Position numbers and translations under genes: made by a program
The notes under the pieces: generated by a model
Told to the model about the DNA's origin: nothing
The model's input: only the letters and a program-made list of their open reading frames with translations
The model's database searches: none
Part shown: positions 1 to 64,000 of the stretch, one piece after another
Layout: the number at the start of each line of letters is the position of its first letter
Position numbering within the stretch: position 1 is the first letter of the stretch
Assembly (NCBI GenBank): GCA_031270945.1
Contig: JAISWZ010000649.1
Location: forward strand, 1 to 64,000
Length of the DNA stretch: 64,000 bases
Reading direction: 5' to 3'
DNA from: Clostridiales bacterium
GTDB lineage: Bacteria > Bacillota > Clostridia > Lachnospirales > WQUN01

Positions 1-32
1 GGAGCGCCCCGTAAAGGGAAACTTTTACGCGG

Positions 33-530
33 GGTGCGTTATGCCGACATTCTCGTTAATCTGAGATTTAACAAGAAAGCTCTGAATACGGCCTTTTGTC
101 TTTGAAAAGTTAAGAATAATTATTTTGCCCTAATGATTAGGCTGCTTCTTATCTAGCAAAAATTCAAATGAAAGAAAATTCTGGCCAGAAAAAGCGATGA
201 ATGACATCTTGCTCAGATTTAGCATGCAACATCATCGAAAGGCTCAAGTCCTTTGGCCTGAGCAACAAAATAATTGAGGATTACAGCTTTTGACAACATC
301 TCTTGCCAACAGAGACGCCGAATTCTCATGGGAGAAGGATCTTAAGATGTTTACGAGGCCACTACAGGAAAATGGGCTCCACAGCCCCCAATCGATGGAG
401 AAGCGCTCAAAATGCCAATGAGGGTGCCATGGCCTCAAAATAATTAATCTGAGGTTTTTGAAGGAAAAAGGCTTAGTTTAAGGATTTCTTTGAAAGTCTC
501 AGATTAACGAGAATGTCGGCATAACGCACC
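33..530. mobile_element. TIR-bounded non-coding element or decayed IS/MITE
   Basis: 34-bp perfect terminal inverted repeats GGTGCGTTATGCCGACATTCTCGTTAATCTGAGA at 33-66 and 497-530; no convincing transposase ORF inside. Confidence 0.65.
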
Positions 531-951
531 TTATTCTGATGTCAGAATAAGGTGCGAAGGGGGGGAACTGGTGCCCCGACTGCCTCTAAGAAGCGCCGAA
601 AGGGAGCTTCTGGGGGTAAAGGAGGCACCTTACCTATCCCTACCGTTAAAGCATCGCGATGACTTTCACTGCGCCTTTTTTGGAATTTTGGGATATGCTC
701 TAAGAGTTGCGCAATAGCGCTATTCCCCTTTGCTCATCTAGGATTTTCTGTTATGACGGTTTCTTCTTCAGGAAAGACAGGGGGTTAGGCTCAGTGCCTT
801 GGCCTTTGCCGCCGGAGCAGGTGAATGCAATATCCTGTCAGTTTGAATCAAGGTGTTTGGTGCATATCCCAAAATTAATCTTTTGGCTCGGAAAAGCCAA
901 AGACAATCACTGTTGAAGCATTCTCCAGGAATTTGTCAGCACCCGGGATTG

Positions 952-1500
952 TCAGTTTGAATCAAGGCGCTTGGTGTATGGCTCTAACAAAAACATGAGT
1001 CTCTCAGTAATCTCCTGCACATCGCAAGGCATAGAGTTGCTAATCCACCAGTCCAAAACCCCGATAAACCCGGAAGCCACAAAATGAATCGTTATGCTGT
1101 TTGAAAGCTGCTTGTTTTCTGTTCCTAAAACATCCATCAGTATCTTTGCAATGGTAGCATATAAGCGTTTGCGAAAAAAGCCGACGCCCTCATTGCTAAG
1201 GAGCAAATGGTAAATCGCGAAATTATTCTCTAAATATTCAAGCATGCGCTTAAATGCATTTGGGTTTAGCGTGGTATCAGAAGTATCGGCGCAATGATTT
1301 ATTAACAGTCCAACATATGTTTCGACACACTTGTCAAGCAAATCGAATTTGTCAGCGTAATGCAGATAAACTGTCCCTCGGTTTACATTTGCGCGTTCAG
1401 CGATGTCATTGATTGTTACTTTATCAAATCCTTTTTCAGTCAAAAGGTCGATGAATGCCTTCATAATTGACTGCTGTGTTTTCTTTATTCTTCTATCCAT
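952..1500 (-). CDS. TetR/AcrR family transcriptional regulator
   Basis: N-terminal HTH RRIKKTQQSIMKAFIDLLTEKGFDKVTINDIAERANVNRGTVYLHYADKFDLL. Confidence 0.93.
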   Translation of the reverse strand: MDRRIKKTQQSIMKAFIDLLTEKGFDKVTINDIAERANVNRGTVYLHYADKFDLLDKCVETYVGLLINHCADTSDTTLNPNAFKRMLEYLENNFAIYHLLLSNEGVGFFRKRLYATIAKILMDVLGTENKQLSNSITIHFVASGFIGVLDWWISNSMPCDVQEITERLMFLLEPYTKRLDSN

Positions 1501-1550
1501 GGCACTCCTCCCATGACACTCCTCCAGATATTCAACAAAATAGATAAGTG

Positions 1551-1566
1551 TGTTGATTTTTCAACA
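1551..1566. promoter_or_regulatory. Putative TetR operator 1
   Basis: Perfect palindrome TGTTGA-TTTT-TCAACA in the divergent intergenic region. Confidence 0.6.
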
Positions 1567-1629
1567 GTTTAAGCTGCATTAACCATTGAAGCGCTCATCA
1601 TTAATGAGTATACTGAGAATATCAAACAT

Positions 1630-1647
1630 GTGTTGAAAAGTCAACAC
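1630..1647. promoter_or_regulatory. Putative TetR operator 2
   Basis: Perfect palindrome GTGTTGA-AAAG-TCAACAC just upstream of the reductase RBS; shares half-sites with operator 1. Confidence 0.65.
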
Positions 1648-1668
1648 GTGACTATTTGGAGGGGTGTT

Positions 1669-2601
1669 ATGAAAATCCTGTTTTTTGGCCGAGGCGCCAT
1701 TGGGACACAGTACGCTTGGGCGCTTGAAAAGGCGGGGCACACAGTAGAATTTTATGTGCGTGAAGGCAGAAAGGCTCAGTATGGCTCGCATGTCAATTTA
1801 GAAATATTGGATGCGAGGCGAGGCAAAAAAGATAGGCTGGTCAAAGAAAAATGGCCTATTGTGATCCACGAGGACATACCCAGCAATCACAACTACGACC
1901 TCATCTTTGTGAGTGTCAATCCCGAACAAATAACAAGCTCTGTAGAATATCTCGCGCCACGCATTGGAAACGCATCGGTTTTATTTATCGGCAACTTTTG
2001 GCGCGACATAAAACAAGCCGCTCATCCGATACCCCTTAACCAAGTTGTTTGGGGCTTTCCCGGGTGCGGCGGAGGATGTGAGGGAAACACTATTTACGGG
2101 GGTCTTTACAAGACGATTAACTTTGGGTTATTCGAATCTGAGCCCAGCGCAAGAGATATTGAGATTCATAAACTTTTTGCTGACGCTGGTTTCAAGGTGG
2201 CTCTGCATAGGGATTTTCAAAGCTGGCTTATGAATCACTTCGTATCAAACGCAGCTATGGAAATGGAAGTGCTGAAGAGCGGCAGCTTTGAAAAAGTAAG
2301 CATGTCAAAGGAAGCTCTTGCCGGAGTAAACAGCAACACAAAAGAAATGATTCCTATTTTGAAGGCAAAGGGAGTACGTCTCGACACTTTGACCAAGGCA
2401 ATGGGAGTTCTGCCGCCGAGAGCGGTTGGGTCTCTTATGAAAAACCTTGTTTTCTCTCCTAACAGCATGCCCTTTGCGCTTATGAAGCACAACCATTATA
2501 AAGTTGGTGCCGCTGTGCAGGAAATCATATCGGAAGCCCGAAAATACAATATACAAGCGCCCCGGCTTTTTGAGGCGGAAAGACTGATAACCCAAAAATG
2601 A
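1669..2601 (+). CDS. Ketopantoate reductase-like (PanE/ApbA family) oxidoreductase
   Basis: MKILFFGRGAIGTQYAWALEKAGHTVEFYVR Rossmann N-terminus; ATG at 1669 preceded by GGAGGGG. Confidence 0.85.
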   Translation: MKILFFGRGAIGTQYAWALEKAGHTVEFYVREGRKAQYGSHVNLEILDARRGKKDRLVKEKWPIVIHEDIPSNHNYDLIFVSVNPEQITSSVEYLAPRIGNASVLFIGNFWRDIKQAAHPIPLNQVVWGFPGCGGGCEGNTIYGGLYKTINFGLFESEPSARDIEIHKLFADAGFKVALHRDFQSWLMNHFVSNAAMEMEVLKSGSFEKVSMSKEALAGVNSNTKEMIPILKAKGVRLDTLTKAMGVLPPRAVGSLMKNLVFSPNSMPFALMKHNHYKVGAAVQEIISEARKYNIQAPRLFEAERLITQK

Positions 2602-2640
2602 ATAGCGTCTCCAAAGTGGGATGCGAGCCGAAATTGCAGG

Positions 2641-2677
2641 AGCGTTATCAAATCAAGCATTTGATAACGCTCATTTT
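2641..2677 (+). terminator. Rho-independent terminator
   Basis: AGCGTTATCAAAT-CAAGC-ATTTGATAACGCT followed by CATTTTT. Confidence 0.8.
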
Positions 2678-2734
2678 TCGTAAACCGACATGGGCCATAA
2701 ATCCAAAAATAGATATGCGATCAAAAATAAAAAA

Positions 2735-2778
2735 ATAAATCGAACAAATCGTCGTTTTTGACGATTCGTTCGATTTAT
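2735..2778. terminator. Long hairpin between convergent genes, likely bidirectional terminator
   Basis: 19-bp stem (18/19) ATAAATCGAACAAATCGTC / GACGATTCGTTCGATTTAT. Confidence 0.6.
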
Positions 2779-2851
2779 AAATATCCTAGAGCGCACCTTG
2801 CCTGCCTTTCATAAATCCAAGCTCTGACACGCTTGCAATATTTCGAACATG

Positions 2852-4432
2852 CTATTTTTTGTCACTGTCATCGCCCGTATTGAAATTATAATGATATAAT
2901 ATATCATAAATAATATCCGTAAGCAATTCTGTTTCTGGACTAGAGTTAACATTTGCAAGACTTTCCCAGCACTTGGCTGTTTCCGCGTCCGCATTTACGC
3001 CTTTTCCCTCTTCATACCTTTTAGCGGCCTCGTATTGCGCAGCTTCAAGTCCGCGATTCGCTGCCAACAAATACCATCTTGTAATTTCTAACTCGTTTGG
3101 CTCTTCTTCACTCTTCGGATCAAAGACCTCCCATTCATAATGATTAGCCAAAGCGAATTGCGCCAAATCGAAACCATTGTTAGCGGCAAGCTTAAGCACT
3201 CTGAGGCCTTCATTGCAAAACCCGGCTACAATGGGTTCTTTGCCGTTTGACCAGCTGTCACAGGCCAACAGCAAATACAGAATTCCAATAACCAGCTGCA
3301 TGTCAGCGAATCCTTGATCAACCAGACGGGTGAGGCATTTTATCAATACAACGCTATACTCCAAGAAAAACTCACTGTTTATGCCATTGAATTCATCTTC
3401 GGCCGAATCGACAAAATCTCGAAAATCATGAAAATCTTTTATTCCGAGGATTTCAAGCAAGTCCAATATCAGCTTTGACTCTTCGAAATCTTCAGATTGC
3501 TTTAGCCGCAAAATATCTTGTTTGAAATCCTCGACTCCGTTATTAGGAAACTCATAGTAGTCGTCATAGCAAAATATCATGTCTGCAATAGCGTATATAA
3601 AGAGCGCGAAAGGTTCCTTGCTTTTCGCTGCGTCTTTAAGAAATTCCGCAATTCTCCCTAAGTCAAAGCCAGGAGCTCCATCTTCAAAAACCGCTTGCAT
3701 CTCATCGAATATCCACGAGACTTCTTTAACGCCTAACCCTGTGCTCTTAAATCCTCTTGAATTTACTCCTTTGATCATCTGCTTCCATGCATTGGCCAGC
3801 GTTTTGGAGAGATCCTTTTCAAGGCTCATTTCATCATCGTCAGTTATATACTTGATTTTAGCCCACGTTCTAGCAACATCATAAAAAATGGTTGTTTTTA
3901 GCTTTTTGGTGACTGATGTCTTTTTCTTTGCTGATGGGCCTGGTGCTGGCGCTTCAATGGTTGGGACTGATTGCGAATCTTCTGCTACGTTTATCTTGTC
4001 ATCCCAGCCCAAGCCATAGGCAAAGCAATGGACAACATAACTTGCTCGTTCTTCTGTTATTCCATCTTTTACAAGCTGATTGTAGGCTACATTCTGAACG
4101 CTAGCAATATCTGCAACCCGTCCAGTTTTAAAGGCATCGTAAAACATTTTGCCAATTCCGATATCAGCTATCGCAGACTTAATCCAGTGACACTCTTTTT
4201 CAAAGGCCACGCCCATGTCGGATACCAATGCGGCAAAAGCTTTATCGACAAGACTGCCAGGCCCTTTTTTCTCTATGATCCCTTTAATAACACTTCCCAT
4301 GTCTTTAGGCGGTTCGTCTTTCGCCTTGACAGCTCCTAATCGCTTTGAGCAAAATGGGCATTTTGTGATAAACTGGATGATTTTATCCGTTGTATGCCAT
4401 TCACTGCCACAGTGCGGGCATTTAGTTGTCAA
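2852..4432 (-). CDS. Zinc-ribbon protein with C-terminal Sel1-like repeats
   Basis: N-terminal CPHC...CPFC; C-terminal AANRGLEAAQYEAAKRYEEGKGVNADAETAKCW Sel1/TPR-like repeat. Confidence 0.75.
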   Translation of the reverse strand: MTTKCPHCGSEWHTTDKIIQFITKCPFCSKRLGAVKAKDEPPKDMGSVIKGIIEKKGPGSLVDKAFAALVSDMGVAFEKECHWIKSAIADIGIGKMFYDAFKTGRVADIASVQNVAYNQLVKDGITEERASYVVHCFAYGLGWDDKINVAEDSQSVPTIEAPAPGPSAKKKTSVTKKLKTTIFYDVARTWAKIKYITDDDEMSLEKDLSKTLANAWKQMIKGVNSRGFKSTGLGVKEVSWIFDEMQAVFEDGAPGFDLGRIAEFLKDAAKSKEPFALFIYAIADMIFCYDDYYEFPNNGVEDFKQDILRLKQSEDFEESKLILDLLEILGIKDFHDFRDFVDSAEDEFNGINSEFFLEYSVVLIKCLTRLVDQGFADMQLVIGILYLLLACDSWSNGKEPIVAGFCNEGLRVLKLAANNGFDLAQFALANHYEWEVFDPKSEEEPNELEITRWYLLAANRGLEAAQYEAAKRYEEGKGVNADAETAKCWESLANVNSSPETELLTDIIYDILYHYNFNTGDDSDKK

Positions 4433-5748
4433 AATGATCCTCCCGTATTACGTCCTTGATGATTAACACTTAAACAAAGCCTTATCTTGAAATCCCAATT
4501 CCTTAAGCAATGTTCATCGAACAACATTGGGCAAGCGATATCCTGCGCCTTTTGCGGCATATTGGGATCTGCGCTAATTATAGCTCGAACCGGTATTTCT
4601 GTCAATGCTTCGTAATGGCGAGAATTCCACATTTGAGCGGCACCCCGATAAAAAACAAGAAAATTATATCTATCCGTCCGTTGTATAGAATGCTGGGACT
4701 TCGCGAGGCTAATCCAGAGTCTGAAATCTGATTTTTGTCGGCCCGAGCGGCTCGCGTAATCCGAGTCAAATTTCGCGAAAATAACCCTATATATTATTGC
4801 ACTAATAAAACCGGCCGTCAACCACTCTTGAAGCTTTGGCTTGAGCGTCCAAGCTGAGCTGAATTGGCAAAAAATTGCGAGCCATAAAGTTCAAAATTAC
4901 AAATTCCTATATCTGTCAACAGTTCTATTTCATATGAAAAGAAGGATCCTTTTCATATCACAAAATGTCTAATCATTCCATTGCTTGTAAAAATCAAATA
5001 AAAATTTTACGAATCCCGCATCTCTTCAACCCCTAAAAAAATGACGCTTTCTTTTCCCAGCGGTTTCTATGGCATTATATGTGAGATTCTTGCGATTCAA
5101 ATATTTGAGCCCGTCGAATTTTACGATAAAACCTAAGAAATCCATTGCAATCTGTCGAGCCGAGTGATAAAATAGAAGTGCGGGATGTCTTCTGCAGCCG
5201 TCATCCTGGCATTCAAGCGGCCAGAAGCGGCGTCCAAAACGGGAAACAGTCTTTCCGGGTTATTCAAGACTTTGGTACGCTATAATAATCCAGCAAAATC
5301 AAGGATCGCCGTTTTCGCAACGCTGGCAAACCAAACCGCCTTGAGTTCTGCCAGCCAATCGGCCTAGAGCATATCCCAATGTTATTTATGCAGACTTTCG
5401 CTGCGCAAATTTTTATTTTGGGATATGCGCTTAAGGGCTTTGTCTCGCGCAGGCGATCAAGCCTTTTTGAGCCCTATGCTCGCAAGCGGGCTTTCACTTG
5501 CGAGCTACTAGTGACCCGAGCGAAAAGCGCAGTTTTTCGCTCTCCTTTTCCAGCCTCTCAGGGAATTGGCGAGAGGCATGACGCCTTGCGGATCTGCGCT
5601 TTAAGAGCATATCCCAAAATTTATTTTATGGCGCGGGAAAAGCCACGCGTTAAAGCATCGCATGCCTTTTCCCGCGCCACTTGCGGAATTTTGGGATATG
5701 CACCAAGCGTCGCGCAGTCCCATAGACAGCCTGATTTGGAGGCGCTTG

Positions 5749-7140
5749 ATGAAAAGAGCTTTGACGCTCTTTGCGGTTGCCATGCTGTTGCCGCTCTTTG
5801 GTTGCGCCAACGCTAAAAAGGTTGAGATGACCGGATCTCCATCTTCGTCTATCGCTGACGTAAGCCAGCTTGAGACACCCGAGTATGACCTGTGCACTTT
5901 AGTCTGCTTTGCCAGGCCAATGAGCACAGCAGGTGTCGCCTCGATAGTTTCATCCCCCAGGGGCAGGGACTTGGGAATGTCCTACGATGGCTCATGGATC
6001 GCCAAAGTCGGCAGCGCTAGCCTGAAATCCGGCAAAATCGCTGCGACGCTTGAAACGGACTTCTTGGCGGTTGCATACTCAAATGAAAACAAGGAATTCA
6101 GGTTTGTTGTCAATGATACGGTTTACGCGGGAAAGGGATCAATCGATCTTGCTGGATACCGATTGCAGACAAACAGCCAGCAGTTTGAGATCACAGGCCT
6201 TGCCCTTTACAAAGGGCTTCTGTCTCTCGAATCGCTAGAAGAGATAAGCGGAATAAAAATTAAAAAGGGCCGAAGTTCATATCCCATAAGCGTCCGATAC
6301 AACCCAAAGGCGCCAAGGCTAATGGCCAACTGGCTCTCGCCAGGGGATCTGATGACAGTCAGCATGAAGGACCTGGCAATCTATGATCCAGTGACCAAGG
6401 ACAGGATCCTCAGCCTGAACAAAGGCGCAAAGCTATACCTTGGAAACCCCGGGGCTGAGGCGGGATACGAGAGGGTGACCACTGAGGGCGGGATTAAGGG
6501 AGTAGCCACTTCCCTTAGCTTGATCTACGGCACAAAGTCAAAGAAGAGGCCATTTTTTGACCTCGGTTTCAGCGCCAACGACTCATTGGTCCACTCAGGG
6601 CAGCTCTTTGGCGTCCCAGAGTGGCTTGTGATGCTCCTTTGGCTTGCCTCTGTGCCAGCTCTTCACTTTCTTTCAGTTCGGTTGCTGGGCTCGCCAAGAA
6701 AAAGGCTGGCAATAACAAACCTAGGGCCAGCCTTGCTTGTGGCGCTTGGATACATGGCTGCCAACGTCATATCCTTGCTGAAGCGACAATCCAGCTCCAT
6801 AAAGCCTGAGATAGAATGGTTTTACTCTTCCCTCCATCTAACGCCGGCGCGATTTTCCTCCTATGTCCATTGGGCGCTGTACCTCGCCTGGATATTCGCC
6901 ATCATAGCATTTGCCGTTCTTGTATCCGAGCATGTTAAGCTTGGAGGGAAAAAGGCTCTCCTGTCCATCCCTTGCGCCCTTGCCGCCAACCTTCTTGCAT
7001 ACGATTTTTTTGAGATATTGGCTCTCTTGTTCTCTTACATCATCTCCGCAATCATCTTCTTCGCGTTTCTCTCGCTGTTGTCAAGGTTTTTCGGGCGAAG
7101 AAGAGTATATGTCCACCATCACTTTTTGCACAAGCATTGA
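5749..7140 (+). CDS. Putative lipoprotein with C-terminal membrane segments
   Basis: MKRALTLFAVAMLLPLFGCAN lipobox; ATG 5749 preceded by GGAGG; the 5662 start in the ORF track reads through a repeat element. Confidence 0.75.
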   Translation: MKRALTLFAVAMLLPLFGCANAKKVEMTGSPSSSIADVSQLETPEYDLCTLVCFARPMSTAGVASIVSSPRGRDLGMSYDGSWIAKVGSASLKSGKIAATLETDFLAVAYSNENKEFRFVVNDTVYAGKGSIDLAGYRLQTNSQQFEITGLALYKGLLSLESLEEISGIKIKKGRSSYPISVRYNPKAPRLMANWLSPGDLMTVSMKDLAIYDPVTKDRILSLNKGAKLYLGNPGAEAGYERVTTEGGIKGVATSLSLIYGTKSKKRPFFDLGFSANDSLVHSGQLFGVPEWLVMLLWLASVPALHFLSVRLLGSPRKRLAITNLGPALLVALGYMAANVISLLKRQSSSIKPEIEWFYSSLHLTPARFSSYVHWALYLAWIFAIIAFAVLVSEHVKLGGKKALLSIPCALAANLLAYDFFEILALLFSYIISAIIFFAFLSLLSRFFGRRRVYVHHHFLHKH

Positions 7141-7419
7141 CAGCGATTTGACGAGAGCGAAAACATATACATGATATTCCTTCAGCCTTCGCTCGCGGTT
7201 ACGCCAACATTTGAGTGAATCATCTATTGTTTTCGCTCAGTGGCATTTTCAAGCATGCACAAAGAACATATGCAACTATTTTGCAATTGGCTCGGAAAAG
7301 CCGCCTTATCAAGGCCTTTCCCAGTGCGAAAGATCAATTTGTATATATACTAATGCGCCTAGGTCAAAGTTTGCAGGCCAGCCCCCGCCTGCATCCGCGC
7401 TTAAAAAGGAGATTGCAAT

Positions 7420-7728
7420 ATGAGCGAAGTAAGCATTACCGTTACCGTTGAGAAAGCGCTGCTCAACCATTCAAGCCTTGTGCTCAAGAGGATCGGCTTG
7501 AGCCCAAATGAGGCCATCAACATGTTCCTCCGAAGGGTCGTACGGGAAGAAAGGCTCCCGTTCACGGTCGAGCCGACTTTGTCCCAGGAAGAGAAAAACG
7601 CCCTCAAAAACTGGAGGATCAATGAAGACAGAGAGTTTGACTTCAGCGATGACATCCACCCCATCGTCAAAAGAGAAGACAGCAACGAGTTCTACGGGCT
7701 GATAAACTCAGACCACTCAAGCCTCTAG
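7420..7728 (+). CDS. RelB/DinJ-family antitoxin-like protein
   Basis: SITVTVEKALLNHSSLVLKRIGLSPNEAINMFLRRVVREERLPF is typical RelB/DinJ ribbon-helix-helix; RBS AAAAGGAG. Confidence 0.8.
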   Translation: MSEVSITVTVEKALLNHSSLVLKRIGLSPNEAINMFLRRVVREERLPFTVEPTLSQEEKNALKNWRINEDREFDFSDDIHPIVKREDSNEFYGLINSDHSSL

Positions 7729-7917
7729 GAGCTCGCCGCTCTTTTCGGAACCAATTTCGGGGGCTGCACAGCCCCCGAATGCAAATTTCAAATAACCCGG
7801 GATTTTAACGACCTTTTTAACATGCTCGTGAGCAAATCACCGACTTGAGCGAAATCCGCAATTGTTTTCGCTCTGGCATAACGCTAAAACGGCTTGCGCC
7901 GAATTGGAGTGATTGAT

Positions 7918-8994
7918 ATTAAAGCCACCAATCCAAGCTACAAGGTCTTAGCAGTTATCCTGATTATTGTATATGGTTTGCTTTATACCATCCCCGGCAC
8001 ATTTAAAGCCCTTTATAGCAAAGCAGTCACCTACCGCGAGGAAACCGAAGATCTGTTGAAAACCATTTTAAATGAGCCCTATTCTTTGGAAATCTCAAAA
8101 GTCGAGATCATCGCTCTCGACTACTACAAAAACGACTTTTCCACTTATTATATGGAAGATGACAAAGACGGCAAATTGTTCAACGTCATCCTCATAAACC
8201 AGCCGATGATGGCGTTCGTCACGTTCAAGGCAAACAACGCCTCGCGTGAGTTGGTTGAAGAGACGCTGGCCTTTGTCGGAGGCGGGCCTGTCTATGCCGC
8301 CACCCCGAACGGCCGGTCGCAAACCGTTAACCCCGAAAAGGCTGGCGGCCTGTATACAAGCGGGCGCTATGACGAATTGGCCAGAGCTGTTTACAGCGAC
8401 CAAACAAAAGCCACGTACAAGACTTTTAAAGCCAAGTATTACGTGATCAGCGACACCATAATGGTTCTTGACGATTACGTAACCGTGTTTTACGTCTTCC
8501 TCCTGACCTTTACCTTAGGCGTTTGGATGTTCGTCAGATACAGGCGCAATTACAACAGCCGCCAGTATATCCTGAAGGTCCAGGCGGTCCAAAGCATCGT
8601 TGATGACATCTACTCAGACATAATAATGCCTTCAGACGCCGAGATCCTTGAGCTGAACAAGATGCCCTGCAATGTATGGATTGATTACGGCTCCCTTTGG
8701 ATACTTCAAAGCAAAGACTCCTTATTTGACAAGCTTTTTAAGAAGCTGGAACTCTATACTTCGGAAGACGACATCAAAAGCAAGCTGTATTCAACCGCGA
8801 TCAAGCTTAGGGACATCAAAGAGATTCTTGCCAAAAGCGACACTGAGTTCTCCATTGGCTACACTTTCAACAGCGAGCCCAGAGAGCTAGCATTTACCCT
8901 GCCGTCATCAGAATTCATCGGACGGCTCCGCGCTGGCATCAGAATCGAATGCGGCATTGACATGCCGCTCAAGAAAGACCTTCGCACCAGTTAG
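7918..8994 (+). CDS. Uncharacterised membrane protein (two TM segments)
   Basis: Hydrophobic VLAVILIIVYGLLYTI and TVFYVFLLTFTLGVWMFV; start uncertain (ORF track 7894 TTG; ATT 7918 has a GGAG 8 nt upstream). Confidence 0.6.
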   Translation: MKATNPSYKVLAVILIIVYGLLYTIPGTFKALYSKAVTYREETEDLLKTILNEPYSLEISKVEIIALDYYKNDFSTYYMEDDKDGKLFNVILINQPMMAFVTFKANNASRELVEETLAFVGGGPVYAATPNGRSQTVNPEKAGGLYTSGRYDELARAVYSDQTKATYKTFKAKYYVISDTIMVLDDYVTVFYVFLLTFTLGVWMFVRYRRNYNSRQYILKVQAVQSIVDDIYSDIIMPSDAEILELNKMPCNVWIDYGSLWILQSKDSLFDKLFKKLELYTSEDDIKSKLYSTAIKLRDIKEILAKSDTEFSIGYTFNSEPRELAFTLPSSEFIGRLRAGIRIECGIDMPLKKDLRTS

Positions 8995-9214
8995 AGCTGA
9001 TCTCTTAGCCGCAAACAGGGCAATCGGTCGCTAATGGCGAGCCCTTCGCCGTTACGCGCGTGTCCTAGCGGACAGCAGCAATCATCCCTATGAAAATCAG
9101 GATGCTAACGATTATTCAATCCTATTTCATACTGATCATTGGCATCTGTCACAATAATTAACAAGTCGCAGCGCATTGAGTTCCATGTTTAGTACATATA
9201 TCCTGTTTGCCATT

Positions 9215-9415
9215 AGAGCATATCCCAAAATTCCGCAAGTGGCGCAGGAAAAGTTATGCGATGCCTTAAGTGCATATCCCAAAATTAATTCCATGGCTTG
9301 AAAAATTCCGACGTTTAAGCATTCGCCAGGAATTTTTCGGCGCCTTGATGGAATTTTGGGATATGCACTAACGCGTTACTTTTCCAAGCCCTAAGATTAA
9401 TTTGGGGATATGCTC
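9215..9415. repeat. Nested pair of hairpin repeat elements
   Basis: Inner element 9270-9368 flanked by TAA (9267-9269, 9369-9371) interrupts an outer copy at 9215-9266 plus 9369-9415. Confidence 0.85.
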
Positions 9416-9474
9416 TCAAACCCCAGTCAATTCAATGCCTCCATGGAGCCTGCGGCTCCCTGGAGGCGCAAAAG

Positions 9475-9524
9475 AGCGCCATGCCTGCGGCATGGCGCTT
9501 CTTTTGGTCTTTTTTTTTTTTTTT
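9475..9524. terminator. Perfect triloop hairpin followed by a T tract
   Basis: AGCGCCATGCC-TGC-GGCATGGCGCT then a long T run. Confidence 0.65.
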
Positions 9525-9552
9525 CGCAGTGCCCAACCTTAATCTAAGCATC

Positions 9553-11085
9553 TCACTCCCACTCTATCGTAGCAGGGGGCTTAGACGTAATGTCGTAAAC
9601 AACTCGGTTGACATTTGGCACTTCATTTACTATCCTGTTTGAAACGGTCTTAAGCACGCTGTGCGGGATCTCCGCCCAGTCAGCTGTCATGGCGTCAGTG
9701 CTTGCAACAGCCCTGAGGGCTATGGCATGGGCGTATGTGCGCTCATCCCCCATTACTCCAACTGACAAAAGATTCGGAATGACAGCGAAGTACTGCCAGA
9801 TGTCTCGATCCAGGCCAGCCTTTGCAATCTCCTCTCGGAAAATGAAGTCTGCCTTTCTCAAGATCTCAAGCTTCTCCTCGGTCACTTCCCCAAGGCATCT
9901 TACAGCTAGGCCAGGTCCAGGGAAGGGCTGGCGGTAAACCATTCTGTCAGGCATTCCCAACGCGACTCCAAGCCGTCTTACCTCGTCCTTGAATAGGCTT
10001 CTCAGCGGCTCTATTATCTCCTTGAAGTCAACAGCCTGAGGAAGCCCGCCTACGTTGTGATGGCTTTTTATTACAGCGGCGTTCTTGCTTCCGCTTTCTA
10101 TGACGTCTGGATAAATGGTGCCTTGAACCAGGTAGTCCACTTGGCCTATCTTTTTGCTTTCTTCTTCAAATACACGTATGAACTCTTCGCCTATGGCCTT
10201 TCTCTTCTTTTCAGGATCCGTGACTCCGGCAAGCTTTTGGAGGAACCTGTCAGACGCGTCCACTTTGACAAAGTTCATGTCATACTTTTTCTTGAAAAGC
10301 TCTTCAACCTCTTTCGCTTCATTTAGCCTAAGAAGCCCGTTGTCTACAAAAACGCAGATGAGATCCTTGCCTATAGCCCTATTTAGAAGCACTGCGGCAA
10401 CAGAAGAGTCAACTCCGCCAGACAGGGCGCAGAGCGCCTTTTTGCCTTCAAGCTTTTGCTTGAGCCCTGCGACAGCTTCAGCCGCGAAGTCTTCCATTCT
10501 CCAGTCAGCGCAGGCCTGGCAGATATTAAGGAAGTTTCTGAGAATGTCATCTCCCTGGGGGGTATGGACCACCTCAGGATGAAACTGCACTCCATAGAGC
10601 TTTTTTTCATTGTTTGATATGGCCGCTTTCTCGCATGACGGGGTTGAAGCGACAACCCTAAACCCGGGAGGCGTCTTGGATATCTGGTAAGTATGGCTCA
10701 TCCAACAAAGCCCTTCAGGATCGAGCCCCCAGAAGAGAGGATCCTCTAGCCTGAAGGCCACCCTAGCGCTTCCATATTCTCTGATATCCGAAGCTTCGAC
10801 TGAGCCTCCCAGCATATGCCCCATAAGCTGGCATCCGTAACATATGCCCAGTATCGGAACTCCAAGCTCAAAGACTTTTGGATCTGGCAACGGAGCGTCT
10901 TTGTCAGTCACTACCGCTGGCCCTCCGGTGAATATGATCCCTTTCGGATTCTTTTTTTTAATTTCTTCGATGGACGCGTCAAATGGAAGCATTTCGCTGT
11001 AAACGCTCAAATCGCGGATCCGTCGGACAATAAGTTGATTGTATTGGCCTCCAAAATCCATAACCAGTATAGTGTCGCGGTTCAT
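9553..11085 (-). CDS. guaA: GMP synthase (glutamine-hydrolysing)
   Basis: GATase [18 protein letters not shown]-PPase [13 protein letters not shown]-terminal [14 protein letters not shown]. Confidence 0.98.
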
Positions 11086-11124
11086 GTGACCCTCCAGTGG
11101 CGAGCTGGGCTCGCTTTCTCTTGT

Positions 11125-12714
<1,590 letters not shown>

Positions 12715-12896
12715 TTAGTTTATCAAAAATACCTGCGGATGTCAAACTGGGGTTCTTCAAGATAATGCCAACATCAAGCCTTTTTGAAAATGCCGCGAGC
12801 GCCAAATCCGAGGCAGATTCTTTTTGGGATATGCCCTTATCAGAAAACGAATAATAGTCTTGATGAATCGTCCATTTCTGACTATAATAGTACTAA

Positions 12897-12996
12897 GAGC
12901 ATATCCCAAAATTATATCCGAGGCACCGGAAAAATCCGGCGTTGAAGCATTCGCCAGGATTTTTCCGGTGCCATTTCGGAATTTTGGGATATGCAC
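12897..12996. repeat. Hairpin repeat element, type I
   Basis: GAGCATATCCCAAAATT...AATTTTGGGATATGCAC, 100 bp, flanked by TAA on both sides. Confidence 0.85.
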
Positions 12997-13064
12997 TAAG
13001 CCGTGGACGTTTGCCGCAAGAGGCGGCAAAGCTCTTGGCGGCGAGGCTTTCAAAGGAGGATCAC

Positions 13065-14786
13065 ATGTCGGAATACAGGGCAGAGTACGAGCGTTGGCTC
13101 AATGACGAGGCGATAGACGAGAAGACGAAGCAGGAGCTGGCCTCCATCGCCGATGAAAACGAGATAAAAGAGCGGTTCTTCAAGAACTTGGAATTCGGCA
13201 CTGGCGGGTTGAGGGGCGTGCTGGGTGCCGGAACCAACAGGATGAACATCTACACTGTCAGAAAAGCCACACAGGGCCTGGCGAACTATATCGTCAAGCA
13301 AGGGCCCGAAGCTGTCTCCATGGGCGTAGCCATAGCCCATGACAACAGGCGCATGTCGCGCGAGTTTTGCGTGGAAGCCGCTCTGGTGCTTAACGGGAAC
13401 GGAATCAAGACCTACATCTTTGACTCCCTTCGCCCAACCCCGGTCCTTTCCTTTGCGGTAAGGCACTTTCACTGCACTGCTGGAGCTGTGGTGACAGCCA
13501 GCCATAACCCTCCAGAGTACAATGGATACAAAGTGTACTGGTCAGACGGAGGGCAGACTCCCTACCCAAGAGACGAGGACATCATAACCGAGGTCAACAA
13601 GGTAAGCTTTTCTGACATCAAAGTCGCGAACCAAAAGGAAGCAGAAGAACAGGGCTTGTTCAACGTTGCAGGGCCGGAGGTTGACGACGCCTTCATAGAG
13701 GCCGTGAAGGCCCAGATGATCAATCCTGAGATCGCAAAGAGCTCAGATCTCGAAATAGTATATACCCCGCTTCACGGAACAGGGAACATCCCTGTAAGAA
13801 GGGCGCTGAGCGAGGCCGGGTTCAAGAATGTCCACGTAGTTCCAGAGCAAGAGCTTCCAGATTCCGAATTCTCGACAGTCAGCTACCCCAACCCTGAGGA
13901 TCCCAAGGCTTTCGCCCTGGCGAGAGCGCTGGCTGACAGCGTTCATGCCGACTTGATAGTAGGCACTGATCCAGACGCTGACAGGGTAGGCGTCATTGTC
14001 AAGGACGAAAGCGGAGAGTGGGCAATACTCACAGGAAACATGACTGGCGTCATCCTTGAGGAATACATCCTTTCCCAGAAGAAGGCCAAAGGCGAGCTTC
14101 CCACAAACGCCGCCATAGTCTCAACCATTGTGTCGACCGACCTTGCCCAGAAGATAGCCGAAGCCTATGGCGCTTCTTACTTCAACGTCCTGACTGGGTT
14201 CAAGTACATCGGCGAGAAGATCAAGGAGTTCGAGGCAACCGGATCCCATGAGTTCCTCTTTGGGTTTGAGGAAAGCTACGGAAGCCTTGCCGGAACCCAT
14301 GCAAGAGACAAGGACGCTGTTGTCTCAACCCTCTTGGCCTGTGAAGCGGCCGCTTACTACGCCTCAAAAGGCAAGTCCCTGCTTGACGCTCTCCACGACA
14401 TCTATGAAAAGTACGGATACTACAAAGAGACTATTGAAAGCATAACCCTCAAAGGCATCCAGGGCCTGGAGGACATGCAGAAGATCATGGCAGGGCTGAG
14501 AAGCGCTCCTCCCGCCCTGATAAATGGCGTGAAAGTGATAGAGGCCAGAGACTACAAGACCCAGATCGTCAGAAGCTTTGACGGCTTCCCGGATCAGGCG
14601 ACAAACCTGCCAGTCTCGGATGTCCTCTACTACGTTCTGCAAGACGGATCATGGTTCTGCGTACGCCCCTCAGGCACAGAGCCCAAGATAAAGATTTACT
14701 TTGGAGTAAAGGGCAAGTGCGCAGACGACGCTGGCATCAAGCTTAACGCGCTTAAAAGCGGCGTGATTGCCGCGATGGGGGTTTAG
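13065..14786 (+). CDS. Phosphoglucomutase/phosphomannomutase family
   Basis: TASHNPPEYNGYKVYW, GTDPDADRVGV, RPSGTEPKIKIYF; ATG 13065 with AAAGGAGG; the 12942 start in the ORF track lies in a repeat element. Confidence 0.95.
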   Translation: MSEYRAEYERWLNDEAIDEKTKQELASIADENEIKERFFKNLEFGTGGLRGVLGAGTNRMNIYTVRKATQGLANYIVKQGPEAVSMGVAIAHDNRRMSREFCVEAALVLNGNGIKTYIFDSLRPTPVLSFAVRHFHCTAGAVVTASHNPPEYNGYKVYWSDGGQTPYPRDEDIITEVNKVSFSDIKVANQKEAEEQGLFNVAGPEVDDAFIEAVKAQMINPEIAKSSDLEIVYTPLHGTGNIPVRRALSEAGFKNVHVVPEQELPDSEFSTVSYPNPEDPKAFALARALADSVHADLIVGTDPDADRVGVIVKDESGEWAILTGNMTGVILEEYILSQKKAKGELPTNAAIVSTIVSTDLAQKIAEAYGASYFNVLTGFKYIGEKIKEFEATGSHEFLFGFEESYGSLAGTHARDKDAVVSTLLACEAAAYYASKGKSLLDALHDIYEKYGYYKETIESITLKGIQGLEDMQKIMAGLRSAPPALINGVKVIEARDYKTQIVRSFDGFPDQATNLPVSDVLYYVLQDGSWFCVRPSGTEPKIKIYFGVKGKCADDAGIKLNALKSGVIAAMGV

Positions 14787-14814
14787 TTAAAAAGCCAAAA
14801 CCCAAAGCATAAAG

Positions 14815-14852
14815 CAGCCCCCAGCAAGCCTAACGGCTTGCTGGGGGCTTTT
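14815..14852 (+). terminator. Rho-independent terminator
   Basis: AGCCCCCAGCAAGCC-TAAC-GGCTTGCTGGGGGCT followed by TTTT. Confidence 0.9.
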
Positions 14853-14878
14853 CCAATAAAATTTTGGAGATGATTAAC

Positions 14879-15127
14879 ATGACTTCATTTGAAGAATCAT
14901 GGCTGAAAATTCATAATGACAAATTTAAAAAACTGAGAGCCACAACGTCCAGCGCTGATACATTTCCTTCTATGACAGAAATAGAGGATTCTTGCGTTGA
15001 TATTCTTGGAGACCTAAAAGCCCTTATGGCAGAAGAACTTAAAGATGTCCTAAAAGATCGCTATGCAGAAAGCGAAGTGAATGCAATGACCAATAGGTTG
15101 TTTTCAAATGATCTTCCAACAGCCTGA
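14879..15127 (+). CDS. Small hypothetical protein
   Basis: MTSFEESWLKIHNDKF...; GGAG upstream. Confidence 0.5.
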   Translation: MTSFEESWLKIHNDKFKKLRATTSSADTFPSMTEIEDSCVDILGDLKALMAEELKDVLKDRYAESEVNAMTNRLFSNDLPTA

Positions 15128-15460
15128 CCATTGCTCATGCATCTTTTCTAAACTGGCACACTGCATTTCCTTTCTCTTGACTTAACATATAAAAAGCTGT
15201 ACAATAATTGAACGAAGATCATCAAACTGTTTATGCAAGCTTGCCTTATGAGTCTTAACATTCATGGGCGAAACTGCCAAAGGCAGGGTTGCTGTCCGCT
15301 ATGCTCTAAGAGCGTATCCCCAAATTAAATCGGAGGATTGGAAAGTCTGTCCTATTTTCGTAATTTTGGGATATTAACTAAGTGAGGGCATACCTGAAGG
15401 GGGGCAAAATAGACGCGCATAATCAAGAAATTAGCCGCGCAGGCCATAGCGGCGCTGTTT

Positions 15461-16696
15461 ATGCTAGCTTTTCTAACCGCATTGGCAACGCTGTCAGGTT
15501 GCGCAAGCAGCAAAGAGCCGCCAAAGGCCTTGTCTATCGTGTTTGCCAGCGACCTGCACCACCTTTCGCCTGAGATGACTGACTATGGCGAAAACTTCAT
15601 GGACATCATAAAGCATGGCGACGGCAAGGTGACTCACTATACTACAGAGATAACAAAAGCCTTTGTCTCTCAGATTTTAAGCGTTTCACCAGACGCCGTG
15701 GTGCTTAGCGGAGACATAACGCTAAATGGAGACGCAACAAGCCATGAAGAGCTGGCAGTCATGCTTGCGCCTCTTGTTGAAGCTGGGATAGGCGTTTATG
15801 TTATTCCTGGAAACCATGACGTTGACGGAACCGCTTACATCTTTTCAGGAGAGGACATACTGCCGATTGACGCGGTGACCATTCCCGAATTCGCTGAAAT
15901 TTACGACGGCTTGGGATACAGCTCAGCCTTTTCAAGAGATGAGAGCTCACTTAGTTACACTGCGAAGCTGAATGAAGATCTATGGCTTTTGATGATAGAC
16001 GTCAACGGCAATGACGCAAAAAGCATAATCACTGAGAACACGCTTTCATGGGCGAAAAAGCAGCTGGAAAAGGCAAAGAAGGCTGGGGCGACGGTTATCG
16101 GAGTCAGCCATCAAAACCTGCTGGTTCACAGCAGCCGGTTTCAGTTTGGCTACCAGATGGTCATGGCTGAGGATTTGATCGCTCTTTATAAAAAGTACGG
16201 GGTGAAGACGCATTTTAGCGGGCACTTGCACATTCAGCACATCCAAGAGGAAAGCGGGATCACTGACATTGCTTCTTCTTGCATAGCGGTATCGCCTAGC
16301 CAATACGGAGTGCTAAGCATTGCGTCTGATCGTTCCATGTCTTATCAGACCTATCCAGTAGACGTATCGGCATGGGCAAGCCAAAACGGAGTGACTGATG
16401 AGAACCTTTTGAATTTCGCCCAGTATTCCGCTGACTTCTTTGATTACACAACAGAGTACAAGACCATAGCCAGGCTGGAGTCTGACACTCTCCCTGAAGA
16501 GGACCGGGAGGAAATGAAGGCTTTCGCCATAGAGGCAAACCGAAGGTACTTTGACGGCACTTTATCCATCTTCCTCAATTTTGGTTCCGGTCTTGCCTTA
16601 TGGAAGAAAAATCTTCCTGACTCATCTTACATAAGCTATATTGAAAGCATGGCGCAAGAGTCCCCTCGCGACATGAACCGCTGGCCTTGGGAGTAG
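15461..16696 (+). CDS. Calcineurin-like metallophosphoesterase, lipoprotein
   Basis: FASDLHH, LSGDITLNGD, IPGNHDVDG, SGHLHIQH motifs; lipobox LATLSGC; translation may begin upstream near 15419 at a non-ATG codon. Confidence 0.88.
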   Translation: MLAFLTALATLSGCASSKEPPKALSIVFASDLHHLSPEMTDYGENFMDIIKHGDGKVTHYTTEITKAFVSQILSVSPDAVVLSGDITLNGDATSHEELAVMLAPLVEAGIGVYVIPGNHDVDGTAYIFSGEDILPIDAVTIPEFAEIYDGLGYSSAFSRDESSLSYTAKLNEDLWLLMIDVNGNDAKSIITENTLSWAKKQLEKAKKAGATVIGVSHQNLLVHSSRFQFGYQMVMAEDLIALYKKYGVKTHFSGHLHIQHIQEESGITDIASSCIAVSPSQYGVLSIASDRSMSYQTYPVDVSAWASQNGVTDENLLNFAQYSADFFDYTTEYKTIARLESDTLPEEDREEMKAFAIEANRRYFDGTLSIFLNFGSGLALWKKNLPDSSYISYIESMAQESPRDMNRWPWE

Positions 16697-16710
16697 GCTG
16701 CTATACCCGA

Positions 16711-16838
16711 GAGCATATCCCAAAATTATATCCGAGGCACCGAAAAAATCCGGATGTTCGCTCGCAGAAGCCCGAGCAAACTAGTTGAAGCATTCGCCAA
16801 GATTTTTTCGGCGCCATTTCGGAATTTTGGGATATGCA
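16711..16838. repeat. Hairpin repeat element with inserted GCTCG...CGAGC module
   Basis: GAGCATATCCCAAAATT...AATTTTGGGATATGCA; internal CGCTCGCAGAAGCCCGAGCAAACTAG. Confidence 0.8.
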
Positions 16839-16916
16839 TTGATGGATGATTGCGCAAAATCATCCATCATTTTTAGGGTATGCGCTAATAATATGCATGT
16901 TAGGGAGTAATAAACT

Positions 16917-18500
16917 GTGAAAGCAGTAATGGTGATGTTTGACTCGCTCAATCGCGCAATGCTTGAGCCATATGGCTGCAGCTGGACAAAAACACCGAAC
17001 TTCACGCGTCTGGCGGAAAAGGCCGTCACATTTGACAACTGTTACGCTGGCAGCCTGCCGTGCATGCCTGCTAGACGCGAACTGCATACAGGACGGTACA
17101 ACTTTCTGCACAGAAGCTGGGGGCCTCTCGAGCCATTCGACGACTCAATGCCGGAAATCCTGAAACGAAACGGCATTTACACCCATCTTGTATCCGACCA
17201 TGCTCATTACTGGGAAGACGGAGGCGGGACATACCACACCCGCTACACCACATGGGAAAGCGCCCGAGGCCAGGAGGGCGACGGTTGGAAAGGCCAGGTT
17301 GCGAACCCGGAAATGCCTGACAACCCGTTCTCCGAATGCTGCCCTCGCGCCACGGAGTTCACAAGGGACACGGGCAACAACATTCGCGTGCAAGACGAAA
17401 TAAACCGGCAATACCTTGACTCCGAAGAAAAAATGCCGCAGGCGGTTACCTTCGCCAACGGAATTGAGTTTATCGAGAAGAACCACGAACAGGACAACTG
17501 GTTCCTTCAGATAGAAACATTCGATCCCCACGAGCCTTTCTTCGCATCGCAACGGTTCAAGGATATGTACCCCGATCCCGACTATGTCGGCAAGGATTTT
17601 GACTGGCCGCCGTACAAGCCCGCGAACGAAGGCCAAGACGTGATTGAGCACGGCAGAAAGCGGTATGCCGCGCTGCTTTCGATGTGCGACTACTACCTCG
17701 GCACCGTGCTTGAAGCTTTTGACAAGCACGGCCTGTGGAATGACACAATGCTGATTGTGAACACCGACCACGGCTTCCTGCTTGGCGAGCATAAGTGGTG
17801 GGGAAAGGGCGTGATGCCCTCTTTTGACGAGATTGCCCATATCCCGCTATTTATCTGGAATCCCAAATTGGGAATAAGCGGCGTACGCCTTGGCGCTCTT
17901 GTTCAGACTATCGATTTAGCCCCGACTTTGCTTGACTATTTCGGCATTGAAATCCCGAAAGACATGCAAGGCAAGCCGCTCTCCGGAGTTATCAGCAAGA
18001 ACTTGCCTGTGCGGGAATACGCATTGTATGGCATCCACGGCGCGCAGGTCAACATCACTGACGGGCAGTACGTTTATATGCGAAGCGAAGTGAACCCTGA
18101 CAGCCTATATGAGTTTACGCTTATGCCTACTCACATGAGAGAGATGTTCAGCCCGAAAGAGCTCAATAACATAGAGCTTGCCGAGCCATTCTCATTCACT
18201 AAAAATTGCCGCGTGATGAAGCTGAAAAACGCGCCGATTACGCGCCCTTTCAAGTTTGATTCAACGCTTTATGCCGTAAATGCCTCTACAGGCGAAATGA
18301 CAAAGATTGATGACGACAAGGAGGAAGTCCGCCTTGCTAACGCGATGGCGAAGCTTATGCGGGACAACGACGCTCCGATAGAGCAATTTGTCCGCATGGG
18401 CTTGCCGCATGAAGGCGAATACACTGGCACGTCAGAAAATAGCAGTAAAGTCATTGCGGAATTGGAAAGCTGCAATTGCGAAAACGAGACAAACATATGA
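16917..18500 (+). CDS. Cys-type sulfatase
   Basis: CMPARRELHTGR matches the CxPxR sulfatase signature; NTDHGFLLGEHKWWGKG; GTG start. Confidence 0.92.
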   Translation: MKAVMVMFDSLNRAMLEPYGCSWTKTPNFTRLAEKAVTFDNCYAGSLPCMPARRELHTGRYNFLHRSWGPLEPFDDSMPEILKRNGIYTHLVSDHAHYWEDGGGTYHTRYTTWESARGQEGDGWKGQVANPEMPDNPFSECCPRATEFTRDTGNNIRVQDEINRQYLDSEEKMPQAVTFANGIEFIEKNHEQDNWFLQIETFDPHEPFFASQRFKDMYPDPDYVGKDFDWPPYKPANEGQDVIEHGRKRYAALLSMCDYYLGTVLEAFDKHGLWNDTMLIVNTDHGFLLGEHKWWGKGVMPSFDEIAHIPLFIWNPKLGISGVRLGALVQTIDLAPTLLDYFGIEIPKDMQGKPLSGVISKNLPVREYALYGIHGAQVNITDGQYVYMRSEVNPDSLYEFTLMPTHMREMFSPKELNNIELAEPFSFTKNCRVMKLKNAPITRPFKFDSTLYAVNASTGEMTKIDDDKEEVRLANAMAKLMRDNDAPIEQFVRMGLPHEGEYTGTSENSSKVIAELESCNCENETNI

Positions 18501-18779
18501 TATACTGACGAACGGTATGATTTAGAATTTTCTTATCGTTAGCGAGAGCGGCCCGACTGGGTTCTGAGGCGGGCAACGATAAGAAAATTCCACATTTGAG
18601 CGTTTGTCAGTATAGTTGAAGCAACCGCGCGGAATCAACGTTCGACTCCTCTATTTATGGGCGCAACGGAATTTGGGGATATGCTCTTAGAGCATATCCC
18701 CAAATTCCGTAATGGTGACGAATAGCGTTAGCCCAAGGGCAAATCAAGTCAATATTTTGAGAAGTGTGGTGCAGAACTT

Positions 18780-19847
18780 ATGAAACAACTGAATATAATG
18801 CTTAAGCCCGCCTCTTCGATGTGCAATCTGCGCTGTCGATACTGCTTTTACGTAGATGAGAGCAGTCATCGCAATACACCGAATTACGGCATAATGGCAA
18901 AAGAAACTGCGCAACGTGTCATAGAAAGCATTTACAAAGACTTGAATGATGGCGACAGAATTACCTTTGCTTTTCAAGGCGGAGAGCCTACGCTTGCCGG
19001 GCTGTCATTTTTTGAGCATTTTGTCGGGAAGGTAAAAGAGCAGCCTCGCAAGGTCGATGTTTCTTACGCCTTGCAGACGAACGGGATAGCCATAGACGAG
19101 ACGTGGTGCGATTTTTTCAAAAAGGAAAACTTTCTTGTTGGCTTGTCGCTTGACGGTTACGCTGAACTTCATAATGCATGCCGCGTTGACAGCAAAGGAA
19201 TAGGAACTTATTCGCATGCAATAAATGCAAAACGCTTGTTTGACAAATACAAACTTGTCTATAACATTCTGACCGTTCTGACGAGCGAAGCCGCACACAA
19301 CCCTCAAAAGGTTTGGCAGTTTATCCAAAGCGAGAACATTGAGTACATTCAATTTATACCTTGCCTTAAAGGACTGGATGAAGACGAAGACGATCACGCC
19401 ATTTCGCCGAAAGAGTTCTACAGATTCTACAAGGCGATACTTCCCGAATGGAAAGCGGCTGCTGACAGCGGACAGTATGTAAGCGTAAAGTTTCTTGAAG
19501 ACATGAATGATCTGCTGCAGTACGGCCAATCGACAGCTTGCGGCATGAACGGGCGATGCTCACCGCAATTTGTAGTTGAATCTGATGGCAGCGTTTATCC
19601 ATGTGACTTCTACTGCACAGACGAGCACCTGATTGGAAACCTCACGCAAATATCGATTCGGCAAGCATTTGAAAGCCAAGTTTCTATTGAGTTCCGAGCC
19701 GACGCAGGAAAAGCGTCGCCAACTTGCTCAAGTTGCGGATATAGGCGCATTTGCAACGGCGGCTGCAAACGCCAACGCTCAGCGATGTGCACGGACAGCA
19801 ACGGATTCTGCGGGTTCAGGGAGCTGCTCAATTCTATCAATGGATGA
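18780..19847 (+). CDS. Anaerobic sulfatase-maturating enzyme (radical SAM/SPASM)
   Basis: CNLRCRYCFYVDE (CxxxCxxC) and C-terminal CSSCGYRRICNGGCKRQR; adjacent to a Cys-type sulfatase. Confidence 0.93.
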   Translation: MKQLNIMLKPASSMCNLRCRYCFYVDESSHRNTPNYGIMAKETAQRVIESIYKDLNDGDRITFAFQGGEPTLAGLSFFEHFVGKVKEQPRKVDVSYALQTNGIAIDETWCDFFKKENFLVGLSLDGYAELHNACRVDSKGIGTYSHAINAKRLFDKYKLVYNILTVLTSEAAHNPQKVWQFIQSENIEYIQFIPCLKGLDEDEDDHAISPKEFYRFYKAILPEWKAAADSGQYVSVKFLEDMNDLLQYGQSTACGMNGRCSPQFVVESDGSVYPCDFYCTDEHLIGNLTQISIRQAFESQVSIEFRADAGKASPTCSSCGYRRICNGGCKRQRSAMCTDSNGFCGFRELLNSING

Positions 19848-19927
19848 TTAAGACAAAACCCAATTTCCTGTTTATTCTTTCAGATCAGCATCGTTTTTGC
19901 GAAATACATAAAAACTGCATGTCTTGA
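19844..19927 (+). pseudogene. Truncated sulfatase N-terminus
   Basis: MIKTKPNFLFILSDQHRFCEIHKNCMS*; the ATG overlaps the maturase stop (ATGA). Confidence 0.7.
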
Positions 19928-20147
19928 CTTTCTCGCAACTTTACAGCGCCTTCGATGGAATGGCTTGATTGAGCCATTCCTATTTTTGTTCTTGAAGCAT
20001 ATCCGTGATTCTGCCGTAAGAACTCCATCAAAGCCCTAAAATCAAGGCTTTGACTAAAGGCGATTCGGCGGACAAGTCTTGTGTTTAAGCCATTTACGTC
20101 CATTTGTCCGGTGGTTGTTACAGCAGAATCATATCCCTAAATTATGA

Positions 20148-21641
20148 TTATTCCACTTCACCGTTATATCCCTGTTCAAGCGCCTTTTCAAACCATTCCT
20201 CCGCCTTTTGGCTATCCGCCTCGGCAGCGATTCCGTCTCGGTACATTGTCCCAAGGCTGTACTGGCATACTGGATCGCCTTGCTCAGCGCCTTTCTGGTA
20301 CCAGTTGAAAGCTTCGGAAAGATCCGTTTCTACGCCTTGGCCTTTTGCATAACATTCGCCCAACAGACCTAGCGCTCCCGGATAGGTGTCAGCGGCTTTT
20401 CGGTACCAGGCAACCGCTTCTTCCATGTCTACGTTTACCCCTAAACCATACTGGAAGCATATGCCTATTTGAGCTAGCGCCTCCCCATCTCCAAGATCAG
20501 CCGCTGTGCGGAACCATTCCATAGCCTTTTCATGGTCTTGTTCCACCCCATATCCATTTTGATAGCATATGGCCAAACCGGTATGAGCTGGAGCAAAGCC
20601 GTGTTCAGCTGCTCGGAAGAACCATGTAATCGCCAGGTTCGGGTTTTCCTCTACACCAAAGCCATCTCTATAGCATACGGCCAGATTGGCTTGAGCTGGC
20701 GGGTATCCGGCCTCGGCATGATATTCGAACATTTGAAAAACCTCAGTGCGCTCTTCTTCGGTTTGCGCTTGATAATACGCTGCTTCAATTTCATTCATTG
20801 CTTCTTGCGCAACGCTTTCATCTACTGTGACAGTCAATTCGCTGCTCAATCTTTCGAAATTGTCAAAGCCATCCTTGTTGCCTAGGTTAGCCGACTGGTT
20901 GAACCAATGCAGCGCTTGATGACAATTTGCTTCTACACCTATGCCGTTTTCGTAAAATACTCCCAAATAGTTCAGCGCATCGCTATCTCCTTGAAAAGCG
21001 CACTTTTCGAGCCACTCGAAAGATTTAACATAGTCCTCTGGCACGTCAGTGCCTTCATAGTACATGGCGCTCAGAATTTTTTGGCTAAGGGAATGGCCTT
21101 GCTCGGCAGCTCTGCTAAACCATCGAAAAGCTTCGCTTGCGTCTTTCTCTACTCCCAGCCCCTCCATGCAGCAATTGGCTAGGGCGTATTGGGCATCTGC
21201 GAAATCCTGCTCAGCAGCCATTCGGTACCAGCGGACGGCTTCGATTGCGTCTTGGGTTGCCCCAATTCCCTTCTCGAAAGAAAATCCTACGTTGTACTGA
21301 GCAATTGAAAAGCCCTGTTCAGCTGACCTTCTAAACCATTTGACCGCTTCTTCAAGGTTCCGCTCAACGCCTTTTCCATTTTGATACATGTTTCCAAGCA
21401 GAACTTGCCCTAGCGCGTCATCCTGCTCGGCGGCTTTGCGAAACCAGCTGACAGCCTCTTCAAAGTCTTGGTTTACTCCATCGCCATGGAGATACCGGCA
21501 TCCCACTTCCACTTGGGCCTCTGCAGATCCTTGTTCAGCGGCTTCGACGCTTTGGCAATAAGGGCATGCGATGGATTCTGCGGCATAGTCATCAACATCC
21601 CACATTCTCTTGCATTTCTTGCATATTGCTCTCATGTTCAC
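20148..21641 (-). CDS. Zinc-ribbon Sel1-repeat protein
   Basis: MRAICKKCKRMW...ACPYC then repeated AEQGxAxAQxxLGxxYxxGxGVxxDxxEAxxWFRKAAEQG. Confidence 0.95.
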   Translation of the reverse strand: MNMRAICKKCKRMWDVDDYAAESIACPYCQSVEAAEQGSAEAQVEVGCRYLHGDGVNQDFEEAVSWFRKAAEQDDALGQVLLGNMYQNGKGVERNLEEAVKWFRRSAEQGFSIAQYNVGFSFEKGIGATQDAIEAVRWYRMAAEQDFADAQYALANCCMEGLGVEKDASEAFRWFSRAAEQGHSLSQKILSAMYYEGTDVPEDYVKSFEWLEKCAFQGDSDALNYLGVFYENGIGVEANCHQALHWFNQSANLGNKDGFDNFERLSSELTVTVDESVAQEAMNEIEAAYYQAQTEEERTEVFQMFEYHAEAGYPPAQANLAVCYRDGFGVEENPNLAITWFFRAAEHGFAPAHTGLAICYQNGYGVEQDHEKAMEWFRTAADLGDGEALAQIGICFQYGLGVNVDMEEAVAWYRKAADTYPGALGLLGECYAKGQGVETDLSEAFNWYQKGAEQGDPVCQYSLGTMYRDGIAAEADSQKAEEWFEKALEQGYNGEVE

Positions 21642-21679
21642 GCTCCTTTGCGGTAATAGTCAATTTTTAAGCCCGAGCA

Positions 21680-22227
21680 TCATTGCCTCAGTTTTTCCTC
21701 CACAGCATGGAGCCTGGCTTTCACATCGGCTAGTTCCCGTGCCATGCTATCGATTTTCTGAATGATTTCAGCGCTAAGCATTGTTTCTTCTACGCTGGCG
21801 GGCTCTACAGGCACCAGCAAACATTCAAGTTCACCACCAAGGAATTCAGCTATTTTCACTAATGTTTCCTTGGTTTGGTAAGACTTGCTGTTTCCAGAAA
21901 TCCAATTTGAAACCACTTGTCTTGTTATACCTAAATAATCAGCAAGAGCGGTTTGCGTTTTTCCTTTTTTTGAATCATGTCAATAATTTTGCTGATTATC
22001 AGCCCATCGGGATCCTGGACGGGAATTGCCCCATCTTCGCCCTTGATCAGGCTCTCTTCATCCACGCCCATAAACTGGGCTATCACGCTGATATGCTTCA
22101 TGTAGGAGTGGCTTCTGCCCGCGAACCAATGGTTTATAATCTGCGGCTTTACGCCGTACGGCTTCAAATGGTCAGCCAAGGCGGACATCGGAATCCGTTT
22201 TTCCTCAAGCAATCTCTTTATTTCCAT
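21680..22227 (-). CDS. Tandem HTH (XRE-like) protein split by a -1 frame change
   Basis: Frame 0 MEIKRLLEEKRIPMSALADHLK...IISKIIDMIQKK, then frame -1 GKTQTALADYLGITRQVVSNWISGNSKSY...EEKLRQ; junction at A AAA AAG (21970-21964). Confidence 0.7.
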
Positions 22228-22375
22228 TACGCCCAATTGCAACCGAAACGATTTGTTGTGGTTGCATTCTGTTTGCGCAAAATATTTTAACATACACGAA
22301 CCAATCACGCAAGTATTTTTTAGCTTGATCTATACGACATACGAGGTCTGCGAAGGCGTGACGTTCCTGCCAAAT

Positions 22376-22403
22376 AAAGAAGCGGCCCAAGGGCCGCTTC
22401 TTT
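22376..22403. terminator. Bidirectional hairpin terminator
   Basis: AAAGAAGCGGCCC-AA-GGGCCGCTTCTTT. Confidence 0.8.
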
Positions 22404-22410
22404 ATTCGCC

Positions 22411-24327
22411 TCAATCGGCATTGAAGTCGATTAGTTCATCATCGTCATCATCGCCATTTTCGTTTGAAACATCTTCCTCATTGCCTATGACGTCACTCAA
22501 TTTTTTGTAATTTGCCTGCCCGCTCTCGCAGCCTTGGCTAGCCGCTAGGCTGTACCAATGCAGGGCTTGTTTCAAATCTTTCTCAACGCCTATTCCGTGT
22601 TCGTAAAAATATCCTAAATTACTCTGCCCTTGGCTGTCTCCTAGCGAGGCGCTCTTTTGGGTCCAATAGAACGCTTTATCATAATCCCTCTTTATGCCAT
22701 TGCCATCCAAGTACATGACACCCAGGAATCTCTGGCTTTGACGCTCGCCTTTCTCAGCCGCAAGGCTAAACAATCGAAAAGCCTTGCCAAGGTTTTTCTT
22801 CACCCCTGTTCCTGACTGGTAGCAATTGGCTAGGCCGCATTGGCCTAATGGATAGCCTTTCTCAGCGGACGCGCGGTACCAGCGAACAGCTTCCTTTATG
22901 CTCTTGGTTGTCCCGATTCCATACTCCAAGCTATATCCCAAGTCTTGCTGAAAAACAGAATATCCCCGTTCAGCACCCATTCTAACCCACTTGAGCGCTT
23001 CTGGAAGATCTATTTCTACGCCTTTCCCGTTTCGGTACATGTCTGCAAGCTGGACTTGCGCCGCAATATACCCTTGTTCAGCGGATTTTTCAAACCAGCG
23101 GACAGCTTCGCCAATATCCTGGTCTACTTCATCTCCTTCTAGATATCGCATTCCCCAGTCGAATTGAGCAAGCGCTAAGTTGCAGTCTTCTCTGATATCC
23201 ATTTCTAAACGCATGCTGTTGTATTCATCCACTGTGAAAAGATGACTGGCTTTTTCAGGCAGTACCATCATCGCTCTTCGCAAATCACAGTAATTCTCCA
23301 GCCCCACTTTATTGCCTCGGATAGCTGACTTGTTAAGCCAAAACGAGGCTTTTTTCAAGTCTTTCTCAGTACCTATTCCTTCTTGGTAAACCGTGCCCAA
23401 GTTGTTTAGAGCTACTATATCTCCTTGAAAAGCACTCTTTTGAATCCAATAGAATCCTTTTTCAAGATCAGCTTTTACGCCATATCCTACATTGTACATA
23501 TGGCCCAACACTCTTTGGGCGACAGCATCACCTTTCTCAGCCGCTGAGCTATACATGCGAAAAGTCTCCCTTTCGTTTGCTTCTACTCCCAAACCGCTTT
23601 TATAGCAATTGGCCAGATCGGGAAGAGGCTCTGCAAAGCCTGGCTCAAACACCTCATCGCGTCCTTCCTCAGTTTTCTCATGATAAAATTTCTTTAGAAT
23701 TTCTTCATCTTTTAGCGGATCGTCTTTGTCAAAATTCTCTATCAGCTTTTTTCTCAACTCATCGTAATTCTGCTGCCCCAATTCATAGCCTTGACTAGCC
23801 GACTTGTTGAACCAAAACAAGGCTTTTGGCAAGTTTTCCTTGCCACCTATTCCGCTTTGGCAAAAAAGGCCCATGACGTTTTGAGCCTCTGGATTTCCTT
23901 GCGCAGCGCTCTTTTCGATCCACTGGAATGCTTTGCCCCAATCCTTCGTTACCCCAGTGCCTTCATAGTACAAGAGACCCAGATAATATTGGCTGGAAGC
24001 ATAGCCTCTCTCTGCAGCTATGTTGTACAAGCGAACAGCCTCGCTTCGGTCTCTCTCTACCCCTACTCCCTTGAGGTAGCAACTGGCTAGAATGTCATAG
24101 GCCTCTATATAGTCTTGCTCAGCGGCTTTTTGAAACCAGCTGAAAGCCTCATTTAAATCTTGGCCTATTCCTTCTCCCATTAAATAGCGCGATCCCAATT
24201 GGACTTGAGCATACGCATGGCCTTGTTCGGCCATTTCGCGATCTGCGCATAGAGGGCACGCCAATGTAATTTCAGTGATGTTACCTTGATCCCACGCAAA
24301 TCCGCATTTTTCGCATTCTACTCTCAT
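22411..24327 (-). CDS. Zinc-ribbon Sel1-repeat protein (large)
   Basis: MRVECEKCGFAW...ACPLC followed by many Sel1 repeats; start 24327 has an AAAGGAGAG RBS (ORF track start 24471). Confidence 0.93.
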   Translation of the reverse strand: MRVECEKCGFAWDQGNITEITLACPLCADREMAEQGHAYAQVQLGSRYLMGEGIGQDLNEAFSWFQKAAEQDYIEAYDILASCYLKGVGVERDRSEAVRLYNIAAERGYASSQYYLGLLYYEGTGVTKDWGKAFQWIEKSAAQGNPEAQNVMGLFCQSGIGGKENLPKALFWFNKSASQGYELGQQNYDELRKKLIENFDKDDPLKDEEILKKFYHEKTEEGRDEVFEPGFAEPLPDLANCYKSGLGVEANERETFRMYSSAAEKGDAVAQRVLGHMYNVGYGVKADLEKGFYWIQKSAFQGDIVALNNLGTVYQEGIGTEKDLKKASFWLNKSAIRGNKVGLENYCDLRRAMMVLPEKASHLFTVDEYNSMRLEMDIREDCNLALAQFDWGMRYLEGDEVDQDIGEAVRWFEKSAEQGYIAAQVQLADMYRNGKGVEIDLPEALKWVRMGAERGYSVFQQDLGYSLEYGIGTTKSIKEAVRWYRASAEKGYPLGQCGLANCYQSGTGVKKNLGKAFRLFSLAAEKGERQSQRFLGVMYLDGNGIKRDYDKAFYWTQKSASLGDSQGQSNLGYFYEHGIGVEKDLKQALHWYSLAASQGCESGQANYKKLSDVIGNEEDVSNENGDDDDDELIDFNAD

Positions 24328-24480
24328 GACTCTCTCCTTTCGATATAAGACCATATAAATATGCCGGACTTTCCTTTTTATTTCAGGTATTTCGGATTCT
24401 GGGCACGAGTTTATCCCAAAATCGTCTTTTGCAATTTCCGGAGAGTCTTTTCGTTTTTTTTCTATATTCATTTGCCTTCA

Positions 24481-24536
24481 ACTCATGGTAAGATGGTTGC
24501 ATCAGATAACTCATGGTAAGATGGTTGCATCAGATA
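24481..24536. repeat. Perfect 28-bp tandem duplication
   Basis: ACTCATGGTAAGATGGTTGCATCAGATA twice in tandem. Confidence 0.95.
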
Positions 24537-24804
24537 ACAAAACCCCAACGAAGCCGCAATGAATGCAGGAGGAGTTCATGTAGAACAGCGATTCCAAAAA
24601 ATTGCAAGGCAAATATAAAAAAACGGGTGCGAAATGAACTTCACTATATACTTGATGCCCTGGTCGCTAAACATCAAACAATTTTGCCATTTTCTTGATG
24701 AACAAAACCATAAATACTTTTGAATTTTTCAAGCGCTCTTTTAAACTTTTTTCTATTTCTTTTTTCCTAATAAAAACGTATACTGTTTTTGAAAGGAGGG
24801 AAAT

Positions 24805-25353
24805 ATGCCAGACACAGATTTTGAAGCACCGGGGTTATCCTCCACTTCCTCTGCGCCTCCAAGAGTCCAAGAGATCTCATCCGAGATTTCCGGCTTTATA
24901 GCCAAAAACGGCTGGAAAAGAGTCGACAAAACCGAGTTTGAGGGAAGCGTAGGACTCAGGCTTTACTTGGACGTAAGAAACGTGCTCCTTGATGTCACTA
25001 TTATTGTAAACAACGATCCTTTGTATATCGCATTCTACGCACGTCTTCCCATGCGCTGCCAGCCTGAGTACGAACTCTTAGTCGATGATTACCTCTCAGA
25101 ATACAACTACGGTCAAAGCATTGGCTTTATGCAGCGCAATAAGCATGACGGCGCCTTGGAATACCAATTCTCATTTTCAGTCGCTCACTCATTTTTCATC
25201 GAAGACTTCGAATTGTACTTTAACGCCTGCCTCTACTCAGCAGCCATCGCTTATCCTGAGGTCTCTAAGCTTTGCGCAGGAAGGCTAACCCGAGCTCAAT
25301 TGGCTGAGGTAAAGATAAAACTGCAGGAGCTGACAAGAGCTCTGGATAATTAA
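24805..25353 (+). CDS. YbjN-like paralog 1
   Basis: CQPEYELLVDDYLSEYNYGQSIGFMQRNKHDGALEYQFSFSVAHSF; shared motif with five downstream ORFs. Confidence 0.8.
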   Translation: MPDTDFEAPGLSSTSSAPPRVQEISSEISGFIAKNGWKRVDKTEFEGSVGLRLYLDVRNVLLDVTIIVNNDPLYIAFYARLPMRCQPEYELLVDDYLSEYNYGQSIGFMQRNKHDGALEYQFSFSVAHSFFIEDFELYFNACLYSAAIAYPEVSKLCAGRLTRAQLAEVKIKLQELTRALDN

Positions 25354-25676
25354 GACATAAGCCAATTCGGGCCCTTACTAGCAATCGCGATCAGTCACGA
25401 GCAAACTTGCATGGCTTATCCGAGCCCCCGATTAATTTTGGGATATGCTTTATGAATCCCTAAGATTATATTTTGCAAGCGCACGAAATATGCAAATTTT
25501 ATATTCCGGGCAAGATTTTCAGCCTTGCCCATGATATGCTGACAATCTCTTAAATGTGTAAATTTCTTGTCGTTGCCTCAGCGCATATCCCAAAATTGAT
25601 TAAAGGCTTGGATATGCGCTTAGTACATAACCCAAATTTCCTGCAGTGGCAATGAGGCAAACAGGCAATACACTAA

Positions 25677-25776
25677 AAACATATCCCAAAATTTTATCCG
25701 AGGCGCCGGAAAAATCCGGCGTTGAAGCATTCGCCAGGATTTTTCCGGCGCCATTTCGGAATTTTGGGATATGCAC
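25677..25776. repeat. Hairpin repeat element, type I
   Basis: ACATATCCCAAAATT...AATTTTGGGATATGCAC flanked by TAA on both sides. Confidence 0.8.
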
Positions 25777-25854
25777 TAAGCCTTGCCCGTGCCTTGACAA
25801 TCAAGGCTTAGCTCTAAAACGCAAGACATCAAAAATAATATGGAGGATCTTTTT

Positions 25855-26397
25855 ATGTCAGAATCAGATTACCAAGACATTGCGCCCGAAACACTCAAAG
25901 CAAAAGTCCTGGGCATCGCGCTCGAAATCAGCAACCACTTTGAGTCGCACAACTGGACTAACATCAGCAGGAAAGAAACGCCTTACGGCTCCATCGTCTT
26001 CAGGTTCTACATGAATGTCAAGAAGGTGCCCCTCACGATCGACACCTTTGTAACCGAAGTTCCGTTGACTGTCAAAATCCTCGTGACCCTTCCTACGGTC
26101 TGCTCCCCTGAGTACAGCATCATAGTCGACAGCTACATCACCGAGTACAACTACGGGAAGAGATATGGCTCTTTGAATCACGACAAAAGAGACGGAGCTT
26201 TGGAGTACGAGTACAACTATTCAGTCGCTCACTCCTTTAACGCTGATGACTTTGACACCTACTTCAACGCCTGCGTCTTCTCGGCAGCCAACGCTTACCC
26301 TGAAATCTCGAAGCTTTGCGTAGGAAGGCTCAGCAAAGCGAAACTTGATGATGTCAATAACAAAGTCGCAACGCTGGTAAACGCTCTCGATGATTAA
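25855..26397 (+). CDS. YbjN-like paralog 2
   Basis: CSPEYSIIVDSYITEYNYGKRYGSLNHDKRDGALEYEYNYSVAHSF; GGAGG RBS. Confidence 0.85.
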   Translation: MSESDYQDIAPETLKAKVLGIALEISNHFESHNWTNISRKETPYGSIVFRFYMNVKKVPLTIDTFVTEVPLTVKILVTLPTVCSPEYSIIVDSYITEYNYGKRYGSLNHDKRDGALEYEYNYSVAHSFNADDFDTYFNACVFSAANAYPEISKLCVGRLSKAKLDDVNNKVATLVNALDD

Positions 26398-26544
26398 ACT
26401 CTGACGCGGCTATCCGCGCAAGCATGCAGGCGTTCTTGGATCGAGCGAAAACATTCGTAAAATTTAAGTCAAGTTTTCGCTCGCGAGATTTTAACTCACT
26501 TAAGAAATCTCAATTCTATTCACTCACTGATATAGGAGGTGCTT

Positions 26545-27087
26545 ATGTCAGACGTAAATTTCGATGGACTGCCCAAAATAAAAGAAACTCCCAAAGCAAG
26601 AGTCCAAGCGATCTCATACGCAATCAACCAGTACCTGTCAGAAATGCACTTGACCAGCATCGTCAGAACAAAGTTCGATGACGGAACCGTCTTAATCAGT
26701 GCCAGCATTCACGCCTCTGACATGTCTCTGCAAGTCGACACATATGTAGCGGAAAATCCTTTGTCCATCAGGATCACTGTGCTCCTTCCTGTAACATGCT
26801 TTCCCCAGTACAGTCTCTTGGTCGATGAGTACATCACCAACTTCAACTACAACAAGAGGTTCGGCGTTTTGAAGCGCCTCGACAGGGCTGTGGAATACGA
26901 GCATACATTCTGCGGCACCCGCACTTTCAGCATTTACGACTACGGCTTGTACCTGATCGCCTGCCTGTACTCAGCCACCGAAGCTTCCCCTGAGCTCGCG
27001 AAGATTTGCGTAGGTAAGTTCTCCAAAGCAAAGATAGCTGAGAGCTTTGATAAAATCTCCACTCTGATAAACGCTCTTAATGATTGA
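26545..27087 (+). CDS. YbjN-like paralog 3
   Basis: CFPQYSLLVDEYITNFNYNKRFGVLKRLDRAVEYEHTF; AGGAGG RBS. Confidence 0.83.
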   Translation: MSDVNFDGLPKIKETPKARVQAISYAINQYLSEMHLTSIVRTKFDDGTVLISASIHASDMSLQVDTYVAENPLSIRITVLLPVTCFPQYSLLVDEYITNFNYNKRFGVLKRLDRAVEYEHTFCGTRTFSIYDYGLYLIACLYSATEASPELAKICVGKFSKAKIAESFDKISTLINALND

Positions 27088-27146
27088 AAAGCTTTAAGCT
27101 CCACAATAAAGTTTTATTCCAGCAATCAAGGCTTATTCGGAACTAA

Positions 27147-27308
27147 GAGCATATCCCAAAATTATATCCGAGGCACCGGAAAAATCCGGATGTTTGCTCG
27201 CAAAATCCCGAGCAAACTAGTTGAAGCATTCGCCAGGATTTTGGCGATTTGCCCGTGAACATTGGGCAAACGCTATCCGGTGCCATTTCGGAATTTTGGG
27301 ATATGCAC
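27147..27308. repeat. Hairpin repeat element, type I with two inserted hairpin modules
   Basis: TAA-flanked; contains TTTGCTCG...CGAGCAAA and GATTTGCCC...GGGCAAAC. Confidence 0.85.
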
Positions 27309-27398
27309 TAAAACCTCAAGCCAGAGCAAACGTAGCCAAACCGCTCTCCGCTCTAGCATAATCGCTTTCAATGAGCAAAATCCCGCAAGCAACGCTTA

Positions 27399-27497
27399 GT
27401 GCATATCCCAAAATTCATACAGTGGCGCAGCAAAAGTCATCGCGATGCTTTAACGCGTGACTTTTGCAAGCCATAAAATTAATTTTGGGATATGCAC
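27399..27497. repeat. Hairpin repeat element, type II
   Basis: GTGCATATCCCAAAATT...AATTTTGGGATATGCAC flanked by TTA on both sides. Confidence 0.85.
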
Positions 27498-27501
27498 TTA
27501 A

Positions 27502-27622
27502 GAGCGTATCCCAAAATTTTACTTCTTGGAAAATCCCGCGTCTGCTCGCAGAAGACCTAGCAAACCAGTTGAAGCCCTCGCAGGATTTTTCCAGAGGCCT
27601 AAAGGGATACTGGGATATGCGC
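27502..27622. repeat. Diverged hairpin repeat element
   Basis: GAGCGTATCCCAAAATTTTAC...CTGGGATATGCGC. Confidence 0.7.
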
Positions 27623-27630
27623 CAAGCTAA

Positions 27631-27749
27631 GAGCATATCCCAAAATTAATTCCAGGGCTTGAAAATTTCCCTCGCAGAAGCCCGAGCAAACTAGTTAAAG
27701 CATTCGCCAAGAATTTTTCGGTGCCTTAACGGAATTTTGGGATATGCAC
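27631..27749. repeat. Hairpin repeat element
   Basis: GAGCATATCCCAAAATTAATT...AATTTTGGGATATGCAC flanked by TAA. Confidence 0.85.
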
Positions 27750-27794
27750 TAAGCAATCAAAAGTTTAACAAATTTAGCATAGGAGGATCTTTGC

Positions 27795-28337
27795 ATGTCA
27801 GAATCAAATGCCCTTGAGATCTACAGCGAAACGCCCAAGGACAGAGTCCAGGCAATCGCAGCCGAGATCGGCAAGTACTTCGATGACAACGGCTGGACTA
27901 CTGTCACCAGGAAAGAGTGCGCAAACGGCGCCATAGCCTTCTACTTCAACATGAGCGTCAAGAGCGTCCCCCTCAGGATCGACGTCGATATAGCTGAGAG
28001 CCCCATGGTCGTCAGGTTCAACGTGACCCTTCCAACGCTCTGCGCGTCCGAGTACGCCCTCTTGGTCGATGAGTTCATAACGGAGTTCAACTACGATCAG
28101 AGATACGGCGCCTTGAAGCACGACATCAACGATGGCACCCTGGCGTACGAGTACAACGTCTCAGTTGCCCATACCTTCGATATCGATGACTTCGACACTT
28201 ACTTCAACGTCTGCCTCTACTCGGCCGCCAACGCCTACTGGGATGTCTCAAGGCTTTGCGTAGGAAGGCTCTCAAAAGCGAAACTGGCTGAGCTCACTGA
28301 GAAGCTCACCGAAATGACGCAGACTCTCAACGAGTAG
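27795..28337 (+). CDS. YbjN-like paralog 4
   Basis: CASEYALLVDEFITEFNYDQRYGALKHDINDGTLAYEYNVSVAHTF; AGGAGG RBS. Confidence 0.85.
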   Translation: MSESNALEIYSETPKDRVQAIAAEIGKYFDDNGWTTVTRKECANGAIAFYFNMSVKSVPLRIDVDIAESPMVVRFNVTLPTLCASEYALLVDEFITEFNYDQRYGALKHDINDGTLAYEYNVSVAHTFDIDDFDTYFNVCLYSAANAYWDVSRLCVGRLSKAKLAELTEKLTEMTQTLNE

Positions 28338-28349
28338 CGTCTGCAATAA

Positions 28350-28472
28350 AGCATATCCCAAAATTAAATTATGGCGCGGCAAAAGCCACGCGTTACAGCA
28401 TATCATGCCTTTTGGCGATTTGCCCTTGGGCAAACGCTACCCCGCGCCTTATATGGATTTTGGGATATGCTC
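28350..28472. repeat. Hairpin repeat element, type II with inserted module
   Basis: AGCATATCCCAAAATTAAATTATGGCGCGG...GATTTTGGGATATGCTC, TAA on both sides. Confidence 0.85.
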
Positions 28473-28732
28473 TAAGCCACCGTCCTAAGCGATTATCGCC
28501 ATATCGTTTGGAAAGGGCGAGCCCGCACGGCCTTGCCCTTTCCGATTTCGAATAAAAATTGGATTTTTCATGATTTTCTAGTCCTTAAATATAGTGATTT
28601 TAAATTTTTGATCTATACTTTTCGTTTCAAATTTGATATAATGTTATAGACATAATTCAACTCAGCGCTTTGACGCTAACGCTAACGCTTAAGCATCATC
28701 AGCGCCAATACATAAAACAGGAGGATCTTATC

Positions 28733-29245
28733 ATGGCTATCAACGATACCTACACAAGGTTTCAGGCAATCGCGCGAGCGGTCAATGACTACATGGTCGG
28801 GAATGGCTGGAGAAGCGTTTCCAGATCCGAGCGCTCCAACGGCAGCATCAACTTCGAGCTCACCATGAACGTGGAGAAAATGGCGTTCAGAACCTCTATC
28901 TTTGTCGGGAGAGACCCACTGTACATCAGGTACACAGTGACCCTTCCCATCGTCTGCTCCCCCGAGTACAGCCTCATAGTTGACGATTACATCGCTACGT
29001 ACAACTACAACCTTCGCATCGGCTCCTTGAAGCACGACTCCTCAGACGGAGCCCTGGAGTTCGAGTTCGCCTACGCGACCGACAACGTGTTCAACATCAG
29101 TGACTTCGATTCCTACTTTGACATTTGCCTTCTCTCAGCGGCAAAAGTTTACCCCGATATCTCAAAGCTTTGCGTAGGCAGAATGTCCCAGTCACAGATG
29201 AACGCGATCATGGAAAAGCTCACTCTCTTGAGCAGCGCCCTCTAG
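28733..29245 (+). CDS. YbjN-like paralog 5
   Basis: CSPEYSLIVDDYIATYNYNLRIGSLKHDSSDGALEFEFAYAT; start 28733 with AGGAGG (ORF track 28670). Confidence 0.83.
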   Translation: MAINDTYTRFQAIARAVNDYMVGNGWRSVSRSERSNGSINFELTMNVEKMAFRTSIFVGRDPLYIRYTVTLPIVCSPEYSLIVDDYIATYNYNLRIGSLKHDSSDGALEFEFAYATDNVFNISDFDSYFDICLLSAAKVYPDISKLCVGRMSQSQMNAIMEKLTLLSSAL

Positions 29246-29695
29246 AACCAGGCTTTGTACCAAGCTTTTCAATGCTAATCGCAAGAGTTTTGGATTTTAA
29301 GATTGCAAACGCCGCTACGCCTGCCCAATCCGGCGACTCCCATCATGAGCGAAAAGAAGCCCTCTTTTCGCTCATGAGTTAGGCCAGTGCTCTTTAGCGA
29401 TTCTCATTTAAGAAATTTTAGACATAATCACAAACCAAGCTTAAGCATACATAGTTTCACAATATTAATCCTATAGGCGCTAACTTTTGCATTTTTATCC
29501 TTTTTTAAGCATTAACCCTATCTGAAATCTAGCTCTTTTTATTTTTAATGTTTGGCCATTCAAAAAACCCCTAGTATTTCCGTCTTTTCGCCACAGATAT
29601 CTGAGCCAGTTTTTAAATTTACAGCAAAAAGTGCGGCGTTATCCTAAAATCACCATACCATAGCAAACGCATATTTATATAGCATAGAGCGTTAA

Positions 29696-29793
29696 GGGCA
29701 TATCCCAAAATTAATCTTAGGGCTTGCGAAAGTCACGCGTTAAAGCAGCGCTTTGACTTTCGCTGCGCCACTTCGGAATTTTGTGATATGCAC
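29696..29793. repeat. Hairpin repeat element, type II
   Basis: GGGCATATCCCAAAATTAATC...GGAATTTTGTGATATGCAC, TAA on both sides. Confidence 0.85.
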
Positions 29794-29905
29794 TAAGGCA
29801 TATCCCAATCGGCTAGGCTTGGGCGCGCCACGCGCATTGATATAGCCGATTATCCAGGATATGCTGCTTTTGAGTGAAAAGAGCCGCACTTTTCTCTCTG
29901 AATAG

Positions 29906-30067
29906 GAGCATATCCCAAAATTATATCCGAGGCACCAGAAAAATCCGGGTTTTTGCTCGCAGAAGCCCGAGCAAACTAGTTGAACCATTCGCCAGGATTT
30001 TGGCGATTTGCCCGTGAACATTGGGCAAACGCTATCCGGCGCCATTTCGGAATTTTGGGATATGCGC
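29906..30067. repeat. Hairpin repeat element, type I with two inserted modules
   Basis: GAGCATATCCCAAAATTATATCCGAGGCACC...AATTTTGGGATATGCGC. Confidence 0.85.
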
Positions 30068-30157
30068 TATGTACCCGCGAGCGAAAAAGCGCTTGCCAGC
30101 TGCCTTTATCTGACGGCGCCGCTCGTCAGCATAACCAGTTTGGCTTGCAAGGAGGAT

Positions 30158-30784
30158 ATGATGACTGACCTTGAATTTGATCACCTCTGGGAGGAGATTA
30201 CCGGCGGCGCCAGCAACGCGCAAGAGCCCCAAGAGCTGGACGAAGAAGAGACAGCGCCCAGCCAAAGCGAAGCCGAGGGGCCTTTTCACCCAGAAGAAGT
30301 AGCTGAGGTTGAAGGGGCGCTGGACAGCTACCTGATCGAGAACGACTGGCCCGCAGTTTCCAAGACCCATTGCCCCGATGGGAACATCTACTACAACGTA
30401 TACATGAACATCAGCAACGTTTCATTGCACACAGCCCTGCTCATTTCCGACAAGTCTTTGTCTCTCCAGATCATTGTGACGCTTCCAACCGTCTGCTCTC
30501 CGCAGTACTGGCTGATCTTGGACGATTTCATTGTGAACTTCAACTACAGCAGACGCTTTGGCGGCTTGAGGCGCAGCCAGGGAACAGTTGACTACGTTTA
30601 CTCATTTTCAGTTTCAGGCGGATTCAACGAGGAGCATTTCCAGCGCTACCTGGCAGTTTGCATCTTCTCCGCTGTCGAAGCTTACCCCGAAATCGCCAAG
30701 CTGAGCGTAGGAAAGCTGTCCCGCAAGAAATCGGAGGAACTAGTAGAAAAGCTTCGCGTTCTGGTGGAGGCGCTGAAAGAGTAG
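30158..30784 (+). CDS. YbjN-like paralog 6 with acidic N-terminal extension
   Basis: CSPQYWLILDDFIVNFNYSRRFGGLRRSQGTVDYVYSF; true start near 30158/30161 after AAGGAGG; ORF track start lies in a repeat element. Confidence 0.83.
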   Translation: MMTDLEFDHLWEEITGGASNAQEPQELDEEETAPSQSEAEGPFHPEEVAEVEGALDSYLIENDWPAVSKTHCPDGNIYYNVYMNISNVSLHTALLISDKSLSLQIIVTLPTVCSPQYWLILDDFIVNFNYSRRFGGLRRSQGTVDYVYSFSVSGGFNEEHFQRYLAVCIFSAVEAYPEIAKLSVGKLSRKKSEELVEKLRVLVEALKE

Positions 30785-30884
30785 CGATTGCTTGTGTTGA
30801 GCGCTGGACAAGCGCGAGAAAATACAAAATAAATAAAATAAATAAATAAAATATTTTAAAAAACCATAAAACAATATAAAAAGC

Positions 30885-30920
30885 AAAAAAGAACGGGATC
30901 GCAGATCCCGTTCTTTTTTT
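30885..30920. terminator. Bidirectional terminator
   Basis: AAAAAA-GAACGGGATC-GCA-GATCCCGTTC-TTTTTTT. Confidence 0.9.
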
Positions 30921-30938
30921 GCTGCCGTTATTTATTTT

Positions 30939-32438
30939 TTAGTTCCCCTCAGTCTGGGGAACAGGCTGGTTCAGCACCCCAAGCGCCGGAGGCGCTTGGG
31001 CCTGAATTTCCTGCTCTGGCTCTTGGCGTTTCACTATAGCCTTGTTAAGCCACTTTCCGCGCTTGAACAGCACTGCGGTAGTAACCGCTCCCAAGACCCA
31101 TGCGGTGAGAAGCGAGACATAAAGCGTCTCTGGCCTTCCTACCGGGTATTCCGGGGATCTCGTAAGGTAAGCTAGAAGGTAAGCCAGCGGAGTCCTGATT
31201 ATGACTGTTGATATAAGGGAGATCCACATCGGTGACACAGTGTCTCCTGCGCCTCTCATGGATCCTGAAAGTATCTGGGTTACAGCAATGGCTATGTAGC
31301 CTACCGCGAGAATGCAAAGCATTATATAGCTTTGGTTTACAATCGCCTCAGTGCTTGTGAAAACCCCAGCCAGCTGCTTGCCAAATATAAGTATGCCTGT
31401 GACCATGGTGGCGGAAACTCCCACTCCCATAGCCAAGGCTGGCTTGGTTGAAGCCTTTACCCTGTCCATCCTTCCAGCGCCGACATTCTGTCCCACGAAC
31501 GTGGCTATTGCCATGCCAAACGTGAAGTTTGGCATCATCGCAAACCCGTCAACGCGCATGACAGCGGTTGAAGCCGCTATAATGGTAGTGCCGAAGCTGT
31601 TTGTCAGAGACTGCACAACGACATTCGCAAGCGAGAATATCATCTGGGTAAACGCCGCCGGAAGCCCAAGGCTGGCCAACTTTACGCATACATTCTTGTC
31701 TATCTTCAAATGCCTAAGGTGAAGGGTGCATGCCTCTTTCATGTTCAAGAGCCTGATTACGCAAAGGATGCTTGAGATCCACTGCGCTATGACAGTAGCC
31801 CAAGCAGCGCCAGCCACTCCCCAGCCTAGCCCTGCCACAAACCAAATATCAAGCACTGTGTTTATCACGCAAGTGATCACAAGAAAGACAAGGGGCATGA
31901 ACGCGTCGCCTATTCCTCGAAGAATGCCTGATATCATGTTATAGAACGATATGCCTGATATGCCTATGAATATGATGGTCATGTATTCCGCGCACATGAC
32001 GATTACATCGTCTGGCGTGTTCAAAAGCTTCAGGATCGGATTTATCGCTATAACGCCTATCGCCGTCATGAGCATGCTGGACAGGAACGTCAGGGTAAGC
32101 GAGCTTCCTATTGTCCTCGCAAGGGATTCCCTGTCTTTTGCCCCGAAGTACTGGGACACCATTATTCCAGCGCCAGTGGATATTCCCATGAACAGCACCA
32201 GAAGCAGCATCATAAGCGAAAAGCTCGAACCAACAGCGGCCAAGGCCGAATCTCCGACATACCGGCCTACCACAATGGCGTCAACAGTGTTGTAAAGCTG
32301 CTGAACCACGTTGCCTATCAAGAGTGGAACTGAAAATGACACAAGCTTGCGCCATATAACCCCTTCAGTCATGTCTTGAGCGGAAAAGAAAGATTTAAAG
32401 CTTGCCAAGCGCACTCCCCCCGAATCGCGGATCTGCAT
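30939..32438 (-). CDS. MATE family efflux transporter
   Basis: VPLLIGNVVQQLYNTVDAIVVGRYVGDSALAAVGSS and ~12 hydrophobic segments; start may be TTG near 32408. Confidence 0.95.
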   Translation of the reverse strand: MQIRDSGGVRLASFKSFFSAQDMTEGVIWRKLVSFSVPLLIGNVVQQLYNTVDAIVVGRYVGDSALAAVGSSFSLMMLLLVLFMGISTGAGIMVSQYFGAKDRESLARTIGSSLTLTFLSSMLMTAIGVIAINPILKLLNTPDDVIVMCAEYMTIIFIGISGISFYNMISGILRGIGDAFMPLVFLVITCVINTVLDIWFVAGLGWGVAGAAWATVIAQWISSILCVIRLLNMKEACTLHLRHLKIDKNVCVKLASLGLPAAFTQMIFSLANVVVQSLTNSFGTTIIAASTAVMRVDGFAMMPNFTFGMAIATFVGQNVGAGRMDRVKASTKPALAMGVGVSATMVTGILIFGKQLAGVFTSTEAIVNQSYIMLCILAVGYIAIAVTQILSGSMRGAGDTVSPMWISLISTVIIRTPLAYLLAYLTRSPEYPVGRPETLYVSLLTAWVLGAVTTAVLFKRGKWLNKAIVKRQEPEQEIQAQAPPALGVLNQPVPQTEGN

Positions 32439-32693
32439 CCCGCAGTCCGCCTTTTTTTCCGCTCACGCGAGTGAGCGGCGAGCTGCCCAAAGCGAATTTG
32501 ATGAAAACGTTTTACCAGCTTGATAATCGCTTAAAGCCAGGGTTGCCACGAATATGTCGCGAATCAACACGTTTTCACAAACCGACTCTTTGGGCATGCC
32601 CAAAGAGCATATCCATGCGGATACACTCAAAACCCTATCAAGTAGGGTTGATTTAAAGCCCTCTCTGATGAGAGGGCTTTATTTTAAAGTTAG

Positions 32694-32828
32694 GCGCATA
32701 TCCCAAAATTAATCTTAAGTTTGCTCGCAGAAGCCCGAGCAAACTAGTTTAAGCCTTCGCAGGATTTTGGCGATTTGCCCTTGGGCAAACGCTATCCGGT
32801 GCCACTTGCGGAATTTTGGAATATGCAC
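32694..32828. repeat. Hairpin repeat element with inserted modules
   Basis: GCGCATATCCCAAAATTAATC...GAATTTTGGAATATGCAC. Confidence 0.8.
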
Positions 32829-33201
32829 TAAAAGCAAAATCCGTACGCCGCGCCTTAACGGGCGCGGTTCGCGCCCAGCGCGGCTGCGCCGCGCTAATTC
32901 GCAATCCAAGCACTTTTGGAGTAGAATAGGCATAAACGAGTTATCGCTCGGAGAAGAATTCACATATGCTCGCTCGTGTCAGTGCAGTCAAAATGCGAAA
33001 TGAAAAGCAAACGCCATCGAGGGGCCCAAAAGTTGCGTCCCCATAGTTAACACTATTAGTTTAACAGATTGGGATTGAAAATGCAAGAATTGATTGCGTC
33101 ATGTGAGACGCCAAATTGCTCTGTTTCTAACGCGTTTAAACCGAACGCGCGTCGATGCCAATAATTAACATCTTAATTCGGTTCTAAAAGGAGGGTGTCA
33201 T

Positions 33202-33981
33202 ATTCAACCCATAAAAGCCGCAATCGGCAGCCAAGCGATCCTTGTCGCAAGCACAGGAACTGCAAACCCGGATCGCTGGGCGGAGTCCCTTGAACCCTTG
33301 GAAAACAGCATTTCAAGCGCCTTTCCTACTGTTGAAACAAGGCGGGCCTTCATATCTCAGCCCATAATAGACAAGCTATACCAGCGCCATGGGCTGAAAG
33401 TTCCAAGCGTCCCCCAGGCCCTGGATAGTCTTAAGGCTGACGGGTTCACGAGGGTTCTTGTTCAGCCAACCCTCATATCCAAAGGCTTTGAGCATGAGCA
33501 GGTAGCAAATGCAATAGCAAGCCGGAGCGAATCTCTTTTGATGGGGCTTTCTCTATTATCAGAAAGAGCCGATTATCTCGCTGTTTCCAAGATCCTAATT
33601 GCGGACTGCCCCTTCCAGCCAGAGACAGGATATGTATTCGTTGGGCACGGCTCCGCTAATTATGAGGGCCCTTGCGTTGGTCTGGCGCAGGCGCTCTCGC
33701 TTTTCTCTTCCTATATATACGTCGTCGCAATCAAGGGAAACCCGACCGTGGATGACGCAATCCGCCAGGCTAGCGCCTGCGGGATGAAAAAGATTGTTCT
33801 TAGGCCTTTTATGATCACAGCCGGAGAGCATGCCGCCAGCGACATGGGAGTTAAGTTGAAAACCCGGCTTGCCCAAGCCGGGTTTGATGTGGAGTGCGTA
33901 TTTAAAGGCATTGGGTCTATTCATGGGATACAGGAGATCTTTGTCCAGCATGCGGCAAAGGCGCTTGAGTTGTGCCCGTGA
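33202..33981 (+). CDS. Sirohydrochlorin cobaltochelatase-like (CbiK family)
   Basis: QAILVASTGTANPDRW...TRRAFISQPIIDKL...VLVQPTLISKGFEHE...GYVFVGHGSANYEG; in-frame extension to ATT 33202 after AAAGGAGG. Confidence 0.85.
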   Translation: MQPIKAAIGSQAILVASTGTANPDRWAESLEPLENSISSAFPTVETRRAFISQPIIDKLYQRHGLKVPSVPQALDSLKADGFTRVLVQPTLISKGFEHEQVANAIASRSESLLMGLSLLSERADYLAVSKILIADCPFQPETGYVFVGHGSANYEGPCVGLAQALSLFSSYIYVVAIKGNPTVDDAIRQASACGMKKIVLRPFMITAGEHAASDMGVKLKTRLAQAGFDVECVFKGIGSIHGIQEIFVQHAAKALELCP

Positions 33982-34170
33982 GATAAAAGAACTGCGCTTG
34001 GCTTTAAAAAGTTTATTAGAGTTATGCGAAATCAGCATGACCTACTTTCGGTTTGAGGCACCAACTTAAATATCGCAAGCATGCCTTGCCTCTGATCTCG
34101 AACCCGTCAGCAAAGCATTGTGTATATTTTTCTTGTTTACTGCTCCTTCAAATTTGTGAATATTTTAGCA

Positions 34171-34199
34171 TTGACATTGCATCGATTTTCGTTTATACT
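34171..34199 (+). promoter_or_regulatory. Consensus-like sigma70/sigmaA promoter
   Basis: TTGACA-17 bp-TATACT. Confidence 0.8.
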
Positions 34200-34205
34200 G
34201 GTATT

Positions 34206-34324
34206 CATGCATGATTACTATGTTATAAAGAGAAATGCTTCATCAACTAAAGCGCCATCAGGCGTAGCGCCCTTAACGACCGGACAACCGGAGTTTCTGT
34301 TTCTAACAGGGGCTTCGGTTTTTT
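34206..34324 (+). ncRNA. Candidate small RNA or attenuated leader
   Basis: Starts downstream of the TTGACA/TATACT promoter; ends at hairpin CCGGAGTTTCTG-TTTCTAA-CAGGGGCTTCGG plus TTTTTT. Confidence 0.5.
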
Positions 34325-34546
34325 GCGTTTCGCGCAATGATTGAGGGGCGGCCTTAAATTAATTGCATTCTTGGTTTTACGGCATTTTCGTAGTTCTCTT
34401 GTCACAATCCCTGAATTTACAAGCTTACGCACAAAATATCCTAATCAAACATGCCAACCCGGTTTCACGCGCAACCGCAGTTGCGTTTTTATATCGCAGG
34501 CTTTTAACCCATAAGAGCCAACAGACCTGAGAAAGAGGGTATTGTT

Positions 34547-36190
34547 ATGAAACGAAAAAGTCACATCGGCACAAAGATCATGGCGTTCTTGACGCTTGCG
34601 ATTATTCTTCTTGCAGGTTGCCAGGCGTCGCCAAGCGCCTCCGCGCCGCAAGCGAGCGCTGTTGCGCCTCAACCGAGCGCTAGCGCTTCTGAACCAAGCG
34701 TTGTTACTTCAAGCGCTCCTGAGACAAGTGCCCCTGAGGCAAGCGCTGGAGATCCTATCCAGGCGACAGAACCATCCAGCCAGGCTGGCCAAGGCGGGGA
34801 GCTGAAGGCATCGTACTCAACCGAGCCTACCACTTGGGATCCATACCTGAGCGAGGGGGCTGATGTCAGGAGCATTCTCTTCAACATTTATGAAGGGCTG
34901 GTCAAGCCCAGCTCAAATGGCGATCTGGTTCCTGCTGTTGCTGAATCATACGAGATCTCATCTGACGCTACGACTTACACTTTCACATTGAGAAAAGACG
35001 GGAAGTTTTCTGACGGAAGCGTTCTTGATTCAGCGGACGTGGTATATTCGCTGAACCGGGCAAAGGAGCTTGAGCTCTCTTCTGCTTTGAAGAGCGTAAG
35101 CGGGATCGAGGCTTCCGGGAGCAATCAAGTGGTGATAACATTATCCGAGCCAGACGTAGATTTTCTGCCTTACCTGACTCTGGCGATACTGCCCGAGGGG
35201 GTGGACCTGGCAAACGATCCGGTTGGAACGGGGCCATTCATTCTTGAGTCCTACGCGGCAGAGGAAGAGATTGTTCTAGGCCGGAACCCCTACTACTGGA
35301 ATGAGGGGCATCCTCACCTGGACAAAGTGACCCTTCGGAAAACGGCGAGCGTTGAGGCGACAGTTATGGCGCTTCAGGCCGGGACCATAGATATAGCCTC
35401 ATTGACTTTGGAAAACTACGGGTTGATAGACAAGACGAAGTTCAACTTCACAGAGCGGGGATCTGCCTCGGTTCAGCAATTGAACCTGAACAACATAAAA
35501 GAGCCGTTCACGGATCCCAAGGTAAGGCAGGCGATATCCTACGCCGTGAATGTCCAGGAGATAATAGACCTGGCTAACGGGGGGCTTGGAAGCAAGGCGG
35601 GAACTCCTGTCATACCAGGGCTTTCTGCGTATTACGACGAAACTTTGGAATCAAGCTATCCCACGGATATAGAAAAGGCTAAGAGTTTGCTTGCGGAGGC
35701 TGGGAAGGGCGAGGGTTTTGCCTTTGACATAACCGTTCCTTCGAACTACGCGGTGCACGTGAACACGGCGCAGATCATTTCGCAGCAATTGCAAAAGATA
35801 AACGTGACGGCGAACATCGTTCAGGTTGACTGGGCCACCTGGCTTAGCCAAGTGTACCAAGGCAGGGACTTTGAGGCCACGATCATATCCATTGACGGAT
35901 CTGTGCTATCCCCCGGGAGCTTCTTGAGCAGGTATGTGTCAACGTCCGGAAGCAACTTCTTCAACTATTCCAGCGAAACCTACGATACGCTGTACGCTGA
36001 GGCGCAAAAGGAGCTGGATCTGGCTAAGAGGGTATCGCTTTACAAGGATCTGCAAAAGCTCTTGTCGGCTGACGCCGCAAACGTCTACATTCAGGACATC
36101 AAGACCTACGTGGCGTTAAGCAATGTTTTTGAAGGCTACGAAGACTACCCGTTGTACGTCACTGATTTCTCCACCATCAAGCTAAAATGA
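34547..36190 (+). CDS. ABC transporter substrate-binding lipoprotein (peptide/nickel, SBP_bac_5)
   Basis: IILLAGCQ lipobox, Ala/Ser/Pro linker, GGELKASYSTEPTTWDPYLSEG...VAESYEIS. Confidence 0.95.
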   Translation: MKRKSHIGTKIMAFLTLAIILLAGCQASPSASAPQASAVAPQPSASASEPSVVTSSAPETSAPEASAGDPIQATEPSSQAGQGGELKASYSTEPTTWDPYLSEGADVRSILFNIYEGLVKPSSNGDLVPAVAESYEISSDATTYTFTLRKDGKFSDGSVLDSADVVYSLNRAKELELSSALKSVSGIEASGSNQVVITLSEPDVDFLPYLTLAILPEGVDLANDPVGTGPFILESYAAEEEIVLGRNPYYWNEGHPHLDKVTLRKTASVEATVMALQAGTIDIASLTLENYGLIDKTKFNFTERGSASVQQLNLNNIKEPFTDPKVRQAISYAVNVQEIIDLANGGLGSKAGTPVIPGLSAYYDETLESSYPTDIEKAKSLLAEAGKGEGFAFDITVPSNYAVHVNTAQIISQQLQKINVTANIVQVDWATWLSQVYQGRDFEATIISIDGSVLSPGSFLSRYVSTSGSNFFNYSSETYDTLYAEAQKELDLAKRVSLYKDLQKLLSADAANVYIQDIKTYVALSNVFEGYEDYPLYVTDFSTIKLK

Positions 36191-37143
36191 AAAAGGTGGC
36201 GATTTACGCTGCGAGGCGGCTGGCAACAGCCGCCTTCACGGTTTTATTGGTTTCTTTGCTGATATTTATAGCCTTCAACTTGGTTCCAGGCGATCCTGTC
36301 CGGCTGATCCTTGGCACTGAGGCGAGCGAGGAGAGAGTTGCCGCGCTGAGAGCCCTGCTGGGGCTGGACAAAAGCTTGCCCATGCAATACCTGGGCTGGA
36401 TATCCGGGATGCTTCACGGAGACTTCGGAACGTCAATCAAGTATCAGAGGCCTGTAGCTGAGCTTATAGGGCAGAGAGTGCCAGTCACTGTCACTTTGGC
36501 CGCGTTTTCCCTTGTCTTGGCCTTCGCTTTTGCCATACCCCTTGGGATACTTTCAGCGCGGAAAAAGGGATCTATTTCTGACAAGGCTATAAGCTTCGGA
36601 TCCATGCTATCCATATCCATCCCCGGGTTCTGCTTAGGGATATTCGTGATCTGGCTTTTCGGGTTGAAGCTGAGGCTTTTCATGCCTGGAGGATACGTCT
36701 CGTACAGGACAAATATTCCCGGTTACCTGAATTACATGCTTTTTCCCGCTATAGTCATGGCCCTTCCAAACGCCGCTGTGGCTCTCAACTACCTCAGATC
36801 CTCGATCCTGGAAGAGCTGAAGCGCAATTATGTAAAGACCGCCCTGAGCAAGGGGCATACGCTAAAAGGCGCCCTTTACAAGCATGTGCTGAAAAACGCG
36901 TTTGTTCCGCTCATATCCCTGGTTGGAATGATGGCGGCCAGCGCCTTTGGCGGCAGCATCATAATTGAGCAGGTCTTTGGCATACCCGGGATAGGCGCTC
37001 TTTTGATAGGCGCTATCACTTCCAGGGACTTCCCCATGGCTCAATCCATGGCCGCTTGCATCTCTGTGATAGTCGTAGGATCCAATTCTGCGGCCGACAT
37101 TGCGATACAGATCATTGATCCTAGGATAAAGCTTTATAAATAA
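36187..37143 (+). CDS. ABC peptide permease, DppB-like
   Basis: AARRLATAAFTVLLVSLLIFIAFNLVPGDPVRLILG; overlaps upstream stop by 4 nt. Confidence 0.94.
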   Translation: MKKVAIYAARRLATAAFTVLLVSLLIFIAFNLVPGDPVRLILGTEASEERVAALRALLGLDKSLPMQYLGWISGMLHGDFGTSIKYQRPVAELIGQRVPVTVTLAAFSLVLAFAFAIPLGILSARKKGSISDKAISFGSMLSISIPGFCLGIFVIWLFGLKLRLFMPGGYVSYRTNIPGYLNYMLFPAIVMALPNAAVALNYLRSSILEELKRNYVKTALSKGHTLKGALYKHVLKNAFVPLISLVGMMAASAFGGSIIIEQVFGIPGIGALLIGAITSRDFPMAQSMAACISVIVVGSNSAADIAIQIIDPRIKLYK

Positions 37144-37220
37144 AAAAATAAGAAATAAGAAAATTAAAAAAATATAAAAATAAAAAATAAAAAAATAATA
37201 AAAAAATAAAAAATAAAAAA
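37141..37220. repeat. A-rich low-complexity spacer
   Basis: Almost only A and T (AAAAAT runs) between two permease genes. Confidence 0.9.
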
Positions 37221-37236
37221 CAACCTGGAGGCTCTC

Positions 37237-38043
37237 ATGCGCCCCAAGGCTAACGGCAAGCTTAAAGTCGGCATCGCCATGACCGGGTTCATAGCCCTGC
37301 TCATGATTGCCAGCTTTTTCTACACCCCATATGATCCCTACGCCATGAGCATGGATCTAGCTGACAAGCTTCAGCTTCCCTCTTCCGCCCACTGGCTTGG
37401 AACCGACAACTTCGGCAGGGACATCCTCAGCCGGCTCATGGCCGGAATAAAGCACACAATGCTGACCGCAGCGAGCACAGTGGCAATAAGCCTGGCTATT
37501 GGGGTATTCTTGGGCTTTGTTGCTGGATACATAGGAAAGGCAGTGGATGAGGCAATAATGAGGCTAATGGATGCGATCAGCGCTTTTCCGGGAATACTCC
37601 TGGCGCTGGTTCTTGTGGCGGTTCTAAAGCAGGGCCCGCAAGCCATCATCCTGGCGCTGAGCATATTGTTTGTGCCAAGCTTCACCCGCATTTCCAGAGG
37701 CGGGCTTCTCCAGCTAAAAAGCGCGGACTTCGTAAAAAGCGCTGAAGTCTTCGGCGCTTCCAGGCTTCGCATCATCTTCTTTCACATGCTCCCAAACATC
37801 TATCCGACTCTTCTTTCCTCTATAGTCCTGGGCTTGAGCAGCGCTATCATGTCAGAGTCCAGCATGAGCTACCTGGGATTGGGGCTTCAGCCTCCCATTC
37901 CAAGCTGGGGCCGGATGCTGGGAGAGGCTCAGGCAGTGCTCCTTATAGCCCCCTGGTACGCCGCTGTCACAGGGCTTGCGATAGTTTTCTGCGTGATGGG
38001 ACTGAACCTTTTGGGCGAGGGGATAAGAGAGATGCTGCCTTAG
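37237..38043 (+). CDS. ABC peptide permease, DppC-like
   Basis: HWLGTDNFGRDILSRLMAGIKHTM signature. Confidence 0.95.
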   Translation: MRPKANGKLKVGIAMTGFIALLMIASFFYTPYDPYAMSMDLADKLQLPSSAHWLGTDNFGRDILSRLMAGIKHTMLTAASTVAISLAIGVFLGFVAGYIGKAVDEAIMRLMDAISAFPGILLALVLVAVLKQGPQAIILALSILFVPSFTRISRGGLLQLKSADFVKSAEVFGASRLRIIFFHMLPNIYPTLLSSIVLGLSSAIMSESSMSYLGLGLQPPIPSWGRMLGEAQAVLLIAPWYAAVTGLAIVFCVMGLNLLGEGIREMLP

Positions 38044-38140
38044 CGTATCCCAAAATTCCGAAATGGTGCCGAAAAAATCCTGGCGAATGCTTCAACGCCG
38101 GATTTTTTCGGCGCCTCGGATATAATTTTGGGATATGCTC
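38043..38140. repeat. Hairpin repeat element, type I inverted
   Basis: GCGTATCCCAAAATTCCGAAATGGTGCC...GATATAATTTTGGGATATGCTC; begins at the last base of the dppC-like stop codon. Confidence 0.85.
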
Positions 38141-38198
38141 TGAGCATATTCCTCTTAGTGCGAAACCAATACAAAAATCTCAAAATCCAGGAGTTGCC

Positions 38199-39197
38199 AT
38201 GAGTTCAAGCAAGCTTCTATGGGCTTCCAGCCTATCTATCGGAATAGACAGGGACGGCTCTTACTATCCCGCTGTGGACGGGATAGATTTTTACATAGGC
38301 AAGGGCGAAATCCTGGGGTTGGTTGGAGAAAGCGGATGCGGGAAAAGCATGACCGCGCTGGCTATAACCGGACTTTTGCCTGATGGAGTAGCAATCAAGA
38401 AAGGCAGCGTCTTGTTCGAAGGCGAAAACCTGATAGGCATGCCAGAAAAGGAGATGGCTAGGCTTCGCGGCCGCGCCATCTCCATGGTGTTCCAGGAGCC
38501 CATGAGCTCCTTGAACCCTTTGATGAAGATCGGGAAGCAGGTTTCAGAAGCGGTGCGGCTTCATGACCCAAAGCCAAAGCGGGAAGCGGAGAGGCTAGCT
38601 GAAGCGGTTCTGGGGAAAGTGGGGCTTCAAAACCCCAAAGTTCTCATGCAGTGCTATCCGCACCAGCTTTCTGGGGGCATGCAGCAGAGGGTCATGATAG
38701 CCATGGCCATCATATCAAACCCCAAGCTGATGATAGCTGACGAGCCCACAACGGCGCTTGACGTGACCATGCAGGCGCAGATCTTGGATCTGCTGAAATC
38801 CATAAACCAGGAGTACGGCATGGCAATGCTCTTTATCTCCCACGATCTGGGAGTTGTAAGCAGGTTTTGCGACCGCATGGCTGTCATGTACGCTGGGAAG
38901 ATAGTTGAAGAAGGGACTGTTTCCAACATATTTAAGCATCCTGTCCACGAATACACCAGGGGGTTATTGGAGTCGATACCCCGGGCTGACAGCCGAGGCA
39001 AGACGCTTGCAAGCGTGAAAGGCAGGGTTCCCAACATCTTTGAGAAGCGGATGCCATGCGCTTTCGCTCCAAGGTGCCAAAAAGTCCAAGACAGATGCCT
39101 GAAATGCGATCCGCCTAACATAGCCCTGAGCCAGAACCATACGGCAAGATGCATTCTGGCGGAGAATGAGAGCGAAATAAATTATGCCAGCATATGA
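38199..39197 (+). CDS. ABC ATPase, DppD/OppD-like
   Basis: GESGCGKSMTALAITGLLP, LSGGMQQRVMIAMA, ADEPTTALDVTMQAQ. Confidence 0.97.
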   Translation: MSSSKLLWASSLSIGIDRDGSYYPAVDGIDFYIGKGEILGLVGESGCGKSMTALAITGLLPDGVAIKKGSVLFEGENLIGMPEKEMARLRGRAISMVFQEPMSSLNPLMKIGKQVSEAVRLHDPKPKREAERLAEAVLGKVGLQNPKVLMQCYPHQLSGGMQQRVMIAMAIISNPKLMIADEPTTALDVTMQAQILDLLKSINQEYGMAMLFISHDLGVVSRFCDRMAVMYAGKIVEEGTVSNIFKHPVHEYTRGLLESIPRADSRGKTLASVKGRVPNIFEKRMPCAFAPRCQKVQDRCLKCDPPNIALSQNHTARCILAENESEINYASI

Positions 39198-40152
39198 GCC
39201 CCTTTTGGAAGCCAGGCATCTCACCAACTACTATGAGGGAATAGGCGGACTTTTTGGCGGCAAGGCGAAAAAGGCCCTTTCAGACGTATCCTTTGATATA
39301 GGAAAAGGTGAGGTGTTTGGCGTTGTCGGAGAAAGCGGATGCGGAAAGTCAACTCTTTGCAAAGCCATTCTTGGCCTGATAGAATATGAGGGCCAGATCC
39401 TTGTTGACGGAGAGCTATTGGGTTCCAGGTACACCAAAGCCCAAAGAGCCAAAGTCCAGATGGTTTTTCAGGATCCCAACGGCGCTCTCAATCCCAAGAA
39501 GCGGATTGGCTGGATAATGGAAGAGCCTTTGAGGATCCACAAGCTATACTCAAAGGTTGAGCGACTAAAGCGCATTGACTCCATGCTTGAGCTTATAGGC
39601 CTTGACTCCTCTTACAAAACCAGGTTTCCGTCTGAGCTGTCTGGAGGCCAAAAGCAGAGAGTGTGCATTGGCGCTTCCCTTATGCTAAACCCAGCCCTGC
39701 TTGTAGCAGACGAGCCGGTTTCCGCCCTGGACGTGTCAGCTGGTGCCCAAATCCTGAACCTTCTAAAAGACCTGCACCAAAGGCTTAGTCTTTCCATACT
39801 CCTTATCTCCCACAACCTGAACGTTGTCTACTACATGAGCGACCGCATAGCAGTAATGAGAGACGGGCAGATAGTGGAGCTTGGCAAGGCTGAGGACATT
39901 TACAACAGCGCAAAGCACTCCTACACGAAGGCTCTATTAGCCGCCATCCCTGACATTGCCCAAGAGCGGGCTGCGCCCGCTCTTGGGGCAGGCTTTGCAA
40001 GCCGGCCGGAGGCCGGCCCTGAAATCCGCGCTGAAGCTTGCCGTTATTGCAGCCTATGCCCTGACGCTTTGCCTATTTGCGCAAGCGAAAGCCCGGAGCT
40101 TAAGAGCGTTGGCCTGGACGAAACCCACTTGGTTAGGTGCCATAGAGCTTGA
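39184..40152 (+). CDS. ABC ATPase, DppF/OppF-like
   Basis: GESGCGKSTLCKAILGL, LSGGQKQRVCIGASL; overlaps the preceding gene. Confidence 0.97.
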   Translation: MPAYEPLLEARHLTNYYEGIGGLFGGKAKKALSDVSFDIGKGEVFGVVGESGCGKSTLCKAILGLIEYEGQILVDGELLGSRYTKAQRAKVQMVFQDPNGALNPKKRIGWIMEEPLRIHKLYSKVERLKRIDSMLELIGLDSSYKTRFPSELSGGQKQRVCIGASLMLNPALLVADEPVSALDVSAGAQILNLLKDLHQRLSLSILLISHNLNVVYYMSDRIAVMRDGQIVELGKAEDIYNSAKHSYTKALLAAIPDIAQERAAPALGAGFASRPEAGPEIRAEACRYCSLCPDALPICASESPELKSVGLDETHLVRCHRA

Positions 40153-40156
40153 TCTT

Positions 40157-40236
40157 GACTTTTAATTTAATTTATTTTATTTAAATTTATTTTTATTCTT
40201 GTTTTATTTTTATAATTTTTTTTATTTTCATTTCTC
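40157..40236. repeat. T-rich low-complexity spacer
   Basis: Almost only A and T (TTTTATT runs). Confidence 0.9.
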
Positions 40237-40255
40237 ACTTTAGGAGAGGGCCCTC

Positions 40256-41089
40256 ATGCCGCAGCTCATTGAGATAGAAAAGCTAGGAGAGAAGCTATAC
40301 AGGCTGGTGGACGTAGCCTCCAAATTTTATTTTCCAGTTCAATCATTTCTTGTAATAGGCGACAAGAAGGCCGCTCTTATAGACACTGGGCTTGGGATAG
40401 GTAACATCAGGGACGCTGTTGGGGAAGTCACTAGCCTTCCCGTCTCTGTCCTGCATACCCATGGGCATCTTGATCACATTGGCGGGGATCCTTTGTTTGA
40501 ATTAAACTATATAAGCCCATTGGAGCATGTGCCCAACCTGGCTGAGGCGGTTGAGCAATTTGAGACGAGAAAGCGCATGGCTGGGAGCTTTCCTAGCTCG
40601 GTGCCCATAAGCGATCTTACTTTCGTGGAGCCCGCTGAGGTCTCTTATCTGCCGGTCTTGGATCGCGATTTGTTCGACCTAGGCGGGATCACGCTTGAAG
40701 CCATAGCCATCCCAGGCCATACAGAAGGGTCTATCGCCTATGTTGACACAGACGGGGAGTTTGCCTTCACTGGAGACGGCATAGCCGACATTCATTGGTT
40801 TGACGACACCAACAAGTCGAGCTCGGTTGAGGAATTTAACGAGACGCTTTTGCGGTTCAAGGACAGATCGCACAACCCTGAGCGGATCTACGCCTCCCAT
40901 GTTCAGTCCCACTTTGGAAGCGACATGATACTGGATCTGATCGCGGCCGCGCAGAGAATACTTTGCGGATCTGATGATCCAATCGTGAACTCGGACTACC
41001 TTTTCCTAAAGCACGGGCCGCTTCATGGCAGCCGAGCGGGGCATGCCAGGATCTTCTACAGGCCGGAAAGCATTTGGCGAAAGGGGTGA
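40256..41089 (+). CDS. MBL-fold metallo-hydrolase
   Basis: VLHTHGHLDHIGG (HxHxDH), IPGHTEGS, FTGDGI. Confidence 0.93.
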   Translation: MPQLIEIEKLGEKLYRLVDVASKFYFPVQSFLVIGDKKAALIDTGLGIGNIRDAVGEVTSLPVSVLHTHGHLDHIGGDPLFELNYISPLEHVPNLAEAVEQFETRKRMAGSFPSSVPISDLTFVEPAEVSYLPVLDRDLFDLGGITLEAIAIPGHTEGSIAYVDTDGEFAFTGDGIADIHWFDDTNKSSSVEEFNETLLRFKDRSHNPERIYASHVQSHFGSDMILDLIAAAQRILCGSDDPIVNSDYLFLKHGPLHGSRAGHARIFYRPESIWRKG

Positions 41090-41093
41090 AGTG

Positions 41094-42257
41094 ATGCCAG
41101 CTTTAAGCGATCATGCACACCAAGAGCTTTTGGACAAGGCAAGGCTTCAAGTGCACGGTGTGAAGATTTCAGATGAGGCGCTTAATGTAATAGGAGCGGG
41201 GACTATTGTTAAAGAAGGTCCAGTACGCCAGGACGGTAAGCCAAGGCCCGCCTCTCTGATTTTGCCTAACGGGTTAAACCTGCCTCTGATATCCCCGGTT
41301 CCTGACACCCCATACGCGCTGGATCTTGTTGATCAAAAGCTTGTGATAACCGAGAACGGGAAGCACAAATATAAAGATCTTGTGTTTGAAAAGCGCCCGC
41401 TATTCTACAGCGGCCACACCTCCGACGGAACCCCGATGCAGGGGATCGTTAGCATTGTAAGCGAAGGCTGCGCTGGCACAGGCTCCGCTCCTGGCTGCGT
41501 CTTGCAGGCGAAAGGCGAAGGCTGCCTTTTTTGCAACTTCTATACTCGCTCAAAGACTTCCAGGAGCAAGTCGGCAAGGCACATAGCAGAGACAGTCAAA
41601 GCCGCGTTTGATGAAGGCGCAGCCTGGAGGGTGAACTTTAACGGCGGAATTCTTGGCGGCAGACGTGAGATTGATTTTTATATAGAAGATCTGCATGCCA
41701 TATTTGAAACTCTGGGGCGAACGGACCTGCTCTCATCCGTCTGCTTGGCGGCACCAACTGACCTAAGCCAAATCGACAGGCTGAAAGACGCCGGCTTCAC
41801 TGATATAGCCATGAACCTGGAGATCTGGGACAAAAACATTTTCAAGTCAGTCTGCCCAGGGAAAGAGCGGCTCACCGGCTATGACGCCTGGGTTAAGGCC
41901 CTAGAGCATGGCGCCAAGGTTTTTGGCAAAGGGCATGTCTGCACCAACTTTGTCACCGGTATCGAACCCATGAAAACCACCCTTGAGGGCATAGAGCAAT
42001 TGGCGTCTGTTGGCGTTTTATCGTTTCCCGCAGTATTCCAGCCTACTCCCGGCACTCCCTTCGAGGGTCACAGATGCCCTACTCCGGAATGGAACCTGGA
42101 TCTTCACGAGAGAACAACAGACATCCTGATCCGCCACGGCTTCAAACTTGAGCACGCGATCAACACCCATGCAGTGACAAACACCCTGTTTCAAGATGTC
42201 TGGCGCGTGGTTGACGGGCTTTTGCCCTATTTTGAAAGACTGAAAATGACAGGGTAA
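41094..42257 (+). CDS. Radical SAM-like protein with atypical Cys spacing
   Basis: GCAGTGSAPGCVLQAKGEGCLFCNFYT; VNFNGGILGGRREIDFYIEDL; ATG 41094 preferred over 41025. Confidence 0.75.
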   Translation: MPALSDHAHQELLDKARLQVHGVKISDEALNVIGAGTIVKEGPVRQDGKPRPASLILPNGLNLPLISPVPDTPYALDLVDQKLVITENGKHKYKDLVFEKRPLFYSGHTSDGTPMQGIVSIVSEGCAGTGSAPGCVLQAKGEGCLFCNFYTRSKTSRSKSARHIAETVKAAFDEGAAWRVNFNGGILGGRREIDFYIEDLHAIFETLGRTDLLSSVCLAAPTDLSQIDRLKDAGFTDIAMNLEIWDKNIFKSVCPGKERLTGYDAWVKALEHGAKVFGKGHVCTNFVTGIEPMKTTLEGIEQLASVGVLSFPAVFQPTPGTPFEGHRCPTPEWNLDLHERTTDILIRHGFKLEHAINTHAVTNTLFQDVWRVVDGLLPYFERLKMTG

Positions 42258-42846
42258 ACTTAGAAAGAATGAAAGACAAGATAGTTTAGAAAGGCCGAAA
42301 GACTGAGTGATTCAGGACGGCTGAAGATTAGGTGATTCAGAAAGGGCGCTAGGGGGAAACCAAGCGCCTTTTCTGGTATGGTGAGCAATAGGGATTGGGG
42401 GCCGCAAGGGAAAGTTAAACGTTTAACTTGCGGTGGGTGGCGGTTTTTGGGCTGTTTGAATGACTGGCGAGAGATCGGGCTTAAACATGGCGATAGCGAA
42501 AAACGACGCAATACAGTTAGCTCCTCTAAGATCCATGGTGGAATAAGGCAAACTTGCGAACGGCAAGACAAATAATTCGTTTATCATTATCAGGAGCGTC
42601 TCTGCCTGGCGTCTAAGGCGGTCAACAATGCCCGTCAGTCGATTCGCTTCAGAAATTTTAACTGCCTACTTGCCTAAGAAATCAAAATCTTGCAACTTTT
42701 CTTTGAATATGTTAATATGTAATAAGAACTGGATATCCCCTTACCGATATATCTTGGCTCTTATGGCTCGTCCTGGCTATTTCAATAAATTCTGCATTTA
42801 TCGTTTTTTTATAAATTTTTCTAATTATTCGAAAGAGGTCTTCTAA

Positions 42847-44283
42847 ATGACACCTGGGGTTTTTCAGACTGGAGACGACTTGCTTCGGTTGATAGATTCA
42901 ATCACAGTCAAAAACGGGAGCAAGTTGAAGTGCTACGACTTTGTCGAGTCGATTGTTGGATTCTGCAACAGTGATGATCAGGACGGAAAGATAGGCATTG
43001 TTTTCGGGTTGCCGTTAACCGGCAAAACAGTCGGGATGGTGCAAGCAGTCGAGCTTTTGCTGCAGCAAGGGCATAGAGTTGCGTATGTAAGCTTAAAATT
43101 CAGCGAACTCGAAGCAGTCGACGATGTAAGCGCAGAATTAATAGAACTCCTTGATTCGGGATACACTCACTTTTTTGTTGACGAGGCGCCCTATTTGCAG
43201 AAGCTTTTAACTGAGTCCGCCAGGTTGGCCGATGCGTTTCCCGTGAAAATAGTTGCGACTGGGCCAGACACCTTTAAGCTTTGGTATGCTTTAAATTTAG
43301 CGTTGCCCGATTATAGCGTAGGCTTTTCGACACACTGCCGCTCTTTCCTCGAAAGCAAGCGAGTGATTGGCAAGGGCTATGGTGAATACAAAGCTCATAG
43401 CGGATTGTTTATCGAAGGCCAAAGCGCTTTAGGCTACCTCAAGAGCGCCATTGCTGACAATTTGATTTATTCTTTGCAAGAAGGCGAGGATGGCTCCTCT
43501 GAAGACAGCAAAACGGACTACGTTGGAGAAAAACAGTCCTTTTATGAAGCAACTGCTGTGCTACTTCATTCCGTGTCAGAAGTTATGCTGCGAAAGAAGT
43601 TCCTGCAATTAACAGGCTTAACCTCAGAGACTTCACATAAGGGAGACTACAAGGCTGAATATATTGCGGAGAATCCAAAAAGCCCTATTGAAGGCTTCAT
43701 GTCCTTTTTCATCAAAGTGGGGTGCTTGCTGGAAATCGGCATCGGCACTTCCGATTTTGATTTGCAGCCATCATGGTGTTTTGCTCACCCAGCTCTTTTG
43801 AGTTATGAAGTTAACGATTCGATGGAGTCAATAGCTAGGTATGAGGGCGTTGACGCGAGGGTTATCGCAAAGGATGTTTCTAAAGCGGCATATTGGGCAA
43901 TAAATGAAAACATAGTTTTATGCCACTTTCTTTGGTTTGCGGACAAGGATGAGCAGATATTCATATATCGCGACAAAGAAGACAGGGATATCGATATCGT
44001 ATCAATCAACCGAAAGCTTGAGAAGTTGCGCCTAGTTGAGGTCACGGGCAAATCCAAAGACGAAGTCCAACGAAGCGCAAAGGTTCTTTTCTCCAAGGCG
44101 ATCTTGAAGAACATTGGCGTAAGCGACAGCTTCTCCATAACCCGAATCATTGCGTACAACGGGGAAAACAAATGCATTGAACACGCTAAGGGAGAGCTGT
44201 TTTTGCTTAAGGTTGAGGATCTTTTGTGCAGGATAAAAGATCTGGACGCTTTTCTAAGCGAAATTCGAAGCCCGTATTTTTAG
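42847..44283 (+). CDS. AAA ATPase, DUF4143-like architecture, array member 1
   Basis: Walker A GLPLTGKT, YTHFFVDEAPYL, C-terminal RDIDIVSINRKLEKLRLVEVTGKS. Confidence 0.85.
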   Translation: MTPGVFQTGDDLLRLIDSITVKNGSKLKCYDFVESIVGFCNSDDQDGKIGIVFGLPLTGKTVGMVQAVELLLQQGHRVAYVSLKFSELEAVDDVSAELIELLDSGYTHFFVDEAPYLQKLLTESARLADAFPVKIVATGPDTFKLWYALNLALPDYSVGFSTHCRSFLESKRVIGKGYGEYKAHSGLFIEGQSALGYLKSAIADNLIYSLQEGEDGSSEDSKTDYVGEKQSFYEATAVLLHSVSEVMLRKKFLQLTGLTSETSHKGDYKAEYIAENPKSPIEGFMSFFIKVGCLLEIGIGTSDFDLQPSWCFAHPALLSYEVNDSMESIARYEGVDARVIAKDVSKAAYWAINENIVLCHFLWFADKDEQIFIYRDKEDRDIDIVSINRKLEKLRLVEVTGKSKDEVQRSAKVLFSKAILKNIGVSDSFSITRIIAYNGENKCIEHAKGELFLLKVEDLLCRIKDLDAFLSEIRSPYF

Positions 44284-44340
44284 GCTATTAAACACTTAAA
44301 GCTTCTGTTGCGCTGATTTGGCTGTTTTTTCAGAGAGGTA

Positions 44341-45897
44341 ATGATTATGGCGCCTTATATCTTTCAAACTGGAGACGACTTGCTGCAGTTGATCGGTTCT
44401 CTTACTAATGAGAGCAAGTTTCAGCGGCGCGACTTTGTGGCGCCGCTTATAGGATTCTGCACTGACAATAATTTTAACGCAAAGATTGGCGTCATTTTCG
44501 GATTGCGCTCAACCGGCAAAACAGTCGGGATGCTGCAAGCCGCAGAGTTCTTGATGCAGCAAGGAAAGAAAGTTGGGTACGCAAGGTTCAATTACCAGGA
44601 ACATAGCATGGATATCGTAAATTCTGAAATAGCAGCTCTCGCCAAAGCGGGATACACCCACTTGTTCATTGACGAAGCTCCCTATTTGAAACATTTTTTG
44701 AATCATTCCGCAGAATGGCCCGATCTGTTTGTTCCTCTTTATCGGCTGAAAATCATCATTACTGGCACAGACAGCTTCTTGCTATGGTTTGCCCTGCATA
44801 GAGCGTTGTATCACAGATATGAGTGCTTTTTGACAAACCGCAACACATTTCCTGAAAGCAAGCGATTGCTTGGCCAGAGCTATGACGAATACAAGGCTCA
44901 AGGCGGTTTGTTTCTTGCAGAAGGCGATACGGTTTCAGAGCTTCTTGCTAAAGATGCGCATATTGAAAATTTCATCCGCGATGCCATTATTGAGAGCCTG
45001 ATTCATACTCTGGAGCAAATAAAAAATGACTTTGCCACTGCCGGCTATTACTTGGATTGGATTTCTCGTGTTGATAAACGCGTCATTTCCAAATACATTT
45101 TTGAGTTGCTTGAATCAACAGCCGAAGCAATGATAAAGAAGCGCTTTGTTAAAAACGCAAGCGAGCAAGGCGATTCATGGCTTAATGATATAATCAGCGA
45201 TTGGTCTGCTCATGCGAAAAGCGGGGACAGGGACAGGGTTGTTGATCAGATACAGATTTATCTAAATCTTTTCCACAATGATAATCCTAAGGAGTCCATT
45301 AACGCTTTGCTGGAATTCCTCATTAACATAGGGGTATTGATAGAAGGCGGCTCATCCTTTTCGGACCTTTCCAAAATGCAATCAAGACTGTGTTTTGCTC
45401 ATCCCGCTATTATGAGCTATGCGCTTGATAAAGCAAAGAACTCGATTATTCAAGCAGTTAACATCTCTGACGCTTCCGCATTTTCGAGAAGTCTAGCCGA
45501 GGCTTCAGAATGTGCGCTAAACGAGAACATAGTTTATTGCCACTTCATTAGATTTTCGGACGATGGTGACAAAACATTCCTGTATCACGACAAAAAGGGC
45601 AGGGAAATCGATATCGCATCTGTCAACCGAAAGCTGAACAGGTTGCGTTTGGTTGAGGTTGAAAGCAAATCTGAGATCGATGACAGCACGGTCTTCGAAA
45701 ATGAGGCCAAGGCTCTTTACGATAAAGAGATCCTCAAAAGCATTGGCATGGACGAGAAATTTTCTATTACCCGAATCATTGCTTACAAGGGCGAAAACAA
45801 GCGTGTTTCTAATGATAGCGGTGATCTGCTTTTGCTTAACATTGAGGATCTTTTGCGCAGGATAAAAAACTTGGACGTTTTTATCGAAGAAATTTGA
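44341..45897 (+). CDS. AAA ATPase, array member 2
   Basis: FQTGDDLLQLI, GLRSTGKTVGML, THLFIDEAPYL, REIDIASVNRKLNRLRLVEVESKSE. Confidence 0.87.
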   Translation: MIMAPYIFQTGDDLLQLIGSLTNESKFQRRDFVAPLIGFCTDNNFNAKIGVIFGLRSTGKTVGMLQAAEFLMQQGKKVGYARFNYQEHSMDIVNSEIAALAKAGYTHLFIDEAPYLKHFLNHSAEWPDLFVPLYRLKIIITGTDSFLLWFALHRALYHRYECFLTNRNTFPESKRLLGQSYDEYKAQGGLFLAEGDTVSELLAKDAHIENFIRDAIIESLIHTLEQIKNDFATAGYYLDWISRVDKRVISKYIFELLESTAEAMIKKRFVKNASEQGDSWLNDIISDWSAHAKSGDRDRVVDQIQIYLNLFHNDNPKESINALLEFLINIGVLIEGGSSFSDLSKMQSRLCFAHPAIMSYALDKAKNSIIQAVNISDASAFSRSLAEASECALNENIVYCHFIRFSDDGDKTFLYHDKKGREIDIASVNRKLNRLRLVEVESKSEIDDSTVFENEAKALYDKEILKSIGMDEKFSITRIIAYKGENKRVSNDSGDLLLLNIEDLLRRIKNLDVFIEEI

Positions 45898-45999
45898 GGC
45901 TTATTTTTGAGTATGCTGATTTGGCTATTGCTTTGTGTGCGCGCGCTGAGCCCGCCTTAGAAGCCCGTCGGTTCCTCCCGCTATCGATAATAAAATAAT

Positions 46000-46091
46000 G
46001 ATTCTGCAGTAAGAACTCCCTAAAGGCCATGAAATCAAAGCTTTGATAAAAGGCCATCATTCAGACAAACCCTGTAATTAAGCCGTTTGAA
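46000..46091 (-). pseudogene. Decayed coding remnant shared with 20007-20104
   Basis: Antisense reads NGLITGFV*MMAFYQSFDFMAFREFLLQNHY. Confidence 0.5.
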
Positions 46092-46136
46092 TTCTCTTGG
46101 TCGAAATTATAAGTCATCTAAAAGAGGTCACGCATT

Positions 46137-47687
46137 ATGGCACCTTCCATTTTTCAAACCGGAGACGATTTGCTGCAGTTGATCGCTTCACTTACTAATG
46201 AGAGCAAGTTCAAGCGCCGCGACTTTGTAGAGCCGCTTATAGGATTCTGCACTAATAATGCATTCAACTCAAAGCTTGGCATCATTTTCGGTTTGCGTTC
46301 AACCGGCAAAACTGTCGGGATGCTGCAAGCCGCCGAGTATTTGCTACAGCAAGGAAATAAAGTTGGGTATGCAAGGTTCAATTACCAAGAATCCAGAATG
46401 AGTGACGCTAAAGCGGAAATAGAAGCTCTCGGGACGTCAGGGTACACTCACTTGTTCATAGACGAAGCCCCTTATTTGGAAGGATTTATGAATCGCTGTG
46501 CAGAATGGTCCGACTTGCTTGTTCCCATTTACCGGCTGAAAATTATCATTACTGGTACAGACAGCTTCTTGCTATGGTTTGCCATGCATAGAGGGCTGTA
46601 TCACAGATATGAGTGCTTTTTGACAAACCGCAACACCTTTTCTGAAAGCAAGCGATTGCTTGGCCAGAGCTATGACGAATACAAGGCTCATGGCGGATTG
46701 CTTCTTGCAGAAGGCGCTACGGTTTCAGAGCTTCCTCTTGATAAAGATGCGCATATAGAAAATTTCATCCATGATGCCATTGTTGACAACCTGATTCATT
46801 CTCTGGAGCAATGCAAAGAGGACTATGCCACTGGTAGCCATTACTTGAATCGGCTCTATACTATTGATAAACCCGTCATTTTCAAATGTGTTATCGCGTT
46901 GCTTGAATCAACAGCCGAATTAATGATAAAGAAGAACTTAATTGCAAGCGAGCAAAGCGATTCAGGACTTGGTGAAATAATCAGCGAATGGTCTGCTCAT
47001 GAGACAAGTGATGACATTAAAGACAGAATTGTTGATCAGATAGAAATATTTCAAAAACTTATAAAACTTGATAATCCTAAAGATTCCATTATTGTTTTGC
47101 TAGAATTCCTCACTAACATAGGGTTATTTATCGAAACTGGTTCATCCTTTTCAGACCTTTCCAGAATGCAAATAACGCTGTGCTTTGCTCATCCCGCTCT
47201 TTTGAGCTATGCGCTTGATCAAGCAAAGAACGCGATCATTCAAGCAGTTAGCGTCTCTGACGCTTCTGCTTTTTCAAAAAGTCTCGCCGAGGCTTCAGAA
47301 GAAGCGCTAAACGAGAATATAGTTAATTCCCATTTCATTCGATTATCGGACTATGATGACAATATATTCTTCTATCACGATGATAAGGGTAGAGAAATCG
47401 ATGTTGTGTCAGTCAACCGAAGGCTGAACAGGGTGCGTTTGGTTGAAGTTGAAAGCAAATCCAAGATCGATGACAGAATGGTTTTTAAAAACGAGGCTAA
47501 AGATCTTTATGTTAAAGAGATCCTCAAATACATTGGTGTAAACAAGAGCTTCTCCATAACCCGAATCATTGCATACAAGGGCGAAAACAAGCGCATTGCC
47601 AATGTTAAAGGCGATCTGTTTTTGCTTAACATCGAAGATCTATTGTGCAGGTTAAAAGACTTGGACGCTTTTATTGAGGAAATTTAG
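46137..47687 (+). CDS. AAA ATPase, array member 3
   Basis: Near-identical N- and C-terminal blocks to member 2. Confidence 0.87.
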   Translation: MAPSIFQTGDDLLQLIASLTNESKFKRRDFVEPLIGFCTNNAFNSKLGIIFGLRSTGKTVGMLQAAEYLLQQGNKVGYARFNYQESRMSDAKAEIEALGTSGYTHLFIDEAPYLEGFMNRCAEWSDLLVPIYRLKIIITGTDSFLLWFAMHRGLYHRYECFLTNRNTFSESKRLLGQSYDEYKAHGGLLLAEGATVSELPLDKDAHIENFIHDAIVDNLIHSLEQCKEDYATGSHYLNRLYTIDKPVIFKCVIALLESTAELMIKKNLIASEQSDSGLGEIISEWSAHETSDDIKDRIVDQIEIFQKLIKLDNPKDSIIVLLEFLTNIGLFIETGSSFSDLSRMQITLCFAHPALLSYALDQAKNAIIQAVSVSDASAFSKSLAEASEEALNENIVNSHFIRLSDYDDNIFFYHDDKGREIDVVSVNRRLNRVRLVEVESKSKIDDRMVFKNEAKDLYVKEILKYIGVNKSFSITRIIAYKGENKRIANVKGDLFLLNIEDLLCRLKDLDAFIEEI

Positions 47688-47763
47688 AGCCTTATTTTGA
47701 GATTTCTTCACTCTAAAGGTTCTTTGCGTTGATTTGGCTGTTTCATCTGAGAGGTCATGGATT

Positions 47764-49311
47764 ATGATGCCTTCCATTTTTCAAACCGAAGACGACTTGC
47801 TGCAGTTGATCGCTTCACTTACTAATGAGAGCAAGTTCAAGCACCGCGACTTTGTCGAGTCGCTTATAGGATTCTGCACAAATAACGCATTCAACGCAAA
47901 GCTAGGCGTCATTTTCGGTTTGCGCTCAACCGGCAAAACAGTCGGAATGCTACAAGCCGCAGAGTTCTTGCTTCGACAAGGAAATAAAGTCGCTTTCGCA
48001 AGGTTCAATAGACATGATCAAGGAATGGGCAACGCAAACCGAGAAATATTGACTCTCGCCAAAGCGGGATACAGTCACTTTTTCATTGACAACGCTCCTT
48101 ATTTGGAAGGATTTATGAATAGCTGCACTGAATGGTCCGACCTGTTTGCTCCTCAGCACCGCTTGAAAATAATCATTACTGGATCTGACAGCTTCTCGCT
48201 TTGGAGTCTCATGCATGGAGAGTTGTGTGACAGATATGTTTGCTTTTTGACAAACAGCAACACACTTTCTGAATGCAAGAGATTGCTTGGCAAGGGCTAT
48301 GATGAGTGCAAAGCTGATGGCGGATTGTTTCTTGAGGGTTATGCTCCCATTTCAGAGCTTTCTCTTGACTCTACGGATGCAAATATAGAGAATTTCATAG
48401 AATGCGCCGTTGTTTACAACCTGACTCATTCACTGAAACTTTGCACTGAGGACTACACCAGCACCGGCAACTATTACACAGATTGGCTTTACGCTATAGA
48501 CAAACCTATCGTTTACAAAAGCGTTTTATACTTGCTTGAACAGGCAGCCGTAGCCATGATAAAGAAGAATCTTATGCGCAATTCAAGCGAGCAATGCTTT
48601 TCGAATTTAGCCGAAACCATTGACAAGTGGTCTTCTCTTGAAAAAAGCCGGATTACCTCTGAATTTTTTAGAAATCTATTTGAAATCAAATATCCTGAAA
48701 ATACTGTAGGCGTTTTGCTAGTATTCCTCATAAAAATAGGATTGCTGATAGAAAGCGGTTCCTTTGAAGTTATTTCCAATAAATTACATTATACAAAAAT
48801 GCTGCAAACAGTGCACTTTGCTCATCCCGCTCTTTTGAGCTATGCGCTTGACCAAGCAAATAAATCTCTCATGTCCATAAGAGACATTGACACAGAGCTT
48901 CTTTCAAGAAGCATCGCCATGGCATCAGAAAGGGCGCTAAATGAGAACATTGTTTATTGCCATTTCATTCGGTTAGCGGACAAAAGCGACAAGATATTCC
49001 CTTATCACGATATGCAAGATAGAGTAATCGATGTTGTGTCAGTCAACCGAAGGCTGAACAGGTTGCGTTTGGTAGAGGTTGAAAACAAATCCGAGATTGA
49101 CGACAGCATGGTCTTTGAAAACGAGGCCAAGGCTCTTTACGATAAAGAGATCCTCAAAATCATTGGCGTGGACGAGAAATTTTCTATTACCCGAATCATT
49201 GCATACAAGGGCGAAAACAAGCGCATGTCTAATGATGACGGTGATCTGTTTTTGCTTAACATTGAGTATCTTTTGCACAGAATCAAAGATTTGGAAAAGC
49301 CTAATTTCTAA
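47764..49311 (+). CDS. AAA ATPase, array member 4
   Basis: MPSIFQTEDDLLQLI...GLRSTGKTVGML...SHFFIDNAPYL...VIDVVSVNRRLNRLRLVEVENKSE; start 47764 after GAGAGG. Confidence 0.86.
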   Translation: MMPSIFQTEDDLLQLIASLTNESKFKHRDFVESLIGFCTNNAFNAKLGVIFGLRSTGKTVGMLQAAEFLLRQGNKVAFARFNRHDQGMGNANREILTLAKAGYSHFFIDNAPYLEGFMNSCTEWSDLFAPQHRLKIIITGSDSFSLWSLMHGELCDRYVCFLTNSNTLSECKRLLGKGYDECKADGGLFLEGYAPISELSLDSTDANIENFIECAVVYNLTHSLKLCTEDYTSTGNYYTDWLYAIDKPIVYKSVLYLLEQAAVAMIKKNLMRNSSEQCFSNLAETIDKWSSLEKSRITSEFFRNLFEIKYPENTVGVLLVFLIKIGLLIESGSFEVISNKLHYTKMLQTVHFAHPALLSYALDQANKSLMSIRDIDTELLSRSIAMASERALNENIVYCHFIRLADKSDKIFPYHDMQDRVIDVVSVNRRLNRLRLVEVENKSEIDDSMVFENEAKALYDKEILKIIGVDEKFSITRIIAYKGENKRMSNDDGDLFLLNIEYLLHRIKDLEKPNF

Positions 49312-49373
49312 TTACGCTGAATTGGTTATTGCTTTGCTTACGAGCGCTCAATTCCCGAAAGAGGTCACGCATT

Positions 49374-50924
49374 ATGACATCATCCATTTTTCTAACTGGA
49401 GACGACTTGCTGAAGTTGACAGAAACACTCACTGCCAAAAAAGGAACCAAGTTCAAGCGCCGCGACTTTGTCGAGCCGCTTATAGAATTCTGCGCTAATA
49501 ATGAATTCGACGCAAAGCTAGGCGTCATTTTCGGTTTGCGCTCAACCGGCAAGACAGTCGGAATGTTGCAAGCCGCCGAATTTTTGTTGCAACAAGGAAA
49601 GAAAGTTGCTTACGCGTGTTTCAATTACCAAGAACAAAGATTGGATATCGTAAATTCAGAAATATTAGCTCTCGCCAAATCGGGATACACTCACTTTTTT
49701 ATTGACGAGGCTCCCTATTTGAGAGGATTTCTGAACCATTCAGTTGAATGGGCAGACTTGTCTGATCCTATTCACCGGTTGAAAATTATCATTACCGGAA
49801 CGGACAGCTTCTTGCTTTGGTTTGCTATGGAAGAAGGGTTGAAATACAGATATGTTTGCTTTTTGTCTAACAGCAGCACCTTCCCTGAATACAAGCGATT
49901 GCTTGGAAAAGGCTATGATGAATACAAGGTTCATGGCGGGGTGTTTCTTCCGGAATATGCTGCGGTTTCAGCGCTCTCGCCTGGCAATAAAAATGTGCGT
50001 ATTGAAAATTTCATAGAAGGCGCCGTTGTTTACAACATGATGCATTCACTGGAAATTTACAAAGAAGACTACACATCGGACAGGTATTTCTTGAATTGGC
50101 TTTCTTTTATAGATAAACCTGTCATTTTCAAAGGCATTATTCACTTGCTTGAACAGATAGCCGGGGCTATGATAAAGAATAGCCTTATTCACCATTCCAT
50201 CGAACCAATCTCTACAAATTCGGTCAAAGCCATTGAACATTGGTCTGCTCTTGAAAAAATCGAGATTAAAGCTAAATTTGCTGAAAACTTTCTAGAAATC
50301 GATTATCCTGATTTCACTCTAGACGTTATGCTTTTATTTCTCATCAACATAGGATTGCTCATAAAAAGCGGATCATCTTTTTCAGACCTTACTAAAATGC
50401 AAGAAACATTATACTTTGCTCATCCCGCTGTTATGAGCTATGTGCTTGACCAAGCAAAGAGATCTCTCTGGTCCATAAGCGGCTTTGACACAGGAAATTT
50501 GTCAAGCAGTCTCCCCGATGCATCAGAAAGGGCCCTAAATGCGAACATAGTTTATTGTCACTTTCTTAGATTTTCTGAAGATAGTGACAAGATATTCCTG
50601 TATCACGACCAAAATGATAGAGAGATCGATGTTGTATCAGTCAACCGAAGGCTGAACTGGTTGCGTTTGGTTGAGGTTGAAAGCAAATCTGAGTTCGATG
50701 ACAGCATGGTCTTTGATAATGAGGCTAAAGATCTTTACGATAAAGAGATCCTCAAAAACATTGGCGTGGACGAGAAATTCTCAATCATCCGAATTATTGC
50801 ATATAACGGCGAAAACAAGTGCATTGCCAATATCAAAGGAGATCTGATTTTGCTTAACATTGAAGATCTTTTGTGCAGGATAAAAGATTTGGACGCTTTT
50901 ATCGGAGAAATTAGCGCAACTTAA
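49374..50924 (+). CDS. AAA ATPase, array member 5
   Basis: MTSSIFLTGDDLLKLTET...GLRSTGKTVGML...THFFIDEAPYL...REIDVVSVNRRLNWLRLVEVESKSE; start 49374 after GAAAGAGG. Confidence 0.87.
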   Translation: MTSSIFLTGDDLLKLTETLTAKKGTKFKRRDFVEPLIEFCANNEFDAKLGVIFGLRSTGKTVGMLQAAEFLLQQGKKVAYACFNYQEQRLDIVNSEILALAKSGYTHFFIDEAPYLRGFLNHSVEWADLSDPIHRLKIIITGTDSFLLWFAMEEGLKYRYVCFLSNSSTFPEYKRLLGKGYDEYKVHGGVFLPEYAAVSALSPGNKNVRIENFIEGAVVYNMMHSLEIYKEDYTSDRYFLNWLSFIDKPVIFKGIIHLLEQIAGAMIKNSLIHHSIEPISTNSVKAIEHWSALEKIEIKAKFAENFLEIDYPDFTLDVMLLFLINIGLLIKSGSSFSDLTKMQETLYFAHPAVMSYVLDQAKRSLWSISGFDTGNLSSSLPDASERALNANIVYCHFLRFSEDSDKIFLYHDQNDREIDVVSVNRRLNWLRLVEVESKSEFDDSMVFDNEAKDLYDKEILKNIGVDEKFSIIRIIAYNGENKCIANIKGDLILLNIEDLLCRIKDLDAFIGEISAT

Positions 50925-50968
50925 TTTTGCTGAGCCTGTATTATTTTTTCGAAAGAGGCTATATAATT

Positions 50969-52510
50969 ATGACTCCTGTTTTTCAAACCGAATACCAATT
51001 GTTGCAATTGATAGATTCAAATACTATTCAAGACGGAATCAAGTTAGAGCGCCGCGACTTTGTCGAGTCGCTTATTGAATTCTGCACTAATAATGAATTT
51101 GACGCAAAGTTAGGTGTCATTTACGGATTGCGCTTAACCGGCAAAACAGTCGGTATGCTGCAAGCCGCCGAGTTTTTGCTGCAGCAAGAAAATAAAGTTG
51201 CATACACAATGATCAATTACCAGGAATCAGATATAAGAGATGTAAATTCAGAAATGCTAACTCTCGCAAAATCGGGTTATACTCACTTTTTCATTGATGA
51301 AGCTCCATATTTGGAAGGATTTTTGAATAATTCTGCTGAATGGGCCAACCTGTTTGTCCCTTTGCACCACTTGAAAATAATCATCACTGGTACAGACAAC
51401 TTATTGCTATGGTTTTCCATGCATAGAGCATTGCTTGACCAATTTGTCTGCTTTTCGACAAACCGCAATACTTTCCCTGAATACAGGCGATTGACTGGTA
51501 AAGGCTATAATGATTACAAAATCAAGGGCGGAGTGTTTTTTAGCCATGCTTATAATTCAGAGTTTATTCCCGTTACAATAGATCCATATATGGAAAACTT
51601 CATATATGATGCCGTTGTTGAGAATCTGATTCATACACTGGAACATTGCAAAGATGATGATTCTACTGGCAACTATTACTCGTATATGCTTCAAGACATT
51701 GACAAAGTTGACATTTTCAAAGACATTATTTTAGTGATTGAATTTGCAGCTTTAACAATAGCAAGGAATAACTTTATTAAAGATTCAAAAATAATTCCAA
51801 GACTAGAAAATAATAAATATGACATTAAAACCCAAATTGTTGATCAGATAGAAATTTATCAAAATTCAAAAAAAATAAAGCATTCTGAAGATTCTAGAAA
51901 GCGTTATTACGCTTTCATTTCATTTCTCATCGAAATAGGGTTGTTGATCGAAAGCGAATCAGCCAGTTCAGACCTCGCCAAACCGAAATCAACATTGTAC
52001 TTTGATCATCCCACACTTTTGAACTATGAACTTCATCTAACAAAATATGCCATGTATAAAGTTAAAGATATTTACAAAGATGCTTTTGCAAAAAATTTCT
52101 ATCAGGTGACTGATGGAGCGCTAAATGAGGCTATAGTTTATTGCCACTTCATTCTATTATCCGACGAAGAAGACAAAATATTCTTGTACCAAGATAATAA
52201 ACAAAGAGAAATCGATGTTGTATCTATCAATCGTCGGCTGAATAGGTTGCGCCTAATTGAGGTCAAAATCAACACCATAATCGTCAGCAATGTTTTTACA
52301 GATGAGGCAAAGGACCTTTACGATGATGAGATCCTCAAAAACATATGTATATCAGAAAATTTTACTATAACCCGAATCATAGCATACAGTGGCAGCAACA
52401 GGCGCGTGGCTAATGAAAAAGGTGATCTTTATTTGCTTGACATTGAGGATCTCTTGTGCAGGATCAAAGATTTGGACGATTTTATCGGTGAAATTTCGAT
52501 TTGTCCTTGA
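50969..52510 (+). CDS. AAA ATPase, array member 6
   Basis: MTPVFQTEYQLLQLIDS...YGLRLTGKTVGML...THFFIDEAPYL...REIDVVSINRRLNRLRLIEVKINT; start 50969 after GAAAGAGG. Confidence 0.87.
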   Translation: MTPVFQTEYQLLQLIDSNTIQDGIKLERRDFVESLIEFCTNNEFDAKLGVIYGLRLTGKTVGMLQAAEFLLQQENKVAYTMINYQESDIRDVNSEMLTLAKSGYTHFFIDEAPYLEGFLNNSAEWANLFVPLHHLKIIITGTDNLLLWFSMHRALLDQFVCFSTNRNTFPEYRRLTGKGYNDYKIKGGVFFSHAYNSEFIPVTIDPYMENFIYDAVVENLIHTLEHCKDDDSTGNYYSYMLQDIDKVDIFKDIILVIEFAALTIARNNFIKDSKIIPRLENNKYDIKTQIVDQIEIYQNSKKIKHSEDSRKRYYAFISFLIEIGLLIESESASSDLAKPKSTLYFDHPTLLNYELHLTKYAMYKVKDIYKDAFAKNFYQVTDGALNEAIVYCHFILLSDEEDKIFLYQDNKQREIDVVSINRRLNRLRLIEVKINTIIVSNVFTDEAKDLYDDEILKNICISENFTITRIIAYSGSNRRVANEKGDLYLLDIEDLLCRIKDLDDFIGEISICP

Positions 52511-52622
52511 ACATTTAGCGCATATTTTTCGGAAAATCTCAAGAGGGCAATTATTTCTGCCCGGCTTTTGTAATCCAACCACAAAACAACAATGTTTTAC
52601 ATGAAACCCGGGGTTATAAAAT

Positions 52623-52675
52623 CTGATATCGCAAAATTAATCTTAGGGCTTGCGGAATTTTGGGATATGCTCTTA
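52623..52675. repeat. Internally deleted hairpin repeat element, type II
   Basis: CAAAATTAATCTTAGGGCTTGCGGAATTTTGGGATATGCTCTTA. Confidence 0.75.
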
Positions 52676-52865
52676 GTCTCAAGTTTCTAATTTTGAACGA
52701 GCAGAAAATCTAAATCGCTTGCATTTTATAAAAACCCGAAGTATAATTAAATTGGCGGGTTTTGTCGCTTTGGCGCAACAATCTTTATGATATAAGCTTA
52801 ATTAATCCAAAAGCAAAAGGCGTTTTCCCCATAAAATTTGGCTAAAAACGCGAAAGAGGATAACC

Positions 52866-54761
52866 ATGCAGATAGACTTCAGGACAATAGTGAATGCCGT
52901 CAAGCTGCCCAAGGGCTCAGCCCTTCTTCCGCTGTTCGAGGCGGTAGTCAACTCGATCCAAAGCATCCAAGAAGCGGGAACCGCTAATGGATTGGTCAAG
53001 ATCCAAGTCATTAGGGATGTCCCACCAATCGGCAACGGATCTTTGGAAGCGGGCATTCACTCCTTTATCATTATAGACAATGGCATAGGGTTTAATGACA
53101 GGCACTTCGAGTCCTTCAATGTATATGGAACAGACTATAAGCGCCTTATGGGATGCAAAGGCGTAGGCAGGATATTCTGGCTTAAGGCTTTTTCCAGCGT
53201 TTCTGTAGAAAGCGCTTACCGCGAAGCCAACGGGCAGGTCTGGGAGAGAAAATTCGAATTCTCTATATCTGGCGAAACAACTGGCATGCAAACCCGTCCT
53301 GCAGAGAGCAAAACAGAAACCGGGGCGAAGGTATCTCTAGTCGGCTTGTCAAAGGAGTACAAGCAGTATTGCCCCAATAGGCTTGAAACACTTGCTCGCG
53401 AGATCATGAACCACTGCTTCGTTTTCCTGGCGCTTGACACGTGCCCCCAGATTATCCTGAGTGACGGCGATGAAATCAGAAGCGTCTACGATGTTTTTAC
53501 TAATGATTTTAGTAATTGCAAGAAAGGCTTGGCGATCAGGAGCTGCAACATGAACGGCCACAACTTAAATCTCATATGCGCCAAGAGCCGCGCTTCAAGC
53601 GGCAAGCACATGCTGCACTTTTGCGCCAACAAGCGCGAAGTGTTTTCCGCATGCCTAACAAATTTCATTCCTGAATTGGCTGGAACGCTGGATTTTACAT
53701 ATAACGGTTATGTCACAGGCGCATTGCTGGATCGATTTGAATATAGCGCCGTTTCCAAAGACGAGATAATAGCAAGCGCCATCCCAGCAGCCAGAGAGTT
53801 TTTGAAAAACGAGATAGCGGCATATGCTGAAAAAAACAAGGCCAGAATACAAGAATACGTTTTCTATAAAAACCCCAGATACATCACCGTTTTGAGCCGC
53901 TTCAACGAATACGCATCCATAATCCCTTATTCAGAAGATGACGCCAAGCTGGAGCTTGAGCTTTTCAAGCTGGAACAGACTCTCAAGCAGAAAATTAAAA
54001 TGGAGCATGCTGACTTCATGAAGCTTGGAAGCAAAAGCTTTGAATTAAACGAGTTTTCCAGCGAATCTTGCAAGGCTTTGATAAAAGAGCTTTCTGATTT
54101 GGCTAAAGGCACCATGGCGGACAGCGTCGCCTACAGAAAAGCCTTGCTGGAAACAATGGCGAGATTTCTTGAGTTCAATAACCGCTCTTTGGAGAAACTC
54201 GTCCACAGCCTCATTTTCCCGATTTCTCCGACCTTAATCACATCAGCTTCGGACTGCAGCCACAACCTCTGGATAATTGACGAAAAGCTTGCATATCTTC
54301 ACTACCTTGCTTCTGACAAGCCCCTCACTGAAGATTCGGACATTCAAATATTTGAGTCTGCCTTTGCTTTTGCCGTTGACTTTGACAAAAGTTTGCCAAG
54401 CAATATCGCCATCGTATCATTCAAGCGCCCAAGGCGCACTGACCAGGAATGCATTGGCCAGGTTTTGAACTTCATTAGGCTGATACGCGAGGGCATGTGC
54501 AAAGACAAGCACGGACAGCCTGTCTCAGTAACTTCAGTCAACATTCGGTTTAACTGCCATATCATCTGCGACATTAACGAGGATATGACTGAGTTCCTGG
54601 AGAACCGCAATTTTCGTACCGCTGACGGCATCAGCTATTACAGCTACTTCGACACCTTTAACGCTTTCTTGGAAATCATTCCATACAGCAAGCTGTTAAT
54701 TAACGCGATAAACCGGAATAACATTCTGTTTGACCAGGCTTTCGCGAGCAAAAAGAACTAA
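52866..54761 (+). CDS. GHKL-fold (Hsp90/MutL/MORC-like) ATPase
   Basis: N-box LFEAVVNSIQSI; IIDNGIGF; GCKGVGRIFWLKAF. Confidence 0.85.
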   Translation: MQIDFRTIVNAVKLPKGSALLPLFEAVVNSIQSIQEAGTANGLVKIQVIRDVPPIGNGSLEAGIHSFIIIDNGIGFNDRHFESFNVYGTDYKRLMGCKGVGRIFWLKAFSSVSVESAYREANGQVWERKFEFSISGETTGMQTRPAESKTETGAKVSLVGLSKEYKQYCPNRLETLAREIMNHCFVFLALDTCPQIILSDGDEIRSVYDVFTNDFSNCKKGLAIRSCNMNGHNLNLICAKSRASSGKHMLHFCANKREVFSACLTNFIPELAGTLDFTYNGYVTGALLDRFEYSAVSKDEIIASAIPAAREFLKNEIAAYAEKNKARIQEYVFYKNPRYITVLSRFNEYASIIPYSEDDAKLELELFKLEQTLKQKIKMEHADFMKLGSKSFELNEFSSESCKALIKELSDLAKGTMADSVAYRKALLETMARFLEFNNRSLEKLVHSLIFPISPTLITSASDCSHNLWIIDEKLAYLHYLASDKPLTEDSDIQIFESAFAFAVDFDKSLPSNIAIVSFKRPRRTDQECIGQVLNFIRLIREGMCKDKHGQPVSVTSVNIRFNCHIICDINEDMTEFLENRNFRTADGISYYSYFDTFNAFLEIIPYSKLLINAINRNNILFDQAFASKKN

Positions 54762-54848
54762 TTGCTTTGACCTGATTATCCCTCAAAAAACACACACAAC
54801 CAGCCCACATAAGAGAAATAAAAGACATAAAAAAGCGAGGCTGAGACA

Positions 54849-55211
54849 ATGGAAACAGAACTCAAGGATAGGCTTTTGAAACTGAGATTGACGCAGGGTC
54901 TTTCGCAAGTTGAGTTTTCCAAAAGAATTGGTGCCACATCACGGGCCTACTCGCACTATGAAAAAGGCGAGAGAAAGCCTATGGATGTATTTGTCAACAA
55001 CATCTGCAAAGCTTTCCAAGTCAGCAAGGAATGGCTTCTGACTGGAGAAGGCGAAATGATCGACCTGAATGCAGACAAAATTGACAATGATGGTTTGCTT
55101 TCGGATATCACGCAAGTTCTTCGCCAGCTTTCTCCCGATATGCTTCAAACAGTCTTGCATATGAGCAAGATGCTTCTGGATATCCAAACAATAAAGGAAT
55201 CGAAGTGCTAG
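54849..55211 (+). CDS. XRE-family transcriptional regulator
   Basis: LKLRLTQGLSQVEFSKRIGATSRAYSHYEKGERKPMDVFVNNICKAFQVSKEWLLTGEG. Confidence 0.92.
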   Translation: METELKDRLLKLRLTQGLSQVEFSKRIGATSRAYSHYEKGERKPMDVFVNNICKAFQVSKEWLLTGEGEMIDLNADKIDNDGLLSDITQVLRQLSPDMLQTVLHMSKMLLDIQTIKESKC

Positions 55212-55259
55212 GCATGCGCTGAAGCCAAGTTTTATGCCTTTTCTGATCTTTTGCTATCT

Positions 55260-55425
55260 TCATGTCTCAAAAGCGGCAGAACCCCATGCAAGCATGGGGT
55301 TCTATGATCAATCAAAATTGGTCAAGCACGGTCGGATCCTTCATGTCTCAAAAGCGGCAGAACCCCCCATGCAAGCATGGGGGGTTCTGTGATCAATCAA
55401 AACTGGTCAAGCACTGTCGGATCCT
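55260..55425. repeat. Tandem duplication of the DUF4132 gene tail plus hairpin
   Basis: 81- and 85-bp copies at 55260-55340 and 55341-55425; both contain a long GC hairpin and the C-terminal codons. Confidence 0.92.
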
Positions 55426-58400
55426 TTATCTTGCTGTCCTCGGCCAGGAGGATTATCTTTGACAAGACTTCCGCTGTGCGCGGATCATCATCCGCGAAGG
55501 GAAGGAATATGCGGCCTCTGTGCTGGCTTGGCACTGCCAGTATGTTTATAGCGCCTCGACCCATCTTATGGACCTGGGCGCTTCCCAGATGCACAGTGTA
55601 TTCGCCTAGCTTGCCAGTGATCTTGGCCAATCGGCCATCTATTGAAACGTTTTGAACGTTGAGCATTCTCAAAAGCTCGCGGACTATCGCGGCCCTCATT
55701 TCCACAGTGGAAAGGCTGGCTTCTGGATCAACGCCGCCAACATGGGCTACTGAAACTACCAGGTCAATGTCTCTCATGACTTCAGAGAATATGATCGGCT
55801 GAATGTCTGTCAGAGGAATCGGCTTATGGGTTTTGCGGTTGAAAAACTCAACGCTTTCAAGGGTAGGCGCTTCGATCTCCGCAGGGGAGAACCAGTCAGC
55901 GGCGGCATAGAGCTTGACGTAGAGGTTTTCGTTGTAATAAACCCTTTGGAGCCCTTCTTCATAGTCCACTGTCCAAAGCCTGCTCTTGAGAAGCGCGACT
56001 GTTTTCTTTGGCTGAACCTGATGCCCTGCGTAACGCCTGGATAAAAACTTCAGTTCTTTTTCATCCTCATTGATCAGGTACAGCTCTCTGAAGACCTGCT
56101 TGAACGGCTGGGTCAGCTTGCTGTCATAAGCCTTTCTCTGGAGATCCGCCCAGTTTCCCAAAGTATAGAAGTCAAAAGGATGGGCTATGCGAACTTTGTC
56201 TTCATGGCTGATGCCAGCCAGATCTGCGTAAAACCCGGCGGAGGCAGGTTTGCCTTCAGAATCTAAAACCACGAAGGCTAGCTTTTGCAGGAGAGGGGCG
56301 ACTACTGGGTGCTCCATCAAGTCTACGATCTCGCCAAAGGAGAAGACGTCCCTGTTTATCATTATCCGCTCCAAGTTTTCCTTGGCCCGCTTATGCTGGG
56401 CTTTGAGCGACCCTGCTATCTCTTTGCACTCTATGACGTACGGGTCTTTCTTGAGAGCGGCTGGGACATTAGCAAGCGTTTTTTCGCCTTTCGTGATGAC
56501 AAGGGAGGCGCTTCCGGATTCATCCACTTTCACGCTTGCCTGGTAATCGCCTATTGTCTTTGGGACAAAGTATTGCTTGACGACTTCTATCTTTATAGTC
56601 TCCATGCGCCAGGCAAATCTCAAAGCGTCTGAGAATCCAGCATTTCGGCCCAGGTTTTCCAGCGCGATAGAACAGGCTTTGCCTTCGCTTGCCCGGCGCT
56701 GAGCGCCGAATGATTTGCTCTCTTGCAAAAATGTTTGAATGTTCTCAAAGCGTTCCAGAGCTTCGTCTTGGCCATTTTTAAGCGGGATCAGGGAATAGCC
56801 CAAGAGCTTGTCCTTGCTCCGCTTCTCATGTATGTCCTGCCATAGGGACTTGGCTTCGAGGTTTCCAAGGGCGGCATCAGCAAACAGCTGGGCTCTGCGA
56901 TGGTTGGATCCATCAGTCAGGTACTTGGCGCAATCATATACAATGGCAAAGCGCTCTTCTCCCAGCTCTTTGTAGGCGTCCTTGAACCAGTTGACATCGA
57001 ATGCTCCGTCATTGAACTCTTCTGCTGGAATGGGGCTATACCTTGCAACCTCTGTTTCCTTTTCAGCGGAGAAGCTTTCGTTGATGTGCGCATGAAAGTA
57101 CCAGACTGCGCTCTTAAGCCCTGGCCAACCCAGGTAATCAGCTACTATGTCGATCCAGGCGGGAGCGTACATAGCCGCTTCCAGAAGGCGCTTGTCTGAG
57201 ATCTTCCCATTCAGGGCTGCCCTCAAAGTTTCCGCGCTGTCTCCATGCGCTGGGTGTGAGGCCTTAAGAAGGCTTGAAAGCACAGACTTTTTGGTCAAAG
57301 CAGAGCCGTAATACGCGTATACATAGCCTCTAACAAATGTTTCAGATCCCAAGGCCACAAGGATCTTGGCGAAAGTTTCAGCCCCTTCATGCCAGTTCAA
57401 GTGGCTGGCCAAGGCGCTTACCTCTGTCTCCCTGTCTCCCCGCCTCAGCTCGATCTCTAATGCCCTAACCGCCACTTCCTCAGCAACCTTTTTGAGAAGC
57501 GGGTACTTTTCAACGTTCTTCTTTTGGTACTCCCTTATGTTTCCAGATAAGTCGCTTGCGTATCTGGGGTTTGAAAGGAACATTGTCCGGTATAGAGCGT
57601 CAACCTTCAGGATTCCCAGGTCAACAGCCCTGGCTACTTCAACGGCGTCAAGGTTTGCATAGAACAGCCCTGCATAACGGCCCAGCACGAAGCAGATCGG
57701 CACAAACTTCTTGAAGTGCTCGTCTGATGCAGCTGTTCTTGACAACTCCTCTATCAGAAACTCAATATCCCTGTTGTCTTGAAGGGTGTCGGTGAAATCG
57801 TTGGAATTAAAGTACCTGCGGCTGCCTCCGCAATTCCTCTTCCAGTCCTCTTCTGATATCAGCTCCAGCATTTCTGCAAAACCTGCGTAGACCAGCTCAA
57901 ACCGCTCTTCTTTCGGGCATTCCTCGTAAAAGCAGTTTATGATGCTCCAGGCAAGGTTGCCGTAATCGCGCTTGCGTGTTGAATCCACGAATTCCTCGCT
58001 AACTTTAATAGGGAGAAATTTTCCTAGAAGCTCTTCAACCCAAGGCGCATTGTCGGAATACGCATATGGCTTCAGGGAGAACAGCAAGTGAAATTTCAGC
58101 AACAGCCCTGTGTCAGCTTGGTTTCTTTCCTTCCAGCCTCTCCAGACTTCAGGAAGCACGAACTTGTCCAGGAAAGGAAGTTCCTTGTCTTCCAGTTCAG
58201 CCCGAAACTTCACTGTGCTCAATGCGCCCAAAGCCACTTCCTCGTTGCCTGAGTAGTACTCGGCCAAATATGTGTAATCCTTGTTCTCTCGGATAAGGTT
58301 GCAGAGATCGTCAAACGCCGCGTTCAGCTTGTCCATGTCTCCGAAGAAAACGCTCTTCGCTGTGTGCTTGGAGCTTCTCTCAGGAAACGGCAAGTCAGGG

Positions 58401-60277
58401 TAATAGTTGGGATCGTATAGCCCAAACCCGTTAGCCGCGCAGTACTCTGTCTTGTTGTCGACAAAGGTGTCAATAAGCAGCTGCTCCCTGTCTGTAACCT
58501 TTGGCATCAGAGAGCATAGCTCAAACGCCTCGCTTTTGGGCATCCCGTCCTTTTGGACAAACCGTGTCAGCATATCCAAGCCCGCAAGGCGCTTGTTTTC
58601 AGTTTTGTCCGACAGCAAAGCCTTGGCTGCGGCTTTAGGCCGGTCTCCGGGCAAGCCGTGAAGGAGATTGATGACGTTTTGCCTGATGTCTCCGGTCTTA
58701 AGTCCCAGAAGTGACGTTGCCGCCTTTTCTTCGCTCTCTGTCAAGACTGAATGCCTTGAAAACACAGTTATGTTTTTCAAAGCCTGGGTTCTGGCGCTCA
58801 TGCTCTTGTCGTTAAGAGAGGCAAAGACAAAAGCCCGCTCTTTCTCGTTTTTAGGCTCTTCCAGGAACAGTTTCAAAAACTGGAGCCGGCTTTCGGAATC
58901 AGCTTTCGCCATGACATCTATAAGCCTTGATACCTTTTCAGCATCGCGGTCATATCCCGCAATGATCAATAGCCTTGTGAACAAGATTTGCGGCGTAATG
59001 GAGAGAGTGCACCAAGCGAACGGGTTTCCTGAAGAAGTGTAGCCGCTGGTTGGAACCAAGGGAATGATGTCAATGATCGCATCGAACTGCCAGGATCTGC
59101 GTTCGTCATCAGCCAGCACTTTATAACTTCGGCAATCCTCCTCGAAGCCGTTCGCGATGCTCCTGATATATGTCGTCAAGTAGTTGCCTAAGGCGCTAGA
59201 CAGGATATCCAGATCTGTATCCCGAAGAAACCTGGATGCTATTTCAGACTGAAGGCTTTCGTTTTCCAATTGCCTCAAAAAGTGCAATCCCGTTAGGACT
59301 TGATGCTTCTTGCCTTTAATGAGCTGCTCTATCAAGGTTTTTGCAGTGTTCATTTCCCGAACTGAAGAAGCCCATAGCGCCGCGTAAATCTCTGTCGTGT
59401 CAAGGCTGTTCATGGCCTCGCTTGTGGATCTCGCTCCGGTAAGGAATTCATATCCCAAAGAGAGCATCTTTGACGACACTCTCTTGTCGTCATACTCATA
59501 CGGCATCCCCATCCAGACATCTATGGCCCTGATTGCCGATGAATACCGAAGCAAGTCGTTGTCCAAGACTATCTTCATTAAATCCGCAAAGGCTTCAACC
59601 CGGCCATTGTCGGCATTCTCCAAGATTGTCTGCCTCAGCCCCTCCTGGAGCTTCGCCGCCAAGAGCATGGATCCAAGCATTGAGTGCAGCTCTTTGTTTC
59701 CGCTTTTGATTATTCCGTTCACTATGTCGTGAGAGAGAAGCTGGGTGTTGTTGTCACCTAGCATAATTTCTTTAACAGCCTCTATGATCTGCTCCTCGCC
59801 GTTGTCAATGCGAACCGCCAACAGATCTCCGTAAATATGGCTTAGCTTGTTGGCCATCTCCCTGGTTTCCGCAGCTGGAGCAGTCAGCTCCTTAAGCATG
59901 TCGCACTGATCCCAGAAAAAGAATACCTTTTCAACAAAGCTGGCAAATCTGCGCAGGTATGGCTCTACGTCAGCTGTCCTAAAAGATCTCCTGTATGTCG
60001 AGGGAGAGTGAACGTACAAGTTTAGCCTTCCGCAAGCCTGCCCTACCCATTGCGCCACTTCCGCTCCATGGATAGCCTCAAATATCTGGCGCGGGCCGTC
60101 ATCATACATCGCCTCAAGCGTCTTTGGCGAATTCTTCATTAAAAGCTCGCAAAGCTCTCTGACAGCGTTATTGTATTCATCCCACTGCGCGCCATCCATC
60201 TTCAGAACCACTTGGGCTATCTCGCCTGGACGGCCTTCAAACTCTTTAAGCTTCGCCCTTATATCATTCCTATCCAT
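55397..60277 (-). CDS. DUF4132-domain (MolR/YehI-like) giant protein
   Basis: C-terminal LNVQNVSIDGRLAKITGKLGEYTVHLGSAQVHKMGRGAINILAVPSQHRGRIFLPFADDDPRTAEVLSKIILLAEDSKIKDPTVL is characteristic of DUF4132 C-termini. Confidence 0.85.
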   Translation of the reverse strand: MDRNDIRAKLKEFEGRPGEIAQVVLKMDGAQWDEYNNAVRELCELLMKNSPKTLEAMYDDGPRQIFEAIHGAEVAQWVGQACGRLNLYVHSPSTYRRSFRTADVEPYLRRFASFVEKVFFFWDQCDMLKELTAPAAETREMANKLSHIYGDLLAVRIDNGEEQIIEAVKEIMLGDNNTQLLSHDIVNGIIKSGNKELHSMLGSMLLAAKLQEGLRQTILENADNGRVEAFADLMKIVLDNDLLRYSSAIRAIDVWMGMPYEYDDKRVSSKMLSLGYEFLTGARSTSEAMNSLDTTEIYAALWASSVREMNTAKTLIEQLIKGKKHQVLTGLHFLRQLENESLQSEIASRFLRDTDLDILSSALGNYLTTYIRSIANGFEEDCRSYKVLADDERRSWQFDAIIDIIPLVPTSGYTSSGNPFAWCTLSITPQILFTRLLIIAGYDRDAEKVSRLIDVMAKADSESRLQFLKLFLEEPKNEKERAFVFASLNDKSMSARTQALKNITVFSRHSVLTESEEKAATSLLGLKTGDIRQNVINLLHGLPGDRPKAAAKALLSDKTENKRLAGLDMLTRFVQKDGMPKSEAFELCSLMPKVTDREQLLIDTFVDNKTEYCAANGFGLYDPNYYPDLPFPERSSKHTAKSVFFGDMDKLNAAFDDLCNLIRENKDYTYLAEYYSGNEEVALGALSTVKFRAELEDKELPFLDKFVLPEVWRGWKERNQADTGLLLKFHLLFSLKPYAYSDNAPWVEELLGKFLPIKVSEEFVDSTRKRDYGNLAWSIINCFYEECPKEERFELVYAGFAEMLELISEEDWKRNCGGSRRYFNSNDFTDTLQDNRDIEFLIEELSRTAASDEHFKKFVPICFVLGRYAGLFYANLDAVEVARAVDLGILKVDALYRTMFLSNPRYASDLSGNIREYQKKNVEKYPLLKKVAEEVAVRALEIELRRGDRETEVSALASHLNWHEGAETFAKILVALGSETFVRGYVYAYYGSALTKKSVLSSLLKASHPAHGDSAETLRAALNGKISDKRLLEAAMYAPAWIDIVADYLGWPGLKSAVWYFHAHINESFSAEKETEVARYSPIPAEEFNDGAFDVNWFKDAYKELGEERFAIVYDCAKYLTDGSNHRRAQLFADAALGNLEAKSLWQDIHEKRSKDKLLGYSLIPLKNGQDEALERFENIQTFLQESKSFGAQRRASEGKACSIALENLGRNAGFSDALRFAWRMETIKIEVVKQYFVPKTIGDYQASVKVDESGSASLVITKGEKTLANVPAALKKDPYVIECKEIAGSLKAQHKRAKENLERIMINRDVFSFGEIVDLMEHPVVAPLLQKLAFVVLDSEGKPASAGFYADLAGISHEDKVRIAHPFDFYTLGNWADLQRKAYDSKLTQPFKQVFRELYLINEDEKELKFLSRRYAGHQVQPKKTVALLKSRLWTVDYEEGLQRVYYNENLYVKLYAAADWFSPAEIEAPTLESVEFFNRKTHKPIPLTDIQPIIFSEVMRDIDLVVSVAHVGGVDPEASLSTVEMRAAIVRELLRMLNVQNVSIDGRLAKITGKLGEYTVHLGSAQVHKMGRGAINILAVPSQHRGRIFLPFADDDPRTAEVLSKIILLAEDSKIKDPTVLDQF

Positions 60278-60365
60278 CTAAAACCCTCTTCCCGCCAGCA
60301 TTGCCAGCCTTATAAACGTAACTAAAACCCTCTTCCCGCTAGCATTGCCAGCCTTATAAACGTAA
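60278..60365. repeat. 44-bp tandem duplication of a gene tail
   Basis: CTAAAACCCTCTTCCCGCYAGCATTGCCAGCCTTATAAACGTAA at 60278-60321 and 60322-60365 (43/44 identical). Confidence 0.95.
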
Positions 60366-60738
60366 CTTCGTCACCCTCAGACAGCCTGAATTTCCCGCCT
60401 GGCAAAGCCTCGCTGGAGTTTATCATAACTCGGTACAGGCTGTCAGCAAAGCACTGCAAAGCGTTTGCTACAGCTTCCTCTTCGTCCTGATCGCTTTCGT
60501 TCTTGCGATCCCCAAATCCTATCTTGCCTATTCCAGCCCCGTCTTCTATCTCCTTCGACGAAAGGCAACGCAATAGGACAGCATCCACTTCCTTGTCGTT
60601 GTACGCCCTCACATTCTCCCTGACCAGATGCTCGATCAGCTTTTCCGCGCAATCCAGGCCGTCTGGAACACTGAAATGCTGTTTTTCCAAGACATCTCGA
60701 CGCTTGCCAACAGCTTTTACTCGGATGAAAATAGTCAT
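60322..60738 (-). CDS. Small DUF4132-partner protein, possible beta-grasp fold
   Basis: MTIFIRVKAVGKRRDVLEKQHFSVPD...CAEKLIEHLVRENV...LYRVMINSSEALPGGKFRLSEGDEVTFIRLAMLAGRGF; internal ATG after GGAG preferred over 60861. Confidence 0.7.
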   Translation of the reverse strand: MTIFIRVKAVGKRRDVLEKQHFSVPDGLDCAEKLIEHLVRENVRAYNDKEVDAVLLRCLSSKEIEDGAGIGKIGFGDRKNESDQDEEEAVANALQCFADSLYRVMINSSEALPGGKFRLSEGDEVTFIRLAMLAGRGF

Positions 60739-60968
60739 GTCTGCTCCTTTCAAAAAAGCGATATCGCAAAGTTCGCGATTTCTCGATAACATTATCATAT
60801 CATAACCATGAGCAGCTGTAAAGCTGCTGTAGGCCTTAATTGCCTGAATTTTGGCATGCATTCACTGGCCATGCCATTTTTGGATTTTTATTTTTTGTTT
60901 TGTATATGCATTTGACAATCCCTTTATTTCGTTATAAAATGCAAGAGCCAGAGAATCAATAAATAGGA

Positions 60969-61078
60969 TTTTTTGGGGCGCTGGGGTTTGGGTTTTTGGG
61001 ACGTTGGTTTTATTGGTTTTTGGGGTTTTCGTTTTTTGTTGTTTTTGTTTTTGGTTTTTGTTTTTTTGATTTTGCTTT
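60969..61078. repeat. T/G-only low-complexity tract
   Basis: GGGGTTTGGGTTTTTGGG...GTTTTTTGTTGTTTTTGTTTTTGG. Confidence 0.9.
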
Positions 61079-61113
61079 GTTCTCGCTCTTTTATACCTTT
61101 GGAGGATAAAATT

Positions 61114-62640
61114 TTGGAGCCATTCATTCACACATTCCATGGGACAAGCTGGATCGATCGAGACTTGGAAAAGCGCCTAACGACCTCTTGGGCGTTCGAC
61201 GTGAATCGTGCCGGATACTGGATCAAAGGGCTAAGCCAGATTGGCAAAACATCTCTTCTTCAGAGATTTGGCGCCACCAACTTCACACGGGTTTTCATCG
61301 CGGATCTGTCGAATACAGACACAAGGGAAAGACTTGAGTTTTGCTTCAGCCAAGCTTCGATGATTCACAGCGGCCCAGGATTTGAAACGCGGTTCGCAGA
61401 CAAAGTGTTCAAACAATGCTTTCCCGATTTTCAAAACACTGCTGACGAGCTGATAATTATAGACGAAATCCAGGAGTCCATAACAATTCACAATTACGCC
61501 AAGTTTATCGTTAGAGAACTGAAAGCAAAAATTGCTTTTTGCGGGAGCTTCATGGGGGATCTGGAGTGGCAGTTGGATCTTGGCGGTGAATCCATCCACT
61601 TTCCGATTGGGGATGTCGCTTGCTTTGACGCAGCGCCAGTGACCTATAGAGAGTTTTTGTCTTCTCTCAGATCTGTAGAACGCTATAATAACGCTCTTGA
61701 CTTTCTAGGCGTAAAAGCAGCGGATCATGAAAAAGAAATTTTGCTCAGCGCCAAAGAGAGCTTCGATCTCTTCTTTGAGCTTGGCGGATTTCCCAAGCCT
61801 CTTTCGTTAAGCGAAACTCACGCAATTGATTTATCGGTAGCGCAAGACGAATTGTTTAGCGTTTTGAACGCGCAAATCGATAGAATGTACGAAAAAACGA
61901 AGGAAATAAAAACTGGAAATGTGCTGGCCTTAGATGACTGGCGTTTGCTAGTCGGATACATAACACAAGCTGTTATCCTCGGCAAGGATCCGGAGGACTT
62001 GTCAAATTTAAAGTTGCTTCCGGAGCAAGAGCAAGCCCTTGGTGCCATATTAGAAGAGACAGTTGTCCGCCTTATAAACTGGATGGTAGACAGCTGTGTT
62101 TTAGCGTATATGCGTGTCTACGATCAGAACCGGAGAAACTCAACCACAAGTCAAAAGCTGATATTTGCAAGCTGCGAAATGCTTCGCTGTTACGCAAGCC
62201 TTTGCGAAAGCGTGGAAACCGCGCTGGCCGCCAAATCGCTTGAATCCGAAATCTTCGTTTACAGCGAACTGCGCTCGCTGATATTGTTGAGCAAATTTAA
62301 GGATATCAGCTTGCCAATCCGAGCCTATGTCCGCAGAGACGGAAACGCGCTCATAGAAACAGCCTTCGCTTTCAACACCAAGTCAGGGGCTCGTGTTTCC
62401 CTTGAAGTCAAAGCGCCCTCGGAAAAAGGGATTTCAGGCAGCCAATCGCTTGAAGTCACTGGCGCTGAATATTCGATCACTTTCTGCGAAGGCCTGGGAC
62501 ATATCCATGACAAGGCTATCTCAATACCAATGTATCATATTGACAGGCTTCCGGCAATAATAGATATCATTGACACAGCCCACGCTCGCCATGTGAGCTT
62601 GGAGAAGAGCTATGAATTGCATGCTCAGTTGCAAGATTAG
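61114..62640 (+). CDS. AAA ATPase (DUF4143/AAA_14-like), diverged from the array
   Basis: GYWIKGLSQIGKTSLLQRFG Walker A, ELIIIDEIQES Walker B, FCGSFMGDLEW, YREFLSSL, SLEVKAPSEKG; TTG start 61114 after GGAGG. Confidence 0.85.
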   Translation: MEPFIHTFHGTSWIDRDLEKRLTTSWAFDVNRAGYWIKGLSQIGKTSLLQRFGATNFTRVFIADLSNTDTRERLEFCFSQASMIHSGPGFETRFADKVFKQCFPDFQNTADELIIIDEIQESITIHNYAKFIVRELKAKIAFCGSFMGDLEWQLDLGGESIHFPIGDVACFDAAPVTYREFLSSLRSVERYNNALDFLGVKAADHEKEILLSAKESFDLFFELGGFPKPLSLSETHAIDLSVAQDELFSVLNAQIDRMYEKTKEIKTGNVLALDDWRLLVGYITQAVILGKDPEDLSNLKLLPEQEQALGAILEETVVRLINWMVDSCVLAYMRVYDQNRRNSTTSQKLIFASCEMLRCYASLCESVETALAAKSLESEIFVYSELRSLILLSKFKDISLPIRAYVRRDGNALIETAFAFNTKSGARVSLEVKAPSEKGISGSQSLEVTGAEYSITFCEGLGHIHDKAISIPMYHIDRLPAIIDIIDTAHARHVSLEKSYELHAQLQD

Positions 62641-62936
62641 AAGGCCGGGAGGGCAGACTCGATTGGGGTAGGCCCTCTCGTTACTCGGTTCATATTGCAG
62701 TATACTTAACATTCTATGTAATGCTGCGTGTGCTTTGCATCTCTAATCCTCCCCCTCTTTCAAAAGCTAGACCCATTGCCGCCTCTGAGTTGAAGCGGAA
62801 CTGGTTAATTCCGCCTGGCATGCCATATCCCATAATTTGTTCTTCATACTGTAATAGAACGCAAGAAACCCGCGTTATTGTTGCGAATGCACCCTCTCGC
62901 CATGGACAGATATCGATATATCGCTTATCAATTAAA

Positions 62937-62961
62937 GAGCCCCCTGCATGGGGGCTCTCGG
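62937..62961. terminator. Hairpin between convergent genes
   Basis: GAGCCCCCTGCATGGGGGCTC. Confidence 0.7.
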
Positions 62962-62983
62962 GCAAGTTCCAATCATTTCATCT

Positions 62984-64000
62984 CTAAAACCCTTCCAAAA
63001 TATCCAGCGCTCCAGTAGCGTAAGGATTGAAAGCGTATATGTTCTGCTCTTCCCCATTCTCATAAACCAGGACGCTGTTGCTGTACTTGTCAACCCATAA
63101 AGATGTGCCTGACGCTCCTTTGAAAAAGTAAAACCTGTCATTGCCGCTTGTCACGCCAAGGCTGGAAATGGTGTACCGCTGGCTGTCCTGCAATGAGGCG
63201 GAAGCGGGCTTCTGGCTCAAGGGTTCCATCTTCGCCAGATACTTTTCCTCATACGCGTCAGCAAGCTCCTGCTTGACCAATTCAACCGCCGCGCTCTCGT
63301 CCATGGCGATTGCTGTTTCAGGATACCTGCTTACTATGGCATGCGGCATCCCAGTTACGTATCCAGCGCCTCCTTCGCCTCCATCTGACCATTCCACGCT
63401 GCAGCTGAGAGACTCAGCTATAAATCTCAACGGCACGTATGTATATCCGCCTATGATCCTGGGCGCAACGTCTATCTGAATTTCCTTGCCGTCAAGCTGC
63501 GGGCTTGTGCTTCCTATTACCAGAGTGATCATGTGATCACCGTCATTGATTGTGACAGTGCTAGTTTTCTCATCCCATCCAACAGTCGCGCCTAAAGTTT
63601 CAGAGATTAGCCTAAGCGGCACAAGGCTTCTCCCGCTCTCAAGAGTGACGTTGGCGTTTTTTATGATCGAGCCGTTGATGAAAAGCCCCGTGAATCCGCC
63701 TGGAAAAGACTCCACCGATCCGTCAGAGTACCTCACTTGGGGCGGAGTCATGTTTCCCATAATAGTTACTCCAGCAAGATTTGTTTCAGGTGCCTTAACC
63801 TGGTTGTAGTCATAGTTCTCAACTATCCCGCCAAAGTTGTCAAGCCCAGGCTCCACCCCTGCCGCCGTATAATAGGTTCCGCTGAATATCGCGCCTGTAG
63901 CCTTGTTGAAAAGAACTGTTGTCTTCACTTCAGGAATCCCGAAAACATAGTATCCGCCAAGATCGGGCATAGACTCGAATTGCAGTGCCCTGACCTCTTT
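62984..64000 (-). CDS. Copper amine oxidase-like stalk-domain protein (partial, runs off window)
   Basis: GRSLVPLRLISETLGATVGWDEKTSTVTIND and GGYTYVPLRFIAESLSCSVEW; open upstream of 63970 to the window edge. Confidence 0.88.
   Translation of the reverse strand, partial: KEVRALQFESMPDLGGYYVFGIPEVKTTVLFNKATGAIFSGTYYTAAGVEPGLDNFGGIVENYDYNQVKAPETNLAGVTIMGNMTPPQVRYSDGSVESFPGGFTGLFINGSIIKNANVTLESGRSLVPLRLISETLGATVGWDEKTSTVTINDGDHMITLVIGSTSPQLDGKEIQIDVAPRIIGGYTYVPLRFIAESLSCSVEWSDGGEGGAGYVTGMPHAIVSRYPETAIAMDESAAVELVKQELADAYEEKYLAKMEPLSQKPASASLQDSQRYTISSLGVTSGNDRFYFFKGASGTSLWVDKYSNSVLVYENGEEQNIYAFNPYATGALDILEGF

Follow-up and report, generated by a model that had tools for sequence, protein, structure and literature searches.

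Positions 9213-9418 of the 64,000-nucleotide stretch analysed here (the window) hold two hairpin elements, one inside the other, on the 3' side of guaA (GMP synthase; 9553-11085, minus strand; Pfam GATase and GMP_synt_C). How did this arrangement arise, and what does it tell about the family to which the elements belong? The outer MITE is preceded by TTA (9213-9215), which we assign to its target-site duplication, and its interrupted left arm (9216-9269, plus strand) runs from GAGCATATCCCAAAATT to the loop, the last three bases of the arm (9267-9269) being the left copy of a TAA duplication whose original target lay in the outer loop CCTTAACG. A complete MITE of 99 nt follows (9270-9368, plus strand), with the termini GTGCATATCCCAAAATT and AATTTTGGGATATGCAC, and folds into an imperfect hairpin. 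After the right copy of TAA (9369-9371), the right arm of the outer MITE (9372-9415, plus strand) ends in a terminal repeat with one mismatch and is flanked by TCA (9416-9418), one mismatch away from the expected TTA. The first-pass annotation gave the coordinates of the nest, the TAA pair, the outer arms and an intact family member used for comparison (27399-27497, plus strand, flanks TTA/TTA) exactly as we find them; the overall span that it named, 9215-9415, is right in content and starts one base early, at the final A of the outer flank TTA. Both the inner element (z = -7.6) and the intact copy at 27399-27497 (z = -9.4) form hairpins that are much stronger than those of shuffled sequences.

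The reading of the outer arms as one split element was examined by a join test, in which the insert and d bases of its right flank were removed and the remainder was aligned to a library of intact elements from the same genome. The scores for d from 0 to 7 were 127, 129, 135, 137, 133, 125, 122 and 118 bits, with the peak at d = 3, where the rejoined outer element measures 98 nt and shares 90.8% of its bases with an intact copy from another part of the genome, with 0 gaps; a separate rejoining scan against intact elements gave E 4e-35, and the resemblance is not due to chance. The earlier proposal that removal of the insert and one TAA restores the outer element is thus borne out by a gapless join that scores best at exactly 3 bases, and an outer allele without the insert would read ...GCGATGCCTTAACGCG... 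The inner element has perfect terminal repeats and a perfect TAA/TAA duplication, while the outer one is more worn (flanks TTA/TCA and the right-repeat mismatch), which fits the inner MITE being the younger of the two.

The two elements belong to a family with the terminal inverted repeat GWGCATATCCCAAAATT, the target C/T-TWA-A/G and a 3-bp TWA duplication. A Hamming scan for GCATATCCCAAAATT with at most 3 mismatches, covering 1.66 Mb (19%) of the window's own genome, found 970 ends, 434 of them exact, compared with 0, 0, 0 and 32 at 0 to 3 mismatches in the reversed control. These ends form 295 inward pairs, mostly spaced by 94-96 nt between GCATATCC cores, so that the elements are mostly 98-100 nt long when the outer GW/WC is included, with GWGCATATCCCAAAATT at both ends; size classes, termini included, lie near 99, 129 and 162 nt. 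The flanking 3-mers are identical in 164 of the 295 pairs (TAA or TTA in 145; 1-11 in shifted-register controls) and the duplication is imperfect in about 44%. At each duplicated base the flanks match in 76-78% of cases, versus 15% at the next base out, and their consensus is C/T-T-W-A. Over the whole 8.8 Mb MAG (725 contigs, 76% complete), 2905 ends match a 20-base pattern of end plus target at a tolerance of 3 mismatches (reversed control 0), corresponding to about 1,450 elements. Short, without coding capacity, bounded by terminal repeats and target-site duplications, dispersed and present in high copy number, the GWGCATATCCCAAAATT family is a non-autonomous MITE family; it is new and apparently undescribed, though of a known kind, and what sets it apart is its abundance rather than its mechanism.

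The MITEs lie mostly between genes: the midpoint falls inside an ORF in only 30 of 186 elements although ORFs cover 75% of the sequence (this count, like the covariation and private-change counts given below, uses an earlier, cleaner subset biased to copies with intact ends). In the window, an array of diverged paralogous genes of ~180 aa (24805-30784; no Pfam match for the two tested) has many hairpin elements between the genes, among them two variants of 158 nt (27149-27306 and 29908-30065). A second group of at least six tandem paralogous genes of ~520 aa, 60-84% identical over long stretches, occupies 42847-52510; the one tested matches an AAA_14 ATPase.

Nesting is ordinary in the source genome. 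In 12 of the 295 elements the flanks rejoin into another element, a frequency that is expected because MITEs fill about 3% of all bases and avoid ORFs. The first-pass annotation called the nest direct evidence of transposition-like insertion; insertion is the best reading, given the gapless join and the TWA duplication found in most of the 295 independent elements, and the word direct holds for a past insertion, not for present activity of the family or for anything special about the site. We also considered self-targeting of the loop: of the 12 nested insertions, 5 are no more than 6% away from the centre, but the loop holds one of three recurrent target motifs, and the idea was rejected. Uninterrupted copies of the outer type are common elsewhere in the genome at the paralogous level, contrary to the refuting case that the annotation had named, in which no empty outer copy exists. 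Pairs of abutting elements that share exactly one TWA tell the same target: 11 occur in 1.66 Mb, at a spacing of 7, versus a background of 0.11 per spacing, as follows if insertion into Y-TWA-R leaves the edges Y-TWA-G and C-TWA-R and hence two new targets each time. Two MITEs standing end to end with a single common TTA are found in the window at 18660-18745 (GGGGATATGCTC-TTA-GAGCATATCCCC; about 18675-18700).

The only same-genus relative (7.7 Mb, 91% complete) yields 2 end matches, both at the mismatch limit, and no MITE next to its guaA; a comparison of the guaA locus, as the annotation had suggested, is therefore uninformative, since the relative lacks the whole family. Elements with both ends were absent from 37 other genomes of the family-level lineage, from 398 sampled genomes of the phylum and from IMG/VR viral contigs, and plasmid and phage records yielded no similar DNA. 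By these sequence comparisons the expansion looks lineage-specific. The neighbouring guaA is 71% identical to the same-genus copy and 64-67% to those of Clostridia, but within the family the best matches from two further genera reach only 38-41%, a third genus gives 63% along a C-terminal fragment, and relatives there have a distant guaA or none; its horizontal replacement is possible.

We propose with high confidence that the nest was formed by insertion of one MITE into another, the family being mobile, inserting at C/T-TWA-A/G with duplication of TWA, and presumably being moved in trans by an IS5-type transposase. Structure, duplication, target consensus, abundance and the nested and abutting copies are direct observations, while the transposase type, the mobilisation in trans and the sequence of events are inferred. 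A DDE transposase of this type (the bacterial relatives of PIF/Harbinger), supplied in trans, would bind both terminal repeats, excise the hairpin and ligate it into cuts staggered about TWA, after which repair would leave the 3-bp TWA duplication. The inner copy would have landed in the TTAA of the outer loop, a sequence that agrees with the target. The type of transposase is suggested by the palindromic target C/T-TWA-A/G, of which 3 bp are duplicated, together with the GAG/GTG ends, features typical of IS5-type and PIF/Harbinger transposition.

The search for the helper gave an element of the proposed class. No transposase stands beside GWGCATATCCCAAAATT ends in a full-length element in the 1.66 Mb, and where two ends with matching duplications stand 0.6-2.6 kb from each other, the DNA between them consists of ordinary host genes or other elements and includes no recognised transposase. 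Genome-wide profiles PF01609, PF13586 and NF033580 detected one intact IS5-type transposase only, and PF13359 (DDE_Tnp_4) detected no protein. The intact IS5-family element (contig C166, L044:1094-2485; NF033580, E 1e-58, 266 aa) has the ends GAGCCTGTTTAAAATCT, of the GAGC...GCTC type, and a TTA duplication; its terminal repeat differs from the GWGCATATCCCAAAATT of the MITEs, for which reason it was rejected as their autonomous partner. Two internally deleted derivatives carry the same end as this element (on C363, L232, and C213, L231), one of them starting at a TTA that adjoins a member of the MITE family. These derivatives represent MITE formation at an early stage within this very genome, and the resident element exemplifies the kind of machinery and the path that leads to MITEs, not the actual helper. 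An IS1634-like gene on C295 was rejected as a partner, with one family end upstream and none downstream. The helper may have been lost, may lie in the unassembled part of the 76% complete MAG, or may have escaped recognition.

The MITEs fold strongly (z from -7.6 to -11.9 in the tested elements), and their stems have a history of their own. Across 110 distinct copies, 98.5% of the inner-stem positions form Watson-Crick pairs, compared with 90.0% after the arms had been exchanged among copies, and as many as four Watson-Crick types are seen at a given pair. Per site, changes that are found in one copy only occur at 1.7% in the stem, 2.2% in the loop and 1.7-3.0% in the side segments, and 45 of the 51 private stem changes are uncompensated (the 0.8% found in the terminal repeats carries no reading, the copies having been chosen for intact ends). 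Resident copies thus decay freely; it is in the spreading lineages, from subfamily to subfamily, that pairing persists or is restored. Either hairpin-dependent mobility or a template-switching inverted-repeat correction in the source copies would explain the pairing. That the hairpin itself, beyond the terminal repeats, is needed for mobility is suggested by inner stems that were repeatedly rebuilt by paired changes while resident copies are unconstrained, and we regard it as unlikely, if worth keeping in mind; if true, the substrate of transposition would be an extruded cruciform or a single-stranded hairpin, unlike ordinary IS5-type transposition.

The same strong folds and covarying stems might instead mean that the hairpins are selected by the host as terminators, RNA stabilisers or protein-binding sites, the nest being incidental. 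The uncompensated decay of resident copies, with recent stem changes about as frequent as loop changes, argues against a host function, as do the gaps between convergent genes, which hold 26 of 136 elements versus 18% of intergenic bases and thus no enrichment, the Rfam covariance models, none of which matched above the gathering score in the window, and the absence of the family from the same-genus relative. We judge such a function very improbable. Hardly better is the prospect that the nest is a composite of two elements, produced by their recombination, by template switching from one to the other or through misassembled repeats, as might happen in a MAG of 725 contigs with many near-identical 100-bp repeats, where several contigs end near such elements and some elements mix left and right segments; recombination, however, predicts neither a complete inner element with an exact 3-base duplication nor an outer element that is gapless on both sides, and the insertion signature recurs at many sites. 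Membership among the REP/BIME-type palindromes moved by the single-strand mechanism of RAYT (IS200/IS605-like), which are likewise short, intergenic, imperfectly palindromic and numerous, can practically be dismissed, because the MITEs have well-defined terminal repeats and clear 3-bp TWA duplications, whereas REPs to our knowledge have neither a target duplication nor a terminal-repeat boundary and the RAYT mechanism, as far as we know, leaves no target duplication.

Insertion of a mobile MITE, then, makes the nest a clean record, built into the genome, of transposition in the past, which fixes the duplication length and the target of the family. For a prokaryote, these MITEs reach an exceptional abundance; they are unusual also in their covarying stems and apparently confined to one lineage. 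They lend themselves to the questions of how MITE bursts come about without a visible helper and why the inner stem covaries from one subfamily to another and not within resident copies.

Among known systems, the IS5 family (IS427/IS1031-like, NF033580) and the MITEs derived from it resemble the present family in the GAG...CTC-type ends, the 3-bp T-W-A duplication and the occurrence of internally deleted derivatives, and the T-N-A type of duplication expected of IS5-derived MITEs is found here, TAA and TTA dominating. The differences are the resident GAGCCTGTTTAAAATCT versus the family's GWGCATATCCCAAAATT, and that no transposase is seen inside the MITE family. PIF/Harbinger elements duplicate TWA, and NuwaII targets C|TNA|G (PMC4482050). 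The site preference of these elements (PHIS) and of Tourist-like MITEs is that of the family studied here; they are, however, eukaryotic elements in separate clades, whereas the present host is a prokaryote with no DDE_Tnp_4 (PF13359). ERIC, Correia, Chunjie and QMITE elements are likewise short, non-coding and intergenic and have terminal repeats, but are unrelated in sequence. The highest ERIC count in a review is the 711 copies of Photorhabdus luminescens (PMC10969869), and the copy number of the present family, with 2905 ends or about 1,450 elements, is larger.
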